DNA from: Chloroflexota bacterium
GTDB taxonomy: Bacteria > Chloroflexota > Limnocylindria > Limnocylindrales > CSP1-4
Reading direction: 5' to 3'
Length of the DNA: 41,393 nucleotides
Assembly: GCA_003152995.1 (NCBI GenBank)
Contig: PMBR01000051.1
Coordinates: 1 to 41,393 of the forward strand
The position numbers and the translations under genes are program-made. The notes under the pieces were generated by a model. It was not told the DNA's origin and did not search any database. It saw nothing but the letters and a program-made list of their open reading frames with translations. Numbering within the stretch: the first letter of the stretch is position 1; the number at the start of each line of letters is the position of its first letter. Below, one piece after another: positions 1-41,393 of this stretch.

Positions 1-455
1 TGGCGCATCCCCTTGGAGTACGTGCCGATGGCTCGGTCGGCGGCATCTTCGAGGCCGACCCGGGCGATTGCCGCCCGAGCCGCGAGGTCGGCGTTCTTCA
101 TGCCCTGAAGTCGGGCATTGAAGCGCACGTACTCGAAACCGGTCAGGAACGGGTATACCGATTCGCGCTCCGGCACGAGGCCGATCTGGCGATACAGAGA
201 GGGATCGCGATTTGGGCTCCGGCCCAGGACGTGGACGGTGCCGGCGGACGGAGCCAGGAAGCCCGCCAGCATGTGCAAGAGAGTGGTCTTGCCCGCCCCG
301 TTCGGACCGAGCAGGCCGGTCACGCCAGCGCCGAGGCTGAAGCTCACGTCGTTGACGGCGACCACGTTCCCGTACCAGCGGGCGGCGCCGACGAGTTCGA
401 TGGCCGGGGCGGCGTCGGGAGTCACGTTCGGAGTCGGAAGCATTTCGACGGTCAT
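1..455 (-). CDS. ABC transporter ATP-binding protein, partial (C-terminus beyond left edge)
   Basis: I read this frame directly from the sequence because it is not in the ORF track; the window edge removes its C-terminal half. About 151 residues are visible. They contain a Walker A motif (GPNGAGKTT) and end at an ABC signature-like YSKGMRQ, where many exporters have YSGGMRQ. The start ATG overlaps the stop of the upstream permease gene (ATGA), so the two are translationally coupled. It is the second ATPase of an ABC-2 type export system whose other ATPase is encoded at 1372-2292. Two ATPases flanking one permease could work as a heterodimeric motor, or the second could serve another permease beyond the edge. 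The substrate cannot be told. Confidence 0.9.
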   Translation of the reverse strand, partial: MTVEMLPTPNVTPDAAPAIELVGAARWYGNVVAVNDVSFSLGAGVTGLLGPNGAGKTTLLHMLAGFLAPSAGTVHVLGRSPNRDPSLYRQIGLVPERESVYPFLTGFEYVRFNARLQGMKNADLAARAAIARVGLEDAADRAIGTYSKGMR

Positions 456-1375
456 GCCGAAATCCTCCGGTATCGGAACAGGAGGACCGCGGTGAAGAGG
501 CAGACGCTTGCCACGCAGGCCACGAGGTAGGCGTCCGCGCCGAGTGTCGAAGGAAACTCCGACGTGAGCGGGATGCCGAAGAACCAGTTCGTGGCGCCGC
601 CCAGCGACGTGATCGGCGTCGTCAGAACCAGCTTGTCCGCCCAGGTCCAGCCTGCTTGCTGGCCCACGGAGTAGATGATCGCCGGCACAGCCTCCATCAG
701 CAGGAAGTAGGCCAGCAGGCCGATGGCAGAGTAGGCGCGGCGGGGCGAGTAAGAGGACAGCGCGAGCGATATCGAAGCCATGCTCAAGGCCGTCAGCAGG
801 TTGGCCGGAATGGCCGGCAGCGCCCTGGGCAGCTCGGTACCCATCGCCGCGAACGCATCCGCACCCATCAGCACGTCGCCGACGAAGAGGGCCACCATCG
901 GCACCATCAGCGCGACGAACAGCGCCGTCGACAGCGACGCCAGTCTCGCCAGGGCGTAGTCGACGCGGCGCATGGCTCGGGTGAAGTAGAGCGGCAGCAC
1001 CTGGTATCGCTGATCGCGGCAGACCACTTCAGGAGCCTGGGCCACGCAGAACAGGATCAGGAAGAACCCGAGCCGGCTGAAGTAGTTGCCGTAGGTGAAG
1101 ATGTCGGTCGCGGTTCCATTCTTGATCGACTGAGAAATCACGGACGAGAAAGCCAGCTGGATCACCGCGAAGAACGAGTACAGCCCGGCGATGATGAAGG
1201 GTGCCGCCTTGGCGCTCATCGGTCGCCCGAAGCCCCAAATGCCGCGCAGGCTGTCCACGTAGAGCGACCATGCCGCGAACAAGCGGCCGCGGCGCTTGCC
1301 TTCGTAGTGGCGATAGCCGAGGTCGTAGATGCTGCCGCTGGGCTTGCCGGCGGCGACGGGATTGGTGGCGCTCAT
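452..1375 (-). CDS. ABC-2 type transporter permease
   Basis: This 307-residue integral membrane protein has a hydrophilic N-terminus (about 60 residues, including a YRHYEGKRRGR stretch) followed by roughly six hydrophobic segments. The last segment lies near the C-terminus (about 285-300). The layout matches ABC-2 type permeases, the membrane part of an exporter. Its start overlaps the end of the ATPase gene at 1372-2292, and its stop overlaps the start of the second ATPase, both as ATGA, so the three genes form one operon running leftward. No substrate-specific feature is visible. Nothing links this operon to motility except its position, and it is probably just the neighbouring locus. Confidence 0.85.
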   Translation of the reverse strand: MSATNPVAAGKPSGSIYDLGYRHYEGKRRGRLFAAWSLYVDSLRGIWGFGRPMSAKAAPFIIAGLYSFFAVIQLAFSSVISQSIKNGTATDIFTYGNYFSRLGFFLILFCVAQAPEVVCRDQRYQVLPLYFTRAMRRVDYALARLASLSTALFVALMVPMVALFVGDVLMGADAFAAMGTELPRALPAIPANLLTALSMASISLALSSYSPRRAYSAIGLLAYFLLMEAVPAIIYSVGQQAGWTWADKLVLTTPITSLGGATNWFFGIPLTSEFPSTLGADAYLVACVASVCLFTAVLLFRYRRISA

Positions 1376-2292
1376 TGCACACCTCCCGCAACCGGCGGAG
1401 CTTCACGGAAGATGTCCTCGAGACGCCGCCGTTCCTGCTGAACCCGAACCAGTGGCAGGCCGAGGTCCGCGACCGTATCGCGCACCGCGTCGTAAAGGGC
1501 TTCATCTTCCAGGGCCAGGAGAACGCACTGCTCTTCCTGCGTGGCCTTGAAGCCGCGACTGATCAGTGCCGCAGTCAGCCGGTCCGCGCCTTCTTCGACC
1601 TCGACGGCCACGACCGGCGTGCGCTGGGTGAAGGTCGAGATCGGAGCGGCCTTCAGCAGGTGGCCGGCGTCGATCGCGAGCAGGAACGTGCAGACCTGCT
1701 CGATCTCGCCGAGCAGATGCGACGCCACCACCACCGAGATGCCAAAGTCCGTGCCGGTGCGCTTGATCAGATCCAGCATCTCGTCGCGGCCGGTGGGGTC
1801 CAGGCCGTTGGTCGGCTCGTCGAGCAGCAGAAGCTTGGGGTCGTGGGCAAGAGCCTGGGCCAGCTTGACGCGCTGCTTCATGCCCGTTGAGTAGCCGCCT
1901 ATCTGGCGGTAGCGCTCCTCGTAGAGGCCGACGTGGCGGAGGACCTCCGCGGTCCGCTCCCTCGCGGCCGAGCGTGGCAGGCCGGAGATCCGGGCCATGT
2001 GCGTAACGAACTCAGTCGCGCTGACATCGGGCGGGAGACAGTCGTGCTCCGGCATGTAGCCCACGAACTTGCGGATTTCAGGCGCCTGTTCGACGACGTC
2101 CAAGCCCAGGACGGAGGCGCGGCCTGCGGTCGGCGGAATGAGACCCAGCAGGATCTTGATCAGCGTGCTCTTGCCGGCGCCGTTGGCTCCGACGAGGCCG
2201 ATGATCCCAGATTCCACCTGGAGGTCCAGCCGATCCAGCGCCTTGACCGCGCCGTAGTCCTTCGTGAGACTCGCGGTTTCTATCAGAGCCAT
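1372..2292 (-). CDS. ABC transporter ATP-binding protein
   Basis: The nucleotide-binding domain occupies the first ~220 residues. It has Walker A GANGAGKST, a signature-like YSTGMKQRVKLAQAL, Walker B LLLLDEPTNGLDP and a switch histidine in VASHLLGEIE. A ~75-residue C-terminal extension follows, as is common in ABC-2 exporter ATPases. The ORF track starts 11 codons earlier. I prefer the ATG at 2292 (MALIETASL) because GAGG lies about 4 bases before it and the family similarity begins there. It is the first gene of the leftward exporter operon and is divergent from the HDOD gene. Confidence 0.9.
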   Translation of the reverse strand: MALIETASLTKDYGAVKALDRLDLQVESGIIGLVGANGAGKSTLIKILLGLIPPTAGRASVLGLDVVEQAPEIRKFVGYMPEHDCLPPDVSATEFVTHMARISGLPRSAARERTAEVLRHVGLYEERYRQIGGYSTGMKQRVKLAQALAHDPKLLLLDEPTNGLDPTGRDEMLDLIKRTGTDFGISVVVASHLLGEIEQVCTFLLAIDAGHLLKAAPISTFTQRTPVVAVEVEEGADRLTAALISRGFKATQEEQCVLLALEDEALYDAVRDTVADLGLPLVRVQQERRRLEDIFREAPPVAGGVQ

Positions 2293-2424
2293 AATCCCTC
2301 GGTCCCTACTTGAGGTCGAGCGCAAATGATAACCGGCAGCATCTGGCCTCGGTCGGCCGCATGGCCGGGGTCCACAAGGCGATGAAGCCCGGCTTGTCGC
2401 GTCAACTCGAGGGCGAAGCCCGGT

Positions 2425-2452
2425 TCAAGCCCGGAGCCGTCGAACCGACACC
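2425..2452 (+). promoter_or_regulatory. Putative sigma-28-type promoter of the HDOD gene
   Basis: TCAA (2425-2428), 15 bases, then ACCGACACC (2444-2452) matches the motif found before several other motility genes here. The GTG start at 2459 is only 6 bases past the -10 element, so the transcript would start at or beside the start codon. The match is by eye. Confidence 0.5.
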
Positions 2453-2458
2453 TTTCTC

Positions 2459-3340
2459 GTGGAAGTCCTGACTAGCACCACTCTCGACCGGGCGCGACAG
2501 ATCGTCCAGCACGCGCACGCGATCAGCCCGTCCGCCAGCCTGCTTCGGCTGGAGCAGCAGCTGCGGCAGGGCGATTCCAATGCTCGCCAGCTGGCCAAGC
2601 TGATCGACGGCTCCCCTGCTCTCGCAGCTCGGGTCCTGCGGATGGCCAACTCGGCCTTCTACGCGCCGGCCGAACCGGTGACCACTCTCTCGCGGGCGGT
2701 CGCGCTTCTCGGCGACACGGTGCTGCGGCAACTCGTCCTGACGTCGCTGATCGTTTCGCGGCGGGCCGGCAATCGCAGCCCGCGCGAGGCCCTTGCCGCG
2801 GCCCGCCTTACCGGCGACGCAGTTCGCTCCGCTGTTGTCGGAAAGATCCTGGCCCAGATGTCACGGGCCGCCGATCCGGACACCGCATTCGCGGCCGGCC
2901 TGCTCCACGATCTCGGCCACGTGTACTTGCTCGACGACGTCGGCGAGCGATACGCGAGCTACCTGCTCGACCCGCACGCCCACGATGCCCGCAATGCGGC
3001 CGGCCAGCTGGAGATGGAGATCGAGCTCGCCGGCACGACCCACCAGGATGTCGGCGCCGTCTTCGCCTACGAATGGAACCTCCCGCCCGTCATAGCCCGG
3101 GTCCTGTGGGATCACCACGTACCTGCGGCCGGGTCGCTTGGCGCCCTAGTCGCTGCGGCCGACGTCCTCGTCCGGGAGATCAGCTACCCGGCGGTCGTGG
3201 ACGTCAGCGATCGCCAGCTCGAGGGCGACGGGGCGCTGTCGGCGCTCGGCATCAGCCGCGAGCGCTGGGACGAGCGGGCCGCCGCCGTCCGAGACCAGTT
3301 CCAGGAACTGCTCTCGATCTTCGACGTCCAGAGCGTCTGA
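2459..3340 (+). CDS. HDOD domain protein
   Basis: This 293-residue soluble protein is covered over residues ~25-225 by an HDOD domain, a non-catalytic relative of HD phosphohydrolases used in signalling. Typical features are SPALAARVLRMANSAFY near residues 50-70, AVALLGDTVLRQLVL, and a retained HD pair in LLHDLGH. No output domain is attached. HDOD proteins often act in two-component, c-di-GMP or chemotaxis networks, and the putative sigma-28 promoter just upstream supports a motility role here. The start is a GTG with no clear Shine-Dalgarno, consistent with leaderless translation. I found no better in-frame start upstream. Its partner is unknown. Confidence 0.8.
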   Translation: MEVLTSTTLDRARQIVQHAHAISPSASLLRLEQQLRQGDSNARQLAKLIDGSPALAARVLRMANSAFYAPAEPVTTLSRAVALLGDTVLRQLVLTSLIVSRRAGNRSPREALAAARLTGDAVRSAVVGKILAQMSRAADPDTAFAAGLLHDLGHVYLLDDVGERYASYLLDPHAHDARNAAGQLEMEIELAGTTHQDVGAVFAYEWNLPPVIARVLWDHHVPAAGSLGALVAAADVLVREISYPAVVDVSDRQLEGDGALSALGISRERWDERAAAVRDQFQELLSIFDVQSV

Positions 3341-3429
3341 CCGCTGGGGCGTTCAGGCGCAAGTCGAGGTCGCCACCGCACCCGATCGCGAGACCCGCCG
3401 CGGCCGCCGCTGCCGCGCGGCTGGTGGCC

Positions 3430-3451
3430 GTTGGCCCACTGGTGGCCCAAC
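3430..3451. terminator. Hairpin between convergent genes, possible bidirectional terminator
   Basis: A 22-base near-perfect inverted repeat (GTTGG-c-CCAC-tg-GTGG-c-CCAAC) lies in the 191-bp gap between the convergent HDOD and propeller genes. It has one C-C mismatch and no T-tract on either side, so termination is inferred from position and symmetry. Confidence 0.4.
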
Positions 3452-3531
3452 ACGCCCGGGGAGAGTACTGAGCAATGCCACAGCTCATGCCCGCGCGGCT
3501 CACAACTATCTGCGGTCCTGCCCGCCTCAGG

Positions 3532-4698
3532 TCAGCTGCCCTGCTTGAGCCGCTTGTCGTACCAGCGCGCGATCAGCCAGTAGCCGATCAGGATCGCCAG
3601 CCCGACGGCGGCGGCTCCCTGGAGCGGCGGATAGCCGGCGACATCTTTGGCCGTGTCTACGAAGGTGCCGGTGGGCGGCGGCTTCTGGGTCACGAGCGCG
3701 CCGGGCGTTCCGACGGCCGGCGCCGCCGTCTGGGGAGCGCCGTGTCCGAGATAGAGCGAGGAGCCGGCCGGAACCGCGGCGAGAGCGAACGGGCCTCGGT
3801 CCGCGCCCAACTCCAGCGTCCGCTGCAGCTTGCCCAGGTCATCGAAGACTTCGACCGCACCCGCCTCGGCGACGTGGAGGACGCTGCCTTCGTCGCTCGC
3901 AGCCATCGATACGACGGCGTCGCGGGTCGTCGCCAGCGCGGTCGCCTTCTTCTGGCCGACCGCCCACAGGTCGGAGCCGCCTGCGACGATGGCCGTCGAG
4001 GCGAGCGCCGCAACCGCAACGGGCGTATCCGGCAGCGGAACGGTCCAGGTCGCGGTCAGGGTCGTGAGATCCACTCGAACCAGAGCGTCCGGATTTGCCG
4101 TCGCCACAAGAGCGCCGCCGTTCTGACGATCGATCGCCAGGGCGCGGATCTCGCCTGCCACGGTCGTCTTCTTGGCCGTAGACGTCGCCGGATCGACGAC
4201 GTCGAGCCAGCTCGCGCCCGCCTCGGCGACTGCGACTCGGGGGTCGCGGCGGTCGCCGGCGATCAGGTTGCCCGGGCCGGGGAGCTCCGCGCTCTCGACT
4301 ACGTTGTTGCCGTGGACGGTGACGAAGGCCAGCGTCCGGCGCAGGGGCATCGTGCCGACGAGGATCTGGCCGGCCGGGAAGGCCAGTGCGGTTACAGGCC
4401 CCGGCGTCGCGATCGCATCGCCGACCCCAAGAGTCTCGATGTCGATCGGGGTGAGGTGAGCCCCGCCGCTACCGACGTACAGCGTCTTGCCGTCGGGCGT
4501 GAATGCCAACGACTGGGGGGCCGGGAGCAGGCTGATGGTGCTCACGACGGTCGAAGTGGAGACACGGACCTCCAGCACTCCGGCCGGGCTCGCGATATAG
4601 AGGTCGCCGACGCCATTGGCCAGCGCCGGGCCCACAAGCCCCGCCAGGAGCAGCGGAGCCAGGGCGCCACTCGTTGCGATTGCCCTTGCGATCTTCAC
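3532..4698 (-). CDS. Secreted, C-terminally anchored beta-propeller-like protein of unknown function
   Basis: This 388-residue protein has an N-terminal signal peptide (residues 1-27, ending ALA-NG). The middle is about 300 residues of repeating short beta-strand units such as SLAFTPDGKTLYVG and RALAIDRQNGGALVATA, typical of YVTN/WD-like propellers. A Pro/Thr-rich linker leads to one transmembrane helix (about 361-378) and a basic tail (RWYDKRLKQ). The propeller should therefore lie outside the membrane. The start is GTG with GGGGA upstream. A perfect sigma-28-like -10 (GCCGATACC) lies about 35 bases before it, so it may be expressed with late flagellar genes. I do not recognise a specific family. 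A structural or sensory role at the cell surface is only a guess. Confidence 0.7.
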   Translation of the reverse strand: MKIARAIATSGALAPLLLAGLVGPALANGVGDLYIASPAGVLEVRVSTSTVVSTISLLPAPQSLAFTPDGKTLYVGSGGAHLTPIDIETLGVGDAIATPGPVTALAFPAGQILVGTMPLRRTLAFVTVHGNNVVESAELPGPGNLIAGDRRDPRVAVAEAGASWLDVVDPATSTAKKTTVAGEIRALAIDRQNGGALVATANPDALVRVDLTTLTATWTVPLPDTPVAVAALASTAIVAGGSDLWAVGQKKATALATTRDAVVSMAASDEGSVLHVAEAGAVEVFDDLGKLQRTLELGADRGPFALAAVPAGSSLYLGHGAPQTAAPAVGTPGALVTQKPPPTGTFVDTAKDVAGYPPLQGAAAVGLAILIGYWLIARWYDKRLKQGS

Positions 4699-4732
4699 TC
4701 GAGTATCCCCGGACTAGGTAAATGCACTAGTA

Positions 4733-4741
4733 GGTATCGGC
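4733..4741 (-). promoter_or_regulatory. Sigma-28-like -10 element upstream of the propeller gene
   Basis: GCCGATACC on the minus strand is identical to the -10 elements proposed for fliD and cheR. The position 15-16 bases upstream lacks a good TCAA box (CTCC there), so this is only half a promoter match. Confidence 0.35.
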
Positions 4742-4780
4742 TCGGCGGGCCGGCGAAGGAGCGCTCGAGTTCGGCGCGGA

Positions 4781-4816
4781 AGCGGCCGAGCCGGCTGTAT
4801 CGCCAGCTCGGCCGCT
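4781..4816 (-). terminator. Hairpin downstream of flgE, likely end of the hook/basal-body operon
   Basis: An 11-bp perfect inverted repeat (AGCGGCCGAGC / GCTCGGCCGCT) with a 14-base loop begins about 47 bases after the flgE stop codon. No strong T-run follows on the minus strand. As the first stable hairpin after a 13.6-kb operon it is the natural termination candidate. Confidence 0.5.
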
Positions 4817-4862
4817 CGTTTCTTCACTCAGCCCGCTCGTGCGGGGCGTTCAAGAATGCTCG

Positions 4863-6131
4863 TTACCGCTTGAGATTCACCAGCTCCTGGAGCATCTCGT
4901 CGGACGTGGTGATGACCCGGCTGTTGGCCTGGAAGCCGCGCTCGGCTGTGATCATGCCCGTGAACTGCGTGGCCAGGTCGACGTTCGACATCTCGAGCGC
5001 GCCCGTGGTCACGGTGCCGCGCCCGCTCGTGCCGGCGGCGCCGATGTTGGCCGCACCTGATGCTGACGTGGCCGAGAAGTTGTTCTGGCCTGCTCGCACG
5101 AGACCGGCCGAGTTGAGGAAATTCGCCAGCGCGATCTGGCCCAGTACCTCGGTCTGGCCGTTGCTGTAGACGCCGGAGAGAGTACCGGCGTCGCCGACCG
5201 CGAAGGTGACCAGCGTGCCGGAGGTGAAGCCGTCGGTCTGGCCGGAGGGCTGGCTCGTGCCGCTGAACTGAGTCATCTGGCTGAAGTCGATCTTCGGAGT
5301 GGTGCTCGTAGCCCCATCCGGGAAGGTGAAGCTGAGTGTGCCGGTGGAGGCCGAGTACACGCCGCCGCTGGTGTACGTCAGAGTGCCGCTGTTGACTCCC
5401 GGAACGGCCCCATCGATCGCGATGCCGGTGTCGGCTGCATCCTTGGTGGCGGCCCAGCTCCAGGCATTGGCACCGGTCTTGGTGAACGTGATCTTGACTG
5501 AGTGGGCGATGCCCAGGCTGTCGAAGACGGTCATCGTCGTCGGTACCGTCGTTGCCGCCACGGCTGGGGGTCCGACCAAAGCGGCGGTGGAAGCGGCGTC
5601 GAGGTTGCCGCTCAGGGTCACGTTGGAGGTCGCCAGAGCGGTCGTGCGCTGGCCGATCGGGATGACGAGATTGGTGATCGGCTGGGTGATGTCGATCTTG
5701 CCGGCCGCATCCGCCTGCCAGCCCTGGACCCTGAGCCCGCTGGCCGGGTTCGCGAGGGAGCCGTCGAGGGCGATGTCGAAGGCACCGTCGCGGGTGTAGG
5801 TCGTGCCCGAGCCGTCGGACTCGATGAAGAAGCCGTCACCCTGGATGGCCATGTCGGTCGTCTTGCCGGTCGACTGCAGGTTGCCCTGCGTCTGGAGAAC
5901 GTCGATGCCGGCGACCGTCATGCCGAGGCCGATCTGCGCCGGGTTGATGCTACCCAGGCCACCCTGCGGCGCCGTGGCACCGTGGAGTGTCTGCGACAGG
6001 ATGTCCTGAAAGTTCACCCGACCGGACTTGAAGCCGACCGTGTTGACGTTGGCGATGTTGTTGCCGATGACGTCCATCATGATCTGATGGCCGCGGAGAC
6101 CGGAGATCGCCGAGAACATAGAGCGAAGCAT
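4863..6131 (-). CDS. flgE: Flagellar hook protein FlgE
   Basis: FlgE polymerises into the flagellar hook, the universal joint between rod and filament. The 422-residue product has the rod/hook N-terminal helix (MFSAISGLRGHQ, IGNNIANVNTVGFKSGR at ~22-38) and the matching C-terminal helix (VDLATQFTGMITAERGFQANSR, ending LQELVNLKR). A Ser/Thr/Gly-rich middle lies between, including the NPASGLRVQGWQ and FDSLGIAHSVKI segments common in FlgE. The ATG is preceded by AGGAG at good spacing. It is the last gene of the operon, after flgD and the TIGR02530-type gene. FlgE rather than FlgF/FlgG is favoured by length and by adjacency to flgD. Confidence 0.95.
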   Translation of the reverse strand: MLRSMFSAISGLRGHQIMMDVIGNNIANVNTVGFKSGRVNFQDILSQTLHGATAPQGGLGSINPAQIGLGMTVAGIDVLQTQGNLQSTGKTTDMAIQGDGFFIESDGSGTTYTRDGAFDIALDGSLANPASGLRVQGWQADAAGKIDITQPITNLVIPIGQRTTALATSNVTLSGNLDAASTAALVGPPAVAATTVPTTMTVFDSLGIAHSVKITFTKTGANAWSWAATKDAADTGIAIDGAVPGVNSGTLTYTSGGVYSASTGTLSFTFPDGATSTTPKIDFSQMTQFSGTSQPSGQTDGFTSGTLVTFAVGDAGTLSGVYSNGQTEVLGQIALANFLNSAGLVRAGQNNFSATSASGAANIGAAGTSGRGTVTTGALEMSNVDLATQFTGMITAERGFQANSRVITTSDEMLQELVNLKR

Positions 6132-6259
6132 GAGATCTCTCCTGAGTCTTGCTGACGTCTGCGCTCATGGCGCGACTTGATGTGGTGTCCGCGACCAGGC
6201 CAGCTTCCTCGAGAGAGGTCCGGCTATAGACCTGGAGCCATTACTGAGCAATGGCTTTT

Positions 6260-6341
6260 GCAGTTCGCTCGCGAACTGCTCAGCGGACAAGGAGCGATCG
6301 CTCGGCGATCGCTTTGGCGGTTTGCCCTTGGCAAACGCGCC
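6260..6341. repeat. Cluster of three consecutive perfect or near-perfect hairpins
   Basis: Three inverted repeats stand in a row between flgE and its upstream gene. They are 6260-6279 (GCAGTTCG, 4-base loop, CGAACTGC), 6293-6313 (AGCGATCGC, 3-base loop, GCGATCGCT) and 6316-6341 (GTTTGCC, 3-base loop, GGCAAAC, with a GGCG/CGCC outer stem). The middle one contains GCGATCGC twice. No T-tract follows. The arrangement resembles REP/BIME-like elements, or an mRNA-stabilising or attenuating structure ahead of flgE. Confidence 0.6.
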
Positions 6342-6349
6342 GGTTCGGG

Positions 6350-6781
6350 CTAGCCGATGATCACGCTGTCTATCTGGGTGAAGACCCGCTCCTTGCTCTG
6401 GTCCGCGTGCACTGCCGTGACAACGGTGTGACTGGGTACGTGTACGACGTAGGCAACCTGGTCGAGCATGACCAGCGACTGTCTGCCGCCCCGCTGGCTG
6501 AGGGTGTCCATGGCCTTCTGGAGCCTGTCCATCTGATCCCCGTCGAGGGAGATCTGGCGCTGCTCCACCCGCTTGAGCGCGTGCTCCGAAAGCTGGAGCG
6601 AACGCTCGTCGGCGGCGGTGGTCAGGGCATCTCGGAAGTCCGAGCCTGTCTGACCCGGCGGTGCCCCTGAGCCTGGCTGCGAAGCGAGCGGGCTCGCGCT
6701 TGGCGTGCGGCTCAGGACGTCGAGGGTGCTCTGAGCCGGCGGTGCGAGACCGGGTCCGATTCGATCGATCGTTTCGATCAC
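6350..6781 (-). CDS. TIGR02530-type flagellar operon protein
   Basis: This 143-residue protein has a Pro/Ser/Gly-rich first half and a conserved second half (FRDALTTAADERSLQLSEHA; LKRVEQRQISL; LVMLDQVAYVVHVPSHTVVTAV). That pattern, and the position between flgD and flgE, matches the small flagellar operon family known as TIGR02530, seen mainly in Firmicutes. Its molecular role is not established; a hook-assembly function is suggested by location. The only usable in-frame start is a GTG embedded in AGGAGGTGATC. That stretch is itself a near-perfect anti-Shine-Dalgarno complement, so the true initiation codon may lie a few codons downstream at a non-standard triplet. Confidence 0.75.
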   Translation of the reverse strand: MIETIDRIGPGLAPPAQSTLDVLSRTPSASPLASQPGSGAPPGQTGSDFRDALTTAADERSLQLSEHALKRVEQRQISLDGDQMDRLQKAMDTLSQRGGRQSLVMLDQVAYVVHVPSHTVVTAVHADQSKERVFTQIDSVIIG

Positions 6782-6817
6782 CTCCTGTCTTGTGGCGGCG
6801 CCGAGTGGCGCCGGTCT

Positions 6818-7330
6818 CTATGTGGTGGGGCTGGTGGCTGGGGGTGTCGTGCTGGGGTCCGTCACGACCGTGACGCTGTCGGGCTTGACGAATTGGCTGC
6901 CGACCTGGAGAACGAGCCCGGCATCGGTGGACTGAGTAACCGAGGTGACCACCCCATCGACCGGCGAGTTGTTCACGTCCATGCCGGTGACGTGCTTGCC
7001 GATCAGCGCGGACGACTGGGCCAGCTGAGAGCCCGACAGGGACTTCTCGAGGTCCTGGAAGGTCTGCAGCATCGACATCTGCGACAGCTGGCTCAGCATT
7101 TGGGTGTTGTCCATCGGCGAGGTCGGATCCTGGTTCTCGAGTTGAGCCAGGAACATGTTCATGAAGTCGTCCGTGGTCAGGCCGTACGTGCCGGTGCCGG
7201 TCGTGTCGACGCCGCCGTACGAGGACGCCGCCGAAGCACCGGTGGCCGAAGCACCGGCGGCCGAGCCGAAGGCCGTGTTCGCGGAACCGCCGTATGCGTT
7301 CGAGAAGAGCTGGGTGGGATCGATTGACAT
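6818..7330 (-). CDS. flgD: Flagellar hook assembly (hook cap) protein FlgD
   Basis: FlgD is the temporary scaffold at the tip of the growing hook. The 170-residue product has a Gly/Ala/Ser-rich N-terminus, then the FlgD core: DDFMNMFLAQLENQDPTSPMD, TQMLSQLSQMSMLQTFQDL and SSALIGKHV. A short C-terminal segment follows and ends in a Thr/Pro-rich tail. It is shorter than the E. coli protein (about 230 residues) and seems to lack the full Ig-like/tudor C-terminal module. Translation starts at an ATG with AGGAG six bases upstream; this Shine-Dalgarno sits beside the fliK stop codon. Confidence 0.92.
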   Translation of the reverse strand: MSIDPTQLFSNAYGGSANTAFGSAAGASATGASAASSYGGVDTTGTGTYGLTTDDFMNMFLAQLENQDPTSPMDNTQMLSQLSQMSMLQTFQDLEKSLSGSQLAQSSALIGKHVTGMDVNNSPVDGVVTSVTQSTDAGLVLQVGSQFVKPDSVTVVTDPSTTPPATSPTT

Positions 7331-7341
7331 GGCTTCTCCTG

Positions 7342-10300
7342 TCAGGCGCGAATGTCGAGCGACGACCCACCGGCAAGGGGAAGCCGATGTCTCGCTCCGT
7401 CGGCGTTCGCAGACGACTGATCGAACCGCGCGGGGGTCGAACGGCCCGAGCCTCGCGATCCATCGGACGGAGTGCCCGAACCGGAGGCGCCACCGTTGCC
7501 GGAACCTGATCCGGCCTGGCTTCCGGCGCTGGCACCTTGTCCGCCATGGCCGCTACCGGAGCTCGAGCCGGACCCACTGCCCCAGCCGTCGGCCGCCGTC
7601 CAGGACGCCGATTCGGAGTTGCCGCTTCGGCCGCCGGCAGTCCAGCTGCCGCCGGCTTCGCTGCGGACGGTGACGTTGACTCCGACCAGGCCGTCGCCGG
7701 TGGCGTGGACGCGTGCGGCGGCCGCGGTCAGCGCATCGGCCGTGGCGCGATCGCCGACGACCAGTTGGGCCTGCACGATCTCGCCGGCTCGACCCGTCAC
7801 GACCAGCTTCACGTCGCCCAGATTCGGATCGCTGATGCGGGCTTCAATGGCCGGCCCACCGGACGTCTGGTACGTGTGGATCGTCTGAACCACCTGGCCC
7901 ATCAGCTTGTCGGCGGACTGGGCCACGTCGGTGGGAGCGTGCGTGCCGGCGATCGAAACATCGGCCGCCAGGCGGGGCGAGGCCACAGTGGCGCCGAGCG
8001 CGGATGCGGCCGACGCCGCCGCGGCAGATTGAGCGCTCGCGGATTGGAGGTCCGACACGGCCGGCGATGAGGCCGAGGGCGACGCTGAAGCGGCCGGCAA
8101 CGCCGTCTTGCCCGACTCGTCGGTGCCGTCGACAGAAGGCGAATCGGCGAGCGCCCGGCCGGTCGGCGATTGCCCCGCCCTGGCCGATGGCACGCCGAGG
8201 ACGCGCACCGACCGGGCGTCCCCGCCGAGGAACGACGCTCCGGCAAGTGACCCGAAGGGCGAGGCCCCAGCGGGCCGCCGCGAGCTGCGGGCAACGAGCC
8301 TGGTTGGATCGGTCAGTTGGGGCGGCGTGCCACTCTCCGGCCCCGCCGCCGCGGCAGTGATGGCGACCTCTGATCCCGCCGCCGCGGCTTCAGACGCGGC
8401 CACCACGGCGGAAACCTCCGCCGTCGCCGCAACGGGTGCGGCGACGGGAATCGTCGTGACTCCCGTGGGCGGCAGCGCCGAGCTGACGGCCGTTCCGGGC
8501 ACTTGAGCGGCCGAGTCGGCCGCCGAGGCGTCCTGCGGGTTGGCCGACGACGCGGACACAGCCGAAGCAGCGCTCGGTGCGGCGCCGCCCGGTGCGGCGC
8601 CGCCCGGTGCGGCGGCGCTCGGTGCGGCGCCCGGTGTGGCGGCGCCCGGTGCGGCGATCGGCAGCGAAGGGCGGGGCTCGGCCGCCGCAGGTAGTGGAGC
8701 CGTGGCTGCGAACGGCCGGGCTTCCGTCGGCGACACGTCGTGGTCCTGGGCAGTTGTCGGCGCCGCAGCAGGTGCGACTCGCTGCGATACGGCCGAACCG
8801 GCCTCCGGAACTCTCGACGGGGTCAGGGGGAGGGGTTTGGACGAGGCCGGGTCGACCGTCACGGCACCGTTGCTCGTGGCCGCGGGACCCTGGCTCGTGA
8901 CCGCGGGACCGTTGCTTGTTGCCCCGGCCGCCTGCGCCCTGGGTGCCGAGCCTGGACCGACGGCGCTGGCACTTCCGTCGCCGAGAACGATTGAAGCAGG
9001 GCGCAACGCAGCATCGGGCCGCGCCGCAGTTCCCGCGGCTGCCGGCCTGACCTCGGTCGTGGCGATGTCGGTGAGCGGACCGGATTGCTCAGCCTGCGAG
9101 CCGACCCAGAGGACGCCGACGGCCCTTCGTGCGGTCGGAGTCGCGGCCGCCGGCGAGCCTGGCGTGAGCACGGCAGTCGCCGCGGTGATGGGCTTCGACC
9201 CTTTCGGCGTGGACGTGGTCGCCATTGACGTGGTCGTCGTCGCGGTGGTTGCAGCGGCCGGGGCCGTCTGCGCTACAGCGGTCGGGGCCGCCGGGACGGC
9301 GGGAGGCCGCTGAGCGGGAGCCGCGTTCGCGGTGTCGAGTGACGGCTGCGGCGCCCGGACCGCTCCCGACCCGGCGGCCGACGCATACGGCCGGGAAGAA
9401 GGGACGCGACGTTGCGCATCCGACGCGGCCGACGCGGCCGACGCGGCCGAATCGCCCGACGCGGCCGACGCGGCCGAAGCGCCCGACGCGGCCGACGCGG
9501 CCGAAGCGCCCGCAGAATCCGGCGCACCTGCTCCGACTGTCCTGGTAGAGCGGGTCGCGTTGCCGTCGGCCGCCGCCGAGCTCGTCGCCGAGACCGCCCC
9601 CGAGGCCGCCGCCGCACCCGAGCCGGCGACAAGGCGGACCTGACCCGCGTTCGGCGCGTCGCTATCGGTTGCCCCCGCTGCTCCTGTAGCTGGTGTGGCA
9701 GCCGCCGGCGCGCCGGCCGCCTGAGCCGTCTCCGCGCCGGCAGCCGGCATCATGGCCGGCGTTGACGCGCTCTCCTCGAGCGCCTCGGCCGCGCCGTTCG
9801 CGGCCGCCTGCGGGGTCGAGACTGACGTGGTCGTGGATTGGCCCGAGGCGCCGGTGGTGGCGCCGCCCGGCGCAGCGCCGGTGGTGGCGCCTGCCGCCGC
9901 TGTACCCGCTGCAGCGCCCGTTCCGCCAACGGCCGCCACGGCATCGACAGCCCTGGACGCCGCGACTCCGGCGCCGTTCGCATCGACCGCGGACCCGCTC
10001 CCCTGCCCTGCTCCGGTCGATCCGGCCGGCGCGCTTGTCCCGGCCGAAACAAGAGCCGCTCCGAAGGATCCCGGATCGGGCGTCGCGTCTGCCGCTGCGG
10101 CGCCGCGCGTGCGGCCCGCATTCTTTGCGGTCCGCAGCGACCTGGGTTCGTCCGACTTCACTGTGCCGCCCTTGCCGGGTGACCGGCGCTCGGATCGCAG
10201 GATCGAAGCCGTCGCCGCCGGTCGCGTCGACCCGGAAGCGGCTGCGCCGTAAGCGCGCGGAAGCTCGACCTGGAGGTCCGTCGCGTCTCCGGCGAGGGAA

Positions 10301-10467
10301 CCGGACGAACGCGCCGTGCCAGACGCGGCGCCGTTCGATGCCCTTGCCTCTTCGAAGGCGTCCCCGAAGCTCTGCTCGTTGGATTGCCTGAGCCCGGAAA
10401 CTCCGGCGCCCGGGACGGGTCTGACCGTCGGGCCGAGGGTCACGCTGGGAGCGCCGAGACCGGACAC
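7342..10467 (-). CDS. fliK: Very long flagellar hook-length control protein FliK
   Basis: FliK is exported as a molecular ruler and switches the export gate from hook to filament substrates. The C-terminal Flg_hook domain is visible (GQVVQTIHTYQTSGGPAIEARI, then DVKLVVTGRAGEIVQAQLVVGDRA), followed by a Gly/Ser-rich tail. The preceding ~850 residues are Ala/Ser/Gly/Pro low-complexity sequence with internal repeats. At about 1,041 residues it is more than twice the usual 400-450. The track starts at a TTG (10482) overlapping flgB. I prefer the GTG at 10467 because GGAGG lies exactly 8 bases upstream, giving about 1,041 residues. It sits between flgB and flgD, a normal place for fliK. Confidence 0.85.
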   Translation of the reverse strand: MSGLGAPSVTLGPTVRPVPGAGVSGLRQSNEQSFGDAFEEARASNGAASGTARSSGSLAGDATDLQVELPRAYGAAASGSTRPAATASILRSERRSPGKGGTVKSDEPRSLRTAKNAGRTRGAAAADATPDPGSFGAALVSAGTSAPAGSTGAGQGSGSAVDANGAGVAASRAVDAVAAVGGTGAAAGTAAAGATTGAAPGGATTGASGQSTTTSVSTPQAAANGAAEALEESASTPAMMPAAGAETAQAAGAPAAATPATGAAGATDSDAPNAGQVRLVAGSGAAAASGAVSATSSAAADGNATRSTRTVGAGAPDSAGASAASAASGASAASAASGDSAASAASAASDAQRRVPSSRPYASAAGSGAVRAPQPSLDTANAAPAQRPPAVPAAPTAVAQTAPAAATTATTTTSMATTSTPKGSKPITAATAVLTPGSPAAATPTARRAVGVLWVGSQAEQSGPLTDIATTEVRPAAAGTAARPDAALRPASIVLGDGSASAVGPGSAPRAQAAGATSNGPAVTSQGPAATSNGAVTVDPASSKPLPLTPSRVPEAGSAVSQRVAPAAAPTTAQDHDVSPTEARPFAATAPLPAAAEPRPSLPIAAPGAATPGAAPSAAAPGGAAPGGAAPSAASAVSASSANPQDASAADSAAQVPGTAVSSALPPTGVTTIPVAAPVAATAEVSAVVAASEAAAAGSEVAITAAAAGPESGTPPQLTDPTRLVARSSRRPAGASPFGSLAGASFLGGDARSVRVLGVPSARAGQSPTGRALADSPSVDGTDESGKTALPAASASPSASSPAVSDLQSASAQSAAAASAASALGATVASPRLAADVSIAGTHAPTDVAQSADKLMGQVVQTIHTYQTSGGPAIEARISDPNLGDVKLVVTGRAGEIVQAQLVVGDRATADALTAAAARVHATGDGLVGVNVTVRSEAGGSWTAGGRSGNSESASWTAADGWGSGSGSSSGSGHGGQGASAGSQAGSGSGNGGASGSGTPSDGSRGSGRSTPARFDQSSANADGARHRLPLAGGSSLDIRA
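8575..8662. repeat. Degenerate GC-rich tandem repeat within fliK
   Basis: About seven imperfect copies of a 12-15 base unit (ggtgcggcgccgccc and variants) encode the APGGAAPGGAAPSAA-type segment of FliK. The reading frame is kept. Such repeats can change copy number and hence FliK length. Confidence 0.7.
9421..9511. repeat. 9-bp/27-bp tandem repeat within fliK
   Basis: Units of gacgcggcc are arranged in a higher-order 27-base pattern (two gacgcggcc units plus gaagcgccc) and encode ASAASAASG-like repeats in FliK. The periodicity also creates the RPTRPTRP-like antisense frames in the ORF track, which are artefacts. Confidence 0.8.
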
Positions 10468-10468
10468 T

Positions 10469-10921
10469 TCAATGTCCTCCAAGCACGTCGTACATCTGGC
10501 TGAACTTGCTGGTAAGGAGGCGCGAGACGGCCGAGTACCTGATCTGCGTCTCGGTCAGGGCCGTCATCTCCGTCTCGAGATCGACCGTGTTGTTGTCGTT
10601 GCGCAGGTTTTCGTTCGTGGTCGAGCTGGTGCCCGCGGTTGACGTCGAGAAATTGGAGGCGATCGACGAGTACTGCCTGGGATCCGTCGTCCGCATTGCA
10701 ACCGCGGCGCTGGGCCCGGCCGACGGCTCCGTCGCGTTGCCCGGCGTCGATGCCATCGCCTGGACTTCGCGCTGGAGGGCGGTCTCGAAGTCGACGGTCT
10801 GGGCTTGATAGCCGGGCGTGTCGATGTTTGCGAGGTTCGACGAAATGGCCGACTGCCTGCTCGTCAGGCCGTCCAACGCCTGCTCCAGAATCGAGGTTGT
10901 GGGATCGATCAGACCGCTCAT
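10469..10921 (-). CDS. flgB: Flagellar basal-body rod protein FlgB
   Basis: FlgB forms part of the proximal rod. The 150-residue product begins MSGLIDPTTSILEQALDGLT and carries the rod signature SSNLANIDTPGYQAQTVDFE (~28-47). The C-terminus (VDLETEMTALTETQIRYSA, then SRLLTSKFSQMYDVL) is characteristic of FlgB. The ORF track fuses it to a long upstream open frame. The true start is the ATG at 10921, which overlaps the stop of the M23/SLT gene (ATGA). In most bacteria flgB stands directly before flgC; here it is 7.1 kb downstream of flgC in the same operon. Confidence 0.93.
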   Translation of the reverse strand: MSGLIDPTTSILEQALDGLTSRQSAISSNLANIDTPGYQAQTVDFETALQREVQAMASTPGNATEPSAGPSAAVAMRTTDPRQYSSIASNFSTSTAGTSSTTNENLRNDNNTVDLETEMTALTETQIRYSAVSRLLTSKFSQMYDVLGGH

Positions 10922-12114
10922 GCCGCGGACTCCTCGTAGCGCGTCCATTTGCCCAGAACACGGGAGACGTACGCCCTGGCCGATGACGGAACGGCGCCGG
11001 CCTTCCGCACTGTGCCGGGCCCTTTGCTGTACGCCGCCAGGGCCATGTCGACCCGTCCGAAACGCTTGAGCTGAAGGGCCAGGTACCTGGCCCCGCCGTT
11101 CAGGTTCTGCGCAGGATCGAGGGCGTCCTTGACGCCCATCGCGCTCGCCGTCCTGGGCATCAGCTGGGTCAGACCCTTCGCTCCGCAGCTGGACACCGAA
11201 TTCGCATGGAAGCTCGACTCGTTCGAAACCAGCGACGCGAGGAGCAATGGATCGATGCCGTTTGCGACGGCGGCGGCCCGAATCTCGGGGGCGTACGGGA
11301 TCTTTGAGGCGACGGCGTCGAAGCGGGCCAGAACGCTCTGGCTCGACTCCCAGGATGTCGACCCAGGATCGGAGACGGAGGACGGGCTCGCCAGGGAGCT
11401 CGGCAGGGCACTTGTCTGTGAAGTCGGGCCGGGCAGGCGCCCGGACTTCAGATACTGCGTCGGGTCGACCGCTGTTCCGCTGGGGGAGTACAGGCCGAAG
11501 TGCAGATGGGGCCCGGTCGAGTTGCCGGTGCTGCCTTCGGTACCGATCTCCTGGCCGCGACTGACTCGATCTCCGACTTTCACGTCGAGGTCCGGATTGA
11601 GATGCCCGTACAGGGTCACGTAGCCGTCGTCGTGGCGGATCTTGACGACCACCGCGCCGTCGGACTCGCGACCGGCGTAGGTCACCGTGCCGTTGGCCGC
11701 GGCGAGGATCGGCGTCCCGTTCCTGGCCGCCAGGTCGATGCCGGGGTGGTAGTGGGCGTAGTGGACGCCGTCGACGGTCGCGGCCGGTTCCATGGCCAGG
11801 CTCGTGGGCCCGAAACCCTGGGTCAGCTTGCCCGACGGCAGCGGGCTGCCAAACCCGATGCCGCCCGTGACCCGGATGCCCGTGTAGATCGTGTTCGCGT
11901 AGGCGCCGGCGGCGTTTTCGACTGTGTCGGCGGTCGACGAAGTGGACGAGACCTCGGCGAGGACGCCCGCGAAAGGCGAGCCGCTGTTGAGCGCTTGGGC
12001 CGCCGAACCGACCGGCCCGCCCGCCGACGTGGTCGACTGCCAGTTCGGATCGACACCGCGCATGAGCGAATCGAGTTGGGCGATGCGGGAGACGAAGCTC
12101 CCATACCCCGCCAT
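10918..12114 (-). CDS. Two-domain peptidoglycan hydrolase: M23 (LytM) endopeptidase + SLT lytic transglycosylase
   Basis: The M23 domain spans residues ~95-220 with its metal and catalytic residues intact: HxxxD (H123, D127), GH171 and HLH (203-205). The SLT domain spans ~270-395 with catalytic E299 (LVSNESSF), AKGLTQLMPRTA and AYSKGPGTV, where most SLT proteins read AYNAGPG. It would cut both the peptide and glycan parts of peptidoglycan, presumably so that rod and hook can cross the wall. It thus fills the place of FlgJ. The track starts far upstream; the ATG at 12114 overlaps the fliJ stop by one base (TGATG). No signal peptide is visible, so export would have to be through the flagellar apparatus or another route. 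Sandwiched between fliJ and flgB, it is clearly part of the operon. Confidence 0.9.
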   Translation of the reverse strand: MAGYGSFVSRIAQLDSLMRGVDPNWQSTTSAGGPVGSAAQALNSGSPFAGVLAEVSSTSSTADTVENAAGAYANTIYTGIRVTGGIGFGSPLPSGKLTQGFGPTSLAMEPAATVDGVHYAHYHPGIDLAARNGTPILAAANGTVTYAGRESDGAVVVKIRHDDGYVTLYGHLNPDLDVKVGDRVSRGQEIGTEGSTGNSTGPHLHFGLYSPSGTAVDPTQYLKSGRLPGPTSQTSALPSSLASPSSVSDPGSTSWESSQSVLARFDAVASKIPYAPEIRAAAVANGIDPLLLASLVSNESSFHANSVSSCGAKGLTQLMPRTASAMGVKDALDPAQNLNGGARYLALQLKRFGRVDMALAAYSKGPGTVRKAGAVPSSARAYVSRVLGKWTRYEESAA

Positions 12115-12566
12115 CAGCGGTTCCTCGCGGCGCGAACCGCGTGCTGGGTGGAAGCGATCTCGGCCATGGCCAGCGTGTCCAGCCGGTCGCGCGCGCGACG
12201 CTCCTCGGCCATGAATCGGTCGCGCAAGCGCTCCACGACTTCGCGCTGGCGAGTGGCTTCGGCCAGAGCCTGGCGCGCTTCGAAGAGCGCGCTCGTGGCG
12301 CGTCCGAGCCGCTCCTGGGCGATGACGATGGCACGCTGGGCAGCGGCCACCGCGTACACCGCGCTCTGTAGCTGGCCCGCTTCGGTGCGGTCGCACTGCA
12401 AGTCGGAGAGCCAACGCAGATCTTCGCCGGCGCGGCCCTGGGCCGATTGGACGAGCGCCACAGCTTTGTGGTGGGCGTCTATCGCGTGGCCCAGATTTAT
12501 GCGGGCCGATTCCTCGGCCATTTCCCGCAGGCGCAGCACAATCCCCAGGCGGAAGCGATTGCTCAT
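12114..12566 (-). CDS. fliJ: Flagellar export protein FliJ
   Basis: This 150-residue, almost wholly helical, charged protein begins FRLGIVLRLREMAEESARI, like other FliJ proteins. A long coiled-coil follows and ends in an Arg/Glu-rich segment (LRDRFMAEERRARDRLD). FliJ is the stalk of the export ATPase complex, analogous to the F1 gamma subunit, and helps couple FliI to the FlhA gate. Sequence conservation in FliJ is low, so the call rests on length, coiled-coil character and position. It overlaps fliI by four bases (ATGA) upstream and the hydrolase gene by one base downstream. Confidence 0.85.
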   Translation of the reverse strand: MSNRFRLGIVLRLREMAEESARINLGHAIDAHHKAVALVQSAQGRAGEDLRWLSDLQCDRTEAGQLQSAVYAVAAAQRAIVIAQERLGRATSALFEARQALAEATRQREVVERLRDRFMAEERRARDRLDTLAMAEIASTQHAVRAARNR

Positions 12567-14119
12567 CGCGGCGCCTCACCGCGCAGACTCGCCGGCACCG
12601 AACCGGACCAGCCGGGTTGAGCCTGGCCGGCGGCAGCGCCGACTGGCACCTGGGCCGGCCTCGCGGTTTGAGCTTCCGCCGGTCGGACGGCCGCGAGCCC
12701 CGCTCCGGGACCGAGCAGCGCTCGGGCGTTGAGCACGCCGGTGCTTTCCATCATCTGTCGCGCGGCGGCTATGTCGCACGACTCCTCGAGCTCCTGGCAG
12801 AGGAAGCCTTCCAGAGCAGGGCGAAGCGCAATCGCCTCGTCGATGGCCGGGTTCGAGCCCGACGCGTACGCGCCGACCTCGATCAGATCGCGAGCGCCTT
12901 CGAATTCGGCCAGGGCCGCGCGGATAGCACCGGCGACGCGCAGGTGCTCCTTGTCCACGACGGCAGGCATGGCTCGCGAAACCGACGCCAGAACGTCGAT
13001 CGCCGGGTAGTGGTTGCGCTCGGCCAGAGAGCGTGACAGGACGATGTGGCCGTCGAGGATCGAACGGACCGTGTCGGCGACGGGCTCGGTCATGTCGTCG
13101 CCTTCGACGAGGACGGTGAAGAAGCCGGTGATGGTGCCGTACTCGTTGTTGCCGGCGCGCTCGAGCAGGCGCGGCAGGAACGAGAAGACCGACGGTGGGT
13201 AGCCGCGCAGGGCCGGCGGCTCCCCTGCCCCGAGGCCGATCTCGCGCTGGGCCATCGCCAGCCGCGTGACGGAGTCCATCATGAAAAGGACGTCCTTGCC
13301 GGCGTCGCGGAACGACTCCGCAATCGCCGTGGCGATTTCGGCCGCCTTGAGGCGGAGCAGCGCCGGCTGGTCGGAAGTAGCCACGACCACGACCGACCGG
13401 GCCAGCCCCTCGGCCCCCAGCTGCTCGTCGATGAACTCCTGGACCTCGCGGCCTCGCTCGCCGATGAGGGCGATCACGTTGACGTCGGACGAGGCGTGTC
13501 GGGCAATCATGGCCAGGAGCGTGGACTTACCCACGCCTGAACCGGCGAAGATGCCGAGGCGCTGTCCCTTGCCGGCCGACAGGAGACCGTCCAATGAGCG
13601 CACTCCCGTCGAGATCGGGGTCGAGATGCGCGCCCGCCCCAGTGGATGCGGGGCGGCGCCGGTCACGACGCGATATTCGGCTCGCACCGGGCCGCGTCCG
13701 TCGAGCGGACGGCCGAAACCGTCGAGCACGCGGCCGAGCACGGCCGGCCCAACCGGGACGCGGAACTGCTGCTCGCGCAGCCGGACCGCCGACCCGGGTC
13801 GAACGCCCGACAGGTCGCCGAACGGAACGAGCGTTATCAGCCCGTCACGGAATCCGACGACCTCGGCGCTGACCATGGCCTCGGGCTCGAGATCGATCCA
13901 GCAGATCGACCCGAGCTGGAGAATCAGGCCAGCTGCTTCGACGGTCGTACCGATGACCCGAACCACCTCGCCGGTGGCCTGGAATCTCGGGGCGGCCTCC
14001 GCGGCTTCGATGAGATGTCGGAGCAGCGGCGTGACCGCATGGCCGCCGCTGTCCAGCAGTCCACGGCCGTGCCGCGTCCCAAGTAGAGTCGCGTGGCCGC
14101 CTCGGGAGGGCCCCGTCAT
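12563..14119 (-). CDS. fliI: Flagellum-specific ATP synthase/export ATPase FliI
   Basis: FliI is the hexameric ATPase of the flagellar type III export apparatus. The 518-residue product has an F1-beta-like N-terminal domain and Walker A GIFAGSGVGKST (~189-200). It also has ALIGERGREVQEFI, Walker B DVLFMMDSVTRLAMAQREIG and ERAGNNEYGTITGFFTVLVEG, all typical of FliI. A Pro/Ala-rich extension of ~40 residues at the C-terminus is not usual. The ORF track starts upstream; the ATG at 14119 (MTGPSRGGH) overlaps the fliH stop (ATGA). It lies between fliH and fliJ, the classic order. Confidence 0.96.
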   Translation of the reverse strand: MTGPSRGGHATLLGTRHGRGLLDSGGHAVTPLLRHLIEAAEAAPRFQATGEVVRVIGTTVEAAGLILQLGSICWIDLEPEAMVSAEVVGFRDGLITLVPFGDLSGVRPGSAVRLREQQFRVPVGPAVLGRVLDGFGRPLDGRGPVRAEYRVVTGAAPHPLGRARISTPISTGVRSLDGLLSAGKGQRLGIFAGSGVGKSTLLAMIARHASSDVNVIALIGERGREVQEFIDEQLGAEGLARSVVVVATSDQPALLRLKAAEIATAIAESFRDAGKDVLFMMDSVTRLAMAQREIGLGAGEPPALRGYPPSVFSFLPRLLERAGNNEYGTITGFFTVLVEGDDMTEPVADTVRSILDGHIVLSRSLAERNHYPAIDVLASVSRAMPAVVDKEHLRVAGAIRAALAEFEGARDLIEVGAYASGSNPAIDEAIALRPALEGFLCQELEESCDIAAARQMMESTGVLNARALLGPGAGLAAVRPAEAQTARPAQVPVGAAAGQAQPGWSGSVPASLRGEAPR

Positions 14120-14883
14120 GCGACCTCCTCCTCGACGGCGCTGCGAGTCAGATTGGGAATTGCCCGGTCGAGCGCGATACCGATCTCCTCGAGCTGCGCC
14201 TCCAGACCCGCCTCGACGAAGCCGTGCTCGTAGCGGAGCGTGCAGCCCCCGACGGGCAGAGTCGGGTCGCCTTCGAAGGTCCACTTCTTGCCCAGGTACG
14301 CCCGACCGTGCAGAGCCTCCCAGGCCTGGTGAACCGGCTCAACTGCGGCCGGGTTGAGAAGGACGTGCGCCTCGGGCGATCCGTTGATCGTGCTGACGGC
14401 GGCTTCGAGAGCCACGCAGAGCAAGCTCGGCTCGATCCGGACCTCGTGCTGCACAACACGCTTGGCCACCGACAGAGCCAGCTCCGCGATGGCGTGGGCG
14501 ATCTCGGATGTCCGCTCCGGGGCGATGCTCTGGATCCGCTCCACCATGGCGCCGGCCGCCTCTACGGACGCGCGCAACTCTGCATCGGCCCTGTTGAAGC
14601 CGGTTTGATAGCCGCGCTCCTCGGCAGCGCGCTCGGCGTGACGGATCTCCTCCGCGAGGGCCTGGGCGTCCGCGGAGACGACTGCCGCGGCCGCGCCGGA
14701 CGCTGCGCCGGCCGCGGCAAGCGATGGCCTGGAGTTTCGCGATGCGGCCTTGTTGGCGCCGCGGAGGACTCCCCGGCCATTGCTGCCCGTCTCCGGGCCG
14801 GGCAACGGCGCTTGTGCCGGGGCCGACGTGGCAGACGGGCCCTGAGCGGAGTCGTGGATGAGCCGCCAGCTAGACGAAGGCAT
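14116..14883 (-). CDS. fliH: Flagellar assembly protein FliH
   Basis: FliH is the stator-like regulator that binds FliI and anchors it at the C-ring. The 255-residue product has a low-complexity Ala/Pro-rich first ~75 residues. A helical stretch with the FliH/HrpE-like spacing (EEIRHAERAAEERGYQTGFN) follows, then a C-terminal domain (ALSVAKRVVQHEVRIEPSLL, then VGGCTLRYEHGFVEAGLEAQ). The latter resembles the SxxGGCxIexxxGxIDAS segment of FliH/V-type E subunits. The ATG has GGAGG eight bases upstream and overlaps fliG by 14 bases. Confidence 0.88.
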   Translation of the reverse strand: MPSSSWRLIHDSAQGPSATSAPAQAPLPGPETGSNGRGVLRGANKAASRNSRPSLAAAGAASGAAAAVVSADAQALAEEIRHAERAAEERGYQTGFNRADAELRASVEAAGAMVERIQSIAPERTSEIAHAIAELALSVAKRVVQHEVRIEPSLLCVALEAAVSTINGSPEAHVLLNPAAVEPVHQAWEALHGRAYLGKKWTFEGDPTLPVGGCTLRYEHGFVEAGLEAQLEEIGIALDRAIPNLTRSAVEEEVA

Positions 14884-15889
14884 CTTCGGAGCCTCCGCGG
14901 TTGACCACGATCTCGTCCCCGTCCTCCAGCTTCTTGACCGTGTCGATGATCCGCTGCTGCGCTTCCTCGACCGCCTTCATACGGACCTGGCCGGCCAGGC
15001 CCATTTCCTCGCGCAGCATCTCGGCAGCGCGCTGGGACATGTTCTGGAAGAACTTGAGACGCAGCGGCTCGGTCGCCGGTCGCAGGGCCAGTGCCATGTC
15101 CTTGGCATCGAGTTCACGGATGACACGCTGCATCGCACGGTCGTCCAACAGGACCATGTCGTCGAAGACGAACATGAAGCGGCGGACTTCGTCGGCCAGC
15201 TGCGAGTCCTGCTCCGACAAGGCCGTCAGGATCAGGCGTTCATTGGTTCGGCCGACCTGGTTGAGAACATGAGCCAGCGGGCGCGTCCCGCCGACGGAGG
15301 TCACTTCCGTTACGACGGATGAGAGCTTGTGACGCAGGCCCTCCTCTACTATCTCCACGGCCTCAGGCGTGATCTGCTCCGTCAGGGCGATGCGCTTGGC
15401 GACCTCGACCTGGATCGATGCCTCGAACTGGGTCAGGATGCGGGCGGCGGCTCGCGGATCGATGTGGGCCAGGACGATGGCGATCGTCTGGGGATGCTCA
15501 TCGCCGAGCAGCCCGGCGGCCTGCATCGGATCGAGGTCCCGCATGAAATCGAACGGGATGATCTGCTGGGCCTGGTGAACTCGATCGAGCAGCTCGTGGG
15601 CTTTGCCCTGTCCGAATGCCTGGGCGAAGAGCTCGAGAGCGTAGTTCTCGCCACCGGGCAGGACGCCGGCGTGGGCAAACAGCCCGGCGTAGGCCTCCTC
15701 GAGGATGGCGTCGCGAGTGGTCGAATCGACGGCCGGCATGCGCATCAACTCGAGGGCGACGCGATCGATCGCTTCCGGCGGCAGGCGGGCGAGCAGTTTG
15801 GCGGAAGCTTCCGTGCCGAGCGTGATGAGCAGCGCGGCTGCCTTGCGCGGTCCGCTCAGGGAGAGTGCTGTTGCGGCTTCGGGGCTCAT
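14870..15889 (-). CDS. fliG: Flagellar motor switch protein FliG
   Basis: FliG forms the rotor face of the C-ring that interacts with the stator. The 339-residue length is typical. The N-terminal domain that binds FliF begins GPRKAAALLITLGTEASAKL. The middle domain has the EHPQTIAIVLAHI motif. The C-terminal domain keeps the torque helix FDDMVLLDDRAMQRVIRELD with the conserved Asp pair and Arg that meet MotA. The start overlaps the fliF stop (ATGA). No motA/motB, fliM or fliN is in the window, so the rest of the motor must be encoded elsewhere. Confidence 0.96.
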   Translation of the reverse strand: MSPEAATALSLSGPRKAAALLITLGTEASAKLLARLPPEAIDRVALELMRMPAVDSTTRDAILEEAYAGLFAHAGVLPGGENYALELFAQAFGQGKAHELLDRVHQAQQIIPFDFMRDLDPMQAAGLLGDEHPQTIAIVLAHIDPRAAARILTQFEASIQVEVAKRIALTEQITPEAVEIVEEGLRHKLSSVVTEVTSVGGTRPLAHVLNQVGRTNERLILTALSEQDSQLADEVRRFMFVFDDMVLLDDRAMQRVIRELDAKDMALALRPATEPLRLKFFQNMSQRAAEMLREEMGLAGQVRMKAVEEAQQRIIDTVKKLEDGDEIVVNRGGSEDAFV

Positions 15890-17637
15890 CGGCGGCGTTC
15901 CTCTTCACGGAGCCAGCCATGCATCAGTCCGGCAAGGGCTTCCGGTCGCTCGTCGGCGACCATCTGCAGGCGTTCCTGGATGCGGGCCTGCGGAGTGGCC
16001 CCGGGCATCTCTGCCGGCGCCGCCTCCGGGGCTCCGATAGCCGGCGCGTTCGACCGAGCCTGGGCCGGCAGGTAGTTGCCGGCGGCCGGCACGGAGCCGA
16101 GATCGAGCACGGTTTCATCGGCACGTCGCCCGAGGGAGCGCGAGTTCAGGAAGAACAGGAGCAACATGAACAGCCCGAAGACCGCGCCCAGGATCGTGCC
16201 GCTCATTTCGCCGATCGTCTTCATCATGTCCGGCGAGGCAGAGGCGGAACCCGCGGCGCCTGAAGCGCCGGAAGCGCCGGAAGAGCCGGAAGCGCCGGCG
16301 GCGCCGGCAGCGCCCGTGGGCCGCGCGGCGAAGGTCACGGCATCGACTGCAACCACGTCGCCTCGGGTCGTGTCGGCCCCGATGGCGGCAGCGATGTCTG
16401 TTTTGAGCGTTTCAGTCTTGACGCTGCCCAGGGCGGCCTGATCGATCAGGACGGCGACCGAGAGACGCTTGACCACGCCGGGCTGGGTGATCACGTGCTG
16501 GACGGTTTGGGAGACGCTGTAGTTGACCGTCGTCTCCTGGTGAAGGTATCCGCCGGACGAAGTGGAGCCGGCGTCCGCTGTGGCCGAGGCGGCGGCGTTC
16601 GGCGAGGCGCCCGGTGAGGCCGAGGCGGCGGCGTTCGGCGAGACGGAGGGAGCGGCCGTCGTGGTCGCCCCTGTGTCGGTGCAAACGCCCGGGTAGGAGG
16701 GCAGGCCGGGAACGTTGGAATTGGTGCCCGGGATGCCGCAGGCGCCCGAAGTGGAACCCGCGCCGTACTGCTCGTAGATCTGGTGGATGCTCACGGGCGG
16801 GTCGCTGCCGGCCGGTGCGTAAGTCGTGATGTCCTGTTCGACCTTGCTCGTGTCCACGTCGGCCGAGACGGCAACAGAAGCGTGGCCCGATCCCAGAGCA
16901 GCGTCGATCAGGGCTGCGATCTTGGCGGCCGCTTGCTGTTCGACGAGGTCCTTGGCCTGCGCGGCAGCCGTGTCGGCCGAGTCCGCGGCGCCCGCCAGGA
17001 CGTGGCCCGAGTCGTCGGTCACTACGACGTTGCCGGCCGCGAGGCCGGAGACCGAGCTGGCGACGGTGTTGACGATCGCGCGAACGAGACCGTCGGATGC
17101 CGACTTACCGGCGGACATCGTCAGCACCACCGAGGCGCTGGCAGGAGTGTCGTCGGTGGAAAGGACACCCTTCTGAGCGAGGACGACCGCTACGCGAGCG
17201 CTGCCCACGCCTTGCATGGCCTGGATCGTCTTGGTCAGCTCGCCTTCGAGCGCCCGCTGGTAGGTGACCTGCTGATCGAACTGCGAAGCGCCGAACTGCT
17301 GGTTGTTGAAGAGATCCCAACCCTTGGTGTCGCTGCTGCCGGTGCTTACACCGGCGCCCGCGGCCGCGATCCTGGCATCGCCGAGCGAGTCGACCGGGAC
17401 CATGATCGTGGTCCCCGCGTCGGCCAGCTGATAGGCGATGTTTGCCCCGCGGAGCGCACTTTCGATCGTGCCGGCGTCGGACGCCGCGAGGTTGGTGAAA
17501 GCGGGCGTGTAGTCGGGCTTGCTGGCGAACATCACCAGGACGGCGATCGCCGCAACCGAACCGAGGGCGGCGAAGATGATCCCGATCCGCTGGATGATCG
17601 AGAGTTGCTTGAGGACCGACTGGACCTGCTCGTTCAT
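15886..17637 (-). CDS. fliF: Flagellar MS-ring protein FliF
   Basis: FliF builds the membrane ring on which the flagellum is assembled. The 583-residue product has an N-terminal transmembrane helix (~18-37) and a YscJ-like ring-building region (YQRALEGELTKTIQAMQGV; ARVAVVLAQKG). Next come a FliF C-terminal periplasmic region and a second transmembrane helix (~500-520). A cytoplasmic tail of ~60 residues should dock FliG. Two low-complexity insertions are notable: a Ser/Pro/Ala run (SPNAAASASPGASPNAAA) and a GASGSSGASGASG run just before the second helix. The start lies 13 bases after the fliE stop, with only a weak GAGCG upstream. Confidence 0.95.
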   Translation of the reverse strand: MNEQVQSVLKQLSIIQRIGIIFAALGSVAAIAVLVMFASKPDYTPAFTNLAASDAGTIESALRGANIAYQLADAGTTIMVPVDSLGDARIAAAGAGVSTGSSDTKGWDLFNNQQFGASQFDQQVTYQRALEGELTKTIQAMQGVGSARVAVVLAQKGVLSTDDTPASASVVLTMSAGKSASDGLVRAIVNTVASSVSGLAAGNVVVTDDSGHVLAGAADSADTAAAQAKDLVEQQAAAKIAALIDAALGSGHASVAVSADVDTSKVEQDITTYAPAGSDPPVSIHQIYEQYGAGSTSGACGIPGTNSNVPGLPSYPGVCTDTGATTTAAPSVSPNAAASASPGASPNAAASATADAGSTSSGGYLHQETTVNYSVSQTVQHVITQPGVVKRLSVAVLIDQAALGSVKTETLKTDIAAAIGADTTRGDVVAVDAVTFAARPTGAAGAAGASGSSGASGASGAAGSASASPDMMKTIGEMSGTILGAVFGLFMLLLFFLNSRSLGRRADETVLDLGSVPAAGNYLPAQARSNAPAIGAPEAAPAEMPGATPQARIQERLQMVADERPEALAGLMHGWLREEERRR

Positions 17638-17650
17638 CGCTCGGCAACCA

Positions 17651-18022
17651 TCACAGCTGCGTCCTCATGATTTCCTGGTAGGCCTCGAGGAGCTTGTCCC
17701 TGACCGACGTTGCCGCCTTGAGGCTGATGGAGGCCTCCTCCATCTGCAGCATCACGGTGTGGAGGTCGGCCGAGCCGCCGGAGGCGAAGTCGGCCAGCGA
17801 CGCGTCGGCCGAGGTCAGTTGCGTGTTCAGGCTGCCGAAGGCGTCGCTCAGGGAGTTCAGGAATGAGTCTCCCAACGATCCCGTTCCACCCGCGGTGCCG
17901 TCGATGGTGTTGCTTGCGCCGATCGAGCTCGTGCCGGCGATCGAGGTCGTGCCCGAGAGCGATCCGACCGAGCCGACGCCGGAGATGGCGGAGATGCCGG
18001 AGATCGGGGCGATGCCGCTCAT
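17651..18022 (-). CDS. fliE: Flagellar hook-basal body complex protein FliE
   Basis: FliE links the MS-ring to the rod. The 123-residue product has a Gly/Ser/Ile-rich N-terminus (repeated GIS/GTSSI units) followed by the conserved FliE C-terminal half. Recognisable there are LHTVMLQMEEASISLKAATS and VRDKLLEAYQEIMRTQL, the latter corresponding to the common VRNKLVEAYQEIMRM-type ending. It lies between flgC (7-base gap) and fliF, the standard order. Confidence 0.95.
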   Translation of the reverse strand: MSGIAPISGISAISGVGSVGSLSGTTSIAGTSSIGASNTIDGTAGGTGSLGDSFLNSLSDAFGSLNTQLTSADASLADFASGGSADLHTVMLQMEEASISLKAATSVRDKLLEAYQEIMRTQL

Positions 18023-18029
18023 CGCTCGT

Positions 18030-18446
18030 CTACGCCTTGCCCAGGTCCAGCGCGTCGAGGGCCTGCTGCTTGGCAGCCTGGGCCACTGTGGCGTTGACCT
18101 GGTAGGAGCGCGCCGCGCCCATTAGATCGGTCATCTCAGAGGAGACGTCGACGTTGGGGTAAGTGACGAAGCCCTGAGCGTCCGCGTCCGGGTTGCCCGG
18201 GTCGTAAGTGCGGACGTTCGGCCGCGCAGGGTTGACGATCGCAATCGCCGAGACGCCCTGGGCCGCCGATTCCGGGCCCATTTGCTGCGCCTGGAATACG
18301 ACCGCCTGCTCCTGGTAGGGCTGCTGCGGGTTCGCCTGGCTCCGGGTCGTCTCGGCATTGGCGAGGTTGCTGGCGGCGACATCCATGCGCAGCCGCTGGG
18401 CTGTGAGTCCGGATGCGGCGATGCGGATGGTGTCGAAGACGCTCAT
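18030..18446 (-). CDS. flgC: Flagellar basal-body rod protein FlgC
   Basis: FlgC is a proximal rod subunit. The 138-residue product begins MSVFDTIRIAASGLTAQRLR and carries the rod signature DVAASNLANAETTRS (~22-36). It ends VSSEMTDLMGAARSYQVNAT and AAKQQALDALDLGKA, as FlgC does. The ORF track extends it far upstream through an open frame. I choose the ATG at 18446 because FlgC homologues start there and GAGG lies about 10 bases upstream. It is the first gene of the leftward basal-body/hook operon and faces the histidine kinase gene across a 316-bp divergent gap. Confidence 0.95.
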   Translation of the reverse strand: MSVFDTIRIAASGLTAQRLRMDVAASNLANAETTRSQANPQQPYQEQAVVFQAQQMGPESAAQGVSAIAIVNPARPNVRTYDPGNPDADAQGFVTYPNVDVSSEMTDLMGAARSYQVNATVAQAAKQQALDALDLGKA

Positions 18447-18762
18447 GAGGCTGCTTCCTCGGCTTCTCGATTGGTCCTCCGCCGAGCATCTGCCCGCGGG
18501 ATCTGATCGGAACCGCCCGCATCTTCGGCTGCCCCGCGGACCGCCGGTATCAGGGTCCGCCCTCGGACCCTTCGACCATTGGTAATCCCGCCGACCGGCC
18601 GGGCGGACCTCCCCGGGTGGACCATCCGATCGGGCCCCACTGCAGGCTCGTCCGCCCTCATGCAACTGCCCGGCCCCCGTCGGGCCCATCCGACGAGGGG
18701 GGGCCGGCGGCGATCGGCCGACCCGAGCCGATGGCCTGCGCCGGCAATACACTGATGTCACG
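18447..18762. other. Divergent intergenic region between flgC and the histidine kinase gene
   Basis: No gene is seen in these 316 bases. They must hold the promoter of the 13.6-kb flagellar operon and of the two-component operon. The sigma-28-like motif found elsewhere is not convincingly present here, so the flagellar operon is probably read by another sigma factor. The clearest structure is an 8-bp perfect inverted repeat at 18552-18571. A possible vegetative -10 for the kinase gene is TACACT near 18748, with no recognisable -35. Confidence 0.5.
18552..18571. promoter_or_regulatory. Perfect inverted repeat, possible operator
   Basis: AGGGTCCG, 4 bases, CGGACCCT: an 8-bp dyad about 110 bases upstream of flgC and 190 upstream of the kinase start. 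It could be a regulator binding site, for instance for the NarL-type regulator encoded nearby, or an RNA hairpin. Only the symmetry is seen. Confidence 0.35.
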
Positions 18763-20229
18763 ATGGAAGAGCGGTCTGTGGCACGCCACCTGGCAGGAGC
18801 TGAGCTCTGGGCCCGTGTCGGCGACGTCGGTCGATGGGACGGCGTTGTCGCGCACCTGCAGCCTGGCGCAGGCCCCGGCGCGCATGCCGCAGGCTCCAAT
18901 ACCGCCGCGCATGCCGCGGGCGTCACCACCACCGCGCATGCCGCGGGCGCGGCGCCCAAAGCCGGGTCTCCAGAAGTGGCCCTGGTAGCGGGCTGGGAAG
19001 ATGGCGAGCCCTTCTGCGCCACCATCTGCTCGACCGACGTGGGCCTGCAGTTCTGCCGGCGATGCCCCGAAGAGCTGGCCGCGAGGGTCCTGACCACGGG
19101 CCGCGCCGCCAAAGGGGCATGCCGGGCCGGCGGGACATTGCTGGGTTTCCCGGCCCCACGCGGTTCGCGCACGACGGCGGCGATCCTGCGGGTAGGGCCG
19201 CCGAATGTACGCAGCGCGGCGGCCGTGTCGGATCAGACGCGGGTGGCACCGGGTTCTCTCCGTCGGGCGGCAAAGCAAGCCCCGCCCCCCGACGGACGCG
19301 CGGCCCTGGCCGCTGCCCGGGTGCTTCGCGATCCCGGCCGCCTGTTCGAATGGCAGATCCAGCAGCGCACCCGTGGCTCGGACCGGCGACGGACGGCCAC
19401 GGCGGCGCTGGCGCAGATGGTCGCGACCAGCGAGGAGTTCTACGAGCTGTACCGGGAGTCCCAGCGCCAGCGCCGCGAGCTCGAGCGCAGACAGCGCCGG
19501 CTCGACCGCCTCGCCCGCCAAACGCTGCAAGCGAGCGACCTCGAACGTGCCAGGATCGCCCACCAGATCCACGACACGGCGGCCCAGTCGATGGTCAGCG
19601 CGTTTCGATTCCTGGACGCGGCGCGGGCCTATGCGCAGAGCCACCCGGGCGATTCGGTCGACGGGTATCTCGAGTCGGCGTCCGATCGCCTGGTGACGGC
19701 CATCAAGGAAGTTCGGGCGGTTCTGGCCGATCTCATGCCGCCCGGTCTCGAAGAGCTTGGGCTCTCGCACGCCATCCGCAGCCGGATGAATTCCCTGGCG
19801 GCCGAGTCCGGCATCGAGATGTCGCTCGAGGGCGACCTGCCCCGGCTCGACGACTGGGTTGAGCAGGCCCTGTACGGCATGACCGCCGAAGCCCTGACCA
19901 ACGCCGTCCGCCACTCGCACGCAACCGCGGTCCGAATGGAACTGCGGGTCGCGAAAGATCGGGCGGTCCTGACGATCCACGACGACGGCCACGGCTTCGA
20001 CCCGGCGGCCGCGGAGCGTCGCCGTGCAGGCGGCGGCCTCGGCCTGTTGGGCATCACCAGGCAGTCGCGCTGGCTCGGCGGCGCGGCATCAATTCGAAGT
20101 CTCATCGGCTCAGGTACGCTTGTCCGGATCTCGATCCCAATCGCTCGACACACCGGGTCTCGGGCGGGCTACGCTGCAGCAGCCAGCGACGCTGCCCAAA
20201 CAGGACGGAACGGAGAAGGTAAGTCGTGA
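18763..20229 (+). CDS. Cytoplasmic PocR-domain sensor histidine kinase (NarX/DegS type)
   Basis: The 488-residue protein has no transmembrane helix. Residues ~70-145 resemble the PocR sensory domain, with cysteines at 85, 89, 98, 101 and 120 that could bind a metal or sense redox state or a small molecule. A coiled-coil (~225-262) leads to a HisKA_3 dimerisation segment with phospho-acceptor H270 (ERARIAHQIHDTAAQ). A HATPase domain follows (NAVRHSHA, DDGHGFD, GGGLGLLGI). The N-terminus contains three AHAAG repeats from a 27-bp DNA repeat. Its stop overlaps the GTG start of the response regulator gene, so they form a pair. Divergence from the flgC operon suggests control of flagellar genes, but this is inference. 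Confidence 0.88.
   Translation: MEERSVARHLAGAELWARVGDVGRWDGVVAHLQPGAGPGAHAAGSNTAAHAAGVTTTAHAAGAAPKAGSPEVALVAGWEDGEPFCATICSTDVGLQFCRRCPEELAARVLTTGRAAKGACRAGGTLLGFPAPRGSRTTAAILRVGPPNVRSAAAVSDQTRVAPGSLRRAAKQAPPPDGRAALAAARVLRDPGRLFEWQIQQRTRGSDRRRTATAALAQMVATSEEFYELYRESQRQRRELERRQRRLDRLARQTLQASDLERARIAHQIHDTAAQSMVSAFRFLDAARAYAQSHPGDSVDGYLESASDRLVTAIKEVRAVLADLMPPGLEELGLSHAIRSRMNSLAAESGIEMSLEGDLPRLDDWVEQALYGMTAEALTNAVRHSHATAVRMELRVAKDRAVLTIHDDGHGFDPAAAERRRAGGGLGLLGITRQSRWLGGAASIRSLIGSGTLVRISIPIARHTGSRAGYAAAASDAAQTGRNGEGKS
18880..18950. repeat. 27-bp tandem repeat, about 2.6 copies, within the kinase gene
   Basis: The sequence gcgcatgccgc recurs at 18880, 18907 and 18934, a 27-base period that keeps frame and encodes three AHAAG units in a linker ahead of the PocR domain. 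Copy number may vary between strains. Confidence 0.75.
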
Positions 20230-20897
20230 ACGAGCGCGCCCGCGTACTGCTCATCGACGACCACGAGATGGCCCGCCGCGGCCTCCGTGCAATGCTCTCC
20301 GCGGCCGACTGGATCGATGTCGTAGGCGAGGGCGATTCGTGTGAGACCGGCCTGAAGCTCGCCGAAGAGCTCGACCCCAACATGGTCCTGCTGGACATCC
20401 GCATGCCGGGCCTCGACGGTCTGGCCTGCCTCGAGCGACTCAAGGCCCGCCATCCGCGTATCGCCGTGGTGATCGTGACCCTGTACGACGATCGCCGTTA
20501 CGTCCTGGAGGCGATCCGGCGCGGAGCCGCCGGATACCTGCTGAAGGACGCGACGACGGCCGAGGTGATCCAGACCCTCCACAACGTCGCGAACGGCCAG
20601 CTCGCGGTCGAGCCTCAGCTCCTCCGAGAAGCTCTCGCCACGCGAGAGGATCCGCCCTCCGCCGGCGACACCGCCCGCCAGAGAGCGGAGCAATACGCCC
20701 TCACCCCTCGCGAGCACGACGTCCTGCTGCTCGTCGCCGAAGGGCTGACCAACAAGGAGATCGGCGGCAAGCTTTCGATCACCGAGGACACGGTGAAGAA
20801 GCACGTCCAGAACATCATCTGGAAGCTGCGAGCGGCGGATCGAACCCAGGCCGCCATCATGGCCCTCAAATTGGGCCTACTGGAAAACCCTACCTGA
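20226..20897 (+). CDS. NarL/FixJ-family response regulator
   Basis: The 223-residue protein has an N-terminal receiver domain (LLIDDHEMARRGL, phospho-acceptor D57 in LLDIRMPGLDG, Lys in LLKDA). The C-terminal LuxR-type helix-turn-helix spans about 155-215 (LTPREHDVLLLVAEGLTNKEIG, then TVKKHVQNIIWKL). It starts with GTG overlapping the kinase stop codon (GTGA), so the two are co-translated and it is the kinase's cognate partner. It would bind DNA as a dimer when phosphorylated. Likely targets include its own divergent promoter region and the flagellar operon, but no binding site can be assigned. Confidence 0.93.
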   Translation: MNERARVLLIDDHEMARRGLRAMLSAADWIDVVGEGDSCETGLKLAEELDPNMVLLDIRMPGLDGLACLERLKARHPRIAVVIVTLYDDRRYVLEAIRRGAAGYLLKDATTAEVIQTLHNVANGQLAVEPQLLREALATREDPPSAGDTARQRAEQYALTPREHDVLLLVAEGLTNKEIGGKLSITEDTVKKHVQNIIWKLRAADRTQAAIMALKLGLLENPT

Positions 20898-20975
20898 GCG
20901 ACACGACCCACATCGGCGTGTTGGCACGAGTCAACGGATTCGAGCCTCTGAGTGCTAGGGAACGCCCCTAAACGT

Positions 20976-21003
20976 TCAAGTCCGGGGCCCTCCCCCCGAT
21001 TCC
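20976..21003 (+). promoter_or_regulatory. Putative sigma-28-type promoter of flaG
   Basis: TCAA (20976-20979), 15 bases, CCCGATTCC (20995-21003). The flaG ATG lies 13 bases past the -10 element, so the leader would be about 5-6 bases. The upstream context GTTCAAGTCCG is shared with the cheC promoter. Confidence 0.45.
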
Positions 21004-21015
21004 TAGGTTACTCAG

Positions 21016-21318
21016 ATGGCTACCAACGATCTTCTCCCAACGGCACTCGTCACCACCGGCAGCGCGCCGGCGGCAGTACCTCAGCTGGCCTCGGCGCAGG
21101 CGGCCCCGCAGCGTGACCGCTTCGCCAAGCGGGCCGGTCCCGACGTGTCGTACAAGGGTCCGGACGGGATGACCGAGGCGTACGCCGTCTTCCAGATCGA
21201 TCCTCAGAGCAAGCAGCTCCTGGTGACGGTCGTGGACGGCGAGGGTCAGATCGTGCGCGTGATCCCACCGCGCACGGTCTCCCAGATGATGGCGTCGATG
21301 GGCCGCTACCGGCCGTAG
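21016..21318 (+). CDS. flaG: FlaG-family protein
   Basis: This 100-residue protein has a variable N-terminus and a C-terminal half matching FlaG: TEAYAVFQIDPQSKQLLVTV, then VDGEGQIVRVIPPRTVSQMMA. FlaG proteins have the pattern FxxhexxxxhhVxVvDxxTgEVIRqIPpEexL. FlaG is associated with flagellin export and filament length, and usually sits near fliD and fliS; here it heads the chemotaxis block instead. It carries its own putative sigma-28 promoter. The assignment rests on the C-terminal motif alone, which is short. Confidence 0.75.
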   Translation: MATNDLLPTALVTTGSAPAAVPQLASAQAAPQRDRFAKRAGPDVSYKGPDGMTEAYAVFQIDPQSKQLLVTVVDGEGQIVRVIPPRTVSQMMASMGRYRP

Positions 21319-21476
21319 GTCGGCACGACCCAGCCTACCTCGGAGTTCGCGCACTTTCTCCGGTGCGTCGCGACGAGTCCCGGCCAACCGGAACAGATCC
21401 GGCGCAAACGACGCCGATCCCCGCGAACGCCCGGGTGGGCCTTCCTCCCGCGACGCCTCGCGGCCGGGCTGGGCGT

Positions 21477-21504
21477 TCAAGTCCGACCACTCCGCGGCCG
21501 ATCC
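21477..21504 (+). promoter_or_regulatory. Putative sigma-28-type promoter of the cheC-cheD-cheY-cheB operon
   Basis: TCAA (21477-21480), 16 bases, GCCGATCC (21497-21504). Transcription would begin near 21511, at a perfect 7-bp hairpin, giving a leader of about 90 bases before cheC. Confidence 0.55.
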
Positions 21505-21510
21505 CCCGAC

Positions 21511-21528
21511 GGGACCCGGAGGGGTCCC
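21511..21528 (+). promoter_or_regulatory. 5'-leader hairpin of cheC mRNA
   Basis: GGGACCC, 4 bases, GGGTCCC. If the predicted start site is right, the mRNA begins with this hairpin, a configuration that can protect a transcript's 5' end. Function is inferred. Confidence 0.35.
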
Positions 21529-21601
21529 ACCAGCCGCGGTAAGCGGCGCTCAGGATGCCAGCGGTGGATCCCGCAATCGAGCCCCAAGGAATCGGCACCC
21601 C

Positions 21602-22246
21602 ATGACGCTCACCCTGTCCGAGGCCGGGCAAAACGTCGTTGCAGGCACGTTCGGACGCGCAATGCGGCGCGCCGGCGAGGCCCTCGGCTCCATGTGCGGC
21701 CAGGTCATCGAGGTCCAGACGCCGCAGCTCCAGCGTTGCTCGGCATCGGACGTGCTGGTCATGGCCGGCGGCCCCGAGTCGATCGTCCTGGCCGTCTACG
21801 TCGGCATCACCGGCTCGCTCCAGGGCCACGCACTGCTGCTGTTCGCGCCTCCAGACGCCCATCGCCTGGCTCAAATCCTGCTCGCCGGCCTGCTCGGCCC
21901 TGGTGAGTTGCCGATGGAGTCGACGACCGATCCGCTGAGCTATGACGAGTTGGAGTTGTCGGCTCTGCAAGAGGCCGGCAACGTGACCATCTCCGCCTTC
22001 CTCAACGAGCTCGGGATGCATCTGCACGAGCCCGTTCAGCCGACACCGCCCCAGGTCGTCGTCGAGATGGCGGGCGCGGTCCTCGACGCAGTGCTGCTCG
22101 ACCTCGTGAGCGATGCCGACCAGGTCCTTGCCGCCAAGACGACATTCAACGAAGGCGGTCTGGCTATCGACGGAACCCTGTTCGTCCTGCCGCGCGCCGA
22201 CAGCCTCCGGGTCCTCCTGGACGCTCTCGGAGCGATCGGAATATGA
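21602..22246 (+). CDS. cheC: CheY-P phosphatase CheC
   Basis: CheC dephosphorylates CheY-P and works with CheD in adaptation. The 214-residue product has the first active-site helix intact, (D/S)xxxExxN as S120-E124-N127 in LSALQEAGNVTISAF. The second pseudo-repeat reads VEMAGAVLDAV, where Gly replaces the catalytic Asn, so only one site should be active. Its last four bases overlap the cheD start (ATGA), consistent with the known CheC-CheD partnership. A putative sigma-28 promoter lies about 100 bases upstream. Confidence 0.9.
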   Translation: MTLTLSEAGQNVVAGTFGRAMRRAGEALGSMCGQVIEVQTPQLQRCSASDVLVMAGGPESIVLAVYVGITGSLQGHALLLFAPPDAHRLAQILLAGLLGPGELPMESTTDPLSYDELELSALQEAGNVTISAFLNELGMHLHEPVQPTPPQVVVEMAGAVLDAVLLDLVSDADQVLAAKTTFNEGGLAIDGTLFVLPRADSLRVLLDALGAIGI

Positions 22247-22728
22247 CTCTGACCGAAAGTCCGAGCCTCCTTGTGGCCGGCATAGGCGAAATGGTCCTGA
22301 GCTCAAGCGCGGACGCCCATCTGGTCGCTTACGGACTTGGCTCGTGCATCGCCCTCGCTGCCTGGGACCCGCGGACGAAAGTCGGCGGTCTTGCCCACTT
22401 CATGCTCCCCAACGGCCCGGCCAACAACGCCAGCCCGGTCAAGTTCATCGACACCGGCCTCGACACGTTCCTTCGTGCGCTCGAAGCAAGAGGCGCGGTC
22501 GTCAGCCGGAGCACTCTCAAGGCGGCGGGTGCGGCGGCGATGCTGACCGTAGGGGGAGGCCTCGCCATCGGCAAGAGAAACGCCGAATCGATGGAGGCCG
22601 CCCTCAAAGAGCGGGGCCTGAACCTGGCCGCCGCCGCACTTGGAGGGAACGCCGGCCGGACGGTTCAACTTGAGGTCGCCGACGGCCGATTCCTCATCAA
22701 GAGCCTGTCCTCGGTCATCCAGCTGTAG
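22243..22728 (+). CDS. cheD: Chemoreceptor glutamine deamidase CheD
   Basis: CheD deamidates Gln residues on methyl-accepting receptors and is sequestered by CheC. The 161-residue product has the catalytic Cys in GLGSCIAL (C35) and His in AHFMLP (H52). It also contains KAAGAAAML and a C-terminal GRTVQLEVADGR segment, where GRxVxfxxxtG is usual. It overlaps cheC and is followed 22 bases later by cheY. No chemoreceptor gene is present in the window, so its substrates lie elsewhere. Confidence 0.95.
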   Translation: MTLTESPSLLVAGIGEMVLSSSADAHLVAYGLGSCIALAAWDPRTKVGGLAHFMLPNGPANNASPVKFIDTGLDTFLRALEARGAVVSRSTLKAAGAAAMLTVGGGLAIGKRNAESMEAALKERGLNLAAAALGGNAGRTVQLEVADGRFLIKSLSSVIQL

Positions 22729-22750
22729 CACGAGTAGTAGGAGCACCTCG

Positions 22751-23110
22751 ATGGCAAAGATCCTCGTCGTCGACGACGCGGCGTTCATGCGTCTTCGGGC
22801 GGCGAAGCTGCTCGTCGAGGCCGGACATCAGGTTCTCGAGGCCGAGAACGGGCGGGTCGCCGTCGAGACCTACCTGCGCGAGCGGCCCGACTGCGTCCTG
22901 ATGGATATCACGATGCCCGAGATGGATGGCCTCGAAGCCCTGGCCGAGATACGTGCGAAGGATCCTCACGCTCGGATTGCGATGCTCACGGCAATGGGCC
23001 AGCAGGCAATTGTGATGGACGCGATCAAACGGGGCGCCCGCGACTTCGTGGTGAAGCCGTTTGCACCGGACCGCGTCATCGCCGCCGTCAACAAGCTGCT
23101 GGCCGCCTAG
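22751..23110 (+). CDS. cheY: Chemotaxis response regulator CheY
   Basis: This single receiver domain of 119 residues carries the phosphorylated signal from CheA to the motor switch. The acidic pocket (VVDDAAFMR), phospho-acceptor D52 (CVLMDITMPEMDG), Thr in AMLTAMG and Lys in VVKPF are all present. The ORF track begins 111 bases too early. The ATG at 22751 has AGGAG seven bases upstream and gives the normal CheY length. Its position between cheD and cheB in a chemotaxis operon supports CheY rather than another stand-alone receiver. Confidence 0.95.
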   Translation: MAKILVVDDAAFMRLRAAKLLVEAGHQVLEAENGRVAVETYLRERPDCVLMDITMPEMDGLEALAEIRAKDPHARIAMLTAMGQQAIVMDAIKRGARDFVVKPFAPDRVIAAVNKLLAA

Positions 23111-23192
23111 GAGCTGCGTCTCTCCCGAGGCCCGCGCAACTCCGCGCGGCGTCCGATCGGGTCTGCCGCCCAGTGGGAAGCGGGAACTCGCC

Positions 23193-24437
23193 ATGGGCCA
23201 GATTCGCACCCTGATCATCGACGACTCGGCATTCATGCGTCATGCGCTCGGTCGGATGCTGGCCGACTCGCCGGACATCGAGGTCGTCGGCGCGGGATCG
23301 AACGGCGAGGAGGGGCTACGTCTCGCCGCCGAGCTGCGGCCCGACGTCATCACACTCGACGTGGAGATGCCCGTTCTCGACGGCCTGGGGATGCTCAAAC
23401 GCCTCATGCTCGAGACGCCGACGCGGGTCGTGATGCTCTCGAGCCGGACCTCCGAGAACGCCCAGATCACGCTCGACGCTCTGGAATTCGGTGCGATCGA
23501 TTTCGTGTCCAAGCCATCGGGTTCCCTTTCGATCGACATCAGCCGTGTCGGGGACGACCTGGTCGCCAAGATCCGTGCCGCGGCGGGAATGTCCGAGGCC
23601 GCCTTCCTGCGCCACCGTCAGGTCGCGGCCATGAACCTCACACTCATCAACAACCAGGCCCGCCAGAAAGCGGCGCTGGCGCAGGCGGCCGAGATCGCCG
23701 GCCGGACCTTGCCCGACCCGAAGCTTCGGGACCTGCCGGCGCGCCCAGACCGGGTCGCCGACACCTCCAGGCGGGTGTGGACCGGCCCGCAGGTGGCGGC
23801 CCGCAAGCTCGTCGTCATCGCCTCTTCGACGGGCGGGCCGAGCGCTCTGCACGCCGTGATAAAGGCCCTACCTGCCAGGCTGGGAGCGGCCGTCGCGATC
23901 GTCCAGCACATGCCTCCAGGCTTCACGACATCGCTCGCAACCCGTCTCGACTCGGCCGGTCAGCTGCGGTGCACGGAGGCCGCCGCGGACGACCTCCTGG
24001 TGGAGGACGAAATCCTTGTCGCGCCCGGCGACTTCCACATGATCTGCTCCACGAGCGGCAGAATTCAGCTCGTCCGCCTGCCGGCGGTCAACGGCGTGCG
24101 CCCCGCGGCGGACGTGACGTTGCAGGCGGTGGCGCCGATCTGGCGCGAACGACTGCTATGCGTCGTCCTGACGGGAATGGGCTGCGACGCTCTCTGCGGA
24201 GCTCGTGCGGTGAGGCAGCACGGCGGCGACGTCATCGCCCAGGACGCGGCGACGTCGACCATCTACGGCATGCCCGCGGCCGTGGCCGAGGCCGGCCTCA
24301 CGGATCGGGTTCTGCCCCTGCACCAGATCGGCGATGCCATCGCGACCTGGTGCGGCGCCGATCGATCGGCCGAGAGCGCCACCGACCTCCCCTCTCTCCC
24401 GAATGCCCAGCGTGGTCGACCCGCCCTCGCATCGTGA
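23193..24437 (+). CDS. cheB: Protein-glutamate methylesterase CheB
   Basis: CheB removes methyl groups from chemoreceptors during adaptation. Of 414 residues, ~5-120 form a receiver domain with phospho-acceptor D56. A linker of ~80 residues follows. The methylesterase domain (~203-385) keeps its triad: S212 (IASSTGGPSAL), H239 (VQHMPPGFT) and D332 (LTGMGCDAL). The track extends upstream; the ATG at 23193 starts the receiver fold directly. The ribosome-binding site is weak (GGGAA, about 9 bases upstream). The 82-base gap after cheY contains a small CCGCGC/GCGCGG hairpin (23132-23149). Confidence 0.95.
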   Translation: MGQIRTLIIDDSAFMRHALGRMLADSPDIEVVGAGSNGEEGLRLAAELRPDVITLDVEMPVLDGLGMLKRLMLETPTRVVMLSSRTSENAQITLDALEFGAIDFVSKPSGSLSIDISRVGDDLVAKIRAAAGMSEAAFLRHRQVAAMNLTLINNQARQKAALAQAAEIAGRTLPDPKLRDLPARPDRVADTSRRVWTGPQVAARKLVVIASSTGGPSALHAVIKALPARLGAAVAIVQHMPPGFTTSLATRLDSAGQLRCTEAAADDLLVEDEILVAPGDFHMICSTSGRIQLVRLPAVNGVRPAADVTLQAVAPIWRERLLCVVLTGMGCDALCGARAVRQHGGDVIAQDAATSTIYGMPAAVAEAGLTDRVLPLHQIGDAIATWCGADRSAESATDLPSLPNAQRGRPALAS

Positions 24438-24469
24438 TGCGGGTCCCGGCGCATACGTGGACGCCCGAC

Positions 24470-24498
24470 TCACCCTCGCCCTGTCATGCACCGATACC
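24470..24498 (+). promoter_or_regulatory. Putative sigma-28-type promoter of cheW-cheX-cheA
   Basis: TCAC (24470-24473), 16 bases, ACCGATACC (24490-24498). It lies in the 118-base gap after cheB, so the chemotaxis genes would form two transcription units with the same regulation. Confidence 0.45.
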
Positions 24499-24555
24499 TA
24501 ATCGAGAGCCCCCAGCCGGATCGCGTCCGGCGAATCAACAAAGGAGAGAAGCGCC

Positions 24556-25044
24556 GTGGCCGACAAGCCAACGTCCGGCGGCAGCGGTCGGTCCGCAGAG
24601 CTGCAGATCGTTGTCTGCGAGCTTGCGGACGAGCACTACGGTCTGGACATCGCGAGAGTCTACGAAATCATCCGCAATCAGCCGATCACGCCGGTGCCAC
24701 GGGCACCCGGCTTCGTGAAGGGCGTGATCAACCTGCGCGGCAGGATCATCCCCGTCGTCGACCTTCGAGGCCGGTTCGGGATGCCCGCGGCAGATCCGAC
24801 CAAGGAGACCCGCATCGTGGTTGCCGAAAGCGGGTCCACGCGTGTGGGCCTGATCGTCGACGGCGTCTCCGAGGTACTGCTCCTGCCCCTCGACGCAATA
24901 GAGCCCACGCCCGAAGTCGCGGCGGGAGACGACGCTGAGTATCTGCGCGGCATCGCCAAACTCGGCGACCGTCTCGTTCTCCTGCTGGAGCTCGACGGCC
25001 TTTTCGGCCTGGATGAACAGCATGTCCTCGCCGGAGCGGCCTGA
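24556..25044 (+). CDS. cheW: Chemotaxis coupling protein CheW
   Basis: CheW couples receptors to the kinase CheA. The 162-residue product matches the family throughout: VVCELADEHYGLDIARVYEI, PVPRAPGFVKGVINLRGRII and PVVDLRGRF, with VGLIVDGVSEVL in the second subdomain. Translation starts at a GTG with AGGAG about 9 bases upstream (aaaggagagaagcgcc). cheX and cheA follow closely, so the three are probably co-transcribed. Confidence 0.95.
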   Translation: MADKPTSGGSGRSAELQIVVCELADEHYGLDIARVYEIIRNQPITPVPRAPGFVKGVINLRGRIIPVVDLRGRFGMPAADPTKETRIVVAESGSTRVGLIVDGVSEVLLLPLDAIEPTPEVAAGDDAEYLRGIAKLGDRLVLLLELDGLFGLDEQHVLAGAA

Positions 25045-25047
25045 GCA

Positions 25048-25512
25048 ATGAGAGTGCAGATCGTCAACCGCTACGTCCAGTCTGCAGTGGACGTAATCAC
25101 TAAGGAAACGGGCACGCAGGCGGTTCGCGGGGGCTTGCTCCTGGAGGGCAATCCCTACACCACCGAAGACGTGACCGCCGTGATCGGTATCAGCGGTTCG
25201 CTGACGGGTTCTCTCTACCTTTCGATGGCCGAGCCGACGGCGCTCAAGATGATCGGCGCGATCATCGGCCAGGTAACTACGGAGCTCGACGATCTCGGCC
25301 AGAGCGGCATCGCCGAGATGGCCAACGTTATCGCCGGAGCCGCGGGCGTCGGCCTGTCCGAGGAAGGCATCGAGACGTTGATCAACCCGCCGCTGGTGCT
25401 GGTCGGTCGCGGGGCACGCCTTTCCACGGTCGAGATCCAGCGCCTGGTCGTGCCTATCGCAACCGCATACGGCGAGATCAAGCTCCACGTGGCGCTTCGA
25501 GAGGCAGCGTGA
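25048..25512 (+). CDS. cheX: CheX-like CheY-P phosphatase
   Basis: This 154-residue protein of the CheC/CheX/FliY fold has one active-site helix with S86-E90-N93 (GQSGIAEMANVIAGAA), the hallmark of CheX. The preceding part (VTAVIGISGSLTGSLYLSM) matches CheX-type chemotaxis phosphatases. It would remove phosphate from CheY-P, giving the cell a second phosphatase besides CheC. It lies 3 bases after cheW and 1 base before cheA, so it is produced in step with the kinase. CheX is preferred over CheC because of the size and the single motif. Confidence 0.85.
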   Translation: MRVQIVNRYVQSAVDVITKETGTQAVRGGLLLEGNPYTTEDVTAVIGISGSLTGSLYLSMAEPTALKMIGAIIGQVTTELDDLGQSGIAEMANVIAGAAGVGLSEEGIETLINPPLVLVGRGARLSTVEIQRLVVPIATAYGEIKLHVALREAA

Positions 25513-25513
25513 A

Positions 25514-27874
25514 ATGCGTCTGACCTTCGATCTGCAGCCAGGCGACGACCGACTGTTCACAGACGAGTCGCTCGAGCAGATCGAGCGCATCGAGCAAGGC
25601 CTGCTCGAACTCGAGCACGGCCTCGATGCCGGCGTGGTCAACGAGGTCTTCCGAGCGGCTCACACCCTGAAGGGCTCGGCGGCCACGATCGGCCATCGGC
25701 GCATGGCCGAGCTGACGCACGCGATGGAGGATCTCTTCGGAGCCTTCCGCAGCGGAACGCTCTACGAGGTCAAGCCCTTCGCCGACGTCCTGCTCGCCAC
25801 CATCGACGTCCTCCGGGCGCTCGTGGCCGAGGTTCAGGAGGGCGAGACGCTGACCGATGCGCCAGAAGCGCTGACCGGGCAGCTGCGTCAGTTGCTTTCG
25901 ACCGCCACGGCCGCGGCCGCGGCCAAATCCTCGACCAGGCCGGCCTCCATAGCTCAGGCGTTTCAACCTGCCGCCGTCCTGCCGCCGGCGGCCCGGACGC
26001 CGGCGCCAGTTTCGGGAGCCGCGGCAGGAACGGGCGCGCCGGCACGACCGGTGGCCGACGTCGCCGCATTCGGCGACGTCGAGAGCGGCGTCACCAACGT
26101 CGCCGTCGTGCCGCTGATCCAGCAGCTCCTATGCGAAGCTCCGGCAGGCTTCGATCCTCGCTCGCTCTTCGTTTGCAGAGTCGACCCGACGAGTGAGTGG
26201 CAGGCGGTCCGGCTCCTGCAACTCGTGATGGAGGTCGAGGAAGCCGGTGCCTTTGTCGGGTCCGCGCCCGGCCGCCAGGAGATCGAGAGCGGCATGGGCG
26301 CCTCGCTCCTGGCCGTGCTTGCCAGGGGTCGGCCGGGGGAGCTGACACAGTTGCGCGGCCGATTGGCCGCCATCGACGATGTCGTGAGCGTGGAGATGAT
26401 CGCCGCGCCGATCGCCGCCGGCCAGGCCGATGTGTCCGGTATGTCCTCCAGCATCGAGATCTTCGGCCCCGGCGAGACCATCCCGCCGCAGGGCGCGGAC
26501 CGCAACGACAACCTCGACGAAGCCCGCTCGCCGAGCCCGCAAGAACGACGTCAGGCCGACCCAGGCGCAGAGGCCCGTGGGCTGCCGCCTGGAGAGCGGA
26601 TGACGGTCGCGGGCGATCGCCTCAAGGCGGCCCAGCAGACCATCCGCATCGATGTCGCCCGCCTCGACGAACTGATGAATCTCGTCGGCGAGCTGGTGGT
26701 GCACAAGACCCGGCTGCAGAGGAGCGCCGCCGATCTTGCGCTTCGGCTTGGCGACGATCCTCTCGCACGCCAGTCCGAGGAGGATTCGCAGCAATTTGCA
26801 CGCATCGCCGGCCAGCTCCAGGACCAGGTCACCGGCCTGCGGATGCTGCCGATCGAGACCGTCTTCAATCGCTTCCCGCGCGTCGTGCGTGACATCGCCG
26901 CCAAGCTCAACAAGGAAGTCCAGCTCATCATCGAGGGCAAGGAGACCGAGCTCGACCGGTCCGTGCTCGAGGAGGTGGGCGACCCGCTGGGCCACCTCGT
27001 CCGCAACGCCCTCGACCACGGAATCGAGTCGCCCGAGGAGCGCATCGCCGCCGGCAAGACGCCTGCGGGCACCGTCCGCCTGACGGCCCGCCACGCCGAC
27101 GGCCGAATTCTGATCACGGTCGAGGATGACGGCCGGGGCATGGACCCCGCGGCACTGCGCCGAGCCGTGGTGAGCAAGGGCCTGATGACGCACGAGATCG
27201 CCGAGTCAGCGAGCGACGACGACATCCTGCGAGTCGTCTTCCTGCCAGGCTTCTCGACGGCCAGTGTGATCACCGAGGTTTCCGGCCGTGGCGTCGGCAT
27301 GGACGTCGTCCGCAACAACATCGAGCGCCTGGGCGGGTGGGTCGATGTCGCGAGCACGTTCGGAGTGGGGTCGAAGGTTTCGCTGTCGCTGCCGCTGACG
27401 CTGGCGATCATCGGCGCCCTGCTCGTCAAGTCGGGCACGCGAGTCTGCGCTCTGCCGCTCACCGGTGTCGTCGAGACGCTGCGCGTCGAACCTCGGTCGT
27501 TCGGCCGAATCCGCGGCCACAACGTTCTTACGCTGCGCAACCGAGTCATCCCGGTCGAGCAGCTCGACAACGCCCTGGGCGACCCACCACGACCGCTCGA
27601 AACGAACGAGCGAGGCTTCGTCAACCTGGTGGTCGTGCGGTCGCGCGGCACCGAGATGGCCCTCGCTGTGGATGCGTTCGTCGGCCAGCACGAGATCGTA
27701 CTCAAGTCCCTGAGCGAGGTCGCCGGCGAGCGCAAGGGTCTGGCCGGAGCCACGATCATGGCGGACGGCACAGTAGGCCTGGTCGTGGACATCGCCGCGC
27801 TGCTGGAGCACACCGCTGTGGTCGGTGCGAAGGTCGCGGCCGCCGTCGCTCATCCGCACGCCAGAGTCGCCTGA
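25514..27874 (+). CDS. cheA: Chemotaxis histidine kinase CheA
   Basis: The 786-residue product has the full CheA layout. An HPt domain (1-~110) carries phospho-acceptor H50 (FRAAHTLKGSAATIGH). A long Ala/Pro-rich linker and a poorly conserved P2-like region (~200-310) follow. The dimerisation domain begins IRIDVARLDELMNLVGELVV. The HATPase domain shows DPLGHLVRNALDHGIESPEE, VEDDGRGMD and SGRGVGMDVVR. The CheW-like regulatory domain occupies the last ~150 residues. It phosphorylates CheY and CheB in response to receptors. The start ATG is 1 base after the cheX stop, with GAGAGG upstream. Confidence 0.97.
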   Translation: MRLTFDLQPGDDRLFTDESLEQIERIEQGLLELEHGLDAGVVNEVFRAAHTLKGSAATIGHRRMAELTHAMEDLFGAFRSGTLYEVKPFADVLLATIDVLRALVAEVQEGETLTDAPEALTGQLRQLLSTATAAAAAKSSTRPASIAQAFQPAAVLPPAARTPAPVSGAAAGTGAPARPVADVAAFGDVESGVTNVAVVPLIQQLLCEAPAGFDPRSLFVCRVDPTSEWQAVRLLQLVMEVEEAGAFVGSAPGRQEIESGMGASLLAVLARGRPGELTQLRGRLAAIDDVVSVEMIAAPIAAGQADVSGMSSSIEIFGPGETIPPQGADRNDNLDEARSPSPQERRQADPGAEARGLPPGERMTVAGDRLKAAQQTIRIDVARLDELMNLVGELVVHKTRLQRSAADLALRLGDDPLARQSEEDSQQFARIAGQLQDQVTGLRMLPIETVFNRFPRVVRDIAAKLNKEVQLIIEGKETELDRSVLEEVGDPLGHLVRNALDHGIESPEERIAAGKTPAGTVRLTARHADGRILITVEDDGRGMDPAALRRAVVSKGLMTHEIAESASDDDILRVVFLPGFSTASVITEVSGRGVGMDVVRNNIERLGGWVDVASTFGVGSKVSLSLPLTLAIIGALLVKSGTRVCALPLTGVVETLRVEPRSFGRIRGHNVLTLRNRVIPVEQLDNALGDPPRPLETNERGFVNLVVVRSRGTEMALAVDAFVGQHEIVLKSLSEVAGERKGLAGATIMADGTVGLVVDIAALLEHTAVVGAKVAAAVAHPHARVA

Positions 27875-27881
27875 CCAGACG

Positions 27882-28925
27882 CTAGCCGGCGACTTTGAGC
27901 GCTCCGACCAGATCGGAGTTGGCGACCTCGCCCGTGACGTTCCCGCCGCTCAGGGCATTCCAGCCGCCCAGCAACCTGATGAACTCGCGGAGCAGCTCGT
28001 CGTTGAACTGGCCGCGCATCGCCACTCGCATGAGGCGCAGGGCGTCGAAGGTGCTCACAGCCGACTTGTACGGCCGGCGAGAGGTCAGCGCATCGAAGGC
28101 ATCGACTATGGCCACTACCTGGGTGTCGATGGCAATCTGATCTTCGAGCCGTGAAGAAGGGTAGCCCGACCCGTCGCAGCGCTCATGGTGCTCGGCGATG
28201 ATGTGGGCATAGGACGGTACGAAGCCCAGGGCTCGGACGATCATGTCGTTGCCGGCCCTTGCGTGACCGCGCATCACCTGCCATTCGAGGGCGTCCAGAG
28301 GCCCGGGCTTGTCGAGGATTCCCTTTGGCACGCGGTTCTTGCCGATGTCGTGGAGGAGGCCCCCGCGGGCCACGTCTCGGATCTCGTCGGGCCCGCCGAT
28401 ATGTGCAAAACGGGCCAGAACGATGCCGTAGACGGCGGAGTTGATGGCGTGTGTGTGCGTCGCCTGGTGCTTCTGCATCGTGGCCACCATCGCCCACACC
28501 AGGTCCTCGTCGGCGAGCATCCGCATCGTGATGCTGTCGATCGCGTTCTGGGTCAGGATCAGTCCGTCATGGTCGAGCGGGCGGTCGCGCATGAAGATCG
28601 GGGCCAGCACCTTGGCCGCGATCGAATACGCAGTCTTGCTGCGCTCGATCGGCGAAATGCGCTGATTGGCGAGCACCCTCGGCAGCGACTCAGCCAGCGC
28701 CCCGTGCAGAAGGTCGGCATCGATGTCGCGCACCAGGAACGACATGCCGCGCTGGGCCCGGGCAACGACGCGCCGCAGATCGCCGCCGCGCATCGCGTAG
28801 AGGACCGGCCGCGGCCCGCGCCAGATATACAGGTCGCAAGGCAGCGTCTCGATATCGGTCAGGACTCGCGCCGGAACGGGCCCGAATCCTGGCGGGGCGG
28901 CTGTCATGACCGGTTGAAATGGCAT
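27882..28925 (-). CDS. HD-GYP domain protein, probable cyclic-di-GMP phosphodiesterase
   Basis: The C-terminal ~200 residues form an HD-GYP domain with all signature residues: HD at 192-193 (LLHDIGKNRVP) and HHERCDGSGYP (246-256), then DAFDALTSRRPYK. The N-terminal ~130 residues have no recognised domain but resemble the extra segment often found before HD-GYP in c-di-GMP enzymes. It would break down c-di-GMP, a signal that normally suppresses swimming. It converges with cheA (7-base gap) and is divergent from cheR. A putative sigma-28 promoter upstream (TAAA-N15-ACCGACAAC) links it to the flagellar regulon. A second possible start is Met7. Confidence 0.92.
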   Translation of the reverse strand: MPFQPVMTAAPPGFGPVPARVLTDIETLPCDLYIWRGPRPVLYAMRGGDLRRVVARAQRGMSFLVRDIDADLLHGALAESLPRVLANQRISPIERSKTAYSIAAKVLAPIFMRDRPLDHDGLILTQNAIDSITMRMLADEDLVWAMVATMQKHQATHTHAINSAVYGIVLARFAHIGGPDEIRDVARGGLLHDIGKNRVPKGILDKPGPLDALEWQVMRGHARAGNDMIVRALGFVPSYAHIIAEHHERCDGSGYPSSRLEDQIAIDTQVVAIVDAFDALTSRRPYKSAVSTFDALRLMRVAMRGQFNDELLREFIRLLGGWNALSGGNVTGEVANSDLVGALKVAG

Positions 28926-28964
28926 GTCTGCTCGAAAAATGGCGGGCGCTGGTTGCTCACGAGA

Positions 28965-28992
28965 GTTGTCGGTGCCGCTCCAAACCCCTTTA
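28965..28992 (-). promoter_or_regulatory. Putative sigma-28-type promoter of the HD-GYP gene
   Basis: On the minus strand: TAAA (28992-28989), 15 bases, ACCGACAAC (28973-28965). It is the only site here with the consensus TAAA box. It faces away from the cheR promoter, and the -35 elements are about 14 bases apart. Confidence 0.5.
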
Positions 28993-29006
28993 GATCGGCG
29001 ACGCGG

Positions 29007-29034
29007 TCAAATCAGGCGCCGGACCGCCGATACC
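29007..29034 (+). promoter_or_regulatory. Putative sigma-28-type promoter of cheR
   Basis: TCAA (29007-29010), 15 bases, GCCGATACC (29026-29034). The cheR ATG is 7 bases past the -10 element, so the mRNA should begin within a base or two of the start codon. Confidence 0.6.
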
Positions 29035-29041
29035 TCTCTCG

Positions 29042-29884
29042 ATGGAAACGCCTCACCGCCCGCACGGACCTGCCCGGTTTGCGGCCTTCGCGCCGGTCCC
29101 GGAGCTGGACACGGTCGCGTACGACAGGCTCGCCAGAGAGGTTCGTGGCCTGCTGGGGATCGACCTGACCCAGTACAAGCCGGCCCAGGTCTGGCGCCGG
29201 GTGAACGGTTTCGCCACGGCCCGGGGACTCCCCGACCCGGACGCCCTGGTCGCCAAAGCCCGCCACGATTCGGTGCTTCGGCAGGCCTTCCTGGACATGC
29301 TGACGATCAACGTCAGCGAGTTCTTCCGGAACCCCGAGGCCTGGCAAATGCTCGCCGATCGGTATCTGAAGCCGATGCTGCACAACCAGCTCATGGTGAG
29401 GATCTGGAGCGCCGGCTGCTCGCTCGGGTACGAGCCATTCACGCTGGCGATGCTCTCTCGAGAGATCGCACCGACCGTGACGGTTCGGATCCTGGCCACG
29501 GACCTCGACGACACGACCCTGTCGCGAGCGAGGAACGCGACCTACACCGAGGCTCAGATGGCCGGCGTCTCGGAGGCGCGCCGAGCGCATTTCTTCCGCC
29601 GCGACGGAGACAAGTGGGAGGTCAAGCCCGAGCTGGCGGCCATGGTCACATTCAGGCGGCACGATCTTCTCAAGGATGCCTGCGACAAGGCGTTCGACGT
29701 GATCTGCTGCCGCAACGTGGTCATCTACTTCACGGAGCCGGCCAAGGCGGACCTGTACACGCGCTTCTGCGACTCGCTGCGGCCTGGCGGGGTCCTGTTC
29801 CTGGGGGCGACCGAGTCCATCCCGAACGTCCGGCAGCTTGGTCTCGAACCTGCCGGACTGACTTTCTACAAGCGGCCCGGGTAG
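29042..29884 (+). CDS. cheR: Chemotaxis protein methyltransferase CheR
   Basis: CheR methylates glutamates on chemoreceptors using S-adenosylmethionine. The 280-residue product has the N-terminal helical domain (YDRLAREVRGLLGIDLTQYK), NVSEFFRNPEAW, ILATDLDDTTLSRARNATY and DVICCRNVVIYF, all typical. The SAM-binding loop reads WSAGCSLGYEPFTLAM, where most CheR proteins have GCSTGEEPYSLAM; the Thr and first Glu are replaced by Leu and Tyr. The start lies almost on the predicted transcription start and lacks a Shine-Dalgarno. The gene stands apart from the main che operon, which has cheB but no cheR. Confidence 0.93.
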   Translation: METPHRPHGPARFAAFAPVPELDTVAYDRLAREVRGLLGIDLTQYKPAQVWRRVNGFATARGLPDPDALVAKARHDSVLRQAFLDMLTINVSEFFRNPEAWQMLADRYLKPMLHNQLMVRIWSAGCSLGYEPFTLAMLSREIAPTVTVRILATDLDDTTLSRARNATYTEAQMAGVSEARRAHFFRRDGDKWEVKPELAAMVTFRRHDLLKDACDKAFDVICCRNVVIYFTEPAKADLYTRFCDSLRPGGVLFLGATESIPNVRQLGLEPAGLTFYKRPG

Positions 29885-29892
29885 GCTCCCCT

Positions 29893-29912
29893 GCCGGCGC
29901 CAGGACGCCGGC
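29893..29912 (+). terminator. Hairpin immediately after cheR
   Basis: GCCGGCG, 6-base loop, CGCCGGC, starting 9 bases after the stop codon. No T-run follows; terminator function is inferred from position. Confidence 0.4.
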
Positions 29913-30040
29913 CGCGCGAGCCAGGGCAACGGGGCCGTCCACGGCGCGGAAGTCAGCCGGAGGCCCCTACTGGGTCCTGCCCAAGACCATGCAAACTCCG
30001 CATGCCAGATCCGTCGGGCGTGGGCTAACCTCCGGGGCGT

Positions 30041-30484
30041 ATGACAACTCTCACACCGCTTCACGCCGGAAGTCGCTCGCCGTCCGTCCTGGTCGTGGAC
30101 GATGACGAGTACGTCCACGGCGCACTGGAAGCCGCCCTGCGCGGCCTGAGGGTCCATCTTCTGACAGCCCACACGGCTGCCGAAGGAGAAGCGCTTGCGC
30201 TCGCGCACCGGCCCTTGCTGGCCATCGTGGATGTGGGTCTACCGGACAGAGACGGTTACCGTCTGACCGCCGACCTGCGCCGGTGCCCCACGCTGTCGGG
30301 CATGCGGGTCCTGATCCTGACCGGCCAATCGCCCGACGAGGCGGCAGCTCGAGACTCGGGCGCCAATGGCCTCATCCTCAAGCCGTTCCGGCTGCATCAC
30401 TTCCTCGATCTGGTGCGCGAGCAGCTTGGTTCGCGTGACCGCGACGAGGCGCACATGCCGGCAGTGCTGGCCCGCGGCGCCTGA
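30041..30484 (+). CDS. Single-domain response regulator
   Basis: This 147-residue receiver domain has a ~14-residue N-terminal extension and a ~20-residue tail. The pocket (VVDDDEYVH), phospho-acceptor D64 (AIVDVGLPDRDGY), Thr in LILTGQS and Lys in LILKPF are present. No output domain or dedicated kinase is attached. It may be a further CheY-like target of CheA or part of another pathway. No sigma-28-like promoter was found in the 156-base gap before it. The gene converges with the formyltransferase gene at the end of the sugar block. Confidence 0.88.
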   Translation: MTTLTPLHAGSRSPSVLVVDDDEYVHGALEAALRGLRVHLLTAHTAAEGEALALAHRPLLAIVDVGLPDRDGYRLTADLRRCPTLSGMRVLILTGQSPDEAAARDSGANGLILKPFRLHHFLDLVREQLGSRDRDEAHMPAVLARGA

Positions 30485-30559
30485 CCTACCGCTGCGTACG
30501 GCGCTTCAGCCCCAATCCAGGATCGGCCTCTCGGGTATTCGATTCGCCGGCGTCTGCCG

Positions 30560-31483
30560 TCACCGACCTTGCCAACCTCGAACCGTGGCTGCGGGGCGCT
30601 CGTCGATCTCTGAGAACGACGTCAAGACGACGAGGCCCTGCCGCGTCCTGACCAGCAGCTTCCCGTCGTAGGCCAAGGCCAGCGACCCCGGAGCCAGCGC
30701 CTCGAATTCGGCCAGCAGCGCCGGATGTCGCGCCGCACGCGCCTCGAACACCCTGATCGCTCGGGTCCCAATCCGACAGCTCACGCCCTGAGTCCGAACG
30801 CCGAACGATCGGACGCGCCTCAGGATATCGTCGTCGTCCATCGCGGCGAGGTCAATGTGCATGTCCTCATCTCGTCGGGAGTAGTACGACCCGGCGCCGG
30901 CCTGGTCTTCTCCCACGTAGCCGAAGGCCGAGTCGATCATGGTGCACATTCCCGCCCGGAAGACCGTCGCTTCGAGCCGGAAGACCATGTGGTAGAGGAG
31001 TCCAAGGTCAAGGTCGTCGCTTACCTCAATTCGCTCCTGTCGTATGAGCCGCCCGGAGTCCACGCCGACGCCCATGTGATGCATCGTCGCGCCCACACGC
31101 CTCCGCCCGTTGAGGAGGGCGCCGTTGAGCGGGTGCAGGCCTCGCATCTCCGGCAGCGGTGATGGATGAACGTTCAGGAAGACGCGTCCAGGCCGGGCCA
31201 GCCTGCTCACCGGCAGGACGATCGGGCAGCCGTTCGACACCAGCACATCGAACGGCGTGCGTGCCAGCTCTTCGACGAGCCGCGCGCTGTCGGCCGGCGC
31301 GAACGTCTCGAAGTCTCGACCGAGCTCCCTCAACCGCTCCTCGAAATAGCTACCTGAGACGGCCCAGGTCCACTCGATTTCCAACTCCGCGAAGCTAAGG
31401 GCAGCCTCGAACACGAGCGGTCGGTTGCCCACGAATAGCACCCGCCGGAGCGATGGTCGGGTCCCGGCCCGTCTCGTCGTCAC
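30560..31483 (-). CDS. Formyltransferase-family protein, probable sugar N-formyltransferase
   Basis: The ~307-residue product has the formyl-transferase catalytic triad in the usual spacing: N104 and H106 in LNVHPSPLPEMRG, and D142 in GVGVDSGRL. It would transfer a formyl group from N10-formyltetrahydrofolate. It could be mistaken for methionyl-tRNA formyltransferase, but it sits with two sugar-type aminotransferases, an acetyltransferase and a glycosyltransferase. A nucleotide-amino-sugar substrate is therefore more likely. The track begins at 31555; I prefer the GTG at 31483, 10 bases after the acetyltransferase stop with AGAGG seven bases before it. It is the last gene of the leftward block. 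Confidence 0.8.
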   Translation of the reverse strand: MTTRRAGTRPSLRRVLFVGNRPLVFEAALSFAELEIEWTWAVSGSYFEERLRELGRDFETFAPADSARLVEELARTPFDVLVSNGCPIVLPVSRLARPGRVFLNVHPSPLPEMRGLHPLNGALLNGRRRVGATMHHMGVGVDSGRLIRQERIEVSDDLDLGLLYHMVFRLEATVFRAGMCTMIDSAFGYVGEDQAGAGSYYSRRDEDMHIDLAAMDDDDILRRVRSFGVRTQGVSCRIGTRAIRVFEARAARHPALLAEFEALAPGSLALAYDGKLLVRTRQGLVVLTSFSEIDERPAATVRGWQGR

Positions 31484-31493
31484 CTCCGCACCT

Positions 31494-32489
31494 CTATCCG
31501 TACTCGCCGGCCCGATAGGCTGGGAAGTAGTCCACCGAGTTGCGGCCGGCGGCAAGTCGACCAGTCGCCGCCCGCGTTAGCGATCCGTACCGCTCGGGAG
31601 ACAGAATTCGCCCGCACAGGTACGCGAGCCTGGAGCCCGTGGCCCAGCCGGCCTTGAATTCTGTGAGGCCGTCGCGGGCCTGTGCTTCGCCGATCCCGGC
31701 TCCGCCGCCGAGATCAAGCCAGCGGAGGCGGCCTCGGAAGTGCTCCAGCGCCGCCCAGTGAAGCGCGTACGCCGCGCCAAGCGAGTAGCCGCTCTCGGTC
31801 GTTGCGGCCAGATGGCTGTACGCGACACCGCCGGAGTTTCCTTCCGAATCCTCGAGGCAGATCGAGCCTTCCGGCCGCGATGGCGCGTACCAGAGATGCT
31901 CCCCCACTACCGTCTCGCCGTGGAGTGCTCGAAACAAGACCACTCCCGGCACGCGCATCTGGGCGTCGAAGGCCGCGGCCGAGAAGCTCCTGATTCCCTC
32001 GATTCCGTGGCGCGCGATGAGCCCCGAATACAGCCGGGTCCACTCCTCGACATGAGCCTCGGGCTTCGTGCTGACCTCTACCCGGAGTTCCCTCAGTGCC
32101 CGCCGCGCGTAATAGCGATGATGTTTCGACGCGACCGCTCGGTCCGATTCGGCCAGATCGACCACGAAATGCTTCTTGAACCGCCTGACCACGTCGAAGA
32201 TGCTCTTCAAGAGCGCTTCGTCATAAGCGCCGAAAGGATCCGTCACGAGAGTCACCGAGACGAGGCGGCCGGCCAGAGAGTCCAGGTCCGCGCGGAGCGC
32301 GGGCCAGTCGCCGCAGGCAAACAAGGGGTAGGGACCAATCGCGTCGCGCTCTTCGGTGCCGGGAATCGGTCGCTCGAGGAGCCATCCACGGCTCGCATCC
32401 AGGGCTATCGGCCGGCCGAACTCAGCAAGGGCGCGGGCATATGCAGGATGGGCGTAGCCCACCGGCCCGAAACCTCCCCCTGCGGTCAC
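31494..32489 (-). CDS. GNAT/FemAB-like acyltransferase
   Basis: The ~331-residue product resembles the Acetyltransf_6 (BioF2-like) group. The key region is about 130-300: FKKHFVVDLAESDRAVASKH, HHRYYARRALRELRVEV, VLFRALHGETVVGEHLWY and GAAYALHWAALEHFRGR. A GGGAG motif precedes KAGWATGSRLAYL. Such enzymes often acylate amino sugars or peptides in surface polysaccharide clusters. The start is a GTG overlapping the stop of the upstream aminotransferase gene (GTGA), so the track's earlier start is not needed. With the adjacent aminotransferases it could make an N-acylated amino sugar; the exact substrate is unknown. Confidence 0.75.
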   Translation of the reverse strand: MTAGGGFGPVGYAHPAYARALAEFGRPIALDASRGWLLERPIPGTEERDAIGPYPLFACGDWPALRADLDSLAGRLVSVTLVTDPFGAYDEALLKSIFDVVRRFKKHFVVDLAESDRAVASKHHRYYARRALRELRVEVSTKPEAHVEEWTRLYSGLIARHGIEGIRSFSAAAFDAQMRVPGVVLFRALHGETVVGEHLWYAPSRPEGSICLEDSEGNSGGVAYSHLAATTESGYSLGAAYALHWAALEHFRGRLRWLDLGGGAGIGEAQARDGLTEFKAGWATGSRLAYLCGRILSPERYGSLTRAATGRLAAGRNSVDYFPAYRAGEYG

Positions 32490-33535
32490 GTCCTGCCTTC
32501 TTCGGCAGCGACGATCGACGCGATCAAATCCATGTCGGCTTCGTCGTACCGCTGATCGCACGGCAGCGTCAGGATCCTCGACGACAGGGCGTGACTGGCC
32601 ACGAAGCTGGACGGTACGAAGGTTTCGATCTGCCAATGGGTCGGCGCGAAGATCTCGTGCGCGAAAAGGGCCTGGCGGACTCGGTCGCGGCCACTCAGCC
32701 GTACCGGAAACCCCAGCGGCACGACCTCATCGGGGAGCCGCGGGAACAACGCCAGCGCGGTCAGGGCAGAGGCGAGTCGAAGGTAATTCGCCCGTCGCCG
32801 CTCGGCCACGTCCGCGTAGTCGATCGCCCCGGACAGGAGGCGGTACGAGAGCTCGCTCATGGCGTACGGTCCCACCGGGGCCCCGTCCTCAGCCCGACGA
32901 AACAGGCCATACCAGTCGCGATCTCCGGACCCCCTATCGAAAGCGGCTCGGCGACGCGCGGCCTCGAGGGCGAGGCACCACCAATCGTCGGGAGGCGGAA
33001 CCATGGCCGGTCGGTTCAGCGTGCGTGACCGGAAACCGAGGATCCCCCCATCCGGCACGCCTACGAACTTGCGTGGGCTGAACACCACCGCATCTGCGTT
33101 GGAGCCGGCGCCAGAGGTCAGGAGCGCCTGGCTCGCATCCTCCAGCAGGAAAGCCCCGCGATCGCGGGCGGCGGCCATGAGTCCGTCGGGGGCTATGAAC
33201 CCGAAATAGTCGATGACGACGACGACGTCACCAGCTCCGACCTCGTCGAGCCATGTCAGGCCTGCGGGTTGCAGGGCCTCACCGACCGGATACCAGGCCA
33301 CAGGGACGCCGCCGCGGCTCACGCCGTCCAGAAGCGCCGCGCACAGGTAGGACGGTAGCCAGACACGCCCGGGGTGCAAGGCCTCCACGAGGATGGCCAC
33401 AGCGGATCGGGCGTTGACCGTTGCCAGGAACGAGCCGGACAGGAAGCCCGGCAGAGGTCGCGCGGCAGATCGTCGCTCCGCAGCCGCGCCGGCGTCGGCC
33501 AGGCCGAAGAGTCCGCCGATCAGGCCGCTCGACAC
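32486..33535 (-). CDS. PLP-dependent DegT-like aminotransferase (divergent)
   Basis: The 349-residue product has the fold-type I aminotransferase core: VWLPSYLCAALLDG, VVVIDYFGF, LLEDASQALL (PLP-contacting Asp) and SPRKFVGVPDGG (candidate Schiff-base Lys). It is shorter and more divergent than the neighbouring DegT enzyme, with a RKFVGVPDGG motif where DegT/StrS proteins usually read TKP..GEGG. The start is GTG with GAGGAG upstream, the Shine-Dalgarno straddling the previous stop. It likely aminates a keto-sugar or a related small molecule; the acceptor cannot be told. Confidence 0.78.
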   Translation of the reverse strand: MSSGLIGGLFGLADAGAAAERRSAARPLPGFLSGSFLATVNARSAVAILVEALHPGRVWLPSYLCAALLDGVSRGGVPVAWYPVGEALQPAGLTWLDEVGAGDVVVVIDYFGFIAPDGLMAAARDRGAFLLEDASQALLTSGAGSNADAVVFSPRKFVGVPDGGILGFRSRTLNRPAMVPPPDDWWCLALEAARRRAAFDRGSGDRDWYGLFRRAEDGAPVGPYAMSELSYRLLSGAIDYADVAERRRANYLRLASALTALALFPRLPDEVVPLGFPVRLSGRDRVRQALFAHEIFAPTHWQIETFVPSSFVASHALSSRILTLPCDQRYDEADMDLIASIVAAEEGRT

Positions 33536-33544
33536 CGACGCTCC

Positions 33545-34735
33545 TCAGGCGGCATGTTGCGGGCATCCTTCGACGGCGATCGCGTCGCGGCGTCGCGAGC
33601 GAACGGCCACGGGTCGCGCGAGTGCCTTTTCGATGATCGAACACACGAGACCTCGTTCCGCGTCGGTCAACTCTTCGAACAACGGGATGCAGAGGATTCG
33701 CGAGTATGCGGACTCGGTGACCGGCAGCGGTCCGTCGACGAAGGCACGGTAAGCCGGCATCGTGTGGCATGGGCGGAAGTAGCGCTTCGTCTGGACGCCT
33801 CGGTCGGCGAGGCTGGCCTCGACGCGATCGCGCGTGAACCCGTCCTGAAACAAGACCGCGAAGTCCTTGTAGGTGCTCCGATCCGCCGACGACACCCGCT
33901 GAACGGAGATCCCAGGCAGCGCCGCGAGCCAATCGCGGTACGCGACGACGTGGCGAAACCGCGCGGCCAGCGCATCCTCCACGCGCTTCATGGTCAGAAG
34001 CCCGAGCGCCGCATGGAGTTCGGAGAGTTTGCCGTTGAGACCGACGAAGCGTGAAACGTAGTCGTTCTGGAAGCCGTAGGCGCGCAGGTATCGGATCCTC
34101 TCGGCCAGCTCCGGGTCGTTGGTGGCCACCATCCCGCCCTCGCCGGACGTGACAGGCTTGGTCGCCGAGAGGCTGAAGACCTCCGCCGTTCCGAACGTGC
34201 CCACATGCTTCCCGTCATGCAGAGAGCCGTATCCGTGTGCTGCATCGAAGAGGAGCGGTATCCCGGCTTGCGCCGCAAGGCCGACGAGTGCGTCGATGTC
34301 GGCGGGGTTGCCGAACACATGCGTAGCGACGATGGCCCCGACGCCCTCCAGACGACGACTGATCGCCCGCGAGTCGACGTTGAGCGTCTCCGGATCGATG
34401 TCCACGAAGACGGGCCGGTGGCCGTTCCACAGGATGGCATTGACCGTCGAGTTGAAGGTGAATGAAGGCACCAGAACGCGGCTCGCCGGAGGCAAGTCGA
34501 GAGCGCGAACGGCGAGCATGAGCGCCACGTCTCCGCTGGACGCCGAGAGCAGGTAGCGGGCGCCCAGATACGCTCGGCTCTGATTCTCCAACTCGACCGC
34601 CAGGGGTCCGAAGTTGGAGAGCATTCGGCTGGACCAGATCCTGTCGAGCTGTTGCACGTACTCGCCAAGCGGGGGAAGCCACGGCCTGGTTATGGGAATC
34701 GAGTAGCCGGCGGGCGGCGTGTGCCCGGGTCTCAT
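33545..34735 (-). CDS. DegT/DnrJ/EryC1/StrS-family sugar aminotransferase
   Basis: This 396-residue enzyme has clear family motifs: SSGDVALMLAVRAL, VLVPSFTFNSTVNAIL, VFVDIDPETLNVD, FDAAHGYGS and the PLP-Lys motif SLSATKPVTSGEGGM (catalytic Lys). RAYGFQNDY and LNGKLSELHAALGL follow, and the C-terminus has YFRPCHTMPAY. Such enzymes convert nucleotide-linked 4-keto (or 3-keto) sugars to amino sugars. The track's 565-residue ORF runs too far upstream. The ATG at 34735 overlaps the methyltransferase stop (ATGA). It would provide the amino group modified by the acetyl- or formyltransferases downstream. Confidence 0.92.
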   Translation of the reverse strand: MRPGHTPPAGYSIPITRPWLPPLGEYVQQLDRIWSSRMLSNFGPLAVELENQSRAYLGARYLLSASSGDVALMLAVRALDLPPASRVLVPSFTFNSTVNAILWNGHRPVFVDIDPETLNVDSRAISRRLEGVGAIVATHVFGNPADIDALVGLAAQAGIPLLFDAAHGYGSLHDGKHVGTFGTAEVFSLSATKPVTSGEGGMVATNDPELAERIRYLRAYGFQNDYVSRFVGLNGKLSELHAALGLLTMKRVEDALAARFRHVVAYRDWLAALPGISVQRVSSADRSTYKDFAVLFQDGFTRDRVEASLADRGVQTKRYFRPCHTMPAYRAFVDGPLPVTESAYSRILCIPLFEELTDAERGLVCSIIEKALARPVAVRSRRRDAIAVEGCPQHAA

Positions 34736-35367
34736 CTCACCGCCTCCACGATCAGGTCCGTCTCGGGCCTGGTCTCGAGCCCAGTGAGGTCGGAATGCGA
34801 CGACTCTCCCCACCCGACACGCTGGACCTGCGCGAACCCAACGCGCCCGAGCCGGAGGCGAAGCTCGCTCTCGTTGTAGAGGTACTGGTGCTCCCATCCC
34901 CTGAACGACACGTTGATGAACGCCACTCGCGAATCCACCCAGCCGAAGGCCTGGTCCTGGATCCAGGGTTGATCGCGCCAATCGGGAGAGCTGTAGCGGC
35001 CAAGAATGCTCTCGAGGTCGGGCATGCCGAGGCGCATGACGCCGCCGGGCCGGAGGACTCGATACGCCTCGGTCATCAACAGCTGCCCGTCCGCGAGCCT
35101 CAGGTGCTCGAACATGTGCTCGGAGTGAATCCTGTCGACCGAAGCATCTGGAAAAGGCAGGCCGTAGCGAAGGTCGAGCGTCAGGTCCGGCGTGCCCCCG
35201 ACGTCTACGTTCACCCAGCCATCCAGAAGCACCGTGCCGCAACCAAGGTGAAGACGGAGAGGCGTCCGCGTGAGGAACCGCCGGGCGGCAACGTACCCTT
35301 CGATCACTTCCCTCTCAACAATGCTGCCGGGAACGCACACGGCCGTCGGAAGATTGAGTTCGTACAT
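34732..35367 (-). CDS. SAM-dependent methyltransferase (class I)
   Basis: The 211-residue product has motif I as LRLHLGCGTVLLDGWVNVD and an acidic DLRYGLPFPDASVDRIHSEH. The region MFEHLRLADGQLLMTEAYRV then LRPGGVMRLGMPDL is a pattern common in methyltransferases of polysaccharide and glycan loci. It may methylate a sugar or the carrier. The start ATG at 35367 has GGGAGG nine bases upstream and lies 17 bases after the glycosyltransferase stop. The earlier start in the track is not supported. Substrate unknown. Confidence 0.88.
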   Translation of the reverse strand: MYELNLPTAVCVPGSIVEREVIEGYVAARRFLTRTPLRLHLGCGTVLLDGWVNVDVGGTPDLTLDLRYGLPFPDASVDRIHSEHMFEHLRLADGQLLMTEAYRVLRPGGVMRLGMPDLESILGRYSSPDWRDQPWIQDQAFGWVDSRVAFINVSFRGWEHQYLYNESELRLRLGRVGFAQVQRVGWGESSHSDLTGLETRPETDLIVEAVR

Positions 35368-35384
35368 TTCGGAAAGCCTCCCAG

Positions 35385-37424
35385 TCAGGCGGCCGCGGGA
35401 CGGTGCCGTGCTTCCAGGTAATGGCGGTAGACGACATGCTCGAGGTTGCCCATGCGGACGCCCGCCTCGAGCATCCGGCGCCACAGGTTCCAATCTCCAG
35501 GTTCCATCAGGCGCCATGCATCAGGGTCGTAGTGGAAGAACCTCAGGTCCGCCGCGTAGAGGACGGAGCCGTGGCAAAGGCCCCCGAGCCGCGGCGGCCA
35601 GTCCCCGACCAGGCCCCACGAGCCGTCGCCCTTCTCCATCAACGATTGCCCGTACACGAGTTCGAGCCGGTTCTCGAGCGCTACTGCGAGCAGGATCTCG
35701 ACATGGTCCGGCGTGAACTCGTCGTCGTCGTCCAGCGGCGCAATCCACGCCCCCCGGGCCAGGTCGAGAGCGTGGTTCACGGCGTGGGTTCCGGCCACCT
35801 GCCAGCGTCTCTCGGGATCCAGTGGGTACGTCGGTTTCGGCAGGTTGACGAACTTGACACGCGGGTCGTGCACGGTGGCGGCCGCTTCGATCGTCTCCGG
35901 CGTGGCCCCGTCTCCCACCACGAGGATCTCGATGTTGTCGTAGGTCTGGGCCAGTGCAGAGTTGATTGAGCGTTCGACGAGTAGCCGACCGCGATCAAAC
36001 GTCGGAATCCGGATCGTCACGAGAGGGCGGTTTGCCGATTCCTCGGGCCAGCAGACGTCGCGGTCGCCGCGCAGGCGCTCGAGAGTCGAGCGTTCAGTGG
36101 CCGCCCTCTTTCGGACGAGTTGACGGTGGGCGAGGTTCGACGTTGACTCCGTCGCCAGAGCCGCCTCCCTCTCCGCGAGCTCCGACGTCTTCATCCCCGG
36201 AGCCACCCGCCTCAGGGCTCCGCGGCCGGCGTGATCGGCCGCCCAGCGGAAAGCGTCGGCCCACTCCCCGACTCGCTTTCGGACGTCGTATTCCGCCAGA
36301 ACGCGCTCGCGGGCCCGGCCCGCGAGATCCTCACGCATTTGAGACGAGGCGGCCACGCGGCGCAATTGTTCGCGCCACTGCGCCTTGTTGCGGGCCAGCA
36401 GACCATCGACGCCATCGCGGATCACGTCGTACGGACCGCCGCCCATCGTTCGAGAAGCCACGGTCGCCGCGCCGGCGAGCGAGTACTCGAGCCAGTGCAA
36501 CTCGGAGTGGCAGCGGCTGAAGTCGTCCTGTCCGACAGGCGCAAGCCCGATAGCCGGCCGTGCTGAGGCGAGCCGGCGCGCAAAGCCACGGACGTCGGGG
36601 ACGTACGGCAGTGCCTCGTCCACGACGGCTTGGACAGTGGGTTCGTCGCTGCCGAGCCAGATCCGGCGCCCGCCCGTCGATCGAGCCGTCTCGTCGACGA
36701 TGTCCCGGCAGATCTCGTAGTCGTGGAGGCGTGCTGCAACGCCGTAGTACATGAATGACAGTGGCCTTCGCCCGTCGTCCGGGACCTCCGGCTCGTACCA
36801 GGTCGCGTCGACCGCGTTCCGGACCACTCGAACCGCTGCGTTGTAGCGGCCGAAGCTGCTTGCCAGCGCGGGCGTCGTTACCGTTACGAGATCGGCCCTG
36901 CGGGCGAACCGCTCGATCAGGTCCAGGTCGCCCTGGATGCGCCGGTGGAAGCCGAGCCAGGGCTGAGGCGCGAGCAGGTTGTCATCCAGCTCATAGACCA
37001 TCGCCCGCCCCCGGAGGACGGTCGGGTCGTTTTCGATCGAGGTCAGGAGCGAGCGGATGATGCGGTCGCGACTGACGATGGCGTGGCCGGTCGCCTGCGC
37101 ATGCCCGGCCAGCCCGGCCTCATCCGGGGTCGCAAAGTCGCAGACGTCGCAGGCATGGACCGTCCCGTACCAGCGCCGGAAGACAACCACATCGGCCCAC
37201 TCGATCGGCGAGAGGTCGCACGTGGCGACGCCGTCGCGGATCGCGTCGTCGAGGCGATCCGCATACACCGGCGGCACCTGGACGCTGTAGTCGTTCAACT
37301 CTCCCCAGGTCCGCATCTCGACGCCGTGTTCGAGCAGGAGATCGCGGTATGTGCCCAGACGCACGGAATCGCATGGCCCGGCGTCCACCGAACCGTAGAC
37401 GAGGACGCGCAGAGGTTCGCCCAT
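35385..37424 (-). CDS. Two-domain glycosyltransferase with a C2H2 zinc-finger-like motif
   Basis: The 679-residue product fuses two glycosyltransferase modules. Residues ~1-400 look GT-B/GT4-like (MVYELDDNLLAP; VTVTTPALASSFG; YGVAARLHDYEICRDI; LEYSLAGAATVAS). Residues ~467-679 are a GT-A/GT2 domain (VTIRIPTFDRGRLLVERSIN, DXD-type LDDDDEFTPDH at 564-574). Within the first module lies Cys92-x2-Cys95-x12-His108-x5-His114, the spacing of a C2H2 zinc finger. It probably adds sugars to flagellin or a lipid carrier. The track starts at 37523; I prefer the ATG at 37424, though a hairpin covers the bases just before it. Confidence 0.85.
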   Translation of the reverse strand: MGEPLRVLVYGSVDAGPCDSVRLGTYRDLLLEHGVEMRTWGELNDYSVQVPPVYADRLDDAIRDGVATCDLSPIEWADVVVFRRWYGTVHACDVCDFATPDEAGLAGHAQATGHAIVSRDRIIRSLLTSIENDPTVLRGRAMVYELDDNLLAPQPWLGFHRRIQGDLDLIERFARRADLVTVTTPALASSFGRYNAAVRVVRNAVDATWYEPEVPDDGRRPLSFMYYGVAARLHDYEICRDIVDETARSTGGRRIWLGSDEPTVQAVVDEALPYVPDVRGFARRLASARPAIGLAPVGQDDFSRCHSELHWLEYSLAGAATVASRTMGGGPYDVIRDGVDGLLARNKAQWREQLRRVAASSQMREDLAGRARERVLAEYDVRKRVGEWADAFRWAADHAGRGALRRVAPGMKTSELAEREAALATESTSNLAHRQLVRKRAATERSTLERLRGDRDVCWPEESANRPLVTIRIPTFDRGRLLVERSINSALAQTYDNIEILVVGDGATPETIEAAATVHDPRVKFVNLPKPTYPLDPERRWQVAGTHAVNHALDLARGAWIAPLDDDDEFTPDHVEILLAVALENRLELVYGQSLMEKGDGSWGLVGDWPPRLGGLCHGSVLYAADLRFFHYDPDAWRLMEPGDWNLWRRMLEAGVRMGNLEHVVYRHYLEARHRPAAA

Positions 37425-37425
37425 G

Positions 37426-37442
37426 GCCCCGATGATCGGGGC
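37426..37442 (-). promoter_or_regulatory. Hairpin directly upstream of the glycosyltransferase start codon
   Basis: A perfect inverted repeat (GCCCCGA, 3 bases, TCGGGGC) ends one base before the ATG and would hide the only purine-rich stretch that could serve as Shine-Dalgarno. It could limit translation of the sugar block or mark the boundary from the fliS operon. Function is inferred. Confidence 0.4.
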
Positions 37443-37554
37443 GCGCACAGCGACGCAGAAGTGGTCAAAGGTGGGGCCGAAACGGGGTGGTCCGGATCTC
37501 CTAGGCCCCGATCGACCGGTCAAGGCCGATCACGGGGCGCTGCCCGCGGCCGCG

Positions 37555-37803
37555 CTAGTGGCGAATGGGCTGATCGCCGCCGTCGAGTGCGCGGACGATC
37601 CGATCGTCGTTGAGAAGCCTCAACTCTCGCCGGATCTGCTCCAGCTGGCACTGGAGCGAGATGAGAAGCTCGCGGTCGTCAATCAGGATTCGCTCGAGAC
37701 GTTGTTGAATGGCTCGGACCGAGAGCGGGCTCAGGGCAGCCGCCAGAGTCTCGGCAGCTACCTGCCGCTCCATGGACTGGGTGGCGAGACCGCGCGGGAT
37801 CAT
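37555..37803 (-). CDS. Small helical protein after fliS, possible FliT-like chaperone
   Basis: This 82-residue reading frame is hidden inside a longer ORF of the track. Its ATG at 37803 overlaps the fliS stop (ATGA), which strongly favours translation. The product is mostly helical and charged, with a coiled-coil-like AIQQRLERILIDDRELLISL and CQLEQIRRELRLLNDD. Genes directly after fliD-fliS commonly encode FliT-type export chaperones, so that role is likely by position. Sequence alone is too short and divergent to prove it. Confidence 0.6.
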   Translation of the reverse strand: MIPRGLATQSMERQVAAETLAAALSPLSVRAIQQRLERILIDDRELLISLQCQLEQIRRELRLLNDDRIVRALDGGDQPIRH

Positions 37804-38279
37804 CGCCGCGCGCTGCCGGCATACGATCCGGCCCCGACGAGCGACCCAACAGGCATTGGCGCACGAAGAGAAGGAACGGGTTCCAGCTCGGGCGCCGCCT
37901 CGGCAATTGCCGAGGCCGGTCGGGACGCCAGTTCCTGCCAGGCGTCGAGCAGGCCGCGCAGAACCTTCAAGGCATCTTCGGTCGGCTTGGGATCCTTGGA
38001 CACGTTCCCGGCGACCAGACGACGCAGGACGTAGTCGTACAGCTGATCCAACTGTATGGCGATCGGTCCGGCGGACAGGTCGAGCGAGCCGCGGAGCGCG
38101 GTGACGATCTCCTGGCATCGGATCGACGAGCGGTGGGCCCTCTCGATCTCGTGACGTTCGAGCCAGGCCAGGTGCTGCGCCCCAAAACGGATCGCGCCCT
38201 GGTAGAGCAGCACGATCTGGCCGGCGCGACTGGCGCTGACGACCTGCGATGTTCGGTACGTGGCGGTCGGATCGAGCAT
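37800..38279 (-). CDS. fliS: Flagellin-specific chaperone FliS
   Basis: FliS binds the C-terminus of flagellin and keeps it from polymerising before export. The ~159-residue product starts MLDPTATYRTSQVVSASRAG and has QIVLLYQGAIRFGAQHLAWL, EIVTALRGSLDLSAGPIAIQ and LYDYVLRRLVAGN, close to the standard FliS pattern (Y..N.v.ta.p..li.mLYdgai). A Pro/Ala-rich tail of ~40 residues is extra. I prefer the ATG at 38279 because GAGG lies nine bases upstream; Met at 38294 is the alternative. A putative sigma-28 promoter lies 58 bases upstream. Confidence 0.93.
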   Translation of the reverse strand: MLDPTATYRTSQVVSASRAGQIVLLYQGAIRFGAQHLAWLERHEIERAHRSSIRCQEIVTALRGSLDLSAGPIAIQLDQLYDYVLRRLVAGNVSKDPKPTEDALKVLRGLLDAWQELASRPASAIAEAAPELEPVPSLRAPMPVGSLVGAGSYAGSARR

Positions 38280-38550
38280 TGATCGGGGCCTCATGGCTTC
38301 GACTATGGAGGCCGCCCGTGGGCGGTTCCACCTTAGTAGTCGGCTCGGCGATGGGGCCCCTTGACCCTTCGTGGCCTCCCGTCACCACCAGTGCCGCGGG
38401 GTCGGCCAACAGCGATCCGCCGCCGGGCGGCTCCCTGCCAGGCACGCCAGAATGATCGACACGCACGCGCGACCGCCCGGCGGACAGCCCGGATTGGGCG
38501 CGCCGCCACTCGAACGACTGCCCCGGTTTGCGGTTTCGGCCCGGCGAGCT
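38280..38550. other. Intergenic region between fliD and fliS
   Basis: These 271 bases hold the putative fliS promoter (38337-38364) and a CCGCCC/GGGCGG dyad in the fliS leader. Several GC-rich short dyads near the fliD stop may terminate fliD transcription. No convincing gene is present; the short plus-strand ORFs here overlap fliD codons and lack start signals. Confidence 0.5.
38337..38364 (-). promoter_or_regulatory. Putative sigma-28-type promoter of fliS
   Basis: On the minus strand: TCAA (38364-38361), 16 bases, GCCGACTA (38344-38337). Predicted start near 38330. Confidence 0.5.
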
Positions 38551-40782
38551 CTAGCTGCCCGTGGACGAGCTGCCCAGACCGCTGCCTGAAGAAGACGTCG
38601 ACGAGGTCGAGATCCCAAGCGTGGCGTTGATCTGCGCCGACTGGGCCTGCAACGTGGCCAGGGTGGCCTCCATCGCGGCGTACTGCGCTTCGATCATGGT
38701 CTGGTAGTTGTCGATCATCTCCTGGCGATCGGCTTCCTGCCGCTGGAGGTCGCTGATCTCCGTGGCCAGGCCGTCGGTGTGGGCCTGGATGTAGGAGTTC
38801 TTGCTGCTCGGATCCTCGAGAGTCTGGAGCTTCGTCAGCACGGCCGCGAACGGGCCGCTCGAACCGTCAAGGAGCGAGGCAACCTGGCTCGCGTCGGAGT
38901 TGAGCGCGGCCGTCAGCTTGGTCGTGTCCAACTGCAGCCGATTGGTAGTCCCGACCGCGGCTCCGATGTTGCCGGTGTTGAGCCCGATGGCCCCCAGCGA
39001 ATTGAGCGTGCCGGTACCCGTCGTCGCGAACAAGGTCTCTCGCAGGCCCAGGAGAAGCGATCGAGCCGTCGGATCCGACGCCAGCGGAGCAGCCGTACCG
39101 CCGGTGCCGCCGGACGTGCCGGGCGTCTCCGCCGTCGCCTGGTCGAGGAGATCGCCCAGCGCATTGAAGCTGGTCACGAACTGGTTGAGCGCGTTCGAGA
39201 CCGCCGTCTGGTCGACTCCGATCGTGAGGGTCTGTGCCAGGCCGAGCGGACTCAGTTTCGCGATATTGATCGTCACGCCATCGATGGCGTTGCTGACGGC
39301 GTTGGTGGTGCTGGTGATGGACCGGCCATCCACGGTCACCTGGGCGGTCAGGCCGATCGTCTGGGCGTTCGTCGTCCCGGGGGCGAGCTTGAGCGCCGCT
39401 CCGAGCGTGCCGCTGGTGTCTTTGATGTCCATGGCGACCGCGCCGGTGTCCTTGCGCGCCAGGATCAGCTGGTCGTTGGTGCGATCGACCGAGGCGACCA
39501 CGCCGGCCGCCGAGTTGTTGATCCGGGTGATGAGGGCGGACATCGAATCGCCGGTGGTGTCGTAGGCGATGTCGACGCCGTTGATCGTCAGCACACCCGT
39601 TTTGGTGGACGTGAGACCCGTCAGGCCGGCCGTGTCGAGGGAACCGTTCATTCGGGCTACGCCCAGGTTGGTCGTGCCGGTGAGTGTCGGGTTGGTCGCG
39701 TTGGTCGCCTTTGCATTGGCTATGCCGAGCATGCCCAGGGCATTGCTCGCGTCGCCCGCGGCCCCGAACGAAAGCGAATGCGTCAGACCCGCGCCCGAGA
39801 TGGAGAACTGGAGCCGGTTGCCGACGGCGGACGCATCGACCGTCGCCGTCGCGTCGGCGCCGACGTTGACGCCGCCCGCCCGGAGCTGGCTCTGGATCGC
39901 GGCCGAGAAGCCCTGCAGCGTCTGAGTCAGCGTGGTCTTCGTAGGGTCGCCGACGGTGTAGTGGACCAGGATGCCGTCCACGACGGCGGTGATCTGGCCG
40001 GCCGTCACGGAGCCCGGCAGGTTGAGGGACGAGAGGACCGGGTCGAGGTACGACGTACCGGTTATTGCGGCGTTCTGAGCGCCCGACACGCCCTGTGTGT
40101 CCAGCCCGAGCGCTTTGGCCGCGTTGCTCGTGTCGCCGATATCTCCGAACGAGATGTCGTGGCCGGTGGCGTTGCCGCTGATCGAGAGTTGCAGCTGTCC
40201 GCCGACAATGGCTGCCGAAACCGTGGAGCCGGCGTCGCTCATCTGAAGTTGCGACTGCAGCGCGCCGGCCAGACCGTCCATGACCGTCTGGAGCGAGGTC
40301 GTGGTCGGATCGCCGACGGCGAACTGGACCGCCGTGCCGTCGACGGTGAGGGTCATGTTCCCCGTCGTGATCGGCGTGGCCAGGTTTGCGTTGCTGAGTT
40401 TCAGAGAGGTGTCGACGTTGCCGGTGACGGCTGCGCCCATGGAAGTCGTCGAGGCCGCGCGCGTGGCTGTGGCCAGGCGATCGACCGAGACCTGGTATTG
40501 CGACACGGGCGTGCTCGTGGCGGCCGTGGCGGTGAAGACCGTGGGATCGGCAGAAGTCGCGACGCGGCTGGCGCCTGCGGCTGTGACGGTGAAGAGCTTC
40601 ACCTTCGTCACGAGATCGTCCAGGGCCGTGCCGACCTGGCTGTAAGCGGCCTTCTGGGAAGTGAGGTCGGCTTCCTTGCTCTGGAGTTCGGTGAGCGGCT
40701 GCTTCTTGACCGCAACGAGGGCATCGATGATGCCCTGCGTGTTCAGACCAGAGATGACGCCGCCGAACTGGATTGTCGACAT
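38551..40782 (-). CDS. fliD: Flagellar hook-associated protein 2 (filament cap) FliD with duplicated central domain
   Basis: FliD caps the growing filament and folds flagellin into place. The N-terminal D0/D1 part begins IQFGGVISGLNTQGIIDALV; the C-terminal coiled-coil (DLQRQEADRQEMIDNYQTMI, then EAQYAAMEATLATLQAQ) is typical. The protein is 743 residues, well above the usual 450-500. Two homologous segments (~125-246 and ~247-372) share VDGxxVxxxVGDPTxTxLQTxxxGxxxAxQSQL and a xxLQxSIS...xSFGxxGDxSNA pattern. A more divergent third copy (~378-470) begins GVLTINGVDIAYDTTGDS. The start ATG has GGGAG upstream and a strong sigma-28-like promoter. Confidence 0.93.
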   Translation of the reverse strand: MSTIQFGGVISGLNTQGIIDALVAVKKQPLTELQSKEADLTSQKAAYSQVGTALDDLVTKVKLFTVTAAGASRVATSADPTVFTATAATSTPVSQYQVSVDRLATATRAASTTSMGAAVTGNVDTSLKLSNANLATPITTGNMTLTVDGTAVQFAVGDPTTTSLQTVMDGLAGALQSQLQMSDAGSTVSAAIVGGQLQLSISGNATGHDISFGDIGDTSNAAKALGLDTQGVSGAQNAAITGTSYLDPVLSSLNLPGSVTAGQITAVVDGILVHYTVGDPTKTTLTQTLQGFSAAIQSQLRAGGVNVGADATATVDASAVGNRLQFSISGAGLTHSLSFGAAGDASNALGMLGIANAKATNATNPTLTGTTNLGVARMNGSLDTAGLTGLTSTKTGVLTINGVDIAYDTTGDSMSALITRINNSAAGVVASVDRTNDQLILARKDTGAVAMDIKDTSGTLGAALKLAPGTTNAQTIGLTAQVTVDGRSITSTTNAVSNAIDGVTINIAKLSPLGLAQTLTIGVDQTAVSNALNQFVTSFNALGDLLDQATAETPGTSGGTGGTAAPLASDPTARSLLLGLRETLFATTGTGTLNSLGAIGLNTGNIGAAVGTTNRLQLDTTKLTAALNSDASQVASLLDGSSGPFAAVLTKLQTLEDPSSKNSYIQAHTDGLATEISDLQRQEADRQEMIDNYQTMIEAQYAAMEATLATLQAQSAQINATLGISTSSTSSSGSGLGSSSTGS

Positions 40783-40839
40783 CTACCTACTCCCGCGGTC
40801 ACCCGCCTGGTCGCCCCGCATGCTGAGGTGACCACTCGG

Positions 40840-40868
40840 GGTATCGGCTTCGGGCACGCAAAGCTTGA
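40840..40868 (-). promoter_or_regulatory. Putative sigma-28-type promoter of fliD
   Basis: On the minus strand: TCAA (40868-40865), 16 bases, GCCGATACC (40848-40840), with CTCAAGCTTT at the -35 side. It is the best match in the window and gives a leader of about 50 bases. Confidence 0.65.
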
Positions 40869-40931
40869 GAGAAGCACCCGCGGTGCGCCACTGGGATTCA
40901 CCCCAGATCGAGACGGCTGAAACCCAACCGT

Positions 40932-41267
40932 TCATCGGACGGGCCCCGTCGCCCCGGTGCGGCCGCCGTGCCGGTGCATGAGCTCGCGAGTGTCGGCGAG
41001 CCTCTCGCGGAGAGCATCCATCTCGGCCCGGAGCTGAGTCGCGGCTTCGTGATCGCGCTCGTAGATACGTCGTAGCCGGGCGTTGAGATCGGGCGGACGA
41101 GTCGCGGGATCGGTCTGAACGAGGAATCGAAGGGCCGCCTGGCGCGCTTTCAGGGCAGCGGTGGCAGCTTCCAGATCGGGCTCCGGCCGCTTGCCCAATG
41201 CCACCATCAGGGCATCCGTGGCAGCTTCCAGAGCGCTGACGGTGGCGAGCTGGTGTTTGGCGTCCAT
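40932..41267 (-). CDS. Small helical protein upstream of fliD, possible flagellar export chaperone
   Basis: The 111-residue product (from the ATG at 41267; the track extends further) is largely alpha-helical: AKHQLATVSALEAATDALMV, PDLEAATAALKARQAALRFL and an amphipathic coiled-coil, HEAATQLRAEMDALRERLAD. Length, charge pattern and place between flagellin and fliD suggest a FlgN/FliT-type export chaperone, but no diagnostic motif is present. AAGGTGAG just before the ATG serves as Shine-Dalgarno. It lies directly after the flagellin terminator and so depends on read-through or an unseen promoter. Confidence 0.6.
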   Translation of the reverse strand: MDAKHQLATVSALEAATDALMVALGKRPEPDLEAATAALKARQAALRFLVQTDPATRPPDLNARLRRIYERDHEAATQLRAEMDALRERLADTRELMHRHGGRTGATGPVR

Positions 41268-41293
41268 TCTCACCTTAGGGCGAAGGCAAAACA

Positions 41294-41325
41294 GAAGGGG
41301 CCGGCGGAAACCCGCCGGCCCCTTC
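41294..41325 (-). terminator. Strong terminator hairpin downstream of the flagellin-like gene
   Basis: A 14-bp perfect stem (GAAGGGGCCGGCGG / CCGCCGGCCCCTTC) with a 4-base loop is followed on the minus strand by TGTTTTG. It begins about 46 bases after the TAG at 41372, as expected for a highly expressed flagellin transcript. Confidence 0.8.
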
Positions 41326-41371
41326 GTGATTCCGTGTCGGTGGCCCAACCGGCGTCGGGCCGCTGAACGAA

Positions 41372-41393
41372 CTAGCGGAGCAGGGTGAGGATG
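41372..41393 (-). CDS. C-terminal end of a probable flagellin gene (partial)
   Basis: Only seven sense codons are visible before the TAG: they encode ILTLLR preceded by a cut codon. Flagellins typically end in VLSLLR, ILQLL or similar. The strong terminator, followed by chaperone-like, fliD and fliS genes, is the usual context downstream of flagellin. The call rests on six residues plus context. Confidence 0.55.

Follow-up and report, generated by a model that had tools for sequence, protein, structure and literature searches.

Three tandem D3-type head modules in the flagellar cap protein FliD of a Chloroflexota genus

The stretch of DNA analysed here (the window, 41,393 nucleotides from an uncultured Chloroflexota bacterium) carries fliD, the gene for the filament cap protein, as an ATG-start open reading frame of 743 aa at positions 38551..40782 on the minus strand. 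Directly downstream lies fliS, which encodes the flagellin chaperone (37800..38294, minus strand; PF02561, E = 1.6e-29), and upstream are the last codons and the stop of a flagellin gene (ILTLLR*; 41372..41392, minus strand), recognised from the window-edge translation and a flagellin alignment. The window ends within this gene (41372-41393) at a two-N assembly gap (L078 4395-4396). FliF, FliG and a flagellar-type ATPase are encoded further along the same window. Pfam placed FliD_N (PF02465) at residues 11-106 (7.6e-18) and FliD_C (PF07195) at residues 480-712 (1.4e-37), both above cut-off. The top PDB matches of the protein, by sequence and by fold alike, were FliD caps, with the solved caps matched by the predicted fold at E = 9e-20 in Foldseek. 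The window protein is a FliD (HAP2) cap protein inside a flagellar cluster.

Residues 1-117 (40432..40782; all parts of the gene are given on the minus strand) comprise the D0/D1 N-terminal leg and the first D2 hairpin (strands 94-102 and 106-110), as delimited by FliD_N and an AlphaFold2 model. Residues 479-743 (38554..39348), which include FliD_C, hold the remaining D2 strands (480-523 in the model), the long C-terminal leg helices that follow them, and a Ser/Gly-rich tail. Between these two parts lie three modules: R1 (residues 118-242; 40057..40431), an extra D3-type head module and the derived copy; R2 (residues 243-371; 39670..40056), a D3-type module found in all 16 FliDs of the f1 family that were aligned; and R3 (residues 372-478; 39349..39669), the canonical D3 with its Flagellin_IN motif.

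R1 and R2 share 42% identity over 133 columns (BLASTP, E = 4e-33), and their Smith-Waterman score of 249 compares with a mean of 44 and a maximum of 84 for shuffled sequences (z = 26). Pairwise comparison of R3 with R1 or R2 by the same shuffling approach gave no similarity (z < 1), and a profile comparison of R2 with R3 in hhalign was not significant. The profiles of R1 and R3 were collinear over 96 columns at E = 9e-5, with a probability of just 59%. We also used a module HMM grown exclusively from FliD modules outside the family of the window FliD. This held-out HMM matched the window protein at residues 119-239 (1e-10), 241-366 (0.006) and 372-481 (3e-20), and its best E-value among 400 shuffled sequences was 2.1. 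When R3 was scanned alone, PF07196 (Flagellin_IN) matched at E = 5.1e-8 (33.4 bits, cut-off 22.7); the family was absent from the whole-protein Pfam scan at E up to 1, and R1 and R2 did not match it at E up to 5. Solved FliD heads aligned to the R3 region in phmmer. By its motif and these alignments, R3 is the ordinary D3 of FliD (Pfam Flagellin_IN), and the tie of R1 and R2 to Flagellin_IN-type modules runs only through family profiles and predicted topology.

At the DNA level, R1 and R2 are 54% identical and their longest shared word is 10 bases, pointing to a duplication that is old. A recent DNA duplication or an assembly collapse is ruled out by these values, and nine other MAGs with the same R1-R2-R3 arrangement likewise speak against collapse. 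A foreign origin of R1 could also be dismissed, since its GC and GC3 resemble those of the rest of fliD.

In the AlphaFold2 model of the window FliD (mean pLDDT 83, pTM 0.50), the predicted fold has helical legs and a D2 that is interrupted by a head domain, and R1 to R3 sit between the D2 strands 94-110 and 480-523; with a pTM of 0.50, the relative placement of the modules in this model is unreliable. All three modules were predicted with the element order strand-strand-helix-strand-strand-strand-helix, the last helix being short. A two-module relative, modelled in the same way, had one module fewer and was otherwise alike. A profile of R1/R2 gave no convincing match in the PDB; weak matches to engineered proteins over about 38 positions were judged to be chance. 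The initial annotation had described a 743-residue FliD with internal homologues at residues ~125-246 and ~247-372 and a divergent third copy at ~378-470. The length and identity of the protein agree with the reading frame, both Pfam domains and the PDB matches, and the self-comparison of the first two segments was highly significant, with boundaries a few residues off. The third copy was recovered at 372-478 by the held-out HMM, the R1-R3 profiles and the topology that the structure prediction assigns to all three copies.

In solved FliD structures, D3 is inserted into a loop of D2 (PMC5072837, PMC8533109), and the FliD head is formed by D2-D3 (PMC7316729). The repeated part is this D3-type head module, which by analogy would belong to the distal cap plate. 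With such a module repeated, more head mass per subunit follows as a natural consequence, and a bulkier exposed cap head or tip on normal legs is the best-supported consequence that we infer from the comparison.

FliD was detected in 12 of 21 congeneric genomes searched and in four genomes of three sister genera, all of them MAGs. Ten of the 12 FliD-bearing congeners have R1, R2 and R3 (736-749 aa), whereas G046 (624 aa) and G054 (612 aa; its fliD lies on a 3.8 kb contig) have R2 and R3 only, as do the four FliDs of the sister genera (588-600 aa). In a tree of the modules, R1 formed one clade (support 100/99); in the two-module proteins, the one module besides R3 grouped with R2. Two modules (R2 and R3) thus appear, from this grouping, to be the ancestral state in the family, with R1 alone as the extra. 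The initial annotation had proposed a survey of FliD length among relatives and had expected a larger cap plate. The expansion is real, but only R1 is added over the two-module relatives; the larger plate is supported in that the repeat is a head module from which more head mass would follow, and fails in its baseline, two modules being already ancestral.

A tree of the FliD core, from which R1 and R2 had been removed, placed G046 and G054 nested inside the genus. Grouping the three-module proteins into one clade was rejected for the FliD core (p = 0.04) and for the fliG neighbourhood (p = 1e-5), where G046 and G054 fell in different places. The same tests reject the two-module congeners as an ancestral state within the genus, which implies that G046 and G054 have lost R1. 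In the simplest history, R1 would have arisen once, ahead of the radiation of the genus, with at least one and probably two losses within it. A split of R1 before the divergence of the neighbouring genera and one after it are both compatible with the data (AU p = 0.41-0.49). The rpoB gene was present in too few genomes to serve as a species tree. It was also noted that the fliG-neighbourhood and fliD trees conflict within the genus, one pairing G050 with G000 and the other with G049; this may reflect recombination among flagellar genes or MAG chimerism, and the count of losses may be affected. Amino-acid identity was 65% for R1, 70% for R2 and 62% for the C-terminal part, and third-codon changes in R1 were 2.1 times those at positions 1 and 2. 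By these measures, the conservation of R1 is close to that of the remaining protein.

Taken together, we favour, with a probability of about 75%, an orthodox FliD cap that carries three tandem D3-type modules in its D2 loop, with R3 ancestral, R2 older than the genera and R1 derived from a single duplication, the extra modules enlarging the tip. The D2 loop, which accommodates a single D3 in well-studied caps, would hold all three modules, with R3 representing the ancestral D3. R2 was in place before the genera of the family split, and R1 arose by one internal duplication ahead of the radiation of the genus, remaining under purifying selection in most species since. The data establish the homology, order, phylogeny, conservation and loss of the modules, whereas their place in the assembled cap and their role are inferred. 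The N- and C-terminal legs would behave like those of other caps, assembling and rotating on the filament, and the extra modules would be stacked onto the head or plate, enlarging the exposed tip. Most likely they would form a replaceable surface layer, taking part in contacts between plate subunits or with the outside, and would lie outside the flagellin-insertion machinery.

What such a layer might do was considered from several sides. An adhesive tip, in which the modules bind glycans of plants, particles or cell surfaces with an avidity that grows with copy number, is a possibility that we regard with some doubt. FliD acts as an adhesin in some bacteria, with mucin binding in P. aeruginosa PAK (reviewed in PMC8306008); a virulence role has been suggested for D4/D5, the additional domains in the head of H. 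pylori FliD (PMC8306008), and heparin binding for the D4 insertion of C. jejuni FliD (PMC7316729). However, R1 and R2 match no known carbohydrate-binding or adhesion family, and R1 is no more variable than the protein core, whereas many surface-binding regions are. It is unlikely that R1 is neutral baggage, i.e., a duplication tolerated in a permissive loop with no function of its own. Its probable double loss within the genus, and the fact that one-module FliDs elsewhere work, would fit such a history, but R1 was kept through the radiation of the genus in 10 of 12 species, shows an excess of third-position changes, and is conserved nearly as well as R2 and better than the C-terminal part.

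A link to the filament, in which larger outer domains of flagellin call for a larger cap plate, seems very improbable. The flagellin outer domain is shorter in one of the congeners without R1 (G046) and missing in the other (G054), too few cases to prove anything. Against this, median flagellin lengths were 396 aa in nine three-module genomes and 393 aa in 15 two-module genomes (n = 24, p = 0.57), the flagellin outer domain is the same in the window genome and in the two-module sister genera, and G194 combines three modules with a 291-aa flagellin. The modified filament that the initial annotation had offered as one purpose of the duplication is not supported by these lengths.

Module number was also followed across the phylum with an iterated module profile, and all modules detected fell in the central region of the Chloroflexota FliDs. 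Most of these proteins have two D3-type modules; one was found in L033, L044 and L050 (and in L006, whose phylum was not checked), and three in the genus of the window and in L024, L032, L039, L043 and L045. Pfam independently assigned two Flagellin_IN stretches to L025 and three to L024 and L032. With one to three modules across Chloroflexota FliDs, a variable number is a phylum-wide habit and not peculiar to the window fliD. It could be argued that module number is an evolving dial, with tandem D3-type modules gained and lost between sister species so as to alter tip contacts independently of the filament, although we find this reading rather improbable.

The enlarged D3-type head was then compared with known systems. 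FliD of Enterobacteriaceae and Pseudomonas (HAP2; PDB 5H5V, 5FHY, 9GNZ) resembles the window FliD in its legs, the D2 split around D3, the FliD_N and FliD_C domains and the adjacent fliS; however, it has one D3 in about 470 aa, compared to three modules in 743 aa. In C. jejuni FliD, D4 is inserted in D1 (PMC7316729). H. pylori FliD (PDB 6IWY) has two more head domains, D4 and D5, with D2/D3-like folds (PMC8306008), and on the published description set beside our predicted structure, the heads of both proteins would be enlarged by extra D2/D3-like domains. The extras of the window FliD are recognisable tandem homologues of each other, and their number varies within one genus. FliDs of other Chloroflexota families (L024, L025, L032, L039, L043 and L045) also have two or three D3-type modules in tandem, flanked by FliD_N and FliD_C, but these are far diverged in sequence, and the R1-R2 pair belongs to the genus of the window.

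The literature searched, which covered few subscription journals, yielded no description of a FliD head module duplicated in tandem. The nearest precedent is found in the giant flagellins of Oceanospirillales, where DE, an outer domain of an axial protein, has likewise been duplicated internally in tandem and passed on vertically (PMC6248924); there the duplication affects flagellin and gives thick filaments, whereas here it concerns the cap protein. The tripled head module is a modest though conserved variation of an already known type. Its value lies in the presence or absence of R1 within one genus, a natural experiment on a cap with swappable head domains whose size variation is largely unexplained, and in showing that tandem duplication of modules can enlarge cap heads, as it does giant flagellins. 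Apart from these two aspects, it is ordinary protein-domain evolution.

Several observations were made on the flagellar surroundings. Between fliS and the chemotaxis genes (window 30560-37523) lie genes for a formyltransferase, an aminotransferase of the DegT type and a large glycosyltransferase in two parts, a set that suggests a glycan with a formylated amino sugar, for which flagellin may be the carrier. Beside the flagellin gene, a glycosyltransferase-like open reading frame (L078 5645-8197) appears to have been duplicated internally in tandem, its halves of about 400 aa each being similar. The flagellins of L088 (G049) and L087 (G044, in which no fliD was found) exceed 610 aa, with an enlarged outer domain that is apparently internally repeated, compared to about 390 aa in other congeners. 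BLAST gave no support for homology between the FliD modules and the outer domains of flagellin or FlgK. Finally, FlgK, encoded outside the window (L078 9820-11676, G000:C82), has a central stretch (residues 379-499) that shows homology with the outer domain of flagellin (44% identity with the G097 flagellin at E = 7e-23; 45% with the flagellin of its own genome), and by this alignment the hook-filament junction protein and flagellin share an outer module.
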